NCBI RefSeq assembly: GCF_002706795.1
Contig: NZ_CP017705.1
Location: 3,532,501-3,596,500, forward strand
Source: Brevibacillus laterosporus DSM 25
GTDB taxonomy: Bacteria; Bacillota; Bacilli; Brevibacillales; Brevibacillaceae
Length of the DNA: 64,000 nt
Direction of reading: 5' to 3'
In this document: positions 1 through 64,000 of the stretch, one piece after another
Layout of the letters: every line of letters begins with the position of its first letter
Position numbering within the stretch: position 1 is the stretch's first letter
Translations under genes and position numbers: made by a program
The notes under the pieces: generated by a model
Told to the model about the DNA's origin: nothing
The model's input: the letters and a program-made list of their open reading frames with translations, nothing else
Database searches by the model: none

Positions 1-1140
1 GAATTCACCGGAGAAAAACCATTTGAACATGTGTTGATCCACGGAATTATCCGCGATTCCGATGGACGTAAGATGTCTAAGTCGCTTGGTAACGGTGTTG
101 ACCCGATGGAAGTAATCGAGAAGTATGGTGCGGATGCCTTACGTTTCACGTTAGCAACGGGTAATTCTCCAGGTAATGATCAACGTTTCTATTGGGAAAA
201 AGTAGAGGCGAACCGCAATTTTGCAAACAAGATCTGGAATGCGTCGCGTTTTGCTTTGATGAATCTACAAGACTTTACGTATGAAGATATCGATTTAACC
301 AAAGAATTATCTGCTCCTGATAAATGGATTTTAACCCGTCTACAAGGAACCATCACAGATGTTACTCGATTGATGGATGCTTTTGATTTTGGAGAAGCAG
401 GTCGTCTGTTGTACAATTTCATCTGGGATGATTTGTGTGACTGGTATATTGAGATGGCTAAATTACCACTGTACGGTACAGATGAACAAGCCAAAAAAGC
501 AACTCAATCAGTGCTTGTATACGTACTAGATCAGACGTTGCGTTTATTACACCCATTCATGCCTTTCATCACGGAAGAAATATGGCAAGCTCTACCGCAT
601 CAAGGTGAGAGTATTACTATTGCTGCTTGGCCGCAAGTAAAAAGCGAGCTAACTTTTAACGATGCAGAAGCAGAAATGAGCTTGCTCATGGACATTATCC
701 GCAGCGTACGTAACATCCGTGCAGAAGTAAACGTGCCAATGTCCAAAAAAATTGAGCTAGTAATCAAGGCTAACGATCAACAATCTCTTCAAAGTCTACA
801 ACGTGGAGAAGAGTTCTTGGTACGTTTCTGCAACCCTGAAAAACTAGTGATTGGTACTGATCTGGAAGCGCCGGAAAAAGCGATGTCCGCTGTTGTCACT
901 GGAGCAGAGCTATTTTTACCGCTTGCAGGGTTACTTGACTTAGAACAAGAGCGCAAGCGTTTGGAGAAGGAAATTGATACACTAAATAAAGAAGTAGAAC
1001 GCATCGAGAAAAAGCTGAACAACCCAGGCTTTATGGCAAAAGCTCCCACAAATGTCATTGAGGAAGAGAAAGCAAAAATGGCGGATTACGCTAACAAGCG
1101 TGAAAAGGTAATCGCTCGTTTAGCTGATCTAGAATCCTAA
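1..1140 (+). CDS. valS: Valine--tRNA ligase, C-terminal part (5' end outside window)
   Basis: Class I aminoacyl-tRNA synthetase that charges tRNA-Val in the cytoplasm. The reading frame is open from base 1, so the gene enters the window from the left and only about the last 380 residues are present. The KMSKS signature ([10 protein letters not shown], near residue 30 of the visible part) marks the end of the catalytic core. It is followed by the helical anticodon-binding domain. The last ~70 residues are a charged coiled coil ([20 protein letters not shown]) ending in [11 protein letters not shown], the tRNA-contacting arm typical of bacterial ValRS. The HIGH motif, the editing domain and any T-box leader lie outside the window. 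folC follows after 51 bases, as in other Bacillales. Confidence 0.97.
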
Positions 1141-1191
1141 GCTTGACTGCTTCATTTTTGTCATAACTAAACGATTGGGGTCATACGGTAA

Positions 1192-2562
1192 ATGAAGGCA
1201 GATCACATTCTTACTTATGATGAAGCGTTGGAATGGCTTCACAGCCTGTTACGTTTTGGACTAAAACCTGGTTTAGAGCGCATGAATTGGATGCTGGAGG
1301 AATTAGGGCATCCTGAACGCAATTTGTTATTTGTTCATGTGGCAGGTACCAATGGAAAAGGCTCTACGTGCACTTTTTTGACGCACGTTCTGCTGGAAGC
1401 GGGGATTAGTGTTGGAACCTTTACTTCCCCATATATCACTGATTTTCGCGAACGTATTCGATTTAATAACCAACTCATTCCACAGGACGACCTAGTTCGT
1501 CTTGTGGATGAAATAAAGCCGTTGGTGGGGCGCTGTGAACAGGAAACAGAGTATGGCTGTCCTACTGAATTTGAGGTTATTACTTTACTGGCGATCTGTT
1601 ATTTTGGCAGAGTGGTCAGACCTGCGATTGTGGTTTGGGAAACGGGTCTTGGTGGACGTTTAGATTCAACAAACGTTGTCCATCCCATTATAAGTGTCAT
1701 TACCAATGTTGGTCTTGATCATACCAATGTTCTAGGCTCAACTATTGGTGAGATTGCTTTGGAAAAAGCCGGCATTATCAAATCAGGAGTGCCTGTTGTA
1801 GTAGGACATCTTCAAGAAGAGGCACTGGATGTTATTTCTCGAATTACAAAACAAAAAAACAGCAAGCTTTATCGGTTAGGTAGCGAATTTAATTCCAAGC
1901 CCCTCTTTACAGACGTTTCAAGAGGAACCCAGCATATTGAATATAATAGTTTGTTTCGTCCATCCTCTTCTACATATCAATTGGGATTACTAGGCAAGCA
2001 TCAAGTGCAAAACGCGGGTGTTGCCTTGATGGTTCTAGATCTGATGAGGGAATTTTATGCTTTTTTTGTGGAAGAAGAAGATAGACAAAAAGGCTTGGAG
2101 CATGCTATATGGCCAGGACGTTTGGAGATTGTCTCACGAAAACCGTTATGCATGATAGATGGAGCACATAACACGGAAGGTATCACGATGCTAGTCGACA
2201 GTTTAGCTGAACTTGCAAATGATACAAAGCGAATTTATTTAATGTTCTCTGCTCTTGAGGATAAACCGTTGTCTCAAATGGCTCGGGTTCTTAAAGAGGC
2301 GCCGCTCGAATTTGCCAACGTGTATCTCACGAGCTTTGATTTTCCAAGAGCCGCCTCTGTAGATACCTTGGAGGATGCTTTTTTGATTGGTGGCTTTAAT
2401 CAAGAACAACTGGAACGTGTTAATGATTGGGAAATCGTGTTGCGTGAATGGCTGAGCGACGAGACGAAGAGCGATGAGACGTTGCTGATTTGCGGATCAC
2501 TTTACTTCATCTCTTTGGTACGCTCAATCTTTTTAATCCCCGTAGAACAGGTAGGTGAATAA
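1192..2562 (+). CDS. folC: Folylpolyglutamate synthase / dihydrofolate synthase
   Basis: Mur-ligase-type ATPase that adds glutamate to dihydropteroate and to folates in the cytoplasm. The 456-residue product has the family P-loop [10 protein letters not shown] near residue 53, the folate-binding [11 protein letters not shown] segment, the [12 protein letters not shown] motif and the C-terminal IDGAHNTEG motif. Length is normal for the family. The ATG at 1192 is preceded only by a weak GGGG ribosome site about 11 bases upstream. Its stop codon overlaps the first possible start of murC, so the two Mur-ligase-fold genes are probably translationally coupled. valS lies directly upstream, the usual Bacillales arrangement. 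Confidence 0.95.
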
Positions 2563-2563
2563 A

Positions 2564-3970
2564 GTGGAACCATTGCAACATGTCCACTTCGTCGGAATCG
2601 GCGGTTATGGTATGAGTGGAATTGCACGCGTATTAGTTGATTTAGGATATAAAGTAACAGGATCGGACGTAGCGATGAACGATCTTGCCCGAAAACTACA
2701 AGAAAAAGGAGCACAAGTGGTTATCGGTCATGATGCTTCTCATATTGAAGGGGCAAATATCGTCGTTTATTCTACTAGTATATCGAAGGAAAATCCTGAA
2801 GTTGCAGCGGCCCTGGAAAAAGGGATTCCGCTGTTGCATCGTTCACAGATGCTTGCAAAGATTCTAAATGAGAGAACAGGTGTAGCCGTGGCTGGTGCTC
2901 ATGGAAAAACAACTACAACATCCATGACAGCTCACATTTTGGAAGCGTGTGGCGAGGACCCCACGTTTATTATCGGTGGTGAGCTAGTCAATGCTGGTAC
3001 GAATGCAAAAGCTGGTAAAAGTGATTATGTTGTTGCAGAGGCAGATGAAAGTGACGGCTCTTTTAAGGAATACCATCCAGCGTATGCCATTGTAACCAAT
3101 GTTGAACCAGACCATTTAGAGCATTTTGATGGGGATTTTGCCAACCTGAAAAAGGCGTATGTTCATTTTCTAGGCAACATAAAACCAGATGGTACAGCTA
3201 TTTTATGTCTGGATGATGAGCATGTACGTGAATTAATGCCTTCAGTTAATCGACAGGTAATTACGTATTCCATTGACCCTGTATTTAGTGGATCAGCGGA
3301 TTACTACGCTACGGACATTGTATGCGGTGATCTAACTACGACCTATCAGGCATGGCATAAGGAAGTTCATTTAGGCGAAGTAATTCTTCACTTCCCAGGC
3401 AAGCATAATGTAGCCAACTCCTTAGCAGCGATGATTGTAGCGTTAGAAGCAGGGGTTTCCTTTGAAAGAATTTCTCAGGCCTTGAGCACGTTTCGTGGTG
3501 CAAAACGTCGTTTCCAAATTATTGGTCATGTACAGGATATTCTAGTGGTTGATGATTACGCTCACCATCCAACAGAAATCATGGCAACATTAAATGGAGC
3601 GAAGTCTTGTGGTCGCCGAGTAATTGCAATATTTCAGCCACAGCGCTATACGCGTACGTTTTTCTTGATGGAAGAATTTAGCCGAGCTTTTGCGGAAGCG
3701 GACGAAGTGATTATTACGGATATTTTCTCTCCAGCAGGCGAAAAGAAAATCGAAGGGGTATCCTCGGAGATATTAGTTGATAAAATTAAAGTGAATAGCC
3801 ATCCACGCGCGCAGTACATTCCTACCAAAGAAGAGGTGCAGCATCAGTTGGTGAAACAATTACAACCAGGTGATCTCGTCTTGACAATGGGAGCCGGGGA
3901 TATTTGGAAAACCGCCTATTGGTTCGCTGAGCAATTAGAACAAAAGATTAAAGAAACACAGGAAAGCTGA
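2564..3970 (+). CDS. murC: UDP-N-acetylmuramate--L-alanine ligase
   Basis: Cytoplasmic ATP-dependent ligase that adds L-Ala to UDP-MurNAc, the first step of the peptidoglycan stem peptide. The N-terminal Rossmann motif ([12 protein letters not shown]) and the ATP loop [11 protein letters not shown] are clear, as are DDYAHHPTE and the C-terminal MGAGDIWK. Two in-frame GTG codons compete. The one at 2555 lies inside the sequence AGGTAGGTGA that looks like the ribosome site. The one at 2564 sits five bases after AGGTGA and is preferred; the earlier start would add three residues. In B. subtilis murC lies elsewhere; its position after folC is a lineage feature. A terminator follows within 40 bases. 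Confidence 0.95.
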
Positions 3971-4010
3971 GCATAAAAGCATTTATTGTCATACTAAACT
4001 AGATAGTGGT

Positions 4011-4057
4011 AACAAAGAAAACTGCCGGATTTGTCTGGCAGTTTTTTTGTCTTTGTT
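4011..4057. terminator. Intrinsic terminator after murC
   Basis: ACTGCCGGA and TCTGGCAGT pair with one G-U around TTTG and are followed by seven T. An outer AACAAAG/CTTTGTT pair lengthens the stem and, with the A-run on the left, could make it work in both directions. Confidence 0.85.
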
Positions 4058-4121
4058 AAAAGAAATAGGATGAAAAGAAAGGTGAACTTAGTAACCAGCT
4101 AAGGGGGCAGGTGTTTTTAGG

Positions 4122-4637
4122 ATGCTTCAGTGGGATTGGTACAATATCTTAATAGAAGAAGCTGAAATCGAACGATTAATCAGCTGGTTATGTGGGGGGT
4201 TACTAGGGGTGATTTGCCTTACGGATATGAGGAAACGCTTGATTCCTAATACAATTGTATTGCCCGCTATTCTGATGTTTTTGTGTATACGCTCAGTTTA
4301 TCCCTTAGAAAAAGAGACATTTGCGACACATATTTTAGCCATGTTATTGGCTTTTGTACTTTTGTATGTAACAGCAATTATAACAAAAGGAGGAGTGGGG
4401 GGAGGAGACATCAAGCTAGCTGCTTTACTGGGTCTAATTGTTGGAAAGATATATATAATTGCTCTTTTGCTTGTAGCAGGGATTAGTGCAATTGCACTTG
4501 TTATTCTATTAGGGCGACAGCCACGGATGAAAAAAGAAGGAATACCATTTGCATGCTGTTTGACGGTTGGCTGGTTTTTAACCTATATAGATAGAATGGA
4601 TGTGTTGCATGTCTATAGCACATTTTTTCTTCCCTAA
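4122..4637 (+). CDS. Prepilin peptidase (A24 family), ComC-like, short form
   Basis: Membrane aspartyl peptidase that cleaves, and in full-length relatives also N-methylates, type IV prepilin or ComG pseudopilin leader peptides. Both catalytic aspartate motifs are visible: TDMRKRLIPN near residue 35 and GGGDIKLAALLG near residue 100, within five or six hydrophobic segments. At 171 residues it lacks the N-terminal cysteine-rich methyltransferase domain of B. subtilis ComC, so it is probably a peptidase-only form. ATG 4122 follows an AAGGGGG ribosome site. comC occupies the same place, next to folC and spoIIB-maf, in B. subtilis, which supports a competence role. That role is inferred. Confidence 0.8.
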   Translation: MLQWDWYNILIEEAEIERLISWLCGGLLGVICLTDMRKRLIPNTIVLPAILMFLCIRSVYPLEKETFATHILAMLLAFVLLYVTAIITKGGVGGGDIKLAALLGLIVGKIYIIALLLVAGISAIALVILLGRQPRMKKEGIPFACCLTVGWFLTYIDRMDVLHVYSTFFLP

Positions 4638-4707
4638 GTAGTCATAACCTGTTAGGTCTGTTCGTAAACTAGTAGTACTAGAGTTAAGAGAACGAGGAGG
4701 ACCTACT

Positions 4708-6225
4708 ATGAGCGGACAACCTTCCAATCGAATATCTATAAAACTATCACCTACCATCCCTCTAAAAAATAAAACGGGGGCAAACAAACCTGTAGAAAAT
4801 ATACAGGTAAAAGTACAGCATGATCACAAGGAACAGGCAGAAAAGGCTATGGGTAATGAGGGAATACATGGAGGAATACGGGAGTTAGAAGGTGATGACA
4901 ATAAAGAAACCAGACAAGAAATTGACGAGCAACAAGTCAAGGAAGCGGAGCTAGAATTGGCTGAAGCAATGCGTCGACTGGGTAAGCTGGAGGAACAAAA
5001 CCCACCTATTCATACGAGTAAGGAACAATTCTTAGCTGAATTGTATCGAGATGAGGGTTCATTGAAAAAAGACGAGAAAGTCAGAGCGATAGTAGAGGAT
5101 CGATTGGAAAATGAGGGATATCAGGCCTCATACTACGAGGGGCTTTATTCCTCTGATTGGCTTCAACAATCAAAGAACCCAGCATGGTGGGATAAATTAA
5201 TAAAAAATCAAGGACATATGTCTAAGAGACCTGTTCTAAGAGTATTTATTACGACAATAAGTGCCATCATTCTTGGAGTATTATTTGGCTTTATTGTATT
5301 AAATATCTTTGTACAAGAACAACTGGTGCATCCTTCACAAGCGGGTGCTACACTGCCAAAATCAAATGAACTACAACCCTCTTCTGTAAGTTCTGAAAGT
5401 AAGAATGTACTCAGTGAAAAATCTATTCCTGTACATGGAGGAAATCAAGCTAACGGATCTAATCATGTACAAGAAGCAGGCTTACCTAAAGAGGGAACGT
5501 CACAGCAGGCTACATCAGCAACTGGCTCTACTAGTCAGAAAATAGAAGATGCTGTTCTTGCAAGCGTACAATTTCCGGAACAAAACTATTACATGGTCCA
5601 AATGGGAGTGTTTACGGACCAAAAAGCAGCTGAACCAGCTATTGCTTCTCTTGACGAAAAAGGACTACCCCATTTTCTTTATCAAATTGATGGAAGGCTT
5701 CATTTGTTTACCGGAGTAGCTCCTAGTCGTGATGCTATTTTGGGATTGGCTGATAATTTTAGACAAAGACAAATTGATGTCTATGTAAAAGAAGTGAAGC
5801 TACCAGCTATGGAAAAACAAGTCCAGATTGTCCCTGCTTCCGCTTTAGAAGTAGGTACTTCTGCTGATAAAGGTGTCGTTAACGCTTTTATCAGATCGGG
5901 AGTAGATATCATCCAACAGCTATCTGTGTTATCCAGTCAAGTGGTTAATACAGATAAGCAAAAAGTACAACCGCTTACAGCCGAGCAAGAATCTAAATTA
6001 AAGAGCATGCATGTCGCCTTTTTAGACAATAGCAGAGCAACACAGCGGGCCCTGTCACAAAAGGAACAAGTCTATGTAGCAGGTATGGTGCAGGGGATGA
6101 ATCAGGCAATGAGCACGATGACTCAGCTAAAAACAGTCAATGCAGAGCCATATGCTTGGCAGGTACAAAAAGGAATTATGCAATATTTACATTACTATGC
6201 TAAATGGATGAAGGAAAACAATTAG
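4708..6225 (+). CDS. SPOR-domain membrane protein, SpoIIB-like
   Basis: Predicted bitopic membrane protein of 505 residues. Residues 1-175 are hydrophilic, highly charged and probably cytoplasmic. A single transmembrane segment lies at about 176-201 (VFITTISAIILGVLFGFIVL). A Ser/Thr/Asn-rich linker leads to a SPOR domain at about 294-370 (YYMVQMGVFTDQKAAEPAIA...), the fold that binds denuded glycan at division septa. A helical tail follows. The place just upstream of maf is that of B. subtilis spoIIB, which helps septal peptidoglycan degradation during engulfment. Sequence similarity outside the SPOR domain was not testable, so the symbol is left empty. The start has GAGGAGG a few bases upstream. 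Confidence 0.75.
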   Translation: MSGQPSNRISIKLSPTIPLKNKTGANKPVENIQVKVQHDHKEQAEKAMGNEGIHGGIRELEGDDNKETRQEIDEQQVKEAELELAEAMRRLGKLEEQNPPIHTSKEQFLAELYRDEGSLKKDEKVRAIVEDRLENEGYQASYYEGLYSSDWLQQSKNPAWWDKLIKNQGHMSKRPVLRVFITTISAIILGVLFGFIVLNIFVQEQLVHPSQAGATLPKSNELQPSSVSSESKNVLSEKSIPVHGGNQANGSNHVQEAGLPKEGTSQQATSATGSTSQKIEDAVLASVQFPEQNYYMVQMGVFTDQKAAEPAIASLDEKGLPHFLYQIDGRLHLFTGVAPSRDAILGLADNFRQRQIDVYVKEVKLPAMEKQVQIVPASALEVGTSADKGVVNAFIRSGVDIIQQLSVLSSQVVNTDKQKVQPLTAEQESKLKSMHVAFLDNSRATQRALSQKEQVYVAGMVQGMNQAMSTMTQLKTVNAEPYAWQVQKGIMQYLHYYAKWMKENN

Positions 6226-6228
6226 AAA

Positions 6229-6273
6229 AAAGGCTTTGTTTGCAAAAGGTTTCTTGCAACCAAGGCCTTTCTT
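6229..6273 (+). terminator. Terminator after SpoIIB-like gene
   Basis: AAAGGCTTTGTTTGCAA (6229-6245) pairs with TTGCAACCAAGGCCTTT (6254-6270), with one clear mismatch and a few wobbles, around an 8-base loop. The stem ends in a T-rich tail. It begins four bases after the stop codon. Confidence 0.75.
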
Positions 6274-6406
6274 TCGTTATGATCAAAAAAATAAATCGAA
6301 AATGAACTGCTTCGGTAGTTGTCTCTTGATGTCAAGTTTTGCTACACTTAGGTGTGATTATAACGACTTTCTTCCAAACAACGATAAAAAAACGAGGGTA
6401 GAGAGA

Positions 6407-6649
6407 ATGACGGGGAAAGAATTTGTAATTTTATTGATTGTCCTGTTATCAGGTCTCTTGTTTGGTAGTCTGTTAGGGCAAATATTAGGTCCTTGGATTC
6501 CTTTTCTTCGAGAGAGTAAGATGTTAACATGGAGTCCTGCGGCAGATTTGGACATTTTGAAGTACAATCTTCATTTTGAGGTAAAACTAAATCTAGCCAG
6601 TATCGGAGGGCTTGTTTTCGCTTTTTGGATATATAAAAAAATTCGATAG
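6407..6649 (+). CDS. DUF4321-type small membrane protein
   Basis: 80-residue protein with a hydrophobic N-terminal segment (EFVILLIVLLSGLLFGSLLG) and a second near the C-terminus (LNLASIGGLVFAFWIYKKIR), joined by a loop rich in Pro and Trp. This is the pattern of the DUF4321 family, found beside maf/radC in many Firmicutes and of unknown function. The frame stays open about 170 bases further upstream, but ATG 6407 is chosen because it follows GAGGG by eight bases and because the upstream translation is low in hydrophobic structure and overlaps the terminator region. It ends 11 bases before maf and is probably cotranscribed with it. Confidence 0.7.
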   Translation: MTGKEFVILLIVLLSGLLFGSLLGQILGPWIPFLRESKMLTWSPAADLDILKYNLHFEVKLNLASIGGLVFAFWIYKKIR

Positions 6650-6660
6650 GGGGAGATATA

Positions 6661-7251
6661 ATGAATCCAGAACAGCAAATTGTATTAGCTTCTTCTTCCC
6701 CACGACGTCAAGAATTGCTGGCTTGCTTGGGCTTGCCTTTTCGCATTCAGGTGAGCAATGTAGATGAGACGATTTCTGAAGAGATTGCACCAGAAGAAAT
6801 CGTGAAAATCTTATCTCATAGGAAAGCGGATGCAGTTGCCAAAAATTTGTCATTTGGTCTAGTTATTGGCTCTGATACAATTGTTGTGCTAGACGGACAG
6901 GTATTGGGAAAACCACATGATGAAGAAGATGCATTTCGGATGCTCACTTCTTTAGAAGGACGCGAGCATGAGGTTTACAGCGGCCTAGCTATTATTGATG
7001 TCTCGACTGGGAAGATAGCAGTTGATTATTCATCTACACGGGTTAAAATGCGAACAATGACAGCTGAGGAGATACGTGGATACATCGCTAGTAAAGAGCC
7101 GATGGATAAAGCTGGTTCCTATGCTATTCAGGGTCTTGGATCGACGATTGTAGAGCGAATCGAGGGTGATTATTTTACGGTAGTGGGCTTGCCACTTAAT
7201 CGCTTAGCCCAGATGCTTAATCAATTTGGAATTTCCCTGTTAAACAAGTAG
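6661..7251 (+). CDS. maf: Maf nucleoside triphosphate pyrophosphatase
   Basis: Cytoplasmic house-cleaning pyrophosphatase that hydrolyses dTTP/UTP and modified pyrimidine nucleotides; its B. subtilis homologue blocks septation when overproduced. The 196 residues have the family N-terminus LASSSPRRQELL (near residue 10), the catalytic SDTIVVLDGQVLGKP (near 70) and the C-terminal GDYFTVVGLPL. Length is typical. The ribosome site is GGGGGAGA seven bases before ATG 6661. It sits between the DUF4321 gene and radC, in the standard maf-radC-mreB order. Confidence 0.93.
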   Translation: MNPEQQIVLASSSPRRQELLACLGLPFRIQVSNVDETISEEIAPEEIVKILSHRKADAVAKNLSFGLVIGSDTIVVLDGQVLGKPHDEEDAFRMLTSLEGREHEVYSGLAIIDVSTGKIAVDYSSTRVKMRTMTAEEIRGYIASKEPMDKAGSYAIQGLGSTIVERIEGDYFTVVGLPLNRLAQMLNQFGISLLNK

Positions 7252-7322
7252 GTGTTCCTCTTAGATTGCTTCTCCATGATAAAAGCCACTTGGCAGGAAT
7301 GACGGAAGGGGCAAAATAAGAG

Positions 7323-8012
7323 ATGAACTGTAACAATTTGAAGCTAAAAAACGTCCCTACATATGAGCGTCCGCGCGAGCGTTTGTTAAGGCAAGGGTCT
7401 GGTGCTTTATCTGATGTCGAGCTTTTAGCGATTTTACTTCGGACTGGCACAGAAAAAGATTCAGTCCAAGGGGTAGCGCAGCGCTTATTAGCTGTGTTTG
7501 GCAATTTGCAACAACTTGCAACAGCTACTCATGAGGAGCTGACAGATATAAACGGGATTGGTCCCGTTAAGGCTGTGGAAATACAGGCTGCGTTGGAGTT
7601 AGGACGAAGATCAGCCATAAAAGCTAGGGATATTCGTATCAGTATCCGCTTGCCAAAAGATGTAGCAGATTATATGATGCCGGAGATGGCTGGACTGGTG
7701 CAGGAACATTTTGTATGCCTGTTTTTAAATACAAAAAATCAGGTGATTGGGAAGAAAACAGTTTTTGTGGGAAGCTTGGATTCTTCTATTGTTCATCCAC
7801 GTGATATTTACCGCGAAGCGATTAAACGCTCCTGTGCCTCTATCATCTGTTTGCATAATCATCCAAGCGGAGATCCTGCTCCAAGTAAAGAGGATATTAA
7901 TGTGACTAAAATTCTGCTTCAAGCAGGGGATTTAGTAGGAATCCCTCTTTTGGATCATGTTATTATCGGAGATGGCCATTACGTTAGTTTAAAAGAACAG
8001 GGATATATGTAA
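7323..8012 (+). CDS. radC: RadC/JAB-domain DNA repair protein
   Basis: Protein of 229 residues with an N-terminal helix-hairpin-helix region ([24 protein letters not shown], split around residues 75-100) and a C-terminal MPN/JAB metalloprotease-like domain. The metal-binding JAMM signature is intact: [14 protein letters not shown] near residue 179. The historical link to RecA-dependent repair in E. coli is disputed, and the biochemical activity is not established. ATG 7323 follows a GGGG-containing ribosome site; 71 non-coding bases separate it from maf. It marks the left end of the mreBCD cluster, as in most Bacillales. Confidence 0.9.
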
Positions 8013-8106
8013 CACGTACCCTTTCACAAAACAAATAATACCTGTCTGTCAGCGGAAGCATCCTAGGAAAATGACCGTTTTGACAAAATGGAAGGAGATT
8101 TTCAAT

Positions 8107-9147
8107 ATGTTTGGTAGTTTCACACGCGATATGGGGATTGACTTGGGAACAGCTAATACCCTCGTATACGTTAAAGGAAAAGGAATTGTGGTGAGCGAGC
8201 CTTCTGTTGTAGCGATCCGCACTGATACAAATACAATTGAGGCTGTAGGTAATGCAGCAAAGAATATGATTGGTCGTACACCAGGAAATATCGTGGCTGT
8301 TCGCCCGATGAAAGACGGAGTTATTGCTGATTTTGAAACCACTGCAACCATGATGCGTTATTTTATTCGTCAAGCTCAGAAAAACCAAGGCTTCTTTAGC
8401 CGTCGTCCTAGTGTAATGGTTTGTGTGCCATCTGGGATTACAGCGGTTGAAAAACGTGCGGTAGAGGATGCAACGAAACAAGCAGGAGCAAAAGAAGCAT
8501 ATACAATTGAAGAGCCATTTGCGGCTGCAATTGGTGCTGACTTACCTGTTTGGGAGCCAACAGGTAGCATGGTAGTGGACATTGGGGGCGGTACGACGGA
8601 AGTAGCCATCATCTCACTGGGTGGAATTGTAACTAGTCGTTCCATTCGTGTAGCTGGTGATGAAATGGATGAAGCTATCATTCAGTACATTAAACGTCGA
8701 TACAATCTGATGATTGGTGAACGTACTGCTGAGACGTTGAAAATGGAAATTGGTTCCGCTATCGCCCCGGATGAACAAGAAACGGTAGAAATCCGCGGTC
8801 GTGATCTTGTGACAGGTTTGCCAAAAACCATCTCTGTTACGAGTACAGAAATTGCAGAAGCATTAGCAGAAACGATTATGTCGATTGTCGAAGCTGTGAA
8901 AATTACGTTGGAGAAAAGTCCTCCGGAGTTGGCTGCGGATATCATGGACCGTGGAATTGTACTAACGGGAGGCGGAGCATTATTACGTCACATTGAACGT
9001 TTATTAACACGTGAGACAGGTATGCCTGTTCATGTGGCGGAGAATGCTCTTGACTGTGTAGCAATTGGAACAGGACGTGCGCTTGAGAATTTGCATCTCT
9101 TTAAATCTAAACACGGAATCACATCTTCACGCGCAAAAAGACGATAA
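8107..9147 (+). CDS. mreB: Rod-shape-determining actin homologue MreB
   Basis: Bacterial actin that polymerises under the membrane and positions the elongasome. The product has the phosphate-1 loop [13 protein letters not shown] at its N-terminus, phosphate-2 motif [15 protein letters not shown] near residue 160 and the adenosine motif [11 protein letters not shown] near residue 285. ATG 8107 ([12 protein letters not shown]) is chosen over an upstream ATG at 8071 because AAGGAG precedes it by nine bases and because MreB proteins start with this short amphipathic helix. That gives 346 residues, a normal length. mreC follows after 15 bases. Confidence 0.96.
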
Positions 9148-9162
9148 GCGGGTGACGTGTCT

Positions 9163-10215
9163 ATGTCATTCTTCGGTAATCGCAAACTTATAATTGTATT
9201 AATTGGCTTAGTTGTTCTGTTAGTAGTGATGGGGTATACCGCTAAAGACAGAATGAACTTGACATGGCCAGAAAAGTTTATGAAAGATACAACCAGCGTG
9301 GTGCAGGGGCTTTTTTATCGTCCTGCCCAGGCTGTTTCGCAGTTTGTTCACAATGTTCAAGATGCTTATCATGTGTATGAAGAAAATCGCGTACTAAAAG
9401 CAAGTTTGGATCAATATGCTCAAATGTCTGCTGAGTTAAAAGCCGTAAAGTATGAGAATGGACAACTTAGAGAGAGTCTTGGCACAAAACAAAAATTAAA
9501 TGACTACAATGTGATTTATTCAGAAGTAGCTGCAAGGAATTCGAGTCAATGGAATGATGTATTAGTTATCAGTAGTGGTAGCAAACAAGGCGTGAAGAAG
9601 GACATGGCAGTTATGACCTCTAAAGGCTTAATTGGGAGAGTGAAGGATGTTTCCAATTTCTCTGCGACAATTGAATTGCTCACAAGCAGAGAGAGCTCTA
9701 ATCGTAACCATGTCTCTGGATATATTTTGGCTACTCAACCAATTCAAACTCCGCCTTCGACTACCGGTAATGGTCAACAGACAAATGGCACAAATAATAC
9801 AGCAAATGCGGGCAATAAAACAAATGCAACTAACCCACAGGCTCCTAATCAACAGAAGCCTGCAACTACTACCAAGTATGTAAGTGGAATTTTAGAGGAT
9901 TACGATTCGGTTGAAAAATTATTGATTATGCGTAAAATTCCTTTAGATCAAAAAATAAGTATGAATGATGCGGTAATTACGTCTGGTTTGGGTGGTATGA
10001 TTCCTAGTAAACTTCCAATCGGTGTAGTAGTCAAAACAGAGCCAGGAGACTATGGATTAACTCAAACCGCCTATATTAGACCGTACGCTGATTTTACGTT
10101 AATTTCTGATGTCTTGGTTATTGATCGCAAGCCTGTGACGACTCCAACTGGTGAATCGGTATCTCCTGATCAAAAAGGTACCACTCAGCAATCAAAGGGA
10201 AAAGGGGGTAAATAA
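9163..10215 (+). CDS. mreC: Rod-shape-determining protein MreC
   Basis: Bitopic membrane protein linking MreB to extracytoplasmic synthases. It has one N-terminal transmembrane segment (LIIVLIGLVVLLVVMGYTA), a coiled coil at about 70-110 and the two-lobed beta domain. A low-complexity stretch rich in Gln, Asn and Thr, roughly residues 190-235 (coded at about 9735-9875), interrupts the beta domain; this is not part of the conserved fold. A second disordered Ser/Gly/Lys tail closes the protein. The start is ATG 9163; an in-frame GTG lies two codons earlier at 9157. It ends two bases before mreD. Confidence 0.93.
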   Translation: MSFFGNRKLIIVLIGLVVLLVVMGYTAKDRMNLTWPEKFMKDTTSVVQGLFYRPAQAVSQFVHNVQDAYHVYEENRVLKASLDQYAQMSAELKAVKYENGQLRESLGTKQKLNDYNVIYSEVAARNSSQWNDVLVISSGSKQGVKKDMAVMTSKGLIGRVKDVSNFSATIELLTSRESSNRNHVSGYILATQPIQTPPSTTGNGQQTNGTNNTANAGNKTNATNPQAPNQQKPATTTKYVSGILEDYDSVEKLLIMRKIPLDQKISMNDAVITSGLGGMIPSKLPIGVVVKTEPGDYGLTQTAYIRPYADFTLISDVLVIDRKPVTTPTGESVSPDQKGTTQQSKGKGGK

Positions 10216-10216
10216 T

Positions 10217-10744
10217 ATGTTATCTCGAACGAAATTGTCCCTCTTCTTGCTATTGCTGTTCATATTGGAAGGGTCGGTAGTACAAGTTTTTGTGCCGAGT
10301 GCATGGGGGATGTCTTACGAGACGATTCCCCGCTTTGCTTTAGTGGGAACGATCCTGATTTCTTTGTTTATCGGGAGACGAGAAGGATTATTATATGGAT
10401 TGGTCTTTGGGCTGCTACAAGATGTTATTTTTGGTCATATTATCGGTGTGTATACGTTATCTATGATGGTAGCAGGGTACTTTGCTGGACTAGTCTTAAT
10501 GCTATTTCATCGTAGCTTTGCCGTGGTGTTTACTACGCTTCTTCTAGTTCTGTTTGGGCATGAATGGCTTACTTATACACTATTTCGTTTATTTATGACC
10601 AATCCTGTAGATGTTCAATGGACACTTACTCACGAAATTTTTCCGACAGTTCTACTTAATATGTTGTTTGCGGCATTCGTTTATATACCGATGAAAAAGC
10701 TTTGTTTGCAAGTGCAAGAAAACAAAGAGCGCTCTCATGAGTAG
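10217..10744 (+). CDS. mreD: Rod-shape-determining protein MreD
   Basis: Integral membrane partner of MreC, about 175 residues with five or six hydrophobic segments, beginning MLSRTKLSLFLLLLFILEG. The central motif GRREGLLYGLVFGLLQDV is typical of Gram-positive MreD. The frame extends upstream into mreC, but ATG 10217 comes directly after the mreC stop, with AAAGGGGGTAAAT as ribosome site, so the two are coupled. The PBP2 gene follows after 27 bases, completing an mreBCD-PBP2 operon. Confidence 0.93.
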   Translation: MLSRTKLSLFLLLLFILEGSVVQVFVPSAWGMSYETIPRFALVGTILISLFIGRREGLLYGLVFGLLQDVIFGHIIGVYTLSMMVAGYFAGLVLMLFHRSFAVVFTTLLLVLFGHEWLTYTLFRLFMTNPVDVQWTLTHEIFPTVLLNMLFAAFVYIPMKKLCLQVQENKERSHE

Positions 10745-10771
10745 GATCTGACAGAAGGAGGAGTAGCTCGA

Positions 10772-13174
10772 ATGGGAGAGAACCAACAACAACCTAAATC
10801 CCATATTGCCACTAGATTAAACGTTTTGTTTTTTTTCGTGTTTATATTTTTTGCAGCTGTCATTTTACGACTTGCTTATGTACAAATCGTAGAAGGAGAA
10901 CAATATCAACACGATTTAGAAAAGTATAGTATTAGACAATTGCCAATACCTGCACCACGTGGTCGTATCTTAGATGTGAACCATAATGTTTTGGTCTCGA
11001 ATAAGCCTGTTTTTACGGTTACTTATACCTCTGAGCAAAAACGGGAAATTAATGAAGAAGCAGTAGCTGAAAAGCTGACGGGCTTGTTGCAAATGGATGA
11101 AAAGATAGGGACTGATAAAGAGCTGATAAAAAAAGCAACTGAATTACAGACAACATTACCAGTCACTCTAAAGCCTGAGCAATCTCAGAAGGTCATTCAG
11201 CAATTAACACCAAAAATAAATGCTCTGCCTAATTCGGATCAATTAAAGGGTATAAAGGACTATGATTTAGTAAAAACAGCTTTTGCTTTAGGACTTACAG
11301 TGCGTTCCCCTTTCGATGAAAATGATCGTGAGGCTTTACAAAAAAAATTGCCAGCAACGATTCAGGTAGATGGCAAAAACGTGGATACGAAGACAGCTTA
11401 TGACAGTCAATTATTAAAATACATCATCACAGCTAACGTACCGTATCCAATTGCTCTTGAAGACAAAGTAAAGGAATCTTTGCAAAAGGAAGTAAAATCA
11501 CTCTTAAATAAGATGCCTTCTGTTAGTCAGCTGAGCAGTAAAACGGATGCGGAATTACTTCAGTATGCTGCTAGATTTGATTTGGAGGTGGCATTACCAT
11601 TAACCCCTGAACAACGTCAATATCAGTGGCATCGCATTAGCATCTTAAATAGTATGCGAGATTATAGCATGCCTAAATTTATTCCTCGTCGCATCAAGGA
11701 AAACGCTACTGAAATTGAAGTAGCCAAAATCAATGAAAATTTAAGTGAATTACCTGGTATTAATGTAATTGTTGAACCTGTTCGTCAAATTAGACAAGAT
11801 GAGGATGGAGCCTTTGCCACACATATTCTTGGCTATATCAGTCCAATCAATGCAAGTCAGGTCAATGAGTATCTCGCGATGGGTTATTCCAAGACAGATC
11901 GTATTGGAGTCGAGGGATTAGAAAGATATTATGAGAAAGATTTGCGTGGAAAAGATGGCATTATGGATGTGCAGGTAAACAAGGATGCAGAGACGGTAGT
12001 GAAAGGAAGAACCCGTGAAGCAATACCTGGAAATGATTTGATCCTTTCCTTGGATTATCGCTTTCAAAGTAAATTAGAAGAAATTCTCAAACGGAATGTC
12101 AATGACATGAGACGCTCTGCTAAAGGAAAAGTGAACGCTGCTTCTGCTGTCGTGATGAATCCTAATACGGGTGAGGTTTTGGCCATGGCTAACTACCCTG
12201 ATTACGATTTAAACCTCCACTATAATCGAAAGCAATTCAATGAGAATTATGAAAAGGTAGTTGCCCCTGCACAGCTTAACAACGTTACAAGAGGGGTATA
12301 TCCACCAGCCTCTACAGTTAAACCAATTTCGGTTATGATGGCTTTACAAGAAAAATTAACAACACCCAATGAGTCGATTTTTGACCCTGGTTATTTCCAA
12401 TTTGGGGATGTTAAGAAACGGAACTGGAAACTAGGTGGCCATGGTCAAGTTGACGCCAGACGAGCAATAGCTGTATCTAATAACACCTACATGTATACTA
12501 TGGGATGGAGATTAAAGGAACGTGAAATAGCAAAAGGAAATAGCTATCGTGAATCCTTTAAGGTTATTAATTTTTACAATCAGCAATTTGGTCTAGGGGT
12601 TAAAACTGGAATTGATTTACCAAGTGAAAAAGCCGGTTGGCCAGCTCCAACATTTGAGATGGGTCGTATTGCCGATGCTCTAATTGGACAGTATGATAGT
12701 TTTACTCCTATCCAATTAGCTCAATATGTCTCTACAGTTGCAAATGGCGGTTATCGAATTCGTCCGCATATGGTTAAAGAAATTCGAAAAGGATCTATTG
12801 ATCCTAAGAAGCCAGGCGATGTAATTACAACTATAGAGCCACAGGTCTTAAATAAAATTAATATTAATCCAAGCTACCTCAAGGTGGTTCAAGAAGGGAT
12901 GCGTCGTGTTACTCAGCCTGGAGGTACCGCTGCGACAGCAATGGCAGGTTTACCATTTAGTGTAGCTGCTAAAACAGGTACTGCTCAAACAGGTGGAACA
13001 ACTTCTGATAACTCATTGATCCTTGGGTATGCACCTTACGAAAAACCTAAAATTTCCTTCGTGGTAGTGGTTCCTCATTCTGGAGGACATGGTTCAGATA
13101 AGATTGCACGTGAATTGCTGGAAGCCTATCATGCCTTGTATCCACTTAGTAGCACGGTAACGCCGACAGAGTAG
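10772..13174 (+). CDS. Class B penicillin-binding protein 2 (elongasome transpeptidase)
   Basis: Peptidoglycan DD-transpeptidase anchored by one N-terminal transmembrane segment (LNVLFFFVFIFFAAVILRL). The dimerisation box APRGRILD lies near residue 64. Active-site motifs are STVK at 514-517, SNN at 569-571 and KTGT at 734-737. It is 800 residues, longer than most PBP2 proteins. The excess is an enlarged, Lys/Gln-rich pedestal between residues 95 and 330 containing several SPF/LTPEQ-type helical segments. Genomic place after mreBCD suggests the mrdA/pbpA (PBP2A/PbpH) role with the RodA encoded at 14961. GGAGGAG precedes ATG 10772. A 7-bp hairpin without a T-run follows the stop. Confidence 0.93.
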   Translation: MGENQQQPKSHIATRLNVLFFFVFIFFAAVILRLAYVQIVEGEQYQHDLEKYSIRQLPIPAPRGRILDVNHNVLVSNKPVFTVTYTSEQKREINEEAVAEKLTGLLQMDEKIGTDKELIKKATELQTTLPVTLKPEQSQKVIQQLTPKINALPNSDQLKGIKDYDLVKTAFALGLTVRSPFDENDREALQKKLPATIQVDGKNVDTKTAYDSQLLKYIITANVPYPIALEDKVKESLQKEVKSLLNKMPSVSQLSSKTDAELLQYAARFDLEVALPLTPEQRQYQWHRISILNSMRDYSMPKFIPRRIKENATEIEVAKINENLSELPGINVIVEPVRQIRQDEDGAFATHILGYISPINASQVNEYLAMGYSKTDRIGVEGLERYYEKDLRGKDGIMDVQVNKDAETVVKGRTREAIPGNDLILSLDYRFQSKLEEILKRNVNDMRRSAKGKVNAASAVVMNPNTGEVLAMANYPDYDLNLHYNRKQFNENYEKVVAPAQLNNVTRGVYPPASTVKPISVMMALQEKLTTPNESIFDPGYFQFGDVKKRNWKLGGHGQVDARRAIAVSNNTYMYTMGWRLKEREIAKGNSYRESFKVINFYNQQFGLGVKTGIDLPSEKAGWPAPTFEMGRIADALIGQYDSFTPIQLAQYVSTVANGGYRIRPHMVKEIRKGSIDPKKPGDVITTIEPQVLNKININPSYLKVVQEGMRRVTQPGGTAATAMAGLPFSVAAKTGTAQTGGTTSDNSLILGYAPYEKPKISFVVVVPHSGGHGSDKIARELLEAYHALYPLSSTVTPTE

Positions 13175-13267
13175 GCTTTCTAAGATAAATTCGCTGAGTT
13201 TTTTATCAGCGAGGCAGGAGTTTGTTGTGTAAATGGCGAATGGTAACGGTCGAGGTGAAACATCTCC

Positions 13268-13939
13268 ATGAATACGGCCAAAAGTAAAGTAATCATCAAA
13301 GGAACCAAAGATGGGCTTGTCTTTTTTATGGACGATACGTGCTCATTCTCGGAGCTTTTAGATGATTTACGTGAAAAAATCGAGCACAGCCATCAACAAT
13401 TTTTCAGTGGTCCTCTCATCAGGATTACGTTAAAACTTGGGAAACGTTATTGCACTCCAGAGCAACAGGAAGAGTTAACGCAGATTATTCGGTTGAAGGG
13501 TAATCTGGTTATTCATATGATCGACTCGGATGTGATTCTTAAAGAAGAAGCATGCAAAGAAGCCAAAGCTCCCGGATTGATTGTACAAACAAATACGGTT
13601 CGTTCCGGTCAGGTATTAGAGTACGACGGAGATATTTTGCTACTGGGTGATGTTAATCCTGGTGGTACAATTAGAAGTACGGGGAGTATCTTCGTGTTAG
13701 GTAATCTTCGTGGCGTAGCGCAAGCGGGAACGAATGGCGACAAAGATGCTGTAATCGCCTCCGCTTGCTTACACCCTACCCAGCTGAGAATTGCGGAAGT
13801 AATCAGCCGTCCGGGAGATGAATGGTCGGACTATAGTGGTACTACCGAGTTTGCTTATTTGGAAGAGGATCGGATGGTAGTCGCTAAAATGAACTTTTTG
13901 CATCGCTTACGCTCAGATTTGGGTGAGAAGAAAGCATAA
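13268..13939 (+). CDS. minC: Septum site-determining protein MinC
   Basis: Inhibitor of FtsZ assembly that works with MinD to prevent polar division. The 223 residues comprise an N-terminal FtsZ-binding domain (VIIKGTKDGLVFFMDD) and a C-terminal right-handed beta-helix (GDVNPGGTIRSTGSIFVLG near residue 135), which binds MinD. ATG 13268 follows GAGGTGA by about nine bases. minD begins 29 bases downstream. minE is absent, as normal for Gram-positive rods, where DivIVA/MinJ take its role. Confidence 0.94.
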   Translation: MNTAKSKVIIKGTKDGLVFFMDDTCSFSELLDDLREKIEHSHQQFFSGPLIRITLKLGKRYCTPEQQEELTQIIRLKGNLVIHMIDSDVILKEEACKEAKAPGLIVQTNTVRSGQVLEYDGDILLLGDVNPGGTIRSTGSIFVLGNLRGVAQAGTNGDKDAVIASACLHPTQLRIAEVISRPGDEWSDYSGTTEFAYLEEDRMVVAKMNFLHRLRSDLGEKKA

Positions 13940-13968
13940 CGGTACGGAATGAAGGAGAGGGAGCATAC

Positions 13969-14763
13969 GTGGGTATTGCAATAGTTGTTACTTCAGGGAA
14001 AGGTGGAGTGGGTAAAACCACCTCATCTGCTAATATAGGAACCGCATTGGCTCTCAATGGCCAGAAGGTGTGTATGGTAGATACAGATATTGGCTTGCGC
14101 AATCTGGATGTAGTCATGGGACTGGAGAATCGTATCATTTACGACCTGATTGATGTAGCGGAAGGTAGTTGTCGCTTGCAACAGGCTTTAATTAAAGATA
14201 AGCGCTTTGAGACGTTGTCGCTATTACCAGCAGCACAGACCAAGGATAAATCGGCGATTACAACAGACCAGATGGAAGATATCGTCACTCAATTGAAGCG
14301 TGATTTTGACTATGTCATTATTGATTGTCCAGCAGGTATTGAACAAGGTTTCCGCAACGCCGTAGCGGGAGCTGATCAGGCTATTGTTGTGACAACTCCG
14401 GAAAAGGCAGCGGTGCGTGACGCAGATCGCATCATAGGTCTGCTCGAACGTGAAAATGTAGGAATGCCTAAATTAGTAATAAATCGGGTACGGTCTCATA
14501 TGGTTAAAAATGGTGATATGCTAGATGTGGAAGACATTCTGGATTTGCTTGCCATTGATTTACTAGGTGTGATTCCTGATGATGAATATATCATTAAATC
14601 TGCAAATGCAGGTGAGCCGGCAGTTATGAATCATGAATCTCGCGCTTCCTTAGCTTATCGAAATGTAGCAAGGCGTTTGTTAGGGGAATCAGTTCCCTTA
14701 CTTCCACTTCAGGATAAACCAGGAGTTTTTCATAAGTTCCGTAAGTTTTTTGGCTTAAAATAA
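13969..14763 (+). CDS. minD: Septum site-determining ATPase MinD
   Basis: Membrane-associated ParA-type ATPase that recruits MinC. It carries the deviant Walker A motif SGKGGVGKTT near residue 9 (with the signature first lysine), Walker B-like DYVIIDCPAG near 120 and, at the C-terminus, an amphipathic membrane-targeting helix (FHKFRKFFGLK). 264 residues is normal. The start is GTG 13969, preceded by the strong GAAGGAGAGGGAG ribosome site. A terminator follows 23 bases after the stop, ending the operon from radC/mreB onwards. Confidence 0.95.
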   Translation: MGIAIVVTSGKGGVGKTTSSANIGTALALNGQKVCMVDTDIGLRNLDVVMGLENRIIYDLIDVAEGSCRLQQALIKDKRFETLSLLPAAQTKDKSAITTDQMEDIVTQLKRDFDYVIIDCPAGIEQGFRNAVAGADQAIVVTTPEKAAVRDADRIIGLLERENVGMPKLVINRVRSHMVKNGDMLDVEDILDLLAIDLLGVIPDDEYIIKSANAGEPAVMNHESRASLAYRNVARRLLGESVPLLPLQDKPGVFHKFRKFFGLK

Positions 14764-14786
14764 GGAAAACTAGTCGAGAAACAGAG

Positions 14787-14814
14787 AACAGGGGTATACT
14801 CCTGTTTCTTTTTT
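14787..14814 (+). terminator. Terminator after minD
   Basis: AACAGGGG and CTCCTGTT pair (one G-U) around TATA; the T-rich tail TTCTTTTTT follows. Confidence 0.85.
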
Positions 14815-14960
14815 ACTGATCCGAACTTATGGAAATTTTATCTTAACAAAGTGCAACGAAGGTTCTTAGTGCCAAAGGTTTGGTTTTCAAGTTTTTCTTT
14901 GCATTTCAGAATAATATAAGACTTACAGATACTAGACCTTATCATGCACGGGGGAAAAAG

Positions 14961-16094
14961 ATGGATTTTGAAAAACGATATATAAAACAGTTGGATTGGT
15001 TGATTCTGTTAATCCTCCTAGGTCTCGGCTTGTTTAGTTATCTCGGTATTAGTGGCTCTGCCCCAGGAGTGGCGACAGCAAATCGGCAGCTTATGTGGTA
15101 TGGTATTGGTTTTGGCGTATTGTTTTGTACACTGATTATCGACTATCGTGTGTTTCGGCAACTATCATATATCGTGTACGCTGGAGGGTTAGTTTTACTT
15201 TTCGGTGTATTTTTTACGAAGGCGATTAACAATGCTACTAGTTGGTATAATCTGGGTGTCGTTCTGTTTCAACCATCTGAACCAATGAAAATTTTTACGA
15301 TAATAGCTACAGCACATTATATGTCCAAGCGTGAAGAAAAATTAGGTAAGCCGTATTATCTCTATGAATGGTGGCCTGTGTTTTTGATCATAGGGGTACC
15401 GCTTCTCATGATTTTTAAACAACCAGACCTGGGGACAGCTTTAGTCTTTTGTTCCATACTAGCAACTATGTTGATCGTCGGTGGTATTCGTGTACGGCAC
15501 ATGATTAGCTTTAGTGGGATTGCTGCTTTTGCAGTAGGATTGGTTTCCTATGTTTATATTTATCATAAAGAAGATATCTTTTTTAAATTGATTAAACCTT
15601 ACCAATGGGCTCGTATTGAATCTTGGTTAAACCCATATCATGATCCAGTAGGGCAAGGATTTCAGCTTTTACAATCCCTTATTGCTATTGGCTCTGGACA
15701 GTTAACGGGCAAAGGCTTACACACAGCTACACAGGCTAGCTTGTTGTGGGTACCAGTTGGTGAGAGTGATTTCATTTTTACTGTCATTGCAGAACGTCTG
15801 GGTTTTATTGGTGCAGGAATTATGATGATCTTGTTTTTCGTATTGGTTTATCGAATGATTCGGATTGCTATGGAGTGTAATGATCCATTTGGTGCTTATG
15901 TGGTATCAGGTGTGGTTGGAATGCTCACGTTTCAAATCTTTGAAAATATTGGAATGACCATTCAGTTAATGCCAATTACTGGTTTGCCTTTACCATTTAT
16001 TAGTTATGGTGGAAGTTCTCTTCTAACCAACTTCTTAACAATAGGTGTAGTGCTGAATATTGGGATGAGGAAGCAGAAACTTAGTTTCGATTAA
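14961..16094 (+). CDS. rodA: SEDS-family peptidoglycan polymerase, RodA-type
   Basis: Polytopic (about ten segments) glycosyltransferase of the RodA/FtsW/SpoVE family that polymerises lipid II with a class B PBP. Seen motifs include the GFGVLFCTLIIDYRVF region, the PSEPMK motif (residues about 110), KQPDLGTAL (catalytic Asp region), GWRQ-equivalent GSGQLTGKGLH and the C-terminal PLPFISYGGSSLL. ATG 14961 is preferred because GGGGG lies seven bases upstream; the frame is open 27 codons further but without a ribosome site. It follows minD and pairs well with the PBP2 at 10772. FtsW or SpoVE cannot be excluded from sequence alone. Confidence 0.88.
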   Translation: MDFEKRYIKQLDWLILLILLGLGLFSYLGISGSAPGVATANRQLMWYGIGFGVLFCTLIIDYRVFRQLSYIVYAGGLVLLFGVFFTKAINNATSWYNLGVVLFQPSEPMKIFTIIATAHYMSKREEKLGKPYYLYEWWPVFLIIGVPLLMIFKQPDLGTALVFCSILATMLIVGGIRVRHMISFSGIAAFAVGLVSYVYIYHKEDIFFKLIKPYQWARIESWLNPYHDPVGQGFQLLQSLIAIGSGQLTGKGLHTATQASLLWVPVGESDFIFTVIAERLGFIGAGIMMILFFVLVYRMIRIAMECNDPFGAYVVSGVVGMLTFQIFENIGMTIQLMPITGLPLPFISYGGSSLLTNFLTIGVVLNIGMRKQKLSFD

Positions 16095-16104
16095 GTTAAA
16101 AATC

Positions 16105-16133
16105 GTGACAAACCAATAAATGTGTGATATATT
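16105..16133 (+). promoter_or_regulatory. SigA-type promoter for the candidate RNA/csp leader
   Basis: GTGACA (16105-16110) and TATATT (16128-16133) with a 17-base spacer, 10 bases after the rodA stop. Transcription would begin near 16140. Confidence 0.7.
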
Positions 16134-16139
16134 CAAGGT

Positions 16140-16248
16140 AAGTTAACCATTTTACTTACCTAGTGATTTGATGGATTGGATGATATGCCGTGCTTTTCAG
16201 AGATAGCGTCACCATGTGATCAAGTCTCTGTTGGGCACGGCTTTTTTC
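16140..16248 (+). ncRNA. Candidate small RNA or terminated leader upstream of csp
   Basis: About 110 non-coding bases bounded by the promoter at 16105 and a strong terminator. A first hairpin pairs AGGTAAGT (16136-16143) with ACTTACCT (16154-16161); its left arm starts slightly before the assumed +1. A long rod follows: GCCGTGC (16187-16193), CAGAGA (16198-16203), TCAC / GTGA, TCTCTG (16225-16230), GCACGGC (16235-16241), then six T. No ribosome site or open frame is seen. It could be a free sRNA or an attenuator for the cold-shock gene 260 bases downstream. It does not match any riboswitch class I can recognise. Confidence 0.5.
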
Positions 16249-16312
16249 CTTGAAACAAGCTTTAAGTGATGGTTAACAGATATTTTAATCGTCTGAAAAG
16301 GCGAACATTTTG

Positions 16313-16349
16313 AAGTGACCCAGTAAATTGAGACAAGGAAAAAGCACCT
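16313..16349 (+). repeat. Diverged copy of the palindrome arm
   Basis: Thirty-seven bases align without gaps to 16371-16407 with about 28 identities (shared TGACCCAG, GAGACA, GAAAAA and CACCT). It lies 58 bases upstream in the same orientation and looks like an older, decayed copy of the same element end. Confidence 0.6.
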
Positions 16350-16366
16350 CCTGAATCGTATTAAAC

Positions 16367-16489
16367 AATGGACTGACCCAGGTTAATGAGACATTGAAAA
16401 AACACCTATGCTACCTGTCCCCATACGAGTATGGAAAACAGGTAGCATAGGTGTTTTTTCAATGTCTCATTAACCTGGGTCAGTCCATT
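16367..16489. repeat. 123-bp foldback palindrome (52-bp perfect arms)
   Basis: 16367-16418 and 16438-16489 are exact reverse complements over 52 bases. The 19-base centre holds a further 6-bp hairpin, CCATAC-GA-GTATGG. The trimmed ends read TGGACTGACCC...GGGTCAGTCCA, i.e. TG...CA as in many IS3-family termini. It has no coding capacity and no convincing target duplication. The right end lies four bases from the csp ribosome site. A non-autonomous MITE-like element or a collapsed IS relic is the best reading. Confidence 0.85.
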
Positions 16490-16506
16490 TCTAGGAGGTT
16501 TTTTCC

Positions 16507-16707
16507 ATGCAACAAGGTACTGTAAAATGGTTTAACGCAGAAAAAGGTTTTGGTTTCATTCAAGTTGAAGGCGGAGAAGATGTATTCGTACACTACAGCG
16601 CTATCCAAACTGAAGGTTTCAAAACTCTTGAAGAAGGTCAAAAAGTTGAGTTTGAAATCGTTCAAGGTAGCCGTGGACCACAAGCTGCTAACGTTAATCG
16701 TCTGTAA
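16507..16707 (+). CDS. Cold-shock protein (CspA/CspB family)
   Basis: 66-residue single OB-fold RNA/DNA chaperone that melts RNA structure at low temperature. RNP1 (KGFGFIQV) and RNP2 (VFVHYSAI) are intact, and length is exactly typical. The ribosome site AGGAGG (16493-16498) lies four bases after the right arm of the palindrome. If transcription starts upstream of the palindrome the mRNA leader would carry a 52-bp hairpin next to the ribosome site. Which of several csp paralogues it is cannot be told here. Confidence 0.95.
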
Positions 16708-16729
16708 GATCAAATATGTATAAAAAGAA

Positions 16730-16759
16730 GCAGTCTCTCTTTTGAGGGGCTGTTTTTTT
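16730..16759 (+). terminator. Terminator after csp
   Basis: GCAGTCTCTC and GAGGGGCTGT pair with two G-U pairs around a short T-rich loop; seven T follow. Confidence 0.8.
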
Positions 16760-16847
16760 ACATTTATGTTATCGATGTACAGCTTTGTTTTACATTGTCA
16801 TATCCCACGTAGACAAGTCATATACTCCTGAAAAGGGGGTGGGATGC

Positions 16848-17651
16848 ATGTTTCATGAGAGAGAACGGGTAAAGGATAGAAGGCAGGAAAGAAAAGAACA
16901 GCTTCTCTTACAATCGCGCGACAGTATGCCGCCACACATTGATGATCTACATGATCCGCTGGAAAGAGTGTTTATCCCGGATCAATATTCAAGAAGCACT
17001 GATTTCACAAACGAGACTCCCCCTAGCAAACCGGTGGGTTATCACTTTAAAAGGCAAATATATCTTTCTTTGGCGGTTATTGGAATAGCGTATGTTTTAT
17101 TAAAAAGTCCATTTGGTGTTCCAAATACATGGCGAGATTTATCAAGAGAAGTGATGACACGCGATTTCAATTTTGAGGGTGTGGCGGTATGGTATGAACA
17201 AGTTACAGGTCACTCACCAAGTGCGCTACCGGTTCTTTTTGATAAAAAAGAAAAGGAGAGTGTGCCAGCAAATGCCTATCAGCTAAGTAAGTGGAGTTTG
17301 CCAAAGGAGTGGAAAATAGCAAAGGAGTATGATTCCAAAAGTGCCAAATTAGTTGTTGATTTAGGGAATAAAGGAGAAGTCCTCAATATGGATACCGGCT
17401 GGGTAACTTCTGTTGGGGAAAAACCTGGCTATGGAACCACTGTAATCATCCAGTATACCGATGGTCGAGAGATTTGGTATGGAAATCTTGAAAAGGTAAA
17501 TGTATCTGTAAACGACTGGGTGAATACAAAGGACCTTGTTGGAGTTGCTAAACCTTTTACCGATCAAGAGATTAACACGCGTTACCTATTTATGGCGATG
17601 AAACAAAACGGGAAATTTATTAATCCATTGGACGTGATTTCATTTGAATGA
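16848..17651 (+). CDS. spoIVFA: SpoIVFA-like M23-domain sporulation protein
   Basis: Predicted bitopic protein of 267 residues: a charged cytoplasmic N-terminus (RERVKDRRQERKEQ), one transmembrane segment near residues 70-90 (IYLSLAVIGIAYVLLKSPFG) and a C-terminal LytM/M23 fold at about 180-265. The zinc ligands are missing (the HxH strand reads WYGNLEK), so it should be a non-catalytic domain. In B. subtilis SpoIVFA with BofA holds the protease SpoIVFB inactive until SpoIVB signals from the forespore. ATG 16848 follows AAGGGGGTGG. It overlaps spoIVFB by eight bases. Identity rests largely on this context. Confidence 0.82.
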   Translation: MFHERERVKDRRQERKEQLLLQSRDSMPPHIDDLHDPLERVFIPDQYSRSTDFTNETPPSKPVGYHFKRQIYLSLAVIGIAYVLLKSPFGVPNTWRDLSREVMTRDFNFEGVAVWYEQVTGHSPSALPVLFDKKEKESVPANAYQLSKWSLPKEWKIAKEYDSKSAKLVVDLGNKGEVLNMDTGWVTSVGEKPGYGTTVIIQYTDGREIWYGNLEKVNVSVNDWVNTKDLVGVAKPFTDQEINTRYLFMAMKQNGKFINPLDVISFE

Positions 17652-18486
17652 CTTTTGGCCAGGCGGTATTCGTGTCCGCATCCATCTTTTATTTTGGCTG
17701 GTCATTGGTCTAGCTGTAATGGCTGGCTATTTTATAGAAACGATTGCGCTTTTCATCATTGTACTTATTCATGAGCTTGGTCATATAGCGGCGGCTCGTG
17801 AACTCGGATGGGAAGTAAAAGAGATTCAATTGTTACCCTTTGGTGGGGTTGCAGTTATGGAGGAATCCCCCTCAGCAGATGCTATAGACGAGATTGTAGT
17901 AGCATTAGCGGGCCCTTTTATGAATATCGTTATGATTTTTTTTTCTCTTCTATTTTGGTGGTTAGGTATTTGGTCGGAGCATTGGGCCCATTTTTTTATG
18001 AAAAGTAATATGATGATTGCTTTGTTTAATTTATTACCGATGTGGCCCTTAGATGGTGGGCGCATTGTGCAAGCGGTATTAACATCGTTCATTTCTTATC
18101 GGAAAGCGGCGATCTTATCATTTAGTAGTAGTTGTGGATTTGCTATTTTACTGCTGGGAGCCGGAGTTTGGTTCTTTCATGCTAATCTAACTGCTGTTGC
18201 GATCTATTTGGCTCTTACCAATGGGCAAGCATACAAGCGCTTTCCTTATCAGTTTGTTCGTTTTTTACATAAAAGATATCAGGGAGCACCCAGACTAGAC
18301 AGGATAGAGCCTGTTCGTGTTCCATCTTCTCTATCTGTTTGGGAAGCTACCCATAAGCTACAAAAAGGTAAATACCATTTGTTTTATATAACAGGTAAAC
18401 AAGGTGGTGTACTACCTGAGGAGAATGTACTCTATGCTTGTCTAGTTGAACGGCGCCAGCGAGACTGGATCAGTAGCTTGTTGTAG
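17644..18486 (+). CDS. spoIVFB: Site-2 intramembrane metalloprotease SpoIVFB
   Basis: Polytopic M50 protease that releases active SigK from pro-SigK in the mother cell. HELGH lies at residues 43-47 and the second metal motif PLDGG has its Asp at 137, the same numbering as in B. subtilis SpoIVFB. A C-terminal soluble CBS-like portion follows (VPSSLSVWEATHKLQKGKYH). The start is TTG 17644, which overlaps the spoIVFA stop and has no good ribosome site, so translation probably depends on coupling. 280 residues is typical. Confidence 0.92.
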   Translation: MNDFWPGGIRVRIHLLFWLVIGLAVMAGYFIETIALFIIVLIHELGHIAAARELGWEVKEIQLLPFGGVAVMEESPSADAIDEIVVALAGPFMNIVMIFFSLLFWWLGIWSEHWAHFFMKSNMMIALFNLLPMWPLDGGRIVQAVLTSFISYRKAAILSFSSSCGFAILLLGAGVWFFHANLTAVAIYLALTNGQAYKRFPYQFVRFLHKRYQGAPRLDRIEPVRVPSSLSVWEATHKLQKGKYHLFYITGKQGGVLPEENVLYACLVERRQRDWISSLL

Positions 18487-18591
18487 CTTGTGACGGTTTT
18501 GGGTTATGTTACAAGCAGTTCTACTATTTTTCAAATCGAGTAGAAATGCGCTACAATGAGTGATAGGACAGACCTCCAGGAGGAAAATTAG

Positions 18592-20103
18592 TTGAACAAA
18601 AAACAACAACGTGCTCTCCAACAAATAATCGTGAGCCGTGACATAGAAGAAACACGTATTGCTGTCATGGAAGCAGGTCGACTTGCTGAGTTGACAATGG
18701 AACAAGACAAACAAATGGCAGCGGTTGGCAGTATTTATAGAGGGCGAGTAAAAAAAGTCTTACCAGCCATGCAAGCTGCCTTTATAGATATCGGAGAAGA
18801 ACAGGAAGCGTTTTTATATATTGACGAGGCGTTGCCCCCAGGCTGGAAAGTACAGAACCGAGGGGCAGCCAAACCTAATATTCGGACTTTAGTGCAAGTA
18901 GGCGAAGAAAAAATTGTCCAAATTAGCAAAGAAGCGATAGGGAGTAAATCTCCAAGACTTACATCCGAAATCAGCTTGCCGGGGCGCATGCTGGTTTATT
19001 TGCCATCTGCAGGGCTTATCTCTTTGTCACGTAAAATTGTAGATGCCAAAAAACGTGAACGACTAAGAGTGTGGGCAACCGATAATTTGGCTGAGGGGGA
19101 AGGAATCATTGTAAGAACGATGGCCGAGGAGGCTTCCCTGGAGCATTTGCAAATAGAACTTGATTTCCTGCGTGCAAAGTGGAAGACGGCGCTTCAGGAA
19201 ACAGGAAAGAAAAAAACGCCGTCCCTTCTTTTATCAGCAGATAATGCAGTGAGCCGTATTTTATTAGATCGCTCTGAAGATCAGATGGTAGAAATAGTAG
19301 TGGATGACGCAGAGTTGTATCATGAGCTTAGAGTACAGGCAAAGGCTATTCACCCAGCCATGTTTAATAAAATTCAATTTTATCAAGGGAAAACCTCTGT
19401 GTTAGACTCCTATGGTGTCGATAAAGAAATTGAAAAAGCCCTGTATAGGCAGGTATGGCTGAAAAGTGGTGGTTTCTTGGTAATCGATCAGACAGAAGCT
19501 ATGACCGTTATCGATGTTAATACAGGGAAATTTACGGGTAAGAGTGGTCAGCAGCTAGAAGATACCGTCACCGCAACCAATGTGGAAGCAGCCCAAGAGA
19601 TTGCTAGACAACTACGACTTCGCGATATTGGTGGCATTATCATTATTGATTTCATTGATATGAAGCAGGCGAAAAACCAACAGATTGTACAAGAAGCCTT
19701 ACAGAGAGAATTAGAAAAAGACGTAACCAATAGTTATGTCATGGGTTTTACGCAATTAGGCCTATTGGAAATGACAAGGAAAAAGGTAAGAAACAATCTA
19801 TCCTCCATTCTAACCAAAGCATGCATCACTTGTAGTGGTAAGGGGAGAATCTTAACGGAACAGGAAGTAGCTGGACGCTTTATTCGAGAGGCTAAGGCAT
19901 TGATCCGAGCACAGGAAGCAGAGGCTATTGTAGCCGCTTTTCATCCTCATGTTTATCAGTATGTTCAAGCGGAAGGAAGGCGTGAGAAATTTGCGGAGGA
20001 ATGGGGTGTCATGGTTCAATTTATTTCACGTGAAACCATGCACCCAAGTGAATATCAGATTTTACATGTTGGCAAAAAGGCTGATTCTAAACGTTTTTCT
20101 TGA
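18592..20103 (+). CDS. rng: Ribonuclease E/G family endoribonuclease
   Basis: Endoribonuclease that cleaves single-stranded AU-rich RNA, involved in rRNA maturation and mRNA decay. The 503-residue chain has an S1 domain near residues 40-125 (GSIYRGRVKKVLPAMQAAFID), catalytic-site aspartates in VIDVNTGKFTG and IIIIDFIDM, and the zinc-link pair CITCSGKG near 405. Length fits RNase G rather than full RNase E. The start is TTG 18592, eight bases after CAGGAGG. B. subtilis lacks this enzyme, but the gene between spoIVFB and rplU is common in other Bacillales. Confidence 0.93.
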   Translation: MNKKQQRALQQIIVSRDIEETRIAVMEAGRLAELTMEQDKQMAAVGSIYRGRVKKVLPAMQAAFIDIGEEQEAFLYIDEALPPGWKVQNRGAAKPNIRTLVQVGEEKIVQISKEAIGSKSPRLTSEISLPGRMLVYLPSAGLISLSRKIVDAKKRERLRVWATDNLAEGEGIIVRTMAEEASLEHLQIELDFLRAKWKTALQETGKKKTPSLLLSADNAVSRILLDRSEDQMVEIVVDDAELYHELRVQAKAIHPAMFNKIQFYQGKTSVLDSYGVDKEIEKALYRQVWLKSGGFLVIDQTEAMTVIDVNTGKFTGKSGQQLEDTVTATNVEAAQEIARQLRLRDIGGIIIIDFIDMKQAKNQQIVQEALQRELEKDVTNSYVMGFTQLGLLEMTRKKVRNNLSSILTKACITCSGKGRILTEQEVAGRFIREAKALIRAQEAEAIVAAFHPHVYQYVQAEGRREKFAEEWGVMVQFISRETMHPSEYQILHVGKKADSKRFS

Positions 20104-20128
20104 CCTTTTCTGCTGGGTATGATATTCT
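20100..20128 (+). promoter_or_regulatory. SigA promoter of rplU operon
   Basis: TTGACC (20100-20105) and TATTCT (20123-20128), 17-base spacer, overlapping the rng stop codon. Confidence 0.75.
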
Positions 20129-20133
20129 CTGAT

Positions 20134-20240
20134 TGTTATGCAGCTATGCTTGTACCTTGAAGCATACTGTAACCGCGCGAATCAGGTTTTAGTAAGTTGG
20201 TTTTTAAAGCCACACCTGCATAAGGCGAGTCTGAGTATAG
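20134..20240 (+). promoter_or_regulatory. Ribosomal protein L21 leader
   Basis: Structured 5' leader between the promoter and rplU. GTTA (20134-20137), CAG and TATGCTT pair with AAGCATA, CTG and TAAC (to about 20173) around GTACCTTG. A conserved-looking block with CCGCGC, GCCACACCTGC and GGCGAG follows to the ribosome site. Position and layout match the L21 leader family of Firmicutes (autoregulation by a product of the operon is the accepted model). No covariance model was run. Confidence 0.65.
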
Positions 20241-20253
20241 GAGGTGCAATAGA

Positions 20254-20565
20254 ATGTACGCAATTATCGTAACAGGTGGTAAACAATACAAAGTTGAAGA
20301 GGGTGCTACCCTTTACATCGAAAAACTAACTGCTTCTGAAGGCGAAACAGTTACTTTTGATCAAGTATTGTTCGTAAGCAAAGATGGTAAAGTAACTGCG
20401 GGTACTCCAACTGTAGCTGGTGCAACTGTAACAGCGAAAGTTGAAAAGCACGGTAAAGGTGAGAAAGTTATCGTGTACAAGTACAAAGCAAAGAAAAACT
20501 ATCGTCGTAAGCAAGGTCACCGTCAACCATTCTCTAAAGTTGTTATCGAAAAGATCAACGCGTAA
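20254..20565 (+). CDS. rplU: 50S ribosomal protein bL21
   Basis: Ribosomal large-subunit protein, 103 residues, beginning [20 protein letters not shown] and ending in the rRNA-binding [17 protein letters not shown] segment. Ribosome site AGGAGGTG. Its TAA stop overlaps the ATG of prp by one base, and codon use is strongly biased as expected for a highly expressed gene. Confidence 0.98.
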
Positions 20566-20921
20566 TGGTTAAGGTCGAGGTGATTCGATCTCAGACGGGC
20601 ATTGCAGAGATTGCTATGACAGGGCATGCCAATGCTGGTAAATACGGGGAGGACATTGTTTGTTCTGCTGTATCGGCCATTATTTTAGGCAACCTGAATG
20701 CGGTACATCTTTTGCTCGGTTTGAAGCCGGATGTGGAAATGAACACAGAAGAGGGCGGATTTTTAAAGTGGCGGGTTTCATCTTTGGATGATCCAACTCT
20801 TGAAGAGAAGCAACAACTACTGGCGGAAAGCACAGTGGTTGCTCTACTGGGTATTTCCCAAAACTACGGAACATATATTTCTGTACAAGATTCAAAATGG
20901 CAAGGGGGTGCTCACTCATGA
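20565..20921 (+). CDS. prp: Ribosomal-processing cysteine protease Prp
   Basis: 118-residue protease (YsxB family) that removes the N-terminal extension of bL27. The catalytic His is in MTGHAN near residue 20 and the Cys in [10 protein letters not shown] near residue 34. Both are intact. It sits between rplU and rpmA and overlaps both (one base with rplU, four with rpmA). The adjacent L27 does carry the cleavable extension, so enzyme and substrate are encoded side by side. Confidence 0.93.
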
Positions 20922-21220
20922 TGAACATGCTATTCACTATGGACCTGCAATTCTTCGCATCCAAAAAAGGGGTAGGTTCTACAAAGAACGGTCGTGACTC
21001 CATCGCTAAGCGCCTTGGTACAAAGCGTGGCGACGGCCAATTCGTAAAAGCTGGTAACATTCTTGTTCGCCAACGCGGAACAAAAATTTATCCAGGTGCT
21101 AACGTAGGCATCGGCGGCGACGATACTTTGTTCGCGAAAGCTGACGGAATCGTTCGTTTCAAACGTCTGGGACGCGATCGCAAACAAGTTGTGATCGAAC
21201 CAGTTGTTGCTGAAGCGTAA
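20918..21220 (+). CDS. rpmA: 50S ribosomal protein bL27 with cleavable N-terminus
   Basis: bL27, whose mature N-terminus reaches the peptidyl-transferase centre. The precursor begins [13 protein letters not shown], then [15 protein letters not shown]; Prp is known in Staphylococcus to cut between such an LQFF and A. ATG 20918, 20921 and 20930 are all in frame. 20918 overlaps the prp stop as ATGA and follows GGGGGTG. 100 residues before processing. Confidence 0.95.
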
Positions 21221-21235
21221 TAACGACAAGAAGCT

Positions 21236-21262
21236 AAAACCCAGCCAATCGCTGGGTTTTTC
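21236..21262 (+). terminator. Terminator after rpmA
   Basis: AAAACCCAGC and GCTGGGTTTT form a perfect 10-bp stem around CAATC, followed by further T. Confidence 0.9.
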
Positions 21263-21281
21263 TTTTTACTCACTATCCTCC

Positions 21282-21309
21282 TTTACTCTACTCGTACTTA
21301 TGTTAAAAT
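21282..21309 (+). promoter_or_regulatory. Possible promoter of spo0B-obg
   Basis: TTTACT (21282-21287) and TAAAAT (21304-21309) with 16 bases between, just after the rpmA terminator. Confidence 0.45.
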
Positions 21310-21345
21310 AAAAGATGGAATCCATATAGTGACAGGTGGGAAAAC

Positions 21346-21930
21346 ATGAAGGACGAACAAAAGTTTATAACGGATCATGCGGACACGTTATTGAGGATTT
21401 TAAACCAGGACCGTCATGATTGGCTCAATCATCTCCAGGTTCTCCATGCTTATTTGAAGTTGGGACGCTACCAAGATGGGGAGGCTTACCTACAAAAAGT
21501 GACGGAGGAAGCTCACCGTGAAAGTATGATTGCTCGCATAAACTGTTCGCGTTTGTCTGCTTTCTTTTTGACGTTTAATGCGTTAAATAGAGACATAATA
21601 GTAGAAGTAGAGGTTAAAACACAGGTAGATGTGACCAAGCTAGAGATGCAAAGCGATAGCTTTTTTTATTTGATTTCAACTTGCATCGGGCTATTACAGC
21701 ATCACTTGCATACGGAACAAGTGGAGCATCCTCACTTAGCGGTGACATTGTTTCACGCAGATAATGAGGTATTTGCCAACTTTGACTTGGAAGGTCAGGT
21801 CTCTGCATTAGTTGCAGGGGAAGTGGAAAAGCTTATTCATGATCACAAGGGTATGGCCAAGCTCGTAAGTGAACAAATACATACCGATACAGGCTGGATT
21901 GCTGAAATGAGCTTTCCTTGCAAAATGTAG
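21346..21930 (+). CDS. spo0B: Sporulation initiation phosphotransferase Spo0B
   Basis: Phosphorelay protein that moves phosphate from Spo0F to Spo0A. The 194-residue sequence has the helical-hairpin motif NQDRHDWLNHLQVLHAYLKLG with the candidate phosphorylated His at residue 24, followed by a degenerate histidine-kinase-like C-domain without ATP motifs. It lies between rpmA and obg as in B. subtilis, where Obg is also needed for phosphorelay activity. ATG 21346 follows AGGTGGG. Confidence 0.88.
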   Translation: MKDEQKFITDHADTLLRILNQDRHDWLNHLQVLHAYLKLGRYQDGEAYLQKVTEEAHRESMIARINCSRLSAFFLTFNALNRDIIVEVEVKTQVDVTKLEMQSDSFFYLISTCIGLLQHHLHTEQVEHPHLAVTLFHADNEVFANFDLEGQVSALVAGEVEKLIHDHKGMAKLVSEQIHTDTGWIAEMSFPCKM

Positions 21931-21945
21931 AGAGGTGGCAATTTC

Positions 21946-23223
21946 GTGTTCGTCGATCAAGTAAAAGTTTATGTAAAAGGTGGAGACGGCGGTAATGGAG
22001 CAGTTTCATTCCGTCGCGAAAAGTATGTAGCACTCGGAGGTCCTGCGGGTGGAGATGGTGGTAAGGGAGCGAACGTTGTTTTTGTCGTGGACGAAGGCTT
22101 ACGTACGCTTATTGATTTCCGTTACCAACGACATTTTAAAGCAAAACGTGGTGAACACGGAAGAACAAAAGGGATGCATGGTGCTGGATCAGAGGATATG
22201 ATTGTTCGTGTTCCTCCAGGTACTACTGTGTACGATGATGATACACAAGAAGTGATTGCTGACCTTATTGAACATGGTCAACGTGCAATCATTGCCAAAG
22301 GTGGCCGCGGCGGACGAGGTAATATTCGTTTTGCCACGTCTTCTAATCCGGCTCCAGAGATTGCGGAGAACGGTGAACCAGGTCAAGAACGCTATATTCG
22401 TATGGAATTAAAGCTGATTGCGGATGTAGGCTTAGTTGGTTATCCGAGTGTAGGAAAATCAACGCTTCTATCTTCCGTTACAGCAGCAAAGCCTAAGATT
22501 GCTGCGTATCATTTCACAACAATCGCTCCAAATCTAGGAGTAGTAGACCTAGGTGAAAAAAGCTTTGTTATGGCTGATTTACCGGGCCTTATTGAAGGTG
22601 CTCATGAAGGTATTGGGCTTGGTCATCAGTTTTTACGTCATGTTGAGCGTACAAGGCTGATTGTACATGTGATCGATATGGCAGCGACTGAGGGACGTGA
22701 CCCTTACGAGGATTACCTTCAAATTAACGAAGAACTTAAACATTACAATGCCCGCATGGAAGACAGACCACAAATTATTGTGGCTAATAAAATGGATTTG
22801 CCAGATGCAGAAGTGCATTTGCAGGCTTTCCGTGAAAAATGTCCAGATGCGAAAATATATCCGATTTCTGGCGCGACTCGTCAGGGTGTACAAGAGCTCA
22901 TGTATGCTATTAGTGATTTACTTGAGACGATTCCAGACCGTTTTGAAGTAGAAGAAGTAGTAGAAGTAGAAGAAAGAGTTGTGTTTAAAGCAGAGCCTGA
23001 AGACATACCGTTTGTCATTACAAGAGAGAATGACATATTTGTGGTAAGTGGTGACAAGCTTGAAAAATTAACGAAGATGACTAACTTGAACAGCTATGAC
23101 TCCATCCAGCGTTTTTCACGTTTAATGCGCACGATGGGAATTGATCAGGCCCTACGTGAGCGTGGTGCGAAAGACGGAGATACCGTTCAGATTGGTAAAT
23201 TCGAATTTGAGTTCCAAGAGTAA
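21946..23223 (+). CDS. obg: GTPase Obg
   Basis: Ribosome-associated essential GTPase that also binds stress and sporulation factors. Glycine-rich Obg domain at 1-158 ([15 protein letters not shown]), P-loop [12 protein letters not shown] at about 165, [12 protein letters not shown] switch II, NKMD (G4) and a C-terminal OCT domain (about 350-425). The start is GTG 21946, eight bases after AGAGGTGG. 425 residues is normal. It is separated from spo0B by only 15 bases. Confidence 0.97.
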
Positions 23224-23250
23224 ACTTTCGTTAAAAGTGAGTGTGATGAG

Positions 23251-24015
23251 ATGGGGACTATGGGGGAAGACAAACAGCTTGTACGCGGTACCATTGTACA
23301 CGTATCACGTGAAAATGAATCCGTTGCTCTAAAGGATGCTATGATAGAGTATCAGAAGGGAGACTATTTGTTACTCTCTTGTATTTTAGATCAGGCGAAT
23401 CCTACTTTTTTGGGTTGTATTCTTCATGTGCGTTTCAATGAAGGTCAGGAGTATCGAGCCTACGAGGTATATACAGAAAAAATCGCATGGCCGGTTGTTA
23501 TTATGGGACTACTGCCTGTACGCATAGAATCAGTAGTTGAGGGATCGAAGCAGCAGAAAGGGCAAACCTCTTCCTCTGTTGTAAGTTCTCATGATGCTAA
23601 TCGTCAAGCTATCCTAGCGAAATTAAAGGGAAGTAAGCAAGAAGCATCCGCTCTCACGAATAACCAGTCTGGTGATCGAGAAAATCAGGCACAACAATTG
23701 GTTAAGCCTGACTTTATTATTAATGTTCCCTACAAGCGAATGGGAGCTAAACCAAATGAAGAGCTGGGAGAGGGAGTACTCCTAAGCTTCTCAGAAAAGG
23801 AGCTTCATGTAGGAACAGATGGTTATTTGGCAAAGGGGGATTTTGTTAATCTCTCGTTTGTAATTCCACGTACGAAAACGGAAGTAGTAGCCATGACGAA
23901 AGTAATTCAAAAACGGTTTGATAATAATATCACAATTGTTATGCTCTCTATCACAGATGTCGATCCTGCTCAGCATGCTGAGTTAGTCGCCTATCACAAG
24001 ACGATGTTATCTTAA
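23251..24015 (+). CDS. Uncharacterised protein with PilZ-like C-terminal domain
   Basis: 254-residue soluble protein. The N-terminal part (residues 10-95) looks like a small beta-barrel. A Ser/Gln-rich linker follows (about 95-150). The C-terminal ~100 residues (from VPYKRMGAK; LLSFSEKELHVGTDGYL; GDFVNLSFVIP) resemble a YcgR-type PilZ domain. The c-di-GMP motifs are degenerate: no clear RxxxR and the D/NxSxxG site reads SFSEKELHVG, so binding is doubtful. ATG 23251 follows GTGTGATGAG; the gene starts 27 bases after obg and ends at a strong terminator. I do not recognise a named family. Confidence 0.45.
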   Translation: MGTMGEDKQLVRGTIVHVSRENESVALKDAMIEYQKGDYLLLSCILDQANPTFLGCILHVRFNEGQEYRAYEVYTEKIAWPVVIMGLLPVRIESVVEGSKQQKGQTSSSVVSSHDANRQAILAKLKGSKQEASALTNNQSGDRENQAQQLVKPDFIINVPYKRMGAKPNEELGEGVLLSFSEKELHVGTDGYLAKGDFVNLSFVIPRTKTEVVAMTKVIQKRFDNNITIVMLSITDVDPAQHAELVAYHKTMLS

Positions 24016-24023
24016 ACCTTAAT

Positions 24024-24062
24024 AAAGGCACCTCGTTATGTTAAAACGAGGTGCCTTTTTGT
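24024..24062. terminator. Strong terminator, possibly bidirectional
   Basis: AAAGGCACCTCGTT and AACGAGGTGCCTTT form a perfect 14-bp stem with five T on the plus side. It lies between the PilZ-like gene and the convergent small minus-strand gene. Confidence 0.92.
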
Positions 24063-24076
24063 TTTGTGAGCGTCAA

Positions 24077-24229
24077 TCAACCCCCGCGCTCGTTGTCTAT
24101 CTGATAATTTGGAGAGACTGCCATGCGCTTCTCATCTAATTTTTTTCCGAATTGATCCAGAGATCCTGGTTTTCCTACACCATTGTGGTTACGTCGTTGA
24201 GATTTATCAGACTTTCCGCGTCCACCCAT
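24077..24229 (-). CDS. 50-residue basic small protein, unrecognised
   Basis: Minus-strand frame of 50 codons starting MGGRGKSDKSQRRNHNGVGK and ending NYQIDNERGG. The consensus ribosome site AAGGAGGTG (about 24235-24243) sits six bases before the ATG, much stronger than chance. The protein is rich in Gly, Lys, Arg, Asn and Asp, has no hydrophobic segment and looks disordered, as many small spore or nucleoid-associated proteins do; that resemblance is only compositional. It ends against the terminator at 24024-24062 and diverges from pheB. It is below usual gene-calling length limits. Confidence 0.7.
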   Translation of the reverse strand: MGGRGKSDKSQRRNHNGVGKPGSLDQFGKKLDEKRMAVSPNYQIDNERGG

Positions 24230-24374
24230 TCGTTACACCTCCTTCATTAAAAGTAAGATGGGGTACATGCTATATGATTGGAAAAACATGGACAGTATAG
24301 GCTTTTTGCCTATTTTGCTGTCACAGCCTAGTGTGTGCGTCGATAGTAGCTTTCATGTAATCCGCTTTTTGGGG

Positions 24375-24403
24375 TTGTCAGAGTATCGTAGTCAGCGTAT
24401 AAT
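24375..24403 (+). promoter_or_regulatory. SigA promoter of pheB-hom-thr operon
   Basis: TTGTCA (24375-24380), 17-base spacer, perfect TATAAT (24398-24403). Confidence 0.8.
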
Positions 24404-24443
24404 GTCCTTTATAAGAAAACACTTGTATTTTTCAGGAGGACAC

Positions 24444-24890
24444 ATGAGTAAACGAGATGAAAAATTCTATTTAATTAGAGCGGACATCCTCCCAGAATCG
24501 ATCGCGAAGACGATTGAAGTTAAAAAATTGTTGGAATCAGGTGAAATCGATACGGTAAATGAAGCGGTCGAACGGGTTGGGCTTAGTCGTAGCGCTTTTT
24601 ATAAATACAAAGATGCGATTTTCCCTTTCAACGCTATGATGAGTGAAAAAATTATGACCGTCAGTCTTACTCTCGAGCATCGTTCTGGAATTTTATCGAA
24701 AGTATTGCAATTCGTGGCAGAAAAGGGCGGGAATGTACTGACAATCAATCAAACCATTCCATTACAAGGGATTGCCAATGTGGCGATGTCAGTGGATATG
24801 GCACAGCTACATATGCCAACAACGGAGTTTTTAGATTTACTTGAAAAGTTACATGGGGTGCGCAAGGCGATGATCGTGGGTAGAGGATAA
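24444..24890 (+). CDS. pheB: ACT domain-containing protein PheB
   Basis: 148-residue protein of the UPF0735 family: an N-terminal HTH-like part (VNEAVERVGLSRSAFYKYKD) and a C-terminal ACT domain (TVSLTLEHRSGILSKVLQFVAEKG) that would bind an amino acid. In B. subtilis it precedes pheA; here hom, thrC and thrB lie between them. Once annotated as chorismate mutase, but that activity is not supported. ATG 24444 follows CAGGAGGACAC and a consensus promoter. Confidence 0.88.
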   Translation: MSKRDEKFYLIRADILPESIAKTIEVKKLLESGEIDTVNEAVERVGLSRSAFYKYKDAIFPFNAMMSEKIMTVSLTLEHRSGILSKVLQFVAEKGGNVLTINQTIPLQGIANVAMSVDMAQLHMPTTEFLDLLEKLHGVRKAMIVGRG

Positions 24891-24918
24891 GATCGAGGAC
24901 AACTAAGGAGGCGTAAAC

Positions 24919-26244
24919 ATGGATAAAAAGCAGGTAAAAGTAGGTTTGATGGGACTTGGAACAGTGGGAACAGGTGTGGTTCGGATTGTGGATGCACATC
25001 AGGAGGATTTGTTTAACCAAACGGGTCTGAGTATTGAAATCCATAAGATTCTGGTACAAGACAAAGAAAAAGCCCGAACTGTAGCAGTCGATCAGTCGAA
25101 AATTACCACCAATGCGGATGATCTATTAGCAGACCCGGATATCGATGTCATTGTTGAGGTGATTGGTGGCATACAGCCTACAAAGGATTATCTGCTAAAG
25201 GCCCTTGCACAAGGAAAAAATGTAGTAACGGCAAATAAGGACTTAATGGCGTTGCACGGAGCAGAGCTACTGCATAAAGCACAAGAAAAAAAATGCGATG
25301 TTTTATATGAAGCGAGTGTTGCTGGAGGAATCCCTATTCTTCGTGCTTTGGTGGAAGGTTTTTCCTCTGATAGAATCACTAAAATGATGGGGATTGTGAA
25401 TGGTACGACTAACTATATCATGACTAAAATGAGCAAAGAAGGGGCTGAGTATCGGGAAGTTTTGGCTGAAGCTCAAGCCCTTGGATATGCAGAGTCTGAT
25501 CCGACTGCCGATGTAGAAGGATTTGATGCTGCTAGAAAGATGGCCATCCTCTCTACACTAGGCTTCCGTGTTCCGATGAATTTAGAAGATGTACAGGTAA
25601 GAGGAATTAGCAAAGTTAGTAAAGAGGATATTGCTTACGGTAAAAAATTAGGCTACGAAGTAAAGCTACTTGGTATTGCGCGTCGCGATGATGACGAGAT
25701 TGAAGTGAGTGTACAACCTACAATGGTTCATAAGTCTCACCCATTAGCTTCTGTGAATGGCGTGTTTAATGCGGTGTATGTACATGGTGAAGCGGTGGGA
25801 GAAACGATGTTCTATGGTCCTGGAGCTGGTGAGATGCCAACAGCGACAGCAGTTGTTTCTGATCTGATCACCGTTGTAAAAAATATGAAATTAGGTGTTA
25901 ATGGACGTGGAACAGTGGCCCCCTATAAAGAGAAAAAACTAAAGACTGATGATAAGAAATTCTCGAAATACTTTATGCGTCTAATCGTTGCAGATAAGCG
26001 CGGAGTACTTGCTCAAATTACAAACCTTTTAGCAGAGAAAGATGTTAGTTTAGATCAGGTGATTCAGCAGCCGTATCAAGATAGCGGCCAATCCGAAATT
26101 GTAATGGTTACACATACTGCCTCCAAATTTAATGTTGCATCCGTACTACAAACATTAGAGGGCATGGATGTGATTAACGAAATTAAAAGTTACTATCAAG
26201 TGGAAGGCATAGATAAGGAAGCAGGTGCTGTTCATAATGAGTAA
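24919..26244 (+). CDS. hom: Homoserine dehydrogenase
   Basis: NAD(P)H-dependent reduction of aspartate semialdehyde to homoserine, the branch to Thr and Met. Motifs: Rossmann [13 protein letters not shown] (residue 9), VTANKDLMA, the [11 protein letters not shown] and [14 protein letters not shown] substrate motifs, and a C-terminal ACT domain (residues about 355-430) for Thr feedback. 441 residues, normal. The ribosome site AAGGAGG lies nine bases before the ATG. The thrC start lies inside its 3' end. Confidence 0.96.
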
Positions 26245-27295
26245 GCATAGACTAGGGATTATTGCACAGTATAAAGAATTTTTGCCCGTATCAGAAAATA
26301 CACCTCTTTTGACCTTGCATGAAGGAAATACACCATTGGTCCATGCAGCCCGCTTGTCTGAAGAATGGGGAGTTGAACTCTACTTTAAATATGAGGGGTT
26401 AAATCCAACCGGGTCTTTTAAAGACCGAGGCATGGTGATGGCAGTTGCCAAAGCAGTGGAAGAGGGAAGCAGTACCATTATGTGCGCCTCGACCGGTAAT
26501 ACATCTGCTGCTGCTGCTGCTTATGCAGCTCGTGCAGGATTACGTTGTATTGTATTAATTCCAGATGGTAACATTGCACTTGGAAAATTGGCTCAAGCAA
26601 TTGCTTATGGAGCAGAAGTGATTTCAATTAATGGAAATTTTGATGAGGCTTTACGTATTGTCCAACAAATTACAAAAGAAGAACCAATTACGTTAGTTAA
26701 TTCGGTAAATCCATACAGAATTGAAGGGCAAAAAACAGCTTCATTTGAAATTTGTGATCGCTTAGGAGAAGCTCCCGATATTTTAGCAATCCCAGTTGGA
26801 AATGCAGGTAATATCACAGCTTATTGGAAGGGATTTAAAGAATATAAAGGTGCTGGAAACATTACCTCCCTGCCAAAAATGTATGGTTTTCAAGCAGCAG
26901 GATCAGCACCACTTGTCTTAGGTCATCCTGTAGAACAGCCTGAAACGATTGCAACAGCAATTCGTATTGGTAATCCTGCTAGTAAAGAAGGAGCCTTACA
27001 GGCATTGAAGGAATCAGATGGACGCATAGAGAGCGTGACAGACGAGGAAATTTTAGAAGCGTACCAGCTTTTAGCTAAAAAGGAGGGAATCTTCTGTGAG
27101 CCAGCCTCCGCAGCTTCCTTTGCAGGTATCATTAAGTTACGTCGGATGGGACAGTTGGAACAAGGAGTCCGTATTGTTTGCGTCTTAACTGGTCACGGGT
27201 TAAAAGATCCGAGCATTGCGATTAAGACAATTGCTAATGAGCCAGTGAAAGTACCTGCGACAAGAGAAGCTGTCATGGAACTGATCAAAAAGTAA
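26237..27295 (+). CDS. thrC: Threonine synthase
   Basis: PLP enzyme that converts O-phosphohomoserine to threonine. The PLP lysine is in [10 protein letters not shown] near residue 59, with [19 protein letters not shown] as the Asn loop and the glycine-rich [14 protein letters not shown] phosphate loop. 352 residues from ATG 26237, which overlaps the hom stop by eight bases and has AGGTG upstream. In-frame codons upstream would lack a ribosome site. Confidence 0.95.
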
Positions 27296-27312
27296 AGTAG
27301 GTGTCTAACAAC

Positions 27313-28251
27313 ATGTCTAAGCAGAGAGTAACAGTGAGAGTACCAGCTAGCACAGCCAATCTGGGGGCTGGTTTTGATACAATCGGTCTTGCTTTCCAAC
27401 TTTACACAACCATAACCATGAGCATTGCCGACCAGACTACGATTCGATTAGTGGGATCAGAACTAGCTAGCTTGCCCCAAGATAAAACCAATCTACTTTA
27501 CAAAGTGGCGGCCTTCTTATTTGAGAAGGCCTCGCTTCCTGCACCTGAATTATCTATTGAAGTAGAGACGGAAGTCCCCTTGACTAGAGGGCTTGGCAGT
27601 AGTGCCGCAGCAGTTGTAGGAGCTTTGGTAGCAGCAAACACCCTTGCAGGTAAGCCGTATACGGATGAACAGCTATTTACGATAGCTAGCCGTTGGGAAG
27701 GGCATCCAGATAATGTAGGTGCCTCGCAATTTGGTGGTCTAATCGTTTCAGCTTTACCAGATAATGAAGATGAGCAAGTCCCCTATGCTAAATTTTCGGT
27801 TCCTGAGCGGTTGAAGACACTGGTAGTTATTCCTGATTTTGAATTACCTACTCATCAAGCAAGGAAAGCATTGCCTGATCAATATTCCCGTGAAGATGCT
27901 GTTTATAATATTTCACGCGCAAGTTTATTGATTGCTGCGTTTGCTCAAGACCGGTTAGATTTATTAGCTACTGCTATGCAGGATCGCTTACATCAACCTT
28001 ATCGTACAGCTTTAGTTCCTGGTCTATCTGAGATTGTGGAAAAAGCTAAAGATTATGGTGCCCTAGGAGCGGCCTTGTCAGGAGCAGGACCAACCATTCT
28101 CTGCTTTTTTGAAAATGATCAAGTGGAGCAGAAACTGGTACAGTTTATTGAACAAGTCATGCTGAAGAATCAATTAAGCTATTCTACCATGGTGCTCCTT
28201 CCTGATGATAATGGTGTAATTATTGACACAAGCCCTGTATATACAGCATAA
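27313..28251 (+). CDS. thrB: Homoserine kinase
   Basis: GHMP-family kinase that phosphorylates homoserine for ThrC. The N-terminal VRVPASTANLGAGFDTIG and the ATP loop LTRGLGSSAAAVVGALVAAN (near residue 90) are intact. ATG 27313 is chosen because AGGTG lies nine bases upstream; GTG 27301, four codons earlier, is possible. 312 residues. Order hom-thrC-thrB is the standard Bacillales threonine operon. Confidence 0.95.
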   Translation: MSKQRVTVRVPASTANLGAGFDTIGLAFQLYTTITMSIADQTTIRLVGSELASLPQDKTNLLYKVAAFLFEKASLPAPELSIEVETEVPLTRGLGSSAAAVVGALVAANTLAGKPYTDEQLFTIASRWEGHPDNVGASQFGGLIVSALPDNEDEQVPYAKFSVPERLKTLVVIPDFELPTHQARKALPDQYSREDAVYNISRASLLIAAFAQDRLDLLATAMQDRLHQPYRTALVPGLSEIVEKAKDYGALGAALSGAGPTILCFFENDQVEQKLVQFIEQVMLKNQLSYSTMVLLPDDNGVIIDTSPVYTA

Positions 28252-28287
28252 TGCTTAGAAAAACATCAGATGGGAGCATGGAGTATA

Positions 28288-29160
28288 ATGGGGAGAATGC
28301 TAGCTTTTTTAGGACCATCTGGCACATTTACAGAGGAGGCAGTACGTCATTTGCCAATTCAAGAGGAGCTTTCAACTAAGCCATACGTAAGCATTCTTGA
28401 TGTGCTAGAAGCAGTTTATACTAATCAGACCGATTTTGGTGTGGTACCCATTGAGAATTCTATTGAAGGAACGGTTAATTTAACAATGGATGGCTTGATA
28501 CATGGGGAGAACTTACCTATTTTAGCGGAATTAGCTATGCCGATCACACAGCATTTGTTAATGGCAATTAGGCCGGAACCTCTACCCCTACAACAGATTA
28601 CAAAGGTTTTATCTCATTCGCATGCCATCGCTCAGTGCCGCTTGTTCCTACAAAAATATTTGCCACACGTAGAGATTGAATATACCAACAGTACGGCTTT
28701 GGCCGCTAAACTGGTAAGTGAACAACCAGACCAACCATGGGCAGCTATAGGAACGAGATTAAATACTGAGATATATCCGCTTTCTTTCGCTCAAGAGAGC
28801 ATTCAGGATTATGCTAACAATTTTACAAGATTTGTGTTACTGGGAAAAAGTCAGTTAGATTTACCTGTATCTGATAAGTACAAAACAACTATTTTGGTCA
28901 CATTACCAGAAGATTATTCAGGTGCACTATATCAGGTATTGGCAGCATTCGCCTGGCGTAAATTGAATTTGTCTCGCATTGAGTCACGGCCTACGAAAAA
29001 AGGTCTGGGTAGCTATCATTTTGTATTGGATATTGTACAGAGTATGGATTCAGTTTTAATGCCGGGTGCTTTTGCGGAGATAGAAGCATTAGGGTGTCAG
29101 GTTCGTGTGCTGGGTAGCTATCCCGTGTTTGCCTATAGGGGTATAGGTGAAAAGAATTGA
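28288..29160 (+). CDS. pheA: Prephenate dehydratase
   Basis: Converts prephenate to phenylpyruvate. The N-terminal catalytic domain has FLGPSGTFTEEAV and the VVPIENSIEGTVN and TRFVLLG motifs (the TRF Thr is catalytic). The C-terminal ACT domain includes ESRPTKKGLGSY, the Phe-binding ESRP loop. ATG 28288 (MGRMLAFLGP) is preferred, with TGGAG just upstream; ATG 28270 would add six residues. Monofunctional, without chorismate mutase domain. Confidence 0.94.
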   Translation: MGRMLAFLGPSGTFTEEAVRHLPIQEELSTKPYVSILDVLEAVYTNQTDFGVVPIENSIEGTVNLTMDGLIHGENLPILAELAMPITQHLLMAIRPEPLPLQQITKVLSHSHAIAQCRLFLQKYLPHVEIEYTNSTALAAKLVSEQPDQPWAAIGTRLNTEIYPLSFAQESIQDYANNFTRFVLLGKSQLDLPVSDKYKTTILVTLPEDYSGALYQVLAAFAWRKLNLSRIESRPTKKGLGSYHFVLDIVQSMDSVLMPGAFAEIEALGCQVRVLGSYPVFAYRGIGEKN

Positions 29161-29220
29161 CGCTATGCTGTTTGTAGATTTATACTATTCAAAAACGTTA
29201 GAAAAAAGGGTGAAGGTAGC

Positions 29221-30102
29221 ATGACGCAGCAGTTGATCTACTTAAACGGTAAATTTGTAGAAAAAGAAAATGCGAAAATTTCTGTCTATGATCATGGCTT
29301 CTTGTATGGCGATGGAATTTTTGAAGGCATTCGTGTTTATAATGGTAATGTATTCCGCCTGCAAGAGCATATCGAACGTTTATATGAATCCGCACTATCC
29401 ATCATGCTCGTTATTCCAATGAAGATTGAAGAAATGATGGATGCCGTAGTCGAAACCGTTAGAAAAAATGAACTGCGTGATGCCTATATACGTCTTGTGA
29501 TCTCGCGCGGCGATGGGGATTTAGGTCTTGATCCTCGGAGCTGTAAGAAGGCAAATATTGTTATTATTGTTGAACAACTGCGACTCTTTCCGCAAGAATT
29601 ATATGAGACTGGATTAAAAATTGTGACAGTTCCAACACGACGAAACAAACCAGACGCATTGAATCCAAAGATCAAATCCTTGAACTATTTGAACAACGTG
29701 ATGGTTCGTATGGAAGCTAGCATGGCTGGTGTTAGTGAAGCGTTAATGCTTAATAGTGAAGGCTATGTAACAGAAGGTTCCGGTGATAATATTTTTCTTG
29801 TAAAAAAAGGTGTCATTTATACTCCTCCTACATACTTAGGGGCATTGGATGGAATTACACGTCAAGCGATTATGGATATCGCTAGGGAACTAGGTTATGT
29901 GATTAAAGAAGAACCTTTCACTCGTCATGATGTCTATATCGCTGATGAAGTATTCCTGACAGGAACAGCAGCAGAGGTGATCTCAGTATCTGAGGTGGAT
30001 GCACGGATCATTCGTGATGGAAAACCGGGTCCTGTTACGAAACAATTATTGGAAGAATTCCGTCGTTATGTCCAAGAAGACGGTGTTAAAGTATACGAAT
30101 AA
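29221..30102 (+). CDS. ilvE: Branched-chain amino acid aminotransferase
   Basis: Fold-type IV PLP aminotransferase for Leu, Ile and Val. It shows YDHGFLYGDGIFEGIRVYNG near residue 23, the PLP Lys in PKIKSLNYLNNV near 155, and TEGSGDNIFLVK. 293 residues; D-amino-acid aminotransferase relatives have the same fold, but the conserved BCAT-like motifs favour IlvE. AAGGGTGAAGG precedes the ATG. It ends the amino-acid cluster with a strong terminator. Confidence 0.92.
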   Translation: MTQQLIYLNGKFVEKENAKISVYDHGFLYGDGIFEGIRVYNGNVFRLQEHIERLYESALSIMLVIPMKIEEMMDAVVETVRKNELRDAYIRLVISRGDGDLGLDPRSCKKANIVIIVEQLRLFPQELYETGLKIVTVPTRRNKPDALNPKIKSLNYLNNVMVRMEASMAGVSEALMLNSEGYVTEGSGDNIFLVKKGVIYTPPTYLGALDGITRQAIMDIARELGYVIKEEPFTRHDVYIADEVFLTGTAAEVISVSEVDARIIRDGKPGPVTKQLLEEFRRYVQEDGVKVYE

Positions 30103-30126
30103 GGGAAAAATCAAAAAATAAATGAG

Positions 30127-30161
30127 ACAGAGCCAGAATATTGTCGTGGCTCTGTTTTTTT
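30127..30161 (+). terminator. Terminator after ilvE
   Basis: ACAGAGCCA and TGGCTCTGT stem, 11-base loop, seven T. Confidence 0.9.
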
Positions 30162-30240
30162 ATGAGGTAAATTGCACAGGAGCAAAACGCCTAGAGGCGC
30201 ATAACATGGTAGGGACTCAAGTATGAGAGGAGAGGCAATT

Positions 30241-31557
30241 GTGAAGATCCATATCGTACAAAAAGGGGACACCATGTGGAAAATCGCTAAGAAATATGGT
30301 GTCGACTTTCAGGAACTATTGAACCTAAATAAATCAACAATAAAAAATCCGGATAAAATTATGCCTGGTATGAAAGTAAAAATTCCAACTGGTATGCCTA
30401 GAAGACCAGGAATGGAACAGAGACCTGAAAAGGAAAGACCGATGAAAGAAAGACCAGTACCCCATGTGCCAAGAAAGGAGATGCCGATACCTCCAGCCTA
30501 TGAATCACCAGAGATGATGGAGTCTCCAGTTATACCACAGCCAGAAGAAATTGTGCCACCTCCTGTTGCACCTGTACCTGCACCGAAACAAGAACAGCCA
30601 CCAGTAATGCCAGTTCCTCCTAAGGAAAGACCGAGAAGATTACCGATCCCACCTTTAAAAGAGATGCCAAAGCGACCAATTCCAATTCCAATACCAATCC
30701 CTGTACCAAAACCAGTCCCTGTACCAAAGCCAATCCCTGTACCAAAACCAATTCCTGTACCAAAACCAGTTCCTGTACCAAAGCCTATGCCGTTCCCACC
30801 AAAGAAAGAAATGCCAAGAAGGATGCCGCAGCCACCGTTACAACCACAGCCACTGCCACCGATACAGCCGCCAATACAAAGACCGATGCCATTACCACAT
30901 CCACCTATGTATCAAGTACCTATTTCACCACCAACATGCATTCCAATGTATCCACCAGTTGTAATACCTTGCCCACCTTGCCCACCTTGCCCAGCTTGCC
31001 CACCTTGCCCACCTTATGTTCAACCAAGTTATCCAGACTATTCTTCAACTACTTCTAGCCCACATTGCCCAGATCAGACTACGAGTCCAAGTCCTTCTAG
31101 CACTAGCTGCACGGAGCATAGCGGTCAGCCGCATCATCGACCAAAAGGAGAAGATAGCTACTCATGTCATGAAAGTAGTGCTTCCAATACTTATAAATGG
31201 GGAGAGTATGATTGTACTTCAGAACATAAGCCTGCTCATCCTTACCCAGGGTACCATCAACCGATTCATCCTTATCCACCTGTTTATCCAGTGACTCCAA
31301 TGCCCCGGCCATATCCGGCACCCAAAATGCGACCATATCCGCAAATGAAGCCGTATCCGGAGGCTACGCCATACCCACAAATGAAGCCGTACCCGCAGGT
31401 CGAACCATGCCCGCAAGTCCAGCCATACCCACATTCTTCTTCACATATGTATGGACATCACACCCATCACATGCCTGCCAATCCCAGTTTACCGCGTCCC
31501 GAAATGTGGCCTAAATGGGATAAAGGTCATGAAGAATCTTCGTTTACGTCCTGCTGA
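30241..31557 (+). CDS. SafA-like LysM spore-coat morphogenetic protein
   Basis: 438-residue protein with an N-terminal LysM domain (KIHIVQKGDTMWKIAKKYGV, residues 2-48) that binds cortex peptidoglycan, followed by ~390 residues of low complexity. These include short PVPKPIPVPKP repeats (about 155-190), a Cys-Pro run CPPCPPCPACPPCPP (about 245-260), a Cys/His/Ser-rich part and PYPQMKPYP repeats near the end. The layout (LysM then Pro/Tyr-rich tail) is that of SafA/ExsA, the inner-coat organisers. GTG 30241 is chosen: AGGAG lies eight bases upstream and the product starts at MKIHIVQKGD as in SafA. A CotS-like gene follows, supporting a coat role. Confidence 0.82.
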   Translation: MKIHIVQKGDTMWKIAKKYGVDFQELLNLNKSTIKNPDKIMPGMKVKIPTGMPRRPGMEQRPEKERPMKERPVPHVPRKEMPIPPAYESPEMMESPVIPQPEEIVPPPVAPVPAPKQEQPPVMPVPPKERPRRLPIPPLKEMPKRPIPIPIPIPVPKPVPVPKPIPVPKPIPVPKPVPVPKPMPFPPKKEMPRRMPQPPLQPQPLPPIQPPIQRPMPLPHPPMYQVPISPPTCIPMYPPVVIPCPPCPPCPACPPCPPYVQPSYPDYSSTTSSPHCPDQTTSPSPSSTSCTEHSGQPHHRPKGEDSYSCHESSASNTYKWGEYDCTSEHKPAHPYPGYHQPIHPYPPVYPVTPMPRPYPAPKMRPYPQMKPYPEATPYPQMKPYPQVEPCPQVQPYPHSSSHMYGHHTHHMPANPSLPRPEMWPKWDKGHEESSFTSC

Positions 31558-31572
31558 AGGTAAACAGTAGAA

Positions 31573-32565
31573 ATGGATGCCAACTTTTTGAAAGCGTTAG
31601 AAAAAGCGTTTCGCTGCCAAATATATGGAATTAAACCACAACGGAGCGTTTTTTCTGTTCGCACCGATCGAGGGGCATGGATTGTCAAAGGGTATGTGGA
31701 AGAAGAGAAGGCCTTATGGGTTACACATTTAGCTGACGTACTACAAGAACAAGGTTTTTATAATACCGTGAAATACGTAGCGAACTCCTATGGACAAAAA
31801 GTGCAACCGATTGGAGAACGATTCTACACTGTGATGAAGGAAATAAATGGTAGAGATGCTACTTATACGAATGTAGGAGATATTAAAAAATCAGCGACTG
31901 CATTGGCGAGGTTTCATCTAACTGCGGAGGGATTTCCCACTTCCCCTTTTTTGTCCGAGATGGAAATTAGGAAACCGCCTCTTTTAGAGAAATGGGAGAG
32001 GAGACTGGAACAATTTCAGCGTATCTCAAAACGAATTTCTTTACGTGGTCCACAAAATCGTTTTGAAGTTATGGTTCAAAGCATGGCTAAAGAGATTAAG
32101 AGAGAAGGTCAGGAAGTAATACAGGTAGCTTATCAAATGCCAATTAGCCAACAGATGGAGCAGGCCCATTATTATGGCACCTTAGCCCATCGAGATGTAG
32201 CTAGTCACAACTTTTTAATTAAGGAATCGGGCAGTTGTTACTTAATTGATCTAGATACCGTAGCTCCTGATATGCAGATTGTAGATATAGTTCAGATAGC
32301 AAGTCGCATGCTGTTTTTGCATGAGTACGATAAGCGTGTTTATCATCAGGCAATCGAATCTTATCACAAGATTAAGCATCTATCTGATGATGAAATTCAA
32401 ATTATTCATCATTTACTCCGTTACCCAGATAATCCCTTGCGTGAGATTACAGGTATCTATAATAAGCTCCCAGGCTACCGAATAAAAAGTGTCACGCACC
32501 TATTGCAACTGGAGCGAAAATTAAAACGTGAACGTAGAAGGTTCTTTAAAGAAAGCTATTTTTAA
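31573..32565 (+). CDS. CotS/YutH-family spore coat protein (kinase-like)
   Basis: 330-residue protein of the aminoglycoside-phosphotransferase/choline-kinase-like CotS family. The catalytic loop LAHRDVASHNFLI (near residue 207) and a metal-binding-like YLIDLDTVAPD are visible, so the Asp residues needed for phosphotransfer are kept. B. subtilis CotS and CotI are coat components; CotH-type kinase activity has not been shown for them. It begins 15 bases after the SafA-like gene and ends at a terminator, so the two are probably one mother-cell operon. Confidence 0.82.
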   Translation: MDANFLKALEKAFRCQIYGIKPQRSVFSVRTDRGAWIVKGYVEEEKALWVTHLADVLQEQGFYNTVKYVANSYGQKVQPIGERFYTVMKEINGRDATYTNVGDIKKSATALARFHLTAEGFPTSPFLSEMEIRKPPLLEKWERRLEQFQRISKRISLRGPQNRFEVMVQSMAKEIKREGQEVIQVAYQMPISQQMEQAHYYGTLAHRDVASHNFLIKESGSCYLIDLDTVAPDMQIVDIVQIASRMLFLHEYDKRVYHQAIESYHKIKHLSDDEIQIIHHLLRYPDNPLREITGIYNKLPGYRIKSVTHLLQLERKLKRERRRFFKESYF

Positions 32566-32568
32566 TAA

Positions 32569-32596
32569 AGGGGCGACACAGGTCGCTCTTTTTTGT
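32569..32596 (+). terminator. Terminator after CotS-like gene
   Basis: GGGCGAC and GTCGCTC pair (one G-U) around ACAG; six T follow. Confidence 0.85.
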
Positions 32597-32716
32597 TCAA
32601 AATGGCACTTCATGATCATTTATGAACGAAAATAGCTCTAGCAGTCTAAAATTACTGATTTCACTGAAAGAAAAACATGTAGTTTTCATTAAAGCAGTTA
32701 TCAATTCTAGTAAAAC

Positions 32717-32746
32717 TTTACTTATAAATAAATTTTATCCTATAAT
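32717..32746 (+). promoter_or_regulatory. SigA promoter of membrane GDPD gene
   Basis: TTTACT (32717-32722), 18-base AT-rich spacer, perfect TATAAT (32741-32746). The rest of 32597-32830 is AT-rich and shows nothing else. Confidence 0.65.
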
Positions 32747-32830
32747 TATAAGCATGATTTCATATCGAAATGATCAATCATAGAGGTTAACATAAAAGAT
32801 AAAGATGGTGAGTTGTAAGGAGAAGACTGG

Positions 32831-34645
32831 ATGAATTTATTTAAATACGCTTGGAAGACGTTGAAGTATTCTTTTTGGAATATCTTGTTGTTTGAAATTA
32901 TGTACCGTTTATTTACTATCATAATTGTAATTCCATTCTTATCAGTAGTTTTGAAAAACTTAATTCAACAGAGTGGGTATACCTATGCTGCAAATGAGAA
33001 TCTCTTGTACTTTTTTCTTACTGAGTATGGAATATTAGCCAGTGTGCTGTTGATGATATTTTCTGTTTTGATCATTTTTTATGAATTTGCTGTATTAATC
33101 CTACTGATCTATTACGCGGGTAAAGAACAGAAAGTGCATTTACGTTTTGTGTTACGTAAGGCGTTGTCACCATTGCAAGCACTTTTTACTTTTTCTTTGC
33201 CTGTTTTTGCCCTCTATCTATTGTTATTGCGTCCTTTAATGAAGTTAGGGGTCAGTAGCACTTTACTTCCGACATTAGCTATCCCTAATTTTATCACAGG
33301 CGAATTATTTAAAATGGAATATGGTGTTTATCTGTATATCGGTGTGCTTTTATTAGTATTTTGTATTAACATTCGTTGGATGTTTGCTTTACCGATTATA
33401 GTGCTTGAGGAGAAAAGCTTTTGGAGAGCGGCTAAAAAGAGTGGGGAAATTGTCAAAAAGAATTTAGGGCGTATTGTTATTGTAGCCCTTTTTACCATTG
33501 CGGGGCTTTTCTTATTGTTTTTATCTGTAGATGGGGTTTCTGAACTATTGTACCGACTTTCTACATCAACAAGCAATAGCTACTTGGCTGCTTTAGGAGC
33601 GATAGCATATACACATCTCATCTATATCTTTGCCATTTTTTTGACACCATTAATGCTATCCATTATGACTTGGTTTTATATTCGTAAAGCTGGTGAGGAA
33701 GAAATTCGAGTAATGGATGATCCTCATGTCTGCCCAGATAAACATCCTACATTTGTAAAAAGACATAAGTACAAATTACTCATTAGCTACATGGCTATCG
33801 TGAGTGTGGTTATTATAGCTGTCGTTAACTTTTTGTATGTGTTTCCTGCTTTCGAGCATAAACCAATAACCATGGCACATCGAGGTGCTACGGAAAAAGG
33901 GGTAGAAAATACACTGGAAGCCATACAAGGAGCTATTGACGCGCATGCTGACTATGCAGAGATTGATATTTTACAGACGAAAGATAAACAACTCGTTGTT
34001 ATACATGATATTAATTTGTCTCGGCTTGCAGGCATAAATAAACATGTTTATGAGATGACATTAGCTGAATTAAGAGAAGTCACACTGCAACAAGGAAGAT
34101 ATAGTGGAAAGATTAGTACATTAGACGAAGTCATCAAATTTGCTAAGAATAAAATAAAATTAAACATAGAAGTAAAACTACATGGGTACGAGCAGGAAAA
34201 GGATGTTATCACTAGCCTGCTACGCATATTGAAAGAAAATAAATTTGAAACGGAATGTGTTATTCAGTCCTTGCATGATACAGTGGTGTATAACGTAAAG
34301 AGAACCAATCCGAATTTACAAGTAGGGTTTGTATTATTTGCTAATCGAACAGGGTTAAAAGACTTACCAGGTGATTTTTTCGTAATGGAGGAATACATGC
34401 TGAACAAGTCTGTATTGAAAGAAGCCAAGTCATTAAATAAAGCGGTTTATGTATGGACTGCCAATAGCTATGAATCCATTTATACCTTCTTAAAAATGGG
34501 GGTTGATGGGGTTATTACCGATTATCCTGAATATGTTCATGAAGCAATTTGGCAGATTACTCAGGAACATAAACAATACGGTCCATTCAGAGTGGCAACT
34601 GAGACGATGGAGTCAATGTTTGAGAAATTTATACGTATAGAGTAG
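32831..34645 (+). CDS. Membrane-anchored glycerophosphodiester phosphodiesterase
   Basis: Hydrolyses glycerophosphodiesters, probably on the outer membrane face (LTA or phospholipid turnover; substrate inferred). Residues 1-340 hold about eight hydrophobic segments of the GDPD-associated membrane domain. The soluble C-terminal GDPD domain (from residue ~350) has the catalytic MAHRGATEKG, AEIDI and VIHDINLSR motifs (HR, ExD, HD all intact), IEVKLHG and VWTAN near the end. 604 residues, typical of the two-domain family. AAGGAGAAG precedes the ATG. It converges with the nucleotidase gene at 34746, with two terminators between. Confidence 0.9.
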   Translation: MNLFKYAWKTLKYSFWNILLFEIMYRLFTIIIVIPFLSVVLKNLIQQSGYTYAANENLLYFFLTEYGILASVLLMIFSVLIIFYEFAVLILLIYYAGKEQKVHLRFVLRKALSPLQALFTFSLPVFALYLLLLRPLMKLGVSSTLLPTLAIPNFITGELFKMEYGVYLYIGVLLLVFCINIRWMFALPIIVLEEKSFWRAAKKSGEIVKKNLGRIVIVALFTIAGLFLLFLSVDGVSELLYRLSTSTSNSYLAALGAIAYTHLIYIFAIFLTPLMLSIMTWFYIRKAGEEEIRVMDDPHVCPDKHPTFVKRHKYKLLISYMAIVSVVIIAVVNFLYVFPAFEHKPITMAHRGATEKGVENTLEAIQGAIDAHADYAEIDILQTKDKQLVVIHDINLSRLAGINKHVYEMTLAELREVTLQQGRYSGKISTLDEVIKFAKNKIKLNIEVKLHGYEQEKDVITSLLRILKENKFETECVIQSLHDTVVYNVKRTNPNLQVGFVLFANRTGLKDLPGDFFVMEEYMLNKSVLKEAKSLNKAVYVWTANSYESIYTFLKMGVDGVITDYPEYVHEAIWQITQEHKQYGPFRVATETMESMFEKFIRIE

Positions 34646-34646
34646 G

Positions 34647-34676
34647 AGGAGAGGATCTTTCTCTCCTTTTATTTTT
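34647..34676 (+). terminator. Terminator after GDPD gene
   Basis: AGGAGAG and CTCTCCT stem around GATCTTT, T-rich tail. Confidence 0.8.
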
Positions 34677-34705
34677 GATCTAATATAGACGTTTTTGGCT
34701 TTATT

Positions 34706-34738
34706 AAAAAAGAGAAAGGGAGTCCCTTTCTCTTTTTT
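34706..34738. terminator. Bidirectional terminator between convergent genes
   Basis: AAAAAGAGAAAGGG and CCCTTTCTCTTTTT pair perfectly around three bases; T-runs appear on either strand, so it can end both the GDPD and the nucleotidase transcripts. Confidence 0.9.
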
Positions 34739-34745
34739 AATCTAA

Positions 34746-37340
34746 TTATTTAATTGTTACCCCGAAAGTTTCCTCCAAAAGACCAACTGGTAGGAATAGG
34801 CGGTTTTTCACGATGTCAGAATTTGTTTCTACGGCTTTACCATTAACAATTACTTCTGAAGCACCAAGTACATAAACAAGTTTGGCATCACCTTTAGTCA
34901 AAGTAACGCTTCTTGTTTTATTATCGTAGGCTACTTGAATGCCTAGGCCTTCAGCCGTTGCGCGAACAGCAACCAGCTTATTTGAGTTTTTCTTAGGTTC
35001 TTCTTTTTTCACTTCTTCTTTAGAAGCGTCTTCCTTCTTAGGTTCTTCTTTTTTCACTTCTTCTTTAGAAGCGTCTTCCTTCTTAGGTTCTTCTTTTTTC
35101 ACTTCTTCTTTAGAAGCGTCTTCCTTCTTAGGTTCTTCTTTTTTCACTTCTTCTTCTTTAGAAGCGTCTTCCTTCTTAGGTTCTTCTTTTTTCACTTCTT
35201 CTTTAGAAGCGTCTTCTTTCTTAGGCTCTTCTTTCTTCACTTCTTCTTCTTTAGAAGCGTCTTCCTTCTTAGGCTCTTCTTTCTTCACTTCTTCTTCTTT
35301 AGAAGCATCTTCTTTCTTAGGCTCTTCTTTTTTCACGTCTTCTTTAGAAGTATCCGCAGATTCAGCTACTTTTTGAGTTGTTGTAGAAAGGTCAATGCTG
35401 TAGTTAGCAAAACCGTTTTCACCTTCACCAATATGTTTGATGTATCCAAGCTTTTCAGCAACTTCTTTTGCTTTAGGAGAAGATGTTAGCGTTACTTTTA
35501 CGTCGCCTTTGATTGGTGCAAAACCCCAGTTTCCATCAGCTGTTGGATTAAAGGATTTTTGAGCTTTAATGTAGTTAATTAATACTTCACGATTTTCATC
35601 TGGGGAATCGATAATTACATTAGAACCGTCGATGCCAGGGAAATTACCACCACCGAAAGCACGATAGTTGTTTGTTACCACGATGAATTTTTGCTTAGGA
35701 TCGATAGGTTTACCGTTATATTGTAGGTTAATTACGCGATTAGCCTTTTCATTAACCAAAGTACCTTTGATATCGTAACGGGAAGGCTGAGTCAGATCGA
35801 ATTGATACTCTACTCCATCCAACGTATCAAAGTTATAAGTTGGGAAAGCATCATTAACTAATGCTTGCTCTTCTTTTTTGTTTGGATCGATCTGATTAAA
35901 TTGTCCAGCAGAACGCTCCAACCATTCTTTTACTTGGCTACCGTCGATTAAAACAGCTTTAATTGTATTTGGATAGATATATAGATCTGAGACGTTTTTA
36001 ACAGCAATAGTACCAGACTGGATGTCTGTATAGTATTCAGCACCGTTACGTCCACCTGCTTTAAATGGTGCAGCTGCAGACAAGATTGGAGTTCCTTCGA
36101 ATTCTGTGCCTTGTGTTGCTTTTTCTGCCCACCATCTTTGCGCATTTGAAACGATTTGGACAGATGGATCGTCATTAACTAATGCAAAGAAACTGTTGAT
36201 GGAAGCTTTGGTTTCCCCAACCGGTCCACGAACATAGCCCAAAGTGTCTTCATGGTCTTCTTTTACAGCATTAAGAATATCTTTGTCAGCTTCTACAAGA
36301 GCTTTTTTGGTAGCAACATCATAAATTGGACGTGCTTCGGTTGTAGAATCAATCACTTGCCATTTTCCATCTACTTGCTTAAGAGTTAGGTCGATAACAC
36401 CTAGATGATCGCCCCAGAAGCCTGGCATAACAGATGGAACACCATTGATAGTACCTTTTGTTGTGTCAACGCCTTCAATCCCATCAAAATCTTTGCTAGG
36501 GAACAGCTTATGAGCATGACCAAACAGGATAGCATCAATGCCCTCTACTTTACTTAGGTAGTAAACGGCATTTTCGTCATTTCCTTTTGCTGGAGCCTTT
36601 TCAAATCCAGAGTGAGGAATTGCAACAATGATGTCTGCGCCTTCTTTTTTCATTTGTGGAACGAATTTTTTTGCAGTTTCAATGATATCTTTAGCAATTA
36701 CTTTACCTTCTAAGTGACCCTTGTCCCAAGCAGTTACTTGTGGAGGAGTAAATCCGATTGCACCGATTTTAATTGTAACTTCTTTCCCGCTCTCATCTTT
36801 TACCTTCTTTTCAAAGATGTGGTAAGGAGTGAAGTAGTTTTTATCGTTATCAGGATTGTTATCTTTGTCGTCGATATAGATATTAGCATTTACATATGGA
36901 AATTTTGCGCCTTTAAGTGAAGCTTGTAGATAGTCAAGGCCAAAGTTGAATTCATGGTTACCGATGTTACCTACTTCATAATCAAGTAGATTCATCGCTT
37001 TGTAAATTGGATGAACCTCTCCGTCTTTCAATCCTTTTTCATGAATGAAATCGCCAAGTGGATTTCCTTGAATCAAGTCACCATTGTCAAACAAAACACT
37101 GTTCGTAACTTCACCACGTGCGTTTTTGATCAAGGTAGCTGTTTTAGCTAGACCAAATTGGTCAGTTGGAGCATCCTTATAGTAGTCATAGTTCACTACG
37201 TTTGTATGGATATCTGTTGTTTCCATTAAACGTAATTTAATAATGCTTTCTCCTTCTGCGCCTACATGAGCTGTAGGAAGAGCAAACATACTTAGCACCA
37301 TTGAGGTAGCTAGCACACTGTTTAGATGTGTCTTCTTCAA
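34746..37340 (-). CDS. Secreted 5'-nucleotidase / 2',3'-cyclic phosphodiesterase with repeat linker
   Basis: 864-residue exported enzyme of the UshA/CpdB/YfkN family. Signal peptide at 1-28. Metallophosphatase domain about 35-330 with TTDIHTN, FDNGDLIQGNP, NIGNHEFNFG, IPHSG and FGHAHKLF metal motifs. C-terminal nucleotidase domain about 370-640 (SNAQRWW, FKAGGRNGAEY, NNYRAFGGGNFPG). A run of seven and a half KKEEPKKEDASKEE(E)V units (about 665-785) leads to a copper-amine-oxidase-like domain (785-864; RLFLPVGLLEETFGVTI), a fold often found in wall-associated proteins. TTG 37340 is the start, eight bases after AAGGGGG. Role: scavenging phosphate and nucleosides. Confidence 0.88.
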   Translation of the reverse strand: MKKTHLNSVLATSMVLSMFALPTAHVGAEGESIIKLRLMETTDIHTNVVNYDYYKDAPTDQFGLAKTATLIKNARGEVTNSVLFDNGDLIQGNPLGDFIHEKGLKDGEVHPIYKAMNLLDYEVGNIGNHEFNFGLDYLQASLKGAKFPYVNANIYIDDKDNNPDNDKNYFTPYHIFEKKVKDESGKEVTIKIGAIGFTPPQVTAWDKGHLEGKVIAKDIIETAKKFVPQMKKEGADIIVAIPHSGFEKAPAKGNDENAVYYLSKVEGIDAILFGHAHKLFPSKDFDGIEGVDTTKGTINGVPSVMPGFWGDHLGVIDLTLKQVDGKWQVIDSTTEARPIYDVATKKALVEADKDILNAVKEDHEDTLGYVRGPVGETKASINSFFALVNDDPSVQIVSNAQRWWAEKATQGTEFEGTPILSAAAPFKAGGRNGAEYYTDIQSGTIAVKNVSDLYIYPNTIKAVLIDGSQVKEWLERSAGQFNQIDPNKKEEQALVNDAFPTYNFDTLDGVEYQFDLTQPSRYDIKGTLVNEKANRVINLQYNGKPIDPKQKFIVVTNNYRAFGGGNFPGIDGSNVIIDSPDENREVLINYIKAQKSFNPTADGNWGFAPIKGDVKVTLTSSPKAKEVAEKLGYIKHIGEGENGFANYSIDLSTTTQKVAESADTSKEDVKKEEPKKEDASKEEEVKKEEPKKEDASKEEEVKKEEPKKEDASKEEVKKEEPKKEDASKEEEVKKEEPKKEDASKEEVKKEEPKKEDASKEEVKKEEPKKEDASKEEVKKEEPKKNSNKLVAVRATAEGLGIQVAYDNKTRSVTLTKGDAKLVYVLGASEVIVNGKAVETNSDIVKNRLFLPVGLLEETFGVTIK
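34985..35345 (-). repeat. 42/45-bp tandem repeats in nucleotidase linker
   Basis: Seven full and one partial unit of 42 or 45 bases coding KKEEPKKEDASKEE(E)V. The units differ by one GAA codon and a few silent changes, so slippage or recombination between them is likely. The opposite strand is open over the same stretch only because of this composition. Confidence 0.95.
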
Positions 37341-37635
37341 GTGAAAAGCCCCCTTAAAATATTATAAATGTTGAGAATTGGACAAGTTCGATCATATCAC
37401 AAGTTTTTAAATTTCGACAGACAATTTGGGGGGAGTAACACAAAATTTACGAAGATTTCACGAGTAAAATGCGAAGTGGACAACATAAAAAACGCTTACA
37501 TTAACAAAAATAACGAATTATGATCTTCTATCTTGTACTAATGTTCGGTATTTATTCAGTAATCTATAATTGTATAAAACTCGTTAGAGATGGAGAATAA
37601 TAGGAGAAAACGCCATCTGAAGGGGTTTTTCTGCT

Positions 37636-38241
37636 ATGCTCAAATCATTGCGCCCAGCAAAACTGAAGTGGAAATGGCTAATGTTGTTTCTTATGTTAAC
37701 AGTAGGGTTAGTACTGGGGTTCTGGGCTTCACGTCTTGAAATGAAGCTTACCAATCAAGTAGATAAAAGTAGGATATCATCTCAGATTAAAGGGGAAGAA
37801 AGCGTCCCTGTATTCTCCATGCCAAGACAGGTCGTCTTAACTCGTACGTACGTATGTGGAGTAAAAGGTGAGGAGAAAAAAGAAGTAAGAGAAAATACGT
37901 TAGAGCAAATATTGAAACCGTATGCCGGATGGGAGCTGGTCTCGGTTCATCCAGATTATATTGTGTTGCATAAAGAAGAGAATGATCTTGCTCCTATTTG
38001 TAAAGAAAATGGTTACTTTGGCTTGTCTCCCGACGGTTTTTTAACTTTTTTTGAAGGTTTACCAGACTATCAGAAAGTGATTCAAACCTTCTATCGAATT
38101 AATACGGACAGTATGAAAGCGAGCCTTTCTAAAGAAGAGATTGGACACTTATATAAAGGTATTCGTGTACATGATCTTGCTGAATATAACAGTATTTTAT
38201 CTACTTTTAGCGAATTTCAACGACAGATTGAACCTCAGTAA
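37636..38241 (+). CDS. bofC: BofC, forespore checkpoint protein
   Basis: 201-residue exported protein with one N-terminal membrane/signal segment (WLMLFLMLTVGLVLGFWAS). It has the BofC hallmarks VLTRTYVCGVKGEE (near residue 68) and ICKENGYFGLSPDGFLTFFEG (near 118, split). In B. subtilis BofC inhibits SpoIVB autoproteolysis, linking it functionally to the spoIVFA/spoIVFB genes in this window. A possible SigG/SigF-like promoter (TGTATA at 37571, GAATAATA near 37595) lies upstream but is weak. AAGGGG precedes the ATG. The 295 bases to the divergent nucleotidase gene hold nothing else certain. Confidence 0.88.
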   Translation: MLKSLRPAKLKWKWLMLFLMLTVGLVLGFWASRLEMKLTNQVDKSRISSQIKGEESVPVFSMPRQVVLTRTYVCGVKGEEKKEVRENTLEQILKPYAGWELVSVHPDYIVLHKEENDLAPICKENGYFGLSPDGFLTFFEGLPDYQKVIQTFYRINTDSMKASLSKEEIGHLYKGIRVHDLAEYNSILSTFSEFQRQIEPQ

Positions 38242-38270
38242 TCAAAAGATCGCTAATTATCTATCAACAA

Positions 38271-38323
38271 AAAACAACCAGCTTCTCTGTATGCAGGTAT
38301 ATCAGAAGAGCGGGTTGTTTTTG
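38271..38323 (+). terminator. Terminator after bofC
   Basis: AAAACAACCaGCTTCTCTG pairs imperfectly with the segment TCAGAAGAGCgGGTTGTTTT; T-run follows. Confidence 0.8.
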
Positions 38324-38442
38324 TTGAATATCAATTTGTTCGAATGTTACGAGGATAAGAGCAGGTGAACGATTCTATTCTATGAAATCGCTTCCTATTT
38401 TATAATGGGAAAATATGTTGAAGAGCTAGATGTGTTTACTGC

Positions 38443-38471
38443 TTGTCGAAAAATAGTGGGTATGTTACAGT
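38443..38471 (+). promoter_or_regulatory. SigA promoter of xpt-pbuX
   Basis: TTGTCG (38443-38448), 17-base spacer, TACAGT (38466-38471), 20 bases before the riboswitch. Confidence 0.65.
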
Positions 38472-38491
38472 GTACCTATTCAATTTCAAAT

Positions 38492-38566
38492 GACTCGTAT
38501 AATTCTTGGGGATATGGCCCATAAGTTTCTACCAGATGACCGATAATCTCATCTGACTACGAGTGA
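38492..38566 (+). promoter_or_regulatory. Guanine (purine) riboswitch aptamer
   Basis: P1 pairs ACTCGT (38493-38498) with ACGAGT (38559-38564). The junction and loops show TATAAT, the GGGATATGGCCC stem, AAGTTTCTACC and GACTA. The specificity base, equal to C74 in B. subtilis xpt, is C at 38557, so guanine/hypoxanthine is predicted rather than adenine. The second loop region reads CCGATAA, close to the usual CCGTAAA. It controls xpt-pbuX. Confidence 0.95.
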
Positions 38567-38669
38567 AAGTGCATCTAGGGTTCCGTTTTTGTCGCTCGTT
38601 TTTTGACAAAAGGACTGGTCCAAGCGATGCAAGCTTTGTTATGTATTACAAAGCTACACCTAAGGGATA

Positions 38670-38737
38670 AAAACCCAGAAGGACAGGTTTCACTTGAACG
38701 TTGTTATTCAAGTGCCTTGTCCTTTTGGGTTTTTTTG
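38670..38737 (+). terminator. Riboswitch-controlled terminator
   Basis: AAAACCCAGAAGGACAGG pairs with CCTTGTCCTTTTGGGTTTT, with an inner CACTTGAA/TTCAAGTG stem and seven T. AGTGAAA after aptamer P1 (38562-38568) can pair with TTTCACT (38688-38694) in the terminator, giving an antiterminator that guanine binding would prevent. Confidence 0.85.
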
Positions 38738-38786
38738 TTTTTTAAATTAACTCTGTTGAAATGTGGAAAGGGGCTTTTAGCTACTC

Positions 38787-39383
38787 ATGAAGGTATTACA
38801 GGAAAGAATTTGTCAGGATGGAAACGTATTGTCTGATACGGTATTAAAGGTAGATGCTTTTTTAAATCATCAGGTGGATTCAAAATTAGCCATGCTGATC
38901 GGAGAAGAATTTGCAAAGCGCTTTGCTAAAGAAAAGATTACGAAGGTTTTAACAATCGAGGCGAGTGGGATCCAATTTGCAATGGCAACGGGCTTTGCGC
39001 TACAAGTCCCTTTTGTGTATGCGAAAAAGAAAAAAGCAATTACGCAATCGGATGATGTGTATACGGCATCTGTGCATTCTTTCACACGCAAAGAAACATA
39101 CCAAATTAGTGTGGCTAAAGCCTATTTAAAGCCTGGTGAGCGTGTACTAATCGTAGATGATTTCTTGGCTACGGGAGCTGCTCTAGTAGGGTTATGCGAC
39201 ATTGTAAAAGAAGCTGGTGCCGAGTTAGTAGGCGTAGGTGCTGTCATAGAAAAAAGCTTCCAAGAAGGCCGAGGTTTGCTGGAAGACAGAGGGATTGCTA
39301 TTCATTCGTTAGCTCGAATCAAATCGATGTCGCCTGAAACAGGTATTGAATTCATCGAGGAAATCGGTGCATGCAAATCGTAA
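38787..39383 (+). CDS. xpt: Xanthine phosphoribosyltransferase
   Basis: Cytoplasmic salvage of xanthine to XMP with PRPP. 198 residues with the PRPP loop VLIVDDFLATGAA near residue 122 and the EASGIQFA motif of xanthine-type PRTases. GGGG lies 13 bases before ATG 38787, a rather long spacing. It is controlled by the guanine riboswitch upstream and transcribed with pbuX, 25 bases downstream. Confidence 0.95.
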   Translation: MKVLQERICQDGNVLSDTVLKVDAFLNHQVDSKLAMLIGEEFAKRFAKEKITKVLTIEASGIQFAMATGFALQVPFVYAKKKKAITQSDDVYTASVHSFTRKETYQISVAKAYLKPGERVLIVDDFLATGAALVGLCDIVKEAGAELVGVGAVIEKSFQEGRGLLEDRGIAIHSLARIKSMSPETGIEFIEEIGACKS

Positions 39384-39408
39384 GGCAAAAAGGGAGAGGT
39401 AGAGCACA

Positions 39409-40722
39409 ATGTTAAGCAAGCAAAAGATTTTTACCTTGGGCTTTCAACAGGTTCTAGCGATGTATGCGGGAGCTGTTATTGTTCCGCTCATTATCGGTAA
39501 AGAATTAGGATTAACGCCACAACAGATGGCATATCTAATCGCGGCGGACCTCTTCACTAGTGGACTTGCTACCTTGCTTCAAGTGTATGGGGGGAGGTAC
39601 ATTGGATCGGGGCTTCCCGTCATGCTGGGATGTACATTTACAGCGGTAGGACCCATTATTGCCGTGTCACTTTCAGCTGGTAACAGCTTAACAACCGCAT
39701 ATGGAGCTATTATTGTATCTGGTATTTTTGTATTTTTGTTTGCGCCTTTATTTGGTAAAATGCTACGCTTTTTTCCAACGGTGGTTACAGGCTCAGTTGT
39801 CACTATCATTGGTTTATCCTTAATTCCTGTTGCGATGAAGAATGCGGCTGGTGGGGAAGGGAATGCTTCTTTTGGTTCACCTACTAATTTACTTCTAGCT
39901 CTTGTAACCTTGCTATTAATCTTGTTGTTTAATCGCTTTTTTACTGGATTTATCCGATCGATTGCCGTATTGGTTGGACTTGTGACCGGCACAATGATTG
40001 CCTTTTTCTTGGGCATGGTTGATTTCTCACATGTGTGGACTGCTTCCTGGATTAGCATTGTACAACCATTCTATTTCGGTACGCCTCGCTTTGATATAAT
40101 GGCAATCCTAACTATGATAATAGTAAATATGATCAGTATGGTGGAATCTACCGGTGTCTATTTTGCAGTCGGTAAAGTAACTGACACCAAGATTGAATCC
40201 AAAACAGTGGTAAAGGGCTTACGTGCAGAAGGTCTTGCCATTACAATGGGTGGCGTTTTTAACGCCTTTCCGTATACTGCTTTCTCACAAAATGTGGGTT
40301 TGCTTTCCCTGACGGGTATCAAAGGGCGGGAAGCCATTATGGGTGCCGGTGTAATCCTAGTTGCATTGGGAATGCTACCAAAATTGGCTGCACTTACAAC
40401 AGTTATTCCTGATGCTGTACTAGGTGGGGCTATGATCGCTATGTTCGGTATGGTAGTGGCATCAGGTATTAATATTTTATCTAGTGTTGATCTATCCAAA
40501 AATGAAAATCTGTTAATTGCAGCTTGTAGTATAGCGGTAGGTTTAGGTTCCGCAGTGGTACCACAAATGTTTGATCAGCTACCAGGTATGGCGAAGATGA
40601 TTATGCAAAACGGGATCGTTACAGGCTCGCTAACTGCGATTGTATTAAATATCTGCTTGTCTCGAAATGACAAGGTAGTTAAAAGCTCTTCTCAGACAAC
40701 CTCAGAAACAGTGTCTGCGTAA
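39409..40722 (+). CDS. pbuX: Xanthine permease (NCS2 family)
   Basis: Proton-driven xanthine uptake. 437 residues with 12-14 transmembrane segments, the N-terminal FQQVLAMYAGAVIVPLIIG motif and the NCS2 signature GGVFNAFPYTAFSQNVGLLSLTG (split, near residue 280). Ribosome site GGGAGAGG. It shares the riboswitch leader with xpt and ends at a strong terminator. Confidence 0.94.
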   Translation: MLSKQKIFTLGFQQVLAMYAGAVIVPLIIGKELGLTPQQMAYLIAADLFTSGLATLLQVYGGRYIGSGLPVMLGCTFTAVGPIIAVSLSAGNSLTTAYGAIIVSGIFVFLFAPLFGKMLRFFPTVVTGSVVTIIGLSLIPVAMKNAAGGEGNASFGSPTNLLLALVTLLLILLFNRFFTGFIRSIAVLVGLVTGTMIAFFLGMVDFSHVWTASWISIVQPFYFGTPRFDIMAILTMIIVNMISMVESTGVYFAVGKVTDTKIESKTVVKGLRAEGLAITMGGVFNAFPYTAFSQNVGLLSLTGIKGREAIMGAGVILVALGMLPKLAALTTVIPDAVLGGAMIAMFGMVVASGINILSSVDLSKNENLLIAACSIAVGLGSAVVPQMFDQLPGMAKMIMQNGIVTGSLTAIVLNICLSRNDKVVKSSSQTTSETVSA

Positions 40723-40751
40723 GTGAATCGACAATTGCAGGTTTAGAAGAT

Positions 40752-40798
40752 AAAAAGGGATGTTCCGAAAAGCAAGCTTGCTTTGGAACATCCTTTTT
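40752..40798. terminator. Bidirectional terminator after pbuX
   Basis: AAAAAGGGATGTTCC and GGAACATCCTTTTT stem with an inner AAAGCAAGCTTGCTTT palindrome. It separates pbuX from the convergent gene at 40815. Confidence 0.9.
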
Positions 40799-40814
40799 AA
40801 TGGCCGTTTTCCTG

Positions 40815-41825
40815 TTACTCTCCAACAAGCTCCATTTCAGCAATTCTCCAACGATCCCATTGAGAGCCTCTAACTAACGTAAAATAACAGACTCTTTGAT
40901 AGTTCTTCCCTTTTTCTGTATAGGAGAGTTGCACAGGGATGGTGACCGAGAACATATCGCTGGTTTGCTCTTCTGTTGTCATCTTATCTAAAAGTGGGTG
41001 CAACGGTTCACGAACATACACTGGATCATTCATGGATGCCAGAGAGCTTGGTGATCCAGCAACCAAAAAAGAAGCAAGAGGCTCTTCTTCTCGCAAGCAA
41101 GTGAGATAGTAATCAATAATTTGGAGAGGACTAGCCTCCCGCAAGGCAGAATAGAGTGTTCCAGCCGCTTTTCGAATCATAAATTGGTGGCCAGCATCCG
41201 GTTCGGGACGCTTATGAGTAGAGCTACCTAGGAAATGAATACAAAAATGCCCGTTAAATTGATTTCCAGCAATTCCATCACCACCGTGAGGCATCCCGTG
41301 CATAGAAGCTGCGTAATGCTGTCCGTTGATAGTTAGTAAAATGGCGCGCCTTTTCCAGCTCCATTTTCCTTGATATATCCTCTTCATAATGAAAGTATCT
41401 TGTTTCGTTAAAGGTTGTACGTCGGCATGATCACTACCAGCACGACGTTGTACACGGAATTGTTCACCTGATTCAATATCTGTGACAGTTCCGTATGACA
41501 TACGCTTAAAGTTTCGTTGCACCTCATTCCACCCAGATAAGGTACCATAATGCTTCTGTTCTGTTAAAGAAACCCATTTTTCAAGGTGTTTACGTAACGG
41601 GTTCGTTAATAGTACTTCTTGAAATGAAGCCTGTTCAAATAGACGTTGCTCGTCACTATATAGATAACGATTTTTCTCCGTATAGATTATGGCTCGAATA
41701 AATTCCGGTTCAGAGCTTGAAATGCGTGGCCTAGCTTCAATTAGTTGTCCCCATTTTTCCCGACCTGTTACTGTCAGTTTGGATTGGAAAGTAGCATCTA
41801 CAGAAGTTTTGACAATGATGGTCAA
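40815..41825 (-). CDS. Uncharacterised secreted-type protein, main part (apparent frameshift)
   Basis: 336 codons of unrecognised soluble protein. It contains HYAASMHGMPHGGDGIAGNQFNGHFCIHFLGSS, an N-rich central part with His, Gly and Cys-His residues that hints at an L,D-transpeptidase-like or hydrolase fold (weak inference), and a C-terminal beta-rich repeat-like domain. The only start is TTG 41825 with a ribosome site merging into it. It overlaps the end of the signal-peptide frame 41822-41977, and one extra base in the G6 tract 41826-41831 would fuse both into about 387 residues. So this is best read as the mature part of an exported protein whose N-terminus is in another frame. Confidence 0.7.
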   Translation of the reverse strand: MTIIVKTSVDATFQSKLTVTGREKWGQLIEARPRISSSEPEFIRAIIYTEKNRYLYSDEQRLFEQASFQEVLLTNPLRKHLEKWVSLTEQKHYGTLSGWNEVQRNFKRMSYGTVTDIESGEQFRVQRRAGSDHADVQPLTKQDTFIMKRIYQGKWSWKRRAILLTINGQHYAASMHGMPHGGDGIAGNQFNGHFCIHFLGSSTHKRPEPDAGHQFMIRKAAGTLYSALREASPLQIIDYYLTCLREEEPLASFLVAGSPSSLASMNDPVYVREPLHPLLDKMTTEEQTSDMFSVTIPVQLSYTEKGKNYQRVCYFTLVRGSQWDRWRIAEMELVGE

Positions 41826-41977
41826 CCCCCCTGAGGCAAGGAACCCGGAGCAAAGGGAGCGAGTTTATCTGTTTCTCTTACGTACGCATGATGTTTTCCA
41901 AAAACAGTGGAGGGGGAGAATAGCAAACAAAAGCAGATTAGCAGAAAATAGAGACTTGAAAAGGATTTCTTTTTCAT
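41822..41977 (-). CDS. Signal-peptide fragment upstream of the 40815 gene
   Basis: 51 codons from ATG 41977, starting MKKKSFSSLYFLLICFCLLF, a typical signal peptide with a cleavage-like STVFGKHH. It is preceded by AAGGGGG seven bases upstream, so translation starts here. It stops at TGA 41822-41824, immediately after CAG-GGG-GGT. A seventh G would carry the frame on into the gene at 40815. It is the probable true 5' end of that gene. Confidence 0.75.
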   Translation of the reverse strand: MKKKSFSSLYFLLICFCLLFSPSTVFGKHHAYVRETDKLAPFAPGSLPQGG

Positions 41978-42159
41978 AACATAGCCCCCTTTGAGATAAC
42001 AAATCAAATGATTATAGCCATAGGATGCTTCCAGTTATCCATTTCATTCAAAGCTTGTCGTCCTTTACGAATGAACGGAATAGGTAAAATCGGGATACAT
42101 ACCACAATCATTAACATCGCATACTGTAGGGGACGGCCATGTGAAGGAGGAGTTCTTGT

Positions 42160-42351
42160 ATGTCTTCAATGCCTGGAGGAAGCTACAAAGACCAGTTCCA
42201 CCAACGCTTGTATGTTCAGCTTAACCAAGGTCATAACAAATTGGATTATCGAAGAATAAATAATATCGAAAAGCAAATGCAGAATGAAGTGGACGATTAC
42301 GCTCACATGCTACATGACGCAGCAGATGAACTTGGTATGAACAAACATTAA
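42160..42351 (+). CDS. 63-residue hypothetical protein
   Basis: Small soluble protein starting MSSMPGGSYKDQFHQRLYVQ and ending HDAADELGMNKH. It is predicted mostly helical, with an amphipathic RRINNIEKQMQNEVDDYAHM stretch that could be a coiled coil. The ribosome site AAGGAGGAG lies seven bases before ATG 42160 and a terminator follows at 42383. I do not recognise the family. It stands alone between the secreted-protein gene and ruvC. Confidence 0.7.
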   Translation: MSSMPGGSYKDQFHQRLYVQLNQGHNKLDYRRINNIEKQMQNEVDDYAHMLHDAADELGMNKH

Positions 42352-42382
42352 TTGGCCGTCCCACGTTTTTGAACGAGGCAGG

Positions 42383-42415
42383 AAAGCCTGTTGAGAAAAT
42401 CTCAGCAGGCTTTTT
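42383..42415 (+). terminator. Terminator after the 63-residue gene
   Basis: AAAGCCTG and TGAGA pair with TCTCA and CAGGCTTT; T-run follows. Confidence 0.85.
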
Positions 42416-42561
42416 CTGTGTTGGCCTTTGCGTTGGCCTTATCAATCAACAGATTAAACTTGAGAAAAATAATCGTAAAATGATGAAGAAATGGTTTTAA
42501 AAATGTTAGGGTTCGATTGTTTTTTCGGATTGGGTTATCAAACTTTCAACGGAAATGCATG

Positions 42562-42590
42562 TTCGCAATCTGTCTGGTTTGTGTTACAGT
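42562..42590 (+). promoter_or_regulatory. Promoter of ruvCAB
   Basis: TTCGCA (42562-42567), 17-base spacer, TG-T-TACAGT extended -10 (42585-42590). No LexA-type operator was recognised nearby. Confidence 0.55.
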
Positions 42591-42623
42591 TAGAGGAAGA
42601 CAGGAAGAAGCGGAGAGAATGTA

Positions 42624-43124
42624 ATGCGGATAGTTGGAATTGACCCGGGGATTGCAATTGTCGGGTTTGGATTTATAGATAAAGAAGGAAGTTCCTTAAA
42701 GCCTGTGCAGTATGGTAGCATACAGACAGAAGCTCATACACCTGTGCCCCTACGCTTGCGCCAAGTGTATGATGCTACCATCGAGCTTTTAGATACGTAT
42801 CAGCCTGATGAAATGGGCATAGAAAAATTATTTTTTAATCGAAATGTGACTACTGCTTTTACTGTAGGGCAGGCTCGTGGTGTCATTATTTTAGCTGCTG
42901 AGCAAAAAGGAGTCCCGGTTTTTGAATACACACCGATGCAAATCAAGCAAGCGGTAACTGGCTACGGTGGAGCTGAGAAAAAACAAATTCAAGAAATGGT
43001 ACGGATGTTATTGAAGTTAAAGGAAGTACCAAAACCGGATGACGTAGCGGACGCATTGGGTGTAGCGATTACTCATGCTCAAAGCCGCACGTATTATGAT
43101 ATATCGGAAGGTGCAAAGAAATGA
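42624..43124 (+). CDS. ruvC: Crossover junction endodeoxyribonuclease RuvC
   Basis: Holliday-junction resolvase, a homodimeric RNase H-fold nuclease. 166 residues; acidic residues occur in GIDPGIAIVGFG (Asp 7), MGIEKLFF (Glu near 69) and DDVADALGVAITH (Asp near 140). Its TGA overlaps ruvA's ATG. B. subtilis lacks ruvC and uses RecU, so its presence separates this genome from Bacillus proper. Confidence 0.95.
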   Translation: MRIVGIDPGIAIVGFGFIDKEGSSLKPVQYGSIQTEAHTPVPLRLRQVYDATIELLDTYQPDEMGIEKLFFNRNVTTAFTVGQARGVIILAAEQKGVPVFEYTPMQIKQAVTGYGGAEKKQIQEMVRMLLKLKEVPKPDDVADALGVAITHAQSRTYYDISEGAKK

Positions 43125-43741
43125 TTGATTTTGTAGAGGGAATTGTCTCTTATATAGATACGGAATACGTTGTAGTGCAAGCAGGTGGGCTAGGTTACCG
43201 TGTTTTTTGTCCTAATCCTTATTATTTTGTGAAAGATGAAGGGAAATCTTGCCGCTTATTTACTCATTACCATGTACGTGAAGATGCGATTCATTTGTAT
43301 GGATTTGCAACTAGAGACGAACGTGATTTATATCGCCGATTACTTGATGTGAATGGCATCGGACCAAAAGGAGCCTTGGCTATATTAGCTGGGGCTACAC
43401 CTGACCAAATTGTCTCCGCTGTTCAACAAGAGAATGTGACCTACTTAACGAAGTTTCCTGGTATTGGGAAAAAGACAGCTCAGCGCATGATCTTAGATTT
43501 GAAAGATAAGTTGAAGGGATTTACACCATCTATGCTGGTTACGTCTGCACCAGAATCTTTATTGGTGAAGGGAAATTCCGACATGGCTGCGTTAGAAGAA
43601 GCCATGCAGGCATTGATGGCTTTAGGTTATTCAGACAACGAAACTCAAGGGATTCGTCCTAAATTGTTGGAATCAGCGAAGGCTGGGGCCAGTGTAGAAC
43701 AATTGATTAAACAGGGGCTTGCGCTCTTTATGAGGGGATAA
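43121..43741 (+). CDS. ruvA: Holliday junction DNA helicase subunit RuvA
   Basis: Binds the four-way junction and recruits RuvB. 206 residues: N-terminal OB fold (FVEGIVSYIDTEYVVVQAGGLGYRV), two helix-hairpin-helix motifs (LLDVNGIGPKGALAIL; KFPGIGKKTAQRMILDLKDKL) and a C-terminal UBA-like domain (LMALGYSDNE). It overlaps ruvC by four bases and ends three bases before ruvB. Confidence 0.96.
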   Translation: MIDFVEGIVSYIDTEYVVVQAGGLGYRVFCPNPYYFVKDEGKSCRLFTHYHVREDAIHLYGFATRDERDLYRRLLDVNGIGPKGALAILAGATPDQIVSAVQQENVTYLTKFPGIGKKTAQRMILDLKDKLKGFTPSMLVTSAPESLLVKGNSDMAALEEAMQALMALGYSDNETQGIRPKLLESAKAGASVEQLIKQGLALFMRG

Positions 43742-43744
43742 AAG

Positions 43745-44752
43745 ATGGACGATAATCGGATTATTACGACCCACATGCAGTGGGAAGAAGATGCTAACGA
43801 ATTTAGTTTGCGTCCTCGCTTCTTATCCGAATACATCGGGCAAAAGCAGGTAAAGGAGAATTTAAAGGTCTTTATCGAAGCTGCTAAAATGCGCAAAGAG
43901 GCGTTGGACCATGTACTATTATATGGACCTCCAGGTTTAGGAAAGACAACTTTATCCCAGATTATAGCTAATGAACTAGGTGTTAACTTAAAAACAACCT
44001 CTGGACCAGCCATTGAACGACCAGGTGATTTAGCTGCCATCCTTACGAATCTACAAGAAGGGGATGTACTGTTTATTGACGAGATACATAGACTCAATCG
44101 CAGTGTAGAAGAAGTCTTGTATCCAGCGATGGAGGATTTTGCTCTAGATATCATCATCGGAAAAGGGCCAAGTGCTCGCAATGTCCGCCTTGATCTACCT
44201 CCCTTCACATTGATAGGAGCTACGACGCGTGCGGGACTACTTTCATCTCCACTACGTGATCGATTTGGGGTCGTTAATCGTTTAGAATTCTATACAATTG
44301 AAGAATTAGCTTTCATTGTTTCGCGTGCAGCAGACATACTACAGATCGGTATGCAAGAAGGTGGAGCCCTGGAAATTTCCAAACGTTCGCGAGGTACACC
44401 GCGTATCGCCAATCGTTTATTAAAACGTGTCCGGGATTTTGCTCAAGTTCAGGGTGAAGGGATTATTACACAAGAAATTGCACATGAAGCTTTAGTAAGG
44501 CTTCAAGTGGATGCTTGCGGATTAGATCATATTGATCATAAATTACTTCTTGCCATCATTGAAAAATTTGCAGGCGGACCAGTAGGATTGGATACTATTG
44601 CAGCTACCATTGGAGAAGAATCTCAAACGATTGAAGATGTATGTGAGCCTTATTTGCTACAAATTGGGTTCATTCAGCGAACACCGCGTGGACGTATTGC
44701 GACACCAGCTTGTTACACGCATTTTCAACTCCCAATGCCCTCGGAGTCTTAG
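43745..44752 (+). CDS. ruvB: Holliday junction DNA helicase motor RuvB
   Basis: AAA+ hexameric motor for branch migration. Walker [13 protein letters not shown] near residue 60, Walker [11 protein letters not shown] near 110, sensor [18 protein letters not shown] and a winged-helix C-domain ([13 protein letters not shown]). 335 residues. ATG 43745; ribosome site is within the ruvA 3' end (AGGGGATAAAAG). Confidence 0.97.
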
Positions 44753-44799
44753 TAGGATATCTAACAGCAATGAATTGCGAAAAAGGAGATTAGAGAAAC

Positions 44800-45828
44800 G
44801 TGGATGTAACTTTATTTGATTTTGATCTGCCAGAAGAGTTGATTGCCCAGCATCCACTAGAGGATCGCACAGGGTCTCGCTTGCTTGTTCTTGATAAACA
44901 AACAGGTGAAGTAACTCATCAGCAGTTTACGGATTTAATTACGTATTTAGAAGCGGGGGACGTGCTGGTTGTAAACGACAGTCGCGTGTTGCCCGCCCGT
45001 TTGATTGGCGTAAAAAGTGAGACAGGGGCTAAAATTGAGATTCTGTTACTTAAATCGCTAGGTGATGATCGTTGGGAAACCTTGGCACGTCCAGGGAAGC
45101 GATTTAAAGTAGGAGCTGAGATAGAGTTTGGTGATGGTATGCTTCGCTGTGTCTGTGAGGAGATTACACCAACAGGAGGCCGCATTGTTCGATTTTCTTA
45201 CGAGGGAATTTTCTATGAGATTTTAGATCGATTAGGTTCAATGCCTTTGCCACCATATATTCATGAACAATTAGACGATCGAGAACGGTATCAGACTGTT
45301 TACTCTAAAGAGTTAGGATCTGCTGCAGCACCGACAGCGGGCTTACATTTTACGCAAGATTATTTGAAACAGCTTCAGGAAAAAGGAATTAAAGTAGCCT
45401 ATGTTACTTTACACGTTGGATTAGGAACATTCCGTCCTGTAGAAGCAGATGTAATTGAAGAGCACGTTATGCATGCGGAGCATTATCAATTAACACAGGA
45501 AATGGCTGATTTGATCAATAGTGCAAAAGAAGCAGGTAAGCGAGTCATTGCTGTTGGAACTACATCTTGTAGAACGTTAGAGACTATTGCAAAAGAACAT
45601 GGTGGAAAGCTGGTTGCTCAGTCTGGTTGGACAGATATTTTTATGTATCCTGGTTATGAGTTTGCGATTATTGACGGGCTCCTTACTAATTTCCATTTAC
45701 CTAAATCAACCCTGGTCATGCTTATTAGTGCCTTGGCTGGACGTGAAAATGTTCTTCGTGCTTATCAGGATGCGATTGTCCGTAAGTATCGTTTCTTTAG
45801 CTTTGGAGATGCGATGTTAATTAAATAA
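44800..45828 (+). CDS. queA: tRNA preQ1(34) S-adenosylmethionine ribosyltransferase-isomerase
   Basis: Makes epoxyqueuosine on tRNA by transferring the SAM ribosyl group. 342 residues with the N-terminal [19 protein letters not shown], the [12 protein letters not shown] motif, PTAGLHFT and the C-terminal [19 protein letters not shown] 44800, with AAAAGGAG 12 bases upstream. Part of the ruv-queA-tgt-yajC block. Confidence 0.96.
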
Positions 45829-45904
45829 AAGAATTTTTATGCGTTTTCTTGTGATTCATGATAAGACCTTTTATAATAGATAAGACGTAGGAAAAACATG
45901 CTAA

Positions 45905-47080
<1,176 letters not shown>

Positions 47081-47099
47081 GAACTAAGGAGGATGAACC

Positions 47100-47426
47100 A
47101 TGCAAGGTTTAGGTGGATTGTTGCCGATTATTATTATGTTTGTGATCTTTTACTTTTTGTTGATTCGCCCTCAACAAAAACGTAATAAAGAGCGCAATGC
47201 TATGTTGGTAGCTATGAAAAAAGGGGATCGCGTTGTAACAATTGGAGGACTGCATGGCACTATCCAAGACATTACTGACGATACACTTATTTTGAAGGTT
47301 TCACACAATGTACACATGACGTTCGACCGCGGTGCAGTAAACTCTGTTACCGTTTCTAACCCTACTAAAGAAGTAGCGGAAACGAAAAAAGAGGAATTGG
47401 AAGCACCTGCAGAAGATACGAAATAA
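47100..47426 (+). CDS. yajC: Preprotein translocase subunit YajC
   Basis: Single-span membrane protein associated with SecDF. 108 residues: N-terminal transmembrane segment (LLPIIIMFVIFYFLLIRP) then the conserved QQKRNKERNAMLVAMKKGDRVVTIGGLHG. Ribosome site AAGGAGG. A Glu/Lys/Thr-rich tail ends the protein. It lies 19 bases after tgt. Confidence 0.94.
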   Translation: MQGLGGLLPIIIMFVIFYFLLIRPQQKRNKERNAMLVAMKKGDRVVTIGGLHGTIQDITDDTLILKVSHNVHMTFDRGAVNSVTVSNPTKEVAETKKEELEAPAEDTK

Positions 47427-47438
47427 ATCATAAACACA

Positions 47439-47472
47439 AAAAAGCTGTTAGCGTATTGCTAACAGCTTTTTC
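47439..47472. terminator. Terminator after yajC
   Basis: AAAAAGCTGTTAGC and GCTAACAGCTTTTT perfect 14-bp stem, 5-base loop; A/T-runs on both sides make it able to act for the convergent gene at 47514. Confidence 0.92.
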
Positions 47473-47513
47473 CTTTGCAAAAGAACAAGCCTGTGCAATT
47501 CACCAGATCGAAG

Positions 47514-47885
47514 TTATCGCCGATTGGACGTATTAACACCAAAAACACCACCAATCCCTGCGATAAGAAAGGCAAAAAGAGTATACAATAAGGTTGAAAG
47601 ATTAATTGGTGCATTAAAGCCTAAAAACCCTATCAGTAAGACGAGAAAGAAATAGCCTAAACCGGTTAATCCTCCATAATACCAGCCGCTTGCTCCGCAT
47701 CTTCGCCCCGTTACAAAGCCGCCAATCAACAAGCTACAAATGTTAATGACATAGCTAAAGTAGGGTAGTGAGCTTTCCTTTACATTGGTAAAGGAAAGAA
47801 GTAATGCAGCAAAAATAGAACCAAGTAAGACAAGGCCAAGCGTTAGAAATAATCCCGTCATCACCGAGGCGGAATGACTGCGCAT
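47514..47885 (-). CDS. TIGR04086-type membrane protein (YrzE-like)
   Basis: 123-residue protein with four hydrophobic segments (LFLTLGLVLLGSIFAALLLS; YVINICSLLIGGFVTG; GLGYFFLVLLIGFLGF; LYTLFAFLIAGIGGVFGV). The GGFVTGRRCGASGWYYGGLTG motif is characteristic of the TIGR04086 family, which lies between yajC and spoVB in Bacillales (yrzE in B. subtilis). Function unknown. Confidence 0.8.
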   Translation of the reverse strand: MRSHSASVMTGLFLTLGLVLLGSIFAALLLSFTNVKESSLPYFSYVINICSLLIGGFVTGRRCGASGWYYGGLTGLGYFFLVLLIGFLGFNAPINLSTLLYTLFAFLIAGIGGVFGVNTSNRR

Positions 47886-47967
47886 AACACGATCCCATCC
47901 TCTCTTTATGATTCACTTTCTTACTACCATCTATATGAGAGGCTTGACAGGCTTATTCATCTCTTGA

Positions 47968-47996
47968 TTGAACATCGTCGCGAATTTTCGTATGAT
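47968..47996 (+). promoter_or_regulatory. SigA promoter of corA
   Basis: TTGAAC (47968-47973), 17-base spacer, TATGAT (47991-47996). Confidence 0.7.
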
Positions 47997-48029
47997 GGAT
48001 AAGGGAAAAAGACGGGGGTGAGGATACCG

Positions 48030-49007
48030 ATGATAAAAACCTATTTTTATAATCATTCCGAACAAAAGATGATCCATGATGTAGATTTAACAACTAAGGA
48101 TAAATGGCTGAAATCTCCAGAGGATTTATTGTGGATTGATCTGTATGATGTGGGGAATCAGGAACTGCATTATATTGCGAAAATTTTTGAGTTCCATCCA
48201 TTGGCCATTGAGGACTGTTTGCACGTCAGCCCACGTGCGAAAGTGGATAAATATGATGACTACTATTTTTTCGTTTTTCACGCATTACGTTATAATGAGG
48301 AAAGCGACACCGAGATTACGACAGTAGAGCTTAATGTTTTTCTTGGTCCTAATTACATTGTTACTATTCATAAATCACCAATGATTACGATTGGGCGTAT
48401 CGCAGCTCAATGTCATCGAAGCAATTACTTCTTAAATCGAGGACCAGATTATTTGTTGTATGCAATTGTTGACGGGATTACCGATGAATATTTTCCAATC
48501 ATGGACCGTATAAGTGTTCGTATTGATGATTTGGAGGATGAAATGTACGAGCACCAAACAGAAGAAATTACGGAGGAATTCTTAGCGTTAAAACGTACAT
48601 TGATTTTAATTCGTCGAGTGATCTTGCCACAAAAGCGGATTTTTGCCAATGTAAACGGTCGATACTCCTTCGACATCTCAGAGGAAAATGTTCCGTTCTA
48701 TGTTGACTTAACCGATCACTTGGAACGAATTGTTGACTCAACAGAAACATTTCGAGATTTAGTAAACGGTGCACTTGATACTTATTACACGATTATTACG
48801 GGCAGAAGTAACGAAACAGTACGTATCCTAACCATTATTTCTACTGTGATTCTGCCACTAACCTTTATCACAGGCATTTTTGGGATGAACACCTTTGGGT
48901 GGATGGGGGATAAGGCAGAGCCTGTCATGTTTGTCATCGCATTCGGTTCAATGATTTTATTGACGTCATGGATGCTCTATGTCTTTAAAAAGAAAAAATG
49001 GCTATAA
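48030..49007 (+). CDS. corA: CorA-family magnesium/cobalt transporter
   Basis: Homopentameric divalent-cation channel. The long N-terminal soluble funnel includes the coiled stalk helix (residues 190-265). Two C-terminal transmembrane segments carry GMN after the first (FITGIFGMNTFGW), the selectivity signature. ATG 48030 is chosen; GTG 48018 lies on the ribosome site GGGGGTGAGG. 325 residues, typical. Confidence 0.93.
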   Translation: MIKTYFYNHSEQKMIHDVDLTTKDKWLKSPEDLLWIDLYDVGNQELHYIAKIFEFHPLAIEDCLHVSPRAKVDKYDDYYFFVFHALRYNEESDTEITTVELNVFLGPNYIVTIHKSPMITIGRIAAQCHRSNYFLNRGPDYLLYAIVDGITDEYFPIMDRISVRIDDLEDEMYEHQTEEITEEFLALKRTLILIRRVILPQKRIFANVNGRYSFDISEENVPFYVDLTDHLERIVDSTETFRDLVNGALDTYYTIITGRSNETVRILTIISTVILPLTFITGIFGMNTFGWMGDKAEPVMFVIAFGSMILLTSWMLYVFKKKKWL

Positions 49008-49096
49008 CAGAAAGGAAAAGAGAGGGACGCATAAGGTAGGATGTACCCGTGGACACTACTAGATAAGGTAGATGAACATGTGGGAGGTCTTATACC

Positions 49097-49813
49097 GTGG
49101 AGCTAGTAACCATACTTATGCGTACCCTCTTTAGTTATTTTTTCCTCCTACTCATCATGAGGCTGATGGGCAAAAGAGAACTGGGGCAAATGTCTTTGTT
49201 TGATGTTGTTATTTCTATCATGCTGGCAGAAATGGCAGTACTTGCCATTGATCAGGTTAATAAACCACTTCTGCACATGTTTTCGCCCATGATCCTTATT
49301 ATGCTGTTGGAAATTGGAATGGCGTATTTGTTTATGAAAAGTAAAAAGATCAGGAATTTCGTTAACGGAGAAGCAGATGTTTTGATTGCAAATGGTGAAA
49401 TAAGAGAAGAAGCGATGAAAAAAAACCGACTCAACTTAGATGACCTATTGATTCATTTACGTCAAGAAAATATAAAAAACCTAGCTGATGTTGAATTTGC
49501 CATATTGGAAACGACAGGAAAGGTCAGTGTATTCACGAAACCAGAAAAGCCGCCTGTTACCTTGCAGGATTTAGGTCTACAAGAAAAGAAACCTCAAAAA
49601 TCCTCACGTGGCCTGAATGTTGTTTTTCCTATTCCCTTAATCATGGATGGTGAAGTGCAGGTTGATGCTGTGGATAAAATAGGTAAAAATATGTTTTGGC
49701 TCAAACAGGAATTAAAAAAGCTAGGCATTCGTCATGCGAACGAGATTATGTTTTGTAGCATTGATGAACAAGGTAAGCTGTTTGTAAATAAAACCCAAAA
49801 CCCCCGCAAATAA
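49097..49813 (+). CDS. DUF421 membrane protein (YetF family)
   Basis: 238 residues: three N-terminal hydrophobic segments (SYFFLLLIMRLMGKRELGQ; VVISIMLAEMAVLAI; SPMILIMLLEIGMAYLF) and a soluble DUF421 domain with NRLNLDDLLIHLRQENIKNLADVEFAILE. YetF/YrbG proteins of Bacillus spores share this layout. GTG 49097 follows GGGAGGTC. Function is not established. Confidence 0.85.
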   Translation: MELVTILMRTLFSYFFLLLIMRLMGKRELGQMSLFDVVISIMLAEMAVLAIDQVNKPLLHMFSPMILIMLLEIGMAYLFMKSKKIRNFVNGEADVLIANGEIREEAMKKNRLNLDDLLIHLRQENIKNLADVEFAILETTGKVSVFTKPEKPPVTLQDLGLQEKKPQKSSRGLNVVFPIPLIMDGEVQVDAVDKIGKNMFWLKQELKKLGIRHANEIMFCSIDEQGKLFVNKTQNPRK

Positions 49814-49826
49814 TTACCTGCGGGGG
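49795..49826 (-). terminator. Terminator of spoVB
   Basis: On the minus strand CCCCCGCA and TGCGGGGG form a stem followed by TTTTGGGTTTT. The stem spans the stop codon of spoVB and the last bases of the DUF421 gene. Confidence 0.75.
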
Positions 49827-51397
49827 AAAAACATGCTTAATTGCTCGCCAATCCAAGGAATGCGTGCTACATCTTGCTTACCAAGTACCTTCATGCTAAC
49901 AAGTAATATCATATAGAGAAACATAGAAGCAGAAGAGCATATCATTAACATTTGGAGTAAACCAGTATCTTTGAACCAGTGCTCAGACATATACGTACTG
50001 CAATATCCGATAGCTAGCATAGCTAAGCCAATTTTTACGAATTCGGCAACCTGAATAGTAAAACCAATACCTTTGACAAGGCTAGCAAAATGGAGCATTG
50101 TAACTAACGTAATGTTTAAATTTAGCGCAATGATCGCTCCATTAATTCCAAATTCAGGACGAGATGTCAGTAGAAACATCGATGCAATTTTGACGATTGT
50201 TCCAATCAGGGTATTACGGAACACAACATGTGCTTGATCTAAACCCTGAAGAGCGGCAGCTAATGGAGCTTGGAAAAACAAAAATACGGAAAATGGTGCT
50301 AATTGCTTTAATAATAATCCTACCTCAGCTTGCTTGTATAATAGTTGACAGAGAGGCTCGGCAAATACATATAATAAAACAGCACAGGGAGCTCCAATGA
50401 CTAGCGTGATCCGCATTGCTTGATAAATGCGGCGATGAACTAGCCTGCTGTTCTTCTCAAAAGCAGCTTCTGCTACAGCAGGAACCATTGAAATGGATAA
50501 CGAATAGGTAAGAAAAGTAGGGAAAAGTAACAGGGGAACAGCCATTCCAGAAAATTGACCATATAAGGAGGTCGCCTGAATGGTTTTATACCCTGCTAGT
50601 ATGAGAGCATAGGGGACAAGCATTGGTTCCATCACATAAGCAATAGAACCTACTACGCGGCTCATCGTGACCGGTAGGGATACATGTAAGAGTTGCTTGA
50701 TAGCTGGAGAGCTTTTTTGAAACAATGCTCTTCGTGATCCAGGTCTCTTTAGCAGATCTCCCAGTTCACGCCTGTTTTTTTTATAATTCCATACCATGTA
50801 TAAAAGCCCAGCTAGCTCGCCCAATAAGATGCTACCAACTGCGCCAATGGTAGCAAAAAGAATTCCGTAAGGGGCAAGCGTGATAGTCATACCTATCACT
50901 ATCAGAATACGGACTACTTGTTCAATTAATTGAGAGAGGGCTGTTGGCACCATATTTTGTTTTCCCTGGAAATAACCACGTAGGACAGCCGAGATACTAG
51001 CGATTGGTAAGATAGGTAAAGCTGTCAGCAATAACAAATGGGTTCGTGAGTCCGTAAAGAACAATTCTGTGAAAAAACGAGCACCAACAGCTAACAATAA
51101 TGAGACTAGCGTGCTAAGTCCAGTTGTAATAGCTAATGCCAAGTATAAAAATCTTCTAGACTGCTGGCGATCTTTGGCTGCTTCCGCTTCTGCAACCTGT
51201 TTAGCGATGGCAACAGGCAGACCAAATGTAGTAATGGTAATCAGAAAGTAGAGAAGTGGGACGATCATTTGATACAGACCCATACCTTCTGCACCAATCA
51301 AGCGGGAAAGAATAATGCGATGGGCGAAACCGAGAACCTTAGTAATGGCGCCTGCTACGATGAGTACCATGGTACCGTAAAAAAAGGATTTTTTCAT
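49814..51397 (-). CDS. spoVB: Stage V sporulation protein B, MATE/Wzx-type flippase
   Basis: 527 residues with about 14 transmembrane segments. The N-terminal FYGTMVLIVAGAITKVLGFAHRIILSRLIG and MGLYQMIVPLLYFLITITTFGLPVAIAK are those of SpoVB/MurJ-like exporters of peptidoglycan lipid intermediates; SpoVB is required for spore cortex. Several paralogues of this type exist in Brevibacillus, but the place beside yajC-yrzE and comN-secDF supports SpoVB itself. ATG 51397 follows AGAAGGGG. Confidence 0.86.
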   Translation of the reverse strand: MKKSFFYGTMVLIVAGAITKVLGFAHRIILSRLIGAEGMGLYQMIVPLLYFLITITTFGLPVAIAKQVAEAEAAKDRQQSRRFLYLALAITTGLSTLVSLLLAVGARFFTELFFTDSRTHLLLLTALPILPIASISAVLRGYFQGKQNMVPTALSQLIEQVVRILIVIGMTITLAPYGILFATIGAVGSILLGELAGLLYMVWNYKKNRRELGDLLKRPGSRRALFQKSSPAIKQLLHVSLPVTMSRVVGSIAYVMEPMLVPYALILAGYKTIQATSLYGQFSGMAVPLLLFPTFLTYSLSISMVPAVAEAAFEKNSRLVHRRIYQAMRITLVIGAPCAVLLYVFAEPLCQLLYKQAEVGLLLKQLAPFSVFLFFQAPLAAALQGLDQAHVVFRNTLIGTIVKIASMFLLTSRPEFGINGAIIALNLNITLVTMLHFASLVKGIGFTIQVAEFVKIGLAMLAIGYCSTYMSEHWFKDTGLLQMLMICSSASMFLYMILLVSMKVLGKQDVARIPWIGEQLSMFFPRR

Positions 51398-51545
51398 AGG
51401 GATAGCCCCTTCTCTTTAACATTTACCTGTAAGCTTTAATGACTACACTATTACCATATGGACGTGCCACCTAGGGCATGACTAGATTTTATGTGTGGGA
51501 GAAAGATTTTAAAACAACTAAGGTCACGTAAAGAGGTGTAGAAAT

Positions 51546-51815
51546 ATGGAAAATAGAGAGAATATGGTGAGCTTTATCGAGGTTGAAAAATATCAGGAAA
51601 TGTTAGTTTTATGTAAAAGTAAAGCAGAGGAATTTTTGATTCTCGGCTACGATAACATTACTCCTGAAGAGGTATGGGATTGTGTCATATCAACCTACAA
51701 AGGAGAGGAACGGCCCACCCTACATCGTCTCGTTAACGATATCCTTTCCTTAAAAATTAGCAAATATATGAACTATGTAATGATTAATATGTATAAAAAT
51801 AACGGGGTAATTTGA
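51546..51815 (+). CDS. comN: ComN-like post-transcriptional regulator
   Basis: 89-residue cytoplasmic protein of the PF13797-type family (FIEVEKYQEMLVLCKSKAEEFLILGY; ITPEEVWDCVIS). B. subtilis ComN regulates comE mRNA and lies between spoVB and secDF, as here. ATG 51546 follows GAGGTG. Its stop is inside the -35 of the secD promoter. Confidence 0.8.
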   Translation: MENRENMVSFIEVEKYQEMLVLCKSKAEEFLILGYDNITPEEVWDCVISTYKGEERPTLHRLVNDILSLKISKYMNYVMINMYKNNGVI

Positions 51816-51841
51816 CATGCATTTTTCTACAAGTCTATAAT
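51812..51841 (+). promoter_or_regulatory. Consensus SigA promoter of secD-secF
   Basis: Perfect TTGACA (51812-51817) and perfect TATAAT (51836-51841) with an 18-base spacer; it overlaps the comN stop codon. Confidence 0.88.
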
Positions 51842-51917
51842 GGGCATATTGATTCTTTGAATTGGGATATTTGCGTATGAACGCTTGGTATCCATTGGGA
51901 AAGGGGCATTATGTTAG

Positions 51918-53153
51918 ATGATAAAGTGGAGTAGATTTGTTCTCTTCCTACTGGTGATCGGACTCTTAGGTACGCTCATGGCCACTACTACCACAAAAGT
52001 AGCGGGTAATATCGTACTTGGTCTTGACTTAAGAGGCGGATTTGAAATTTTGTATGAAGTAGAACCTCTTGATGCAACACACAAAACAAACACTGAACTA
52101 CTTGCAGCAACAGCTCAGATGATTGAAAAACGTGTAAATATTGGTGGGGTTTCTGAACCAGAGGTAACAATTGAGAAACCTAACCGCGTACGCGTGAAAT
52201 TAGCAGGGGTTACCGATCCTGAGAAGCTACGTACATTGATCGGGAAACCAGCCGTATTGACGTTCCGTGACATGACAGGTGAAGTTGTGATGCGTGGACA
52301 AGACCTAGCACCTGGTGGAGCAGCTGTTGGCTACGGTGAGCTAAACGAACCGCTTGTTACTCTAAAGTTTGCCAATCCGGAAAAGTTTGCTGAAGTAACT
52401 CGTAACAATGTAGGAAAACCAGTTGCCATCTTTTTAGATGAAAACCTGTTAACAAATCCTACGATTCAACAGGTTATTACTGGTGGTAGTGCGCAAATAA
52501 CGGGTAAATACACAAAAGAAGAAGCACGTGAATTAGCAGAAACGTTAAATGCCGGTTCACTACCAGCTAAATTAATTGAAAAGCAAGTAACGGCAGTAGG
52601 AGCAAGCCTCGGTGATCTTGCTTTGAAAAAGACGATTAACGCAGGCTATATCGGTGGAGCACTAATTTTTATCTTTATGCTTTTTGTATACCGTGTTCCT
52701 GGTATGATTGCAAATATCACTTTAACAGCGTTTATTTACGTATGTTTAGTAGTTTTACAATGGATGCATGCTACGCTTACGTTACCAGGTATTGCCGGCT
52801 TTATTTTGGCCGTAGGTATGGCGGTAGATGCTAACATTATTACCTATGAACGTATTCGAGAGGAAATTATGACAGGTAAAACGATTCTGTCTTCTTTCCG
52901 TGCAGGTGAACGTCGCTCATTGATTACGATCATTGATTCACATGTTACTACCTTGATTGCGTGTGTCGTGCTCTTTTACTTTGGGACGAGCTCCATTCAA
53001 GGTTTCGCGATTATCCTAGCAATGACTCTTATTGTAAGCTTGATTACCAACGTGTTTGGCTCTCGCTTTTTGCTATGGTTGCTTCTTCGTTCCAATGCGT
53101 TTAAGAAGCCTCGCTGGTTTGGTGTAAAGGAGAGTGAAATCGGTGAACTCTAA
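51918..53153 (+). CDS. secD: Protein translocase subunit SecD
   Basis: RND-type membrane subunit that uses the proton motive force to complete protein export. 411 residues with six transmembrane segments: the N-terminal one, then GLDLRGGFEILYEVE, a P1-type periplasmic domain and C-terminal segments containing AVGMAVDANIITYERIREE. Start ATG 51918; a seven-codon frame from ATG 51911 overlaps it. In B. subtilis secD and secF are fused; here they are separate genes overlapping by 11 bases. Confidence 0.93.
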   Translation: MIKWSRFVLFLLVIGLLGTLMATTTTKVAGNIVLGLDLRGGFEILYEVEPLDATHKTNTELLAATAQMIEKRVNIGGVSEPEVTIEKPNRVRVKLAGVTDPEKLRTLIGKPAVLTFRDMTGEVVMRGQDLAPGGAAVGYGELNEPLVTLKFANPEKFAEVTRNNVGKPVAIFLDENLLTNPTIQQVITGGSAQITGKYTKEEARELAETLNAGSLPAKLIEKQVTAVGASLGDLALKKTINAGYIGGALIFIFMLFVYRVPGMIANITLTAFIYVCLVVLQWMHATLTLPGIAGFILAVGMAVDANIITYERIREEIMTGKTILSSFRAGERRSLITIIDSHVTTLIACVVLFYFGTSSIQGFAIILAMTLIVSLITNVFGSRFLLWLLLRSNAFKKPRWFGVKESEIGEL

Positions 53154-54078
53154 GGAAAAAGATATTGTTAAATTTGATATTGTTAAAAACCGACACAAAT
53201 TCTATTGGTTTTCAGGTATCTTATTAGTCCTAGGTTTAGCTTCGATGCTAATGTTTGGTCTAAATAAAGGCGTTGATTTCACAGCAGGTACTCGTTTGGA
53301 CCTATTTATTAACAAACAGTTTAATGAAGCAGATGTTCAACAAATTATTACAAAAGTAATGCCTGATGTTCATTTTAAAGATGTAACGAAGTATGGTAAT
53401 AATAAAGAATTTGCAACAACAACGTTTACAGAAACCATCACTCCAGAAAAATTAAAAGAGATTGAGGCCGCTGTAAAAGCAAAATACGGTGATCAGGTAA
53501 CGAAGCAGGAATCTACGGTTGACCCTGTGATTGCTAATGAGCTAGTAAATAAAGCCATTATCGCTGTTTTAGTTGCTTCTGCCGGGATTGTTGTCTATAT
53601 TGCCATTCGATTCCAATTCTTATTTGGGATTGCTTGCGTTATCTCCATTTTACATGATGCTTTTATCCCGATTGCGTTGTTCTCCTTGTTCCGTTTGGAA
53701 GTTGATTTAACGTTTATTGCGGCGATTTTAACGATCGTGGGTTATTCTATCAATGATACGATTGTTATCTTTGACCGTATCCGTGAGAATATGCGTACAA
53801 TGAAAACAAAAACCATTGAGGACTTAGAGCACATGGTAAACGTGAGCTTGTGGCAAAGTATGCGCCGCTCTATCTTTACTGTTTTGACCGTGTTCATTAC
53901 GGCTGCTGCGATTGCTATTTTTGGTAGCGAAGGCATTCGTAACTTCTCCTTGGCTCTTATTTTCGGTTTGATCAGTGGTACGTATTCCTCAATCTTTATC
54001 GCTGCACAGATTTGGGTATCCATGAAAGAACGTGAAATGAAGAAAAAAGCATTGAAAGCTACTCCTAATGAGAACTAA
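53143..54078 (+). CDS. secF: Protein translocase subunit SecF
   Basis: Partner of SecD. 311 residues; N-terminal transmembrane segment, GVDFTAGTRLDL, then a cluster of five transmembrane segments with IVGYSINDTIVIFDRIREN. GTG 53143 lies eight bases after AAAGGAGAG; GTG 53134, three codons earlier, is inside that site. It overlaps secD and ends at a terminator. Confidence 0.92.
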   Translation: MNSKEKDIVKFDIVKNRHKFYWFSGILLVLGLASMLMFGLNKGVDFTAGTRLDLFINKQFNEADVQQIITKVMPDVHFKDVTKYGNNKEFATTTFTETITPEKLKEIEAAVKAKYGDQVTKQESTVDPVIANELVNKAIIAVLVASAGIVVYIAIRFQFLFGIACVISILHDAFIPIALFSLFRLEVDLTFIAAILTIVGYSINDTIVIFDRIRENMRTMKTKTIEDLEHMVNVSLWQSMRRSIFTVLTVFITAAAIAIFGSEGIRNFSLALIFGLISGTYSSIFIAAQIWVSMKEREMKKKALKATPNEN

Positions 54079-54090
54079 ATTGGATAGAAT

Positions 54091-54122
54091 AAACCGTGGG
54101 GGATGTCCCCTGCGGTTTTTTT
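54091..54122 (+). terminator. Terminator after secF
   Basis: AAACCGTGGGGGA and TCCCCTGCGGTTT stem, then seven T. Confidence 0.85.
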
Positions 54123-54165
54123 CATTCTCAAAGTACATACAATATATACAAGAGGAGGAAACCAG

Positions 54166-55095
54166 ATGGAAAATCGTTTGGCAAAGGCTCAGTTTGCTGC
54201 ATGGATAGGTATTGTTGGCAATCTGTTGCTCGCACTAGTCAAATTACTTGTTGGCATGGTAGCTGATTCGAGAGCGATGGTAGCTGATGCTGTTCATTCT
54301 GCATCTGATATAATTGGATCAGTTGCTGTTTTAATAGGGCTTCGCGCAGCGGAGGCACCTCCTGATCAGGATCATCCGTATGGGCACGGAAAAGCAGAAT
54401 CTATTTCAGCTATTATCGTATCTATCTTACTTGCTATTGTGGGCTTTGAAATTGCTTATTCATCGTATAAATCGCTTTATGAACCGCTTGAGCCTCCCGG
54501 AATGTTAGCGGTATGGACGGCATTAGGCTCGATGGCTATAAAAGAATGGATGTTTCGATATAAGTATCATTTAGGAAAGAAATTGAATAGCCAATCATTA
54601 ATTGCGAATGCTTGGGAGCATCGCTCTGATGTATATTCTTCGTTTGCTGCGTTAATTGGTGTTGGTGGAGCTATCCTGGGGGAAAAAATGGGGGTAGCTT
54701 GGACCGTGTATCTTGATCCAATTGCTGGGATTTTTGTATCCTTCCTTGTATTACAAACGGCCTACCATATTTTAAAGGAATCGATTCATTCAACGATGGA
54801 TCATGTGTTGCATGAAGAAGATGCCTTGCCGTTGCGTGAAACAGTTATGGAGGTTGAGGGAGTGTTACGAATTGATGAGTTGTGGGCTAGAGAAACTGGT
54901 CACTATCAAATTGTTGATATTAAGATTTCAGTTGACCCGTACATAACTGTAGAGGATGGGCATCGAATCGGGAAAAATGTAAAACGAGACTTAATGGAGA
55001 AACATCAGGATATTCGAAATGTGTTTGTTCACATTAATCCATATGATGAAAAAGGAAAGTCATGGGATGAGGAATCCGCTCAGACTCGTAGATAA
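54166..55095 (+). CDS. Cation diffusion facilitator transporter
   Basis: 310-residue metal/proton antiporter with six transmembrane segments. Zn/Mn-type ligands: DAVHSASDII (segment II) and HRSDVYSS (segment V). DQDHPYGHGKAES is the CDF signature loop, followed by a C-terminal cytoplasmic dimerisation domain. Metal specificity cannot be read from sequence; the DAVHS/HRSDV pattern does not decide it. ATG 54166 follows AGAGGAGGAAACC; the open frame further upstream is within the secF terminator. Confidence 0.9.
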   Translation: MENRLAKAQFAAWIGIVGNLLLALVKLLVGMVADSRAMVADAVHSASDIIGSVAVLIGLRAAEAPPDQDHPYGHGKAESISAIIVSILLAIVGFEIAYSSYKSLYEPLEPPGMLAVWTALGSMAIKEWMFRYKYHLGKKLNSQSLIANAWEHRSDVYSSFAALIGVGGAILGEKMGVAWTVYLDPIAGIFVSFLVLQTAYHILKESIHSTMDHVLHEEDALPLRETVMEVEGVLRIDELWARETGHYQIVDIKISVDPYITVEDGHRIGKNVKRDLMEKHQDIRNVFVHINPYDEKGKSWDEESAQTRR

Positions 55096-55184
55096 TGCAG
55101 TTATTATTGGTTTTTTTCACAAGCCAAACTTCTTGGTGAAATGATTTTCTTAAAACATACGCTGTTTTGCGTTTATAAGAATGC

Positions 55185-55213
55185 TTGGCATGCCCTCTAT
55201 TTCTTTATATAAT
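55185..55213 (+). promoter_or_regulatory. SigA promoter of recJ
   Basis: TTGGCA (55185-55190), 17-base spacer, perfect TATAAT (55208-55213). Confidence 0.8.
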
Positions 55214-55237
55214 GGATGAGGATTGGAGGGCTGCCTC

Positions 55238-57595
55238 ATGCTACAAGCGAAATCGCGATGGCAACTCACCCCATATGACGAAGCAATAAGTGCAGAGATT
55301 GCCCAAGCGTGTGGGATATCACCTCTGCTGGCACGTTTGCTCGTTCAAAGAGGGATGGATACGTCACAAAAGGCACGTGACTTTTTGCATGTGAGTCCAG
55401 AACAGCTACATGATCCATTTTTATTGGATGGCATGGACAAAAGCGTGCATCGAATCCAACAGGCGATTGAGCGCCAGGAACCGATTTGTATATATGGAGA
55501 CTATGATGCGGATGGAGTTAGCTCCACTGCTTTGATGGTGCATTTGTTACGAAAATTGGGAGCCACATTTGATTATTATATACCGAATCGTTTTAAAGAA
55601 GGATACGGATTAAACCAAACAGCGTTGTCATACATTTATTACAGCGGTTTTCGGCTTGTCGTGACTGTAGATACTGGTATTAGTGCGGTAGAGCAGGTAG
55701 CGCATGGAAATCAGCTGGGGCTTGATATCATCGTGACGGATCACCATGAACCACCTGAGCTTCTACCTGATGCGTTTGCGGTAATGAATCCTAAAAAACC
55801 GGGCTGTTCCTACCCATTTGACATGCTGGCTGGGGTTGGTGTTGCCTTTAAGCTGGCACATGCCCTGTTAAAAGAACCTCCGATGGATTTAATCGATTTG
55901 GCAGCAATAGGAACGATTGCTGACCTTGTACCCTTAGTCGATGAAAATAGGGTATTAGCAAGCTTAGGATTGCAACGATTAAACCGAACACACAATGTAG
56001 GCATCCAAGCTTTACTTGATGTGTGCGGCCTTCAGGAGAAAGAGATTACTGCGGGACATGTAGGCTTTGCTATTGGTCCGCGTATCAATGCAGGTGGACG
56101 ACTAGAAACAGCAGAAGCAGCGGTCAAATTGCTCGTGTCAGAGGATGTACAGGAAGCGAAGGAGCAAGCGGAAGTACTCGATGAGTTGAACCGTGAACGC
56201 CAAGAGCTAGTTCAAGCAATGGCAGAAGAAGCAATTGAAATGGTAGAACAGTTATATCCTGCTGATCAAAATGGAGTGCTGGTCGTAGCCAAAGAGGGAT
56301 GGAACGTTGGAGTTGTTGGTATTGTCGCTTCTCGCTTAGTAGAGAAATTCTATCGACCTGCTATCGTCCTTGGTATCGATTCTGAAAAAGGCACAGCTAA
56401 AGGCTCGGCTCGAAGCATTGCTGGCTTTGACATGTATGAGGCATTGACAGCGTGCAAGGAACTTCTACCACATTATGGTGGGCACACAATGGCAGCAGGT
56501 ATGACATTGCCTGTAGAGAATGTAGATTTGCTTCGCAAGGCGTTGCATCGTATATCACAAGAATGGTTACAACCAGAAGACTTCATTCCGAAAACAAGAG
56601 TAGATCTTGAAGTGGCCTTTGATGAAATGAGTCTAGATCTTGCTATAGAACTGGAAGCTTTAGCTCCATTCGGCATGGGTAACCCTACTCCAATGCTTGT
56701 CTGTGAAGAAGTCGGGCATCAAGGTATGCGTAAAATTGGCAAGGATGAGACACATCTTAAATGTGTATTATCGCAGGAGAAATCGCAACTAGATGCTATC
56801 GGCTTTGGTTTTGCCCAAATTATGGAACGCGTAGCCCCAACATCAAAGCTTTCAGTGCTTGGTGAATTGCAGATTAATGAATGGAATGGGTTACGAAAGC
56901 CTCAATTCTTGCTTCGTGATGTAGCGGTAAAGCATAAACAGATTTTTGACTGGCGGGGCTCGCGTGATAAAGAGAAAAAATGGCTGGATAAGATAGCTAC
57001 GGATGAATTGATTACAATTACATTCCAAGAAGCTAATCATCAACGTTTGTACTCTTTACTTGCGAGTCAACAGTTGCTACAAAGGTCACTCCTTTATGTA
57101 ACGAATGCGGGAGAGATACAAGGTGACTGGAAAGAAGGATGTCGCTCGATCGTTTTATATGATCTTCCTTCTTCTAAATCTGCTTTGGGACAAGCTATGG
57201 CTACGTTACATGAAATGGATTCAGTGTACTGCTTATTTGGAGAAGCGGATGAGGCTTTTGAATTGCTGCATGTACCGAGCCGAGAAGATTTTAAAGCGCT
57301 GTATCAAATTTTTCGACAATATGGTAAAATCAACAAGGCTCATCTTGATGCATTAGCTAAAAAATTGAAGTTAAAGCGTTCCATTGTGGAGCGAATGCTT
57401 ACTATTTTTATAGAGCTCCGTTTTATTGAAGATAGCGAGCAAGCGTATCTATTGCATCCAGAACCGGCTAAAGCGCCTTTAGATACTTCTTCGCGATACC
57501 AAGACTGGCGCGAGGAAGCCGAGCTACACGCCGAACTGCTCCTTTCTAATCATGATGGACTTGGAAAATATTTGGATATGCTTCATCAGCCTTAG
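55238..57595 (+). CDS. recJ: Single-stranded-DNA-specific exonuclease RecJ
   Basis: 5'-3' ssDNA exonuclease for recombination, mismatch and base-excision repair. 785 residues: DHH motifs GDYDADGVSST (near residue 90), VTVDTGISA, VTDHHEPPELLP and INAGGRLETAE; a DHHA1 domain with GGHTMAAGMTL (near 415); an OB fold and a long C-terminal extension typical of Firmicute RecJ. ATG 55238 follows TGGAGGG by seven bases. apt follows. Confidence 0.94.
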   Translation: MLQAKSRWQLTPYDEAISAEIAQACGISPLLARLLVQRGMDTSQKARDFLHVSPEQLHDPFLLDGMDKSVHRIQQAIERQEPICIYGDYDADGVSSTALMVHLLRKLGATFDYYIPNRFKEGYGLNQTALSYIYYSGFRLVVTVDTGISAVEQVAHGNQLGLDIIVTDHHEPPELLPDAFAVMNPKKPGCSYPFDMLAGVGVAFKLAHALLKEPPMDLIDLAAIGTIADLVPLVDENRVLASLGLQRLNRTHNVGIQALLDVCGLQEKEITAGHVGFAIGPRINAGGRLETAEAAVKLLVSEDVQEAKEQAEVLDELNRERQELVQAMAEEAIEMVEQLYPADQNGVLVVAKEGWNVGVVGIVASRLVEKFYRPAIVLGIDSEKGTAKGSARSIAGFDMYEALTACKELLPHYGGHTMAAGMTLPVENVDLLRKALHRISQEWLQPEDFIPKTRVDLEVAFDEMSLDLAIELEALAPFGMGNPTPMLVCEEVGHQGMRKIGKDETHLKCVLSQEKSQLDAIGFGFAQIMERVAPTSKLSVLGELQINEWNGLRKPQFLLRDVAVKHKQIFDWRGSRDKEKKWLDKIATDELITITFQEANHQRLYSLLASQQLLQRSLLYVTNAGEIQGDWKEGCRSIVLYDLPSSKSALGQAMATLHEMDSVYCLFGEADEAFELLHVPSREDFKALYQIFRQYGKINKAHLDALAKKLKLKRSIVERMLTIFIELRFIEDSEQAYLLHPEPAKAPLDTSSRYQDWREEAELHAELLLSNHDGLGKYLDMLHQP

Positions 57596-57649
57596 AAGAA
57601 GAGCACCCAACTTACTTTGTTTTTATTCTTTTGTAGGAGGCATTCCTTA

Positions 57650-58162
57650 ATGAACTTTAAAGATTATATTCGCGTGATTCCAGATTACCCACAACCAGGG
57701 ATTCGTTTCAAAGATATTACTACCCTATTAAAAGATGGCCCTGTATATAAAGCGGCAATCAATGAACTAAAAACATTTGCTGATACCCTAAATGTGGATG
57801 TAATCGCAGGACCGGAAGCGCGTGGTTTTGTTGTAGGAGCACCGCTGTCATATGCGATGAATGTTGGATTTATTCCGATTCGCAAGGCAAACAAATTACC
57901 TTACAAGGCTATTCAAGCTGATTATAGCCTAGAGTACGGCAGTGATGCATTAGCAATGCATGAAGATGCAATCAAGCCTGGTGACCGTGTATTGATTGCT
58001 GACGACTTACTTGCAACAGGCGGTACGATCGAGACATCAATCAACCTTGTTGAACAATTAGGCGGAATCGTAGTAGGGGCTGTATTCTTAATTGAATTGA
58101 GCTATCTCGATGGTCGTGAAAAACTAGGTGACATCCCAGTTTCTTCTTTAATCACATACTAA
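57650..58162 (+). CDS. apt: Adenine phosphoribosyltransferase
   Basis: Salvages adenine to AMP. 170 residues, beginning MNFKDYIRVIPDYPQPGIRF; adenine-specific EARGFVVGAPLSYA and PRPP loop VLIADDLLATGGT. TAGGAGG lies nine bases before the ATG. recJ-apt-relA order is that of B. subtilis. Confidence 0.97.
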   Translation: MNFKDYIRVIPDYPQPGIRFKDITTLLKDGPVYKAAINELKTFADTLNVDVIAGPEARGFVVGAPLSYAMNVGFIPIRKANKLPYKAIQADYSLEYGSDALAMHEDAIKPGDRVLIADDLLATGGTIETSINLVEQLGGIVVGAVFLIELSYLDGREKLGDIPVSSLITY

Positions 58163-58172
58163 AATTTTGTAT

Positions 58173-58210
58173 AAAAACCTCTGTGAGCCTTTCGCTTGCA
58201 GAGGTTTTTT
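58173..58210 (+). terminator. Terminator after apt
   Basis: AAAAACCTCTG and CAGAGGTTTTTT stem with a 15-base loop. Confidence 0.88.
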
Positions 58211-58278
58211 GTGGATTTGCCTGAGAAACTCGAAAAGAAAGTGTCTATTTTGTGAGTTTTAAGTAGAGAATGGAAGAT

Positions 58279-58325
58279 TATTACCTTTACATTCTCCCTT
58301 TCATACCAGATAATAAAAGGTAATA
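58279..58325. repeat. 10-bp inverted repeat framing the relA promoter
   Basis: TATTACCTTT (58279-58288) and AAAGGTAATA (58316-58325) are exact reverse complements, 27 bases apart. The left arm overlaps the -35 and the right arm the predicted +1. Confidence 0.7.
58286..58314 (+). promoter_or_regulatory. SigA promoter of relA
   Basis: TTTACA (58286-58291), 17-base spacer, GATAAT (58309-58314). Confidence 0.75.
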
Positions 58326-58383
58326 CGTTTAAGGGAAAGATAGACGGTTTTCATCTTCAGAGTGAAGATTAAGGAAGGGAAAT

Positions 58384-60567
58384 ATGACTACGGGCATCGA
58401 GGAAATTTTAAGCAAAGCGAATAGCTATATGTCAAACGAGGACGTTACTATGCTGGAGCGTGCCTATGATTTAGCGCGCAAAGCTCACGAGGGCCAAGTG
58501 CGTAAATCTGGGGTGCCTTATATTATGCATCCGATTGCAGTTGCAGGCATTTTGACGGATATGCACATGGATGCAGTAACTGTTGCTGCCGGTTTTCTCC
58601 ATGATGTTGTGGAAGATACCGAAATTACGCTAGACAACTTACGTAAGGAATTCGGGTCAGAGGTAGCACATCTGGTAGACGGAGTCACAAAGCTAGAAAA
58701 AATTAAATACAAATCCAAAGAAGAGCAGTTAGCAGAGAACCATCGAAAAATGCTTGTAGCCATGGCACAAGATATTCGGGTCATTTTAATTAAATTGGCG
58801 GACCGTTTGCATAATATGCGTACGTTACGTCATATGTCCGAAGAAAAGCAGCGTGAAATATCGGATGAAACGCTAGAAATCTTTGCACCACTGGCTCATC
58901 GCCTTGGTATTGCTTTTGTAAAGTGGGAGCTAGAGGATACGGCTCTTCGCTATTTGAATCCACAGCAATATTATCGGATTGTAAATCTCATGCAGAAGAA
59001 ACGGACGGAGCGCGAGGAATACATTTCAGAAGCAAAAGCAATGATTACGGATAAGTTAGATGAGCTGCATATTGAAGCAGAGATTGCTGGTAGACCTAAG
59101 CATATCTATAGCATCTACAAAAAGATGGTGTCACAAAATAAGCAGTTTAACGAAATCTATGACCTGCTTGCTTTACGTATCATTGTGAATGATATTCGTG
59201 ATTGTTACGCTGTCCTTGGAATTGTGCACACTTTGTGGAAGCCTATGCCAGGACGATTCAAAGATTATATTGCTATGCCAAAAGCCAACATGTATCAATC
59301 GCTGCATACCACTGTAATCGGTCCTAAGGGTGAACCATTGGAAGTGCAAATTCGTACATGGGAGATGCATCGTACAGCTGAGATTGGTATCGCTGCTCAC
59401 TGGGCCTATAAAGAGGGCAAAGGAGAAGTGCAGGGCTCTTTTGAAGAGAAGATTGGTAATCTCCGTGAGATTATTCAAGGTGGACAAGAAGAGACACCGA
59501 ATGCCCAAGAATTCATGGAATCGCTCAAGCAGGATCTGTTTTCTGATACGGTGTTTGTCTTTACACCAAAGGGTGATGTGGTGGAGCTTCCTAAAGGCTC
59601 GGTTCCTTTGGACTTTGCCTATCGCATACATTCAGCTGTCGGCAATCGAACCATTGGAGCTAAAGTGAACGGAAAGATCGTTCCGCTTGATTTTGCGTTG
59701 CGTACAGGTGACATTATGGAAATCTTGACTTCCAAGCACTCATATGGCCCAAGTCAAGATTGGCTGAAAATAGCGAAGTCAGCCCATGCTCGTAATAAGA
59801 TCAAGCAATGGTTTAAAAAAGAAAAGCGCGAAGAAAACGTTGCTAAAGGGCTATCAATGATTGAAGCTGAGGTAAAAGCACGTGGCTTTGATTTAAAAGA
59901 GACTATGACTGCTGAGAATGTAAAAGAGGCAGCAGCTAAGTTTAATTTTCAATCTGACGAAGATATGTACTCAGCTGTCGGTTATGGCGGGCTTACTTCT
60001 GCACAGGTTGCAAATCGACTGACGGAAAAAATACGTAGAGATCGAGAAGAGCAACAACAACAGCAACAACAAGCTATTCAAGAATTTAAGTCTCATGCAC
60101 CTACTCAGAAGCAAACCCGAAGCGACACAGGCATCCGCGTAGAAGGCGTGGATAATTTGTTGACTCGTATTTCCCGATGTTGTTCGCCGGTTCCAGGGGA
60201 TGACATTATTGGCTTCATTACGAGAGGACGGGGAGTCTCCATTCATCGCAAGGATTGCCCGAATGTGACGGTAGAAGAAAGCGATCGACTCATTCCTGTA
60301 CAATGGGAAGGTGACCAGAGACAAAACTACAATGTAGACATTGAAATTACTGGCCATGATCGCACAGGCTTGTTAAACGACGTGTTACATGTAGTTGGGG
60401 AGACGAAAACCAATATTGCTGCCGTGAGTGGCAAAGCGGATCGCAATCGGGTGGCTACTATCAACATGACAATCTGTATTAACAATATAGATCATCTACA
60501 CCGAGTGGTAGAACGAATCAAGCGTATCAAAGACATTTATTCTGTTCGTCGAATTCTAAATACCTAA
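58384..60567 (+). CDS. relA: Bifunctional (p)ppGpp synthetase/hydrolase Rel
   Basis: Makes and degrades (p)ppGpp in the stringent response, on the ribosome. 727 residues: hydrolase HD domain (HD at 73-74, FLHDVVEDT intact, so hydrolysis is likely); synthetase domain with RPKHIYSIYKKM (near 238) and YDLLALRIIV; TGS domain near 390-450 (DTVFVFTPKGDVVELPKGS); conserved CCSPVPGD (Cys 599-600) and a C-terminal ACT/RRM domain. A run of seven Gln (557-563) sits in the linker before CCSPVPGD. GGAAGGGAA lies before ATG 58384. apt and dtd flank it, as in B. subtilis. Confidence 0.97.
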   Translation: MTTGIEEILSKANSYMSNEDVTMLERAYDLARKAHEGQVRKSGVPYIMHPIAVAGILTDMHMDAVTVAAGFLHDVVEDTEITLDNLRKEFGSEVAHLVDGVTKLEKIKYKSKEEQLAENHRKMLVAMAQDIRVILIKLADRLHNMRTLRHMSEEKQREISDETLEIFAPLAHRLGIAFVKWELEDTALRYLNPQQYYRIVNLMQKKRTEREEYISEAKAMITDKLDELHIEAEIAGRPKHIYSIYKKMVSQNKQFNEIYDLLALRIIVNDIRDCYAVLGIVHTLWKPMPGRFKDYIAMPKANMYQSLHTTVIGPKGEPLEVQIRTWEMHRTAEIGIAAHWAYKEGKGEVQGSFEEKIGNLREIIQGGQEETPNAQEFMESLKQDLFSDTVFVFTPKGDVVELPKGSVPLDFAYRIHSAVGNRTIGAKVNGKIVPLDFALRTGDIMEILTSKHSYGPSQDWLKIAKSAHARNKIKQWFKKEKREENVAKGLSMIEAEVKARGFDLKETMTAENVKEAAAKFNFQSDEDMYSAVGYGGLTSAQVANRLTEKIRRDREEQQQQQQQAIQEFKSHAPTQKQTRSDTGIRVEGVDNLLTRISRCCSPVPGDDIIGFITRGRGVSIHRKDCPNVTVEESDRLIPVQWEGDQRQNYNVDIEITGHDRTGLLNDVLHVVGETKTNIAAVSGKADRNRVATINMTICINNIDHLHRVVERIKRIKDIYSVRRILNT

Positions 60568-60589
60568 CATATCCTTATTTTTAAATGAC

Positions 60590-60620
60590 AGACAGTGGTT
60601 CCTTGGGGACGCTGTCTTTT
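60590..60620 (+). terminator. Terminator after relA
   Basis: AGACAG and CTGTCT pair with inner imperfect pairing; tail TTTTCTTTC. Moderate strength. Confidence 0.55.
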
Positions 60621-60679
60621 CTTTCATAAACAAGGAATGCATACATAAATTTAAAACAATAGAACCGGAGTGATAAGTA

Positions 60680-61117
60680 GTGCGAGTCGTTGTCCAAAAA
60701 GCAAAAGCATCAAGTGTGTCCGTAAATGGAGATGTAGTCGGTAAAATTGAGCAAGGACTGGTTTTACTAGTTGGTATTACGCATGAGGACACAATAAAAG
60801 ACGTGGAGTTTGTAGCAGATAAGGTAGCGAATTTGCGGATTTTTGAAGACGAGGAAGGTAAAATGAATTACTCTGTCCAGGAAACAGGAGGGCAAATTTT
60901 ATCAATTTCCCAATTTACTTTATACGGGGATTGCCGAAAAGGTCGTCGCCCTAACTTCATGGCGGCTGCCCGTCCAGAAGTTGCTGAACCATTATACGAC
61001 CAATTTAATGAGGTGCTACGAAGTAAAGGGCTTCAAGTAGAGACGGGGCGTTTTGGTGCAATGATGGATGTGCAGATTCATAATCATGGACCTGTAACGT
61101 TAATTGTTGAAAGTTAA
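60680..61117 (+). CDS. dtd: D-aminoacyl-tRNA deacylase
   Basis: Hydrolyses D-amino acids from tRNA. 145 residues, starting [21 protein letters not shown], with [17 protein letters not shown] (the SQFTL catalytic Thr/Gln motif) and the C-terminal NHGPVT, the Gly-cisPro motif. GTG 60680; ribosome site GGAGTG. A terminator follows. Confidence 0.95.
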
Positions 61118-61170
61118 TGATAGATGAAACAAAGGGTCTAGCCGATTAATTAAGCTACACACATAGAAAG

Positions 61171-61206
61171 AAAGCAGCTAGTCCATGGCGGACCAGCTGC
61201 TTTTTT
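61171..61206. terminator. Terminator between dtd and amidase
   Basis: AAGCAGCT-GTCC and GGAC-AGCTGCTT stem (one bulged/mismatched base) and six T; the opposite side is TTTCTTTC, so it may serve the convergent amidase gene. Confidence 0.85.
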
Positions 61207-61217
61207 GTGTGAAAAAA

Positions 61218-63113
61218 CTAATTTGGATAAACCTGGAAGTAACGCAGTACGCCTCGGAACAACCCTTCAGCTGCATTTTGCTGATGTTGATCATCACGTA
61301 AGTTAGCTTCTTCTTGTGGATTTGTCATAAAGCCGACTTCAGCAAGAATAGCGGGTTTTGGATTTTCCCGAATGACATGAAAATCGCCGAATCTGGATGT
61401 TAAATCTTTATATTGAGTCGTTGAAACGATCTCTTTTTGAGTCAATTGGGCTAATTCCATCGAGTTTCCTTTGTGATAGTAAAAAATGATGGTCCCATTG
61501 GTGGCTGCATTAGGATGTGTATTGTGATGGACACTTACAAACATATCCGCATTGTTTTGTACAGCAACTTGAACACGTTGTTCCAACGTGAGAGTTGTAT
61601 CATCGGAACGAGTCATAATTACACGTGCTCCAGAAGCTTCTAGGCGTTGTTTTAGCTTTAGAGCAACCTGTAGGTTAATTTCTTTTTCAAACGTCTTGTA
61701 TGTCGTCCCTACAGCCCCACTGTCTGTTCCACCGTGTCCAGGATCTACTACAATCAATTTGCCTCGTGCTTCATTACCGGTTAAAGGAGGCAGATTGGCT
61801 ATATCTGTTGATTCCTTTTGAACAACCCAGCTAGCAATATAGGCTGTTGAATTATCTTTTAGGCGAATTTGATACCAATCGCCTTCTGTTTTGATTACCG
61901 AATAGCTTTCTCCTGGTTGTACATTACCTACGGGCTCGTATTCGGTGCCTGGGCCAGAACGAACATTTGTGCCTTCGTTTAATACCTTGATTTTCAGTTC
62001 TGATTGATTACTAGGTACTGAGGGCTGAAGGGAGTTTTGGTTCTTATGTTCATTTGGGTCAACTACTCCAAGCGTGGGAGGAGCAACAGTTGATTTAGTA
62101 ACCAACCAGCTGGCAATCCAGCCTGTTTTCCCATCCGGCGTTTTTACCTGAAACCAGTTGTTGCTTTGAGACAATACCGGTAGTACCACTCCGTTATTTA
62201 CTTGGGTAAGGACTTGGCTTGTTGTATTAGCTTGACTTCGAATGTTTACATTATTTGCAGTTACCTTCACCGTAGAGCTTGATGAAGCAGGATTCGGCTG
62301 TGTCGGAGGAGGTGTTATCTGTCCAGTTTTAGGAGCTGTTGGATTGGCGATCCAAGCTGTTGTCCCATTGTATAAGATTTGATCCCACCCATTTGACTCC
62401 GAATATTTACTTACCTGATCCCCTGCGCTTAACTGCCCGATAATCATGGCTGCGACATTAGGTTCTGCATACACGTTAGTTACTACAGAGATTTTAATAC
62501 TACTGGTAGATGGAGGCTGCACAGTAGGCTCTACAGGTGGCAATACATTAGCAGGCTGATTGCTCTGATCTGGTGTAGTGACTGCTGGTGCTGTTGTTCC
62601 CGGTAGGGGTGCTGACGTAGCGGGCGGAGTAGCATGTTGCACAAACTTGGCGTTAATCCAGCCGGTTACTTTGTCAGACACCTGAATTTGTGCCCAGATG
62701 CCTTCCTTTTTAATCATTTTGTAGCTTTTTGTCTTGTCCATTACTTGGATGATTTGAGCATCTGAATTGGGTGCAGTCCGAATGTTCAACATATCGACCG
62801 TACTCTTTAAATAAATCACCTTTGGTGGTTGAGGAGCTGCTTTAATCTCCTGAAGGTATGTATTTATTCCCCAGCCTTGCTTACCATTCGGTAATTTTAC
62901 CTGTATCCATTTATCTTTTTTTGATATAACGGTTAGTTTTGTCGACTTAGGCACGGAACTTACGAGTTGATAGTTGGTTCCTGGACCAGAGCGAATGTTT
63001 AAATTATCGGCTGTTACCTGCACCTGGCTTGCTGCCCAGACCATTTGGAAGGGGGCGACCAAGCTAGTGAGACACGTTGCAAGCCCGATAATCATCTTCT
63101 TGCGAGAAAACAC
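61218..63113 (-). CDS. N-acetylmuramoyl-L-alanine amidase with five SH3b domains
   Basis: Exported peptidoglycan hydrolase. A signal peptide is followed by five SH3_3 repeats, each with a LNIRSGPGTNY-type core (the third is degenerate: NVYAEPNVAAM), separated by Pro/Thr/Ser linkers. The C-terminal Amidase_3 domain has VDPGHGGTDSGA, KEINLQVA, FVSVHHNTHP and AEVGFMTNP, giving the zinc His/Glu/His and the catalytic Glu. GTG 63113 has AAAGGATGGG eight bases upstream. ATG 63140 (nine more residues) has no ribosome site. The same place is taken by yrvJ in B. subtilis. 631 residues. Confidence 0.9.
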   Translation of the reverse strand: MFSRKKMIIGLATCLTSLVAPFQMVWAASQVQVTADNLNIRSGPGTNYQLVSSVPKSTKLTVISKKDKWIQVKLPNGKQGWGINTYLQEIKAAPQPPKVIYLKSTVDMLNIRTAPNSDAQIIQVMDKTKSYKMIKKEGIWAQIQVSDKVTGWINAKFVQHATPPATSAPLPGTTAPAVTTPDQSNQPANVLPPVEPTVQPPSTSSIKISVVTNVYAEPNVAAMIIGQLSAGDQVSKYSESNGWDQILYNGTTAWIANPTAPKTGQITPPPTQPNPASSSSTVKVTANNVNIRSQANTTSQVLTQVNNGVVLPVLSQSNNWFQVKTPDGKTGWIASWLVTKSTVAPPTLGVVDPNEHKNQNSLQPSVPSNQSELKIKVLNEGTNVRSGPGTEYEPVGNVQPGESYSVIKTEGDWYQIRLKDNSTAYIASWVVQKESTDIANLPPLTGNEARGKLIVVDPGHGGTDSGAVGTTYKTFEKEINLQVALKLKQRLEASGARVIMTRSDDTTLTLEQRVQVAVQNNADMFVSVHHNTHPNAATNGTIIFYYHKGNSMELAQLTQKEIVSTTQYKDLTSRFGDFHVIRENPKPAILAEVGFMTNPQEEANLRDDQHQQNAAEGLFRGVLRYFQVYPN

Positions 63114-63285
63114 GTTTGTCCCATCCTTTCTGTTTTTCATTTATTCCGACGTGCGGAAAATCAATTTTTCCATAAAACAATAATCTTCTTCATAGGTCGT
63201 ATACTTTCCTGCAACTTTCGACATTTTTTTTGAGATGCATGCAAATCTTCCCATGCGGAAACAATAGTGCAAGGAGGGATTAAGC

Positions 63286-63459
63286 ATGCGCCAATCCAAT
63301 AAAGAACGTTTCGCTCAAGAATTAAACCGTCAAATTTTTTCTGTTGATTTTCATGATTTCTTGCAAAAAGAAGCCATTTTAAACGATGTAGAAATGTCAC
63401 AGGAGTTTCATATCAGCATCCGCGAGGTACAAGAGCTACGTCGGCGTGCTAAACACTAG
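63286..63459 (+). CDS. 57-residue small protein, HTH-like, unrecognised
   Basis: Frame from ATG 63286 to TAG 63457-63459, starting MRQSNKERFAQELNRQIFSV and ending IREVQELRRRAKH. AAGGAGGG lies seven bases before the ATG. The C-terminal half (MSQEFHISIREVQELRRRA) looks like the end of a sigma-factor-type helix-turn-helix. It lies between the amidase and the hemZ start, in the place of small yrzK in B. subtilis; I cannot confirm homology. Confidence 0.75.
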   Translation: MRQSNKERFAQELNRQIFSVDFHDFLQKEAILNDVEMSQEFHISIREVQELRRRAKH

Positions 63460-63655
63460 AAAGTGGCGAAAAGCTGTTCAAGTGTTCAGGAATCAGGCTA
63501 GTTTAGGTTGAGAGCTTCATGTAGCAAAAACCAATGATCCAATAATCTCATGTACTCCCTTTTTCGCATGTATCGTGCCAAAATCGTTCTTATGCAACGA
63601 ACGGCTTTCTAAATCCGTCCACCTTTAATGAGAACAGTTGGTTCCTTCTCTGAAA

Positions 63656-63684
63656 TTGACCACCTTATGTTGGTAAGGTAAGAT
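63656..63684 (+). promoter_or_regulatory. SigA promoter of hemZ-like gene
   Basis: TTGACC (63656-63661), 17-base spacer, TAAGAT (63679-63684). Confidence 0.7.
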
Positions 63685-63716
63685 GAGAAGGATTGCGAAA
63701 GAAGCAGGTGAAGAAC

Positions 63717-64000
63717 ATGTTGCAAATTAAATGCGTGGGTCATCAGTTCGAACGTGAAATCGGCTTTATTGCCGCACTGTTCTATGAAGATCCCGCAATT
63801 CATTATGTACAAGACTGGGAAAATTGCTCCCATCGTGATAGTAAGATAGAGCTTTGTTGTGAGTCGCAAGACGATGGAGTCCATGCTACCGGACATCTTT
63901 TGTTTGCCGATCAAAAGCATACATTTGAGTACGATCGTCCCTATAAGGAGCTTTCCGAAAAAGGTATGCGCAAAACAGCGAAGCAAGCAATTAGCTATAC
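63717..64000 (+). CDS. hemZ: HemZ-like coproporphyrinogen dehydrogenase, N-terminal part
   Basis: Ninety-four codons run off the right edge. The visible part starts MLQIKCVGHQFEREIGFIAA, is acidic and Cys/His-containing, and ends in YDRPYKELSEKGMRKTAKQA, matching the pre-catalytic N-domain of HemZ proteins. The radical-SAM CxxxCxxC motif would lie outside the window. AGGTGA lies seven bases before the ATG. Assignment rests on the short N-domain and place near hisS/dtd in related genomes, and is moderate. Confidence 0.6.
   Translation, partial: MLQIKCVGHQFEREIGFIAALFYEDPAIHYVQDWENCSHRDSKIELCCESQDDGVHATGHLLFADQKHTFEYDRPYKELSEKGMRKTAKQAISY

Follow-up and report, generated by a model that had tools for sequence, protein, structure and literature searches.

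In Bacillus subtilis the leaders of cspB and cspC carry cold-shock boxes, and the CspB and CspD proteins influence read-through at some terminators (as set out in the passages of PMC8307031 drawn on here). In IS200 the ribosome site of the transposase gene tnpA is masked by a 5′ inverted repeat (PMC12594629, in the part cited), and in the quasipalindrome template-switch model, at least as outlined in PMC7202029, a nascent strand folds at a short inverted repeat and copies itself. Nothing on the locus described here was found in the literature at the level of titles and abstract openings. The locus lies within a 64,000-nucleotide stretch of the genome of Brevibacillus laterosporus DSM 25 (the window; positions are counted from its first letter), in which a preliminary description had reported a near-perfect 123-bp palindrome beside the ribosome site of csp. 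The palindrome is indeed there: its two 52-nt arms (16367-16418 and 16438-16489) are 100% complementary and lie 19 nt apart, the small inner hairpin that had been claimed is CCATA/TATGG in the loop, and the Shine–Dalgarno (SD) sequence AGGAGG of csp begins at 16493, with 3 bases separating it from the end of the palindrome. The predicted fold of 16340-16530 has an energy of −114 kcal/mol, whereas shuffles average −41 (z = −17.9; 0/200 shuffles as stable). Comparison with an intact insertion sequence (IS) from the same genome gave the following features.

16308..16310, no strand: left target-site duplication TTT (single TTT in the exact empty sites L011, L012 and L091)
16311..16369, + strand: IS left end, IS nt 1-59 (100% identity to the intact IS)
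16342..16351, + strand: anti-SD guard arm of the IS, AAGCACCTCC (partner in the intact IS is GGAGGTGCTT, IS 71-80)
16367..16489, no strand: 123-bp palindrome (arm complementarity)
16369..16418, − strand: IS right end copied in inverted orientation, IS nt 1285-1236, 50 nt (comparison with the intact IS)
16411..16418, + strand: left half, CTACCTGT, of the native 8-bp inverted repeat at the palindrome centre
16411..16487, + strand: IS right end in normal orientation, IS nt 1209-1285, 77 nt (comparison with the intact IS)
16412..16450, + strand: last 12 codons and stop of transposase orfB (YLSPYEYGKQVA and stop), spanning the loop and the first part of the right arm
16438-16445: other half, ACAGGTAG, of the native 8-bp inverted repeat (intact IS coordinates 1236-1243)
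16488..16490, no strand: right target-site duplication TTT (sequence)

The palindrome is thus part of a larger element, a 177-bp IS remnant at 16311-16487; the extent first given, 16367-16489, is correct for the palindrome itself and incomplete for the mobile-element DNA, which starts at 16311. All 177 bases of the remnant are explained by, and identical to, the intact IS, in the order IS nt 1-59, inverted IS nt 1285-1236 and IS nt 1209-1285 with overlaps at the junctions, and TTT flanks it on both sides. IS nt 60-1208 are missing and an inverted copy of the right end is present instead. The end sequences picked out in the preliminary description, TGGACTGACCC/GGGTCAGTCCA, are true IS ends, while its statement that the palindrome has no coding capacity is wrong, as 16412-16450 is the end of an IS3-type transposase gene.

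The search for copies in the same genome (one contig, 5.40 Mb) found the right half of the palindrome (loop and right arm), and with it the end sequence, at six further places. Five intact IS copies of 1,285 bp, identical base for base, are present in the chromosome, which suggests recent activity, and a further copy (L008) is degenerate, at 79% over most of its length. The IS carries two ORFs in different, overlapping frames; the second ends ...NYLSPYEYGKQVA and in one intact copy (L005) matches the NCBIfam model NF033516 (IS3 transposase) at 284 bits (cut-off 160) and has the Pfam domains rve (PF00665, integrase core) and PF13276. The termini are imperfect inverted ends (TGAAGTGACCCAG... and TGGACTGACCCAG...), and a 3-bp target duplication, in keeping with the short (3-4 bp) duplications of the IS3 family, is found at 4/5 intact copies and at the csp remnant. 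On this sequence evidence the element at csp is an IS3-family insertion-sequence remnant. The intact copy at L004 (G000:C1:3978354-3981431) is flanked by GTT and TCT, which do not match as a 3-bp duplication, perhaps as a result of rearrangement between IS copies. About 0.1 kb downstream of another intact copy (L007, G000:C1:616677-619753) is an ORF that, judged by its translation, resembles mraZ; with a putative rsmH after it, this would be the start of a cell-division cluster. Two more truncated IS left ends occur in the genome (L076, 94 nt at 91%, and L077, 430 nt at 99%); each matches the IS in one left-end piece only and has no palindrome. Elsewhere in the window, a dense repeat array with mostly 15-base spacing occupies 34953-35369.

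An exact 31-base pattern from the IS right end had no match in the genome contigs searched, among which the window's own genome and very near ones are possibly absent. Across 39 family genomes full-length matches were confined to the own genome, with short partial pieces elsewhere (among the best 10 or so candidates per genome). Eighty plasmid records match the IS, 79 at 60-80% and one at 80-90% identity, as do two phage records at 60-80%. The top-ranked plasmid relative (L026, 67.7% identity) is on the B. licheniformis plasmid NZ_CP021678.1, where it adjoins an annotated cspB, just downstream of that gene; this could be coincidence.

The site as it was before insertion can be read in relatives. 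The exact empty site, GGCGAACATTTCTAGGAGG with a single TTT, occurs at L011, at L012 and in B. laterosporus MSSRFCCT15 (L091, where the neighbouring membrane protein has 96% identity), and in 11/11 aligned relatives the leader continues directly into the SD. The csp leader was matched in 31/39 family genomes, the own genome included, and the insert is absent from all 27 aligned distinct leaders (one genome each). Dropped from this set were the window's own locus (L023 and L029), in which csp is pushed past the distance limit by the insert, L012, which has the same sequence as L011, and the G002 leader, which the pattern missed and which is without the insert in a separate alignment (L016); G037, with no locus, and eight family genomes with no leader match lie outside it. 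A further set, which probably overlaps with the first, held 80 named loci with the neighbouring membrane protein, of which 17 were examined; 11 of these have csp in the stretch and six do not, and in none of the 11 does an IS end lie in the 320 bp upstream of csp. The palindrome as ancestral csp leader, for which the same sequence would be expected here in all relatives, was looked at and is ruled out by the empty sites. A replacement of the native leader by the insertion, as had been proposed, is likewise not supported, since positions 16100-16310 are 100% identical in two congeners and the insert lies between leader and SD. The foldback-insertion reading in the preliminary description is borne out by the true IS ends, the further genomic copies of the end sequence and the empty sites. 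Among the genomes compared, this strain is the only one in which the IS landed at csp.

The native features on either side of the insert are as follows.

16105..16133, + strand: promoter-like site GTGACA-17-TATATT with an extended −10, probably the native promoter of csp
16138..16248, + strand: conserved part of the native csp leader, with a terminator-like hairpin (covariation in the hairpin stem)
16493..16498, + strand: csp SD, AGGAGG (GGAGG invariant in 27 aligned relatives)
16507..16707, + strand: csp, cold-shock-domain protein of 66 aa (Pfam PF00313, E 7.1e-32)

The promoter-like site is the only one in 16080-16860, against a shuffle mean of 1.7, which is not significant alone. In our reading of the alignment its −35 GTGACA, the spacer of 17 and a −10 of the type TA(A/T)NNT recur in 11/11 aligned relatives, and because of this recurrence of −35 and spacing csp is probably transcribed through the remnant. 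Across the family the leader is conserved over 16138-16310, with a terminator-like hairpin and T run inside a GTTAACC/GGTTAAC pairing. Over the seven outer pairs counted in the hairpin, 98.4% of cells are paired, and three pairs show changes on both sides. None of 500 shuffles and no slid version attained the covariation score, and the both-side changes were reached by 0/500 shuffles when counted as cells and 3/500 when counted as pairs; the number of further pair types is not above that in shuffles (500/500 reach the observed number). In the GTTAACC/GGTTAAC helix 5/7 pairs are invariant and two vary on one side, so that variation gives this helix no test. A model (R1) of the 5′ part of the leader, searched with strict filters, matched 20/250 sampled genomes of the class, all 20 in the window's family and with one match each, and no Rfam family was found over 16138-16248 at E up to 1. 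Conservation and covariation together mark the native csp leader as a structured RNA. As a candidate attenuator it can be argued for by analogy: attenuation of csp is a reasonable hypothesis because of the B. subtilis csp leaders and the effects of CspB and CspD on read-through (in the passages of PMC8307031 cited above).

The junctions of the remnant bear on how the palindrome formed. Three sites in the IS have exact inverted repeats that are 8 bp or longer and have a spacer of 3-40: the guard hairpin, 1016/1060 and the palindrome-centre repeat, CTACCTGT (IS 1209-1216) and ACAGGTAG (IS 1236-1243), at the end of the transposase gene. The inner junction of the remnant coincides with this last 8-bp repeat, and the outer junction shares AAT, counting the right flank. 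The insertion step itself, which the sequence and the empty sites show, placed a 1,285-bp IS3-family element between the native leader and the csp SD, duplicating TTT. The IS would then have lost nt 60-1208 and gained the inverted right-end copy, an order of events that we infer from the observed sequence. The likeliest event would be a replication accident in which a strand entering the IS right end folded at the 8-bp repeat, served as its own template as far as the IS end and joined up again close to IS nt 59. With a native 8-bp inverted repeat at its centre, the palindrome most probably owes its arms to template switching, or to a collapse equivalent to it, once the IS had inserted. Template switching alone does not account for a left arm that stops no more than 2 bp from the IS terminus, which a transposition-linked event would fit as well. 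For the collapse step there is an alternative in which the left part of the IS received, after IS nt 58, a second copy lying in the opposite orientation; the direct CTACCTGT repeats of the two copies then served for a deletion that brought the one inverted right end to face the other. Such a nested insertion would account better than template switching for a left arm ending exactly at the IS terminus (TGGACT...), and the recent activity suggested by the five identical copies speaks for it; against this, it requires two events, and the extra palindromic AA/TT outside the IS ends would be chance (by our estimate about 1 in 16). We consider it possible though rather unlikely, template switching being rated above it because it needs fewer events while the sequence itself decides for neither. 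Nested insertion is an alternative for one sub-step and is compatible with an origin from a collapsed IS.

It could also be supposed that the 177-bp derivative moved here as a unit, with transposase supplied by an intact copy, in line with the MITE-like movement considered in the preliminary description. Both IS ends and the target duplication are intact and intact IS copies are present in the genome, so that in these respects it resembles a MITE, but several copies of a short element would be expected and the palindrome is single in its own genome (whole-genome search) and found in none of four congeners. The remnant is thus not a demonstrated MITE, and movement as a unit is distinctly improbable. 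Long perfect palindromes can come from amplification artefacts, and on that general ground an error of assembly or sequencing might be suspected; the genome is a single contig, however, and the target duplication and both junctions fit a single IS, which makes an artefact scarcely credible. An origin from a collapsed IS, taken together with the predicted masking of the SD described below, we regard as highly probable.

The predicted fold of the intact IS has the SD of orfA masked by a 10-bp inverted repeat, AAGCACCTCC (32-41) and GGAGGTGCTT (71-80), with an opening cost of 13.9 kcal/mol, and a similar guard hairpin is predicted in the 67.7%-identical IS of the B. licheniformis plasmid and in a decayed IS copy of this genome. 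After the collapse the guard arm, by which the intact IS is predicted to mask its transposase start, would have been left facing the csp SD: 16347-16352 is predicted to pair with 16493-16498 at probabilities of 0.94-1.0 from 15 to 37 °C. The predicted cost of opening the csp SD is 9.2 kcal/mol with the remnant against 4.5 for the empty site, and lies between 1.5 and 5.7 in 27 relatives. Shuffling the IS left part lowered it to a mean of 4.4 (highest 8.9; 0/60 reach 9.2) and shuffling the whole remnant to a mean of 4.1 (0/60), while with the palindrome shuffled the mean was 6.5 and 7/60 reached 9.2. Joining the IS left part directly to the SD gave 11.8 kcal/mol, and keeping the palindrome with the left part removed gave 2.0 at 37 °C, less than the 4.5 of the empty site, so that the SD is more open. 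From the shuffles, the direct joining and the left-part-removed variant the modelling suggests that the guard arm does the masking and that the palindrome is not needed for it. The palindrome as main cause of masking was rejected on the shuffles and the left-part-removed variant.

On these folding predictions, which ignore cotranscriptional folding, ribosomes, Csp and RNases, the guard arm should lower translation of csp. The empty-site SD is itself already mostly paired in the prediction (0.10 unpaired against 0.01 with the remnant) and the added effect of the remnant may for this reason be modest. A 52-bp RNA duplex is an expected substrate of RNase III, and cutting of the stem would be predicted to free the SD (opening cost falling to about 3.5 kcal/mol). 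It is conceivable, though we think it doubtful, that the IS arm, in the intact element a silencer of the transposase, has been captured as a silencer of csp, with the palindrome as a spacer, cleavable by RNase III, through which the arm comes to lie beside the SD; if this were true, csp output in this strain would depend on RNase III processing. The genome has three csp matches, the other two proteins being 75% and 59% identical to this one, and since there are two other csp genes a partial loss of csp output may be tolerated. The remnant is a relic without evident selected function, and lowered translation of csp would be its probable side effect.

The preliminary description had further proposed that the 52-bp hairpin regulates csp as a cold-dependent or self-tuned translation switch, melted by Csp or responding to temperature. 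Likely transcription with csp and the masked SD of the predicted fold are what such a switch would need, but the folding runs the wrong way: the predicted opening cost of the SD is 14.6 kcal/mol at 15 °C, 10.6 at 30 °C and 9.2 at 37 °C, so that in silico the SD is less rather than more accessible in the cold, opposite to cold induction. A conserved thermometer would recur in orthologous leaders, and the element is absent from 27/27 aligned leaders and from the 11/11 named loci with csp; moreover the masking rests mainly on the IS left end. The cold switch was rejected on the folding trend and the absence in relatives, and, whether cold-dependent or self-tuned, such a switch seems very improbable.

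The locus is mostly an ordinary relic of a mobile element, neatly structured and with a single consequence that can be tested. Its value lies in a base-by-base example of how an IS next to a gene can collapse to a near-perfect palindrome, and in a testable route by which IS remnants could affect their neighbours, as guard arms could mask any nearby strong SD. A csp cold switch is removed as a false lead, and the conserved native leader may matter more than the palindrome.

Among known systems, the cspA thermoregulator RF01766 gives an Rfam match of 84.9 bits (gathering 78) over 16447-16758, which spans part of the right arm and the csp coding region and is not taken as evidence of a thermosensor. 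The parent IS is like other members of the IS3 family in its two overlapping frames, integrase-core transposase, length of 1,285 bp, related ends and 3-bp duplication, whereas the csp copy differs in being a 177-bp remnant with an inverted duplication of the right end. Quasipalindrome template switches, in the parts of PMC7202029 and PMC8794818 considered, likewise turn a short inverted repeat into a longer perfect palindrome from which an RNA hairpin can form; the csp remnant is unlike them in having also lost about 1.15 kb of IS, and here template switching is the putative mechanism. Finally, as in the stem-loops that mask transposase starts, of which IS200 tnpA is an example (PMC12594629, as far as cited), this IS has a predicted 10-bp version, but unlike them the remnant would turn one arm of it towards the SD of a host gene.
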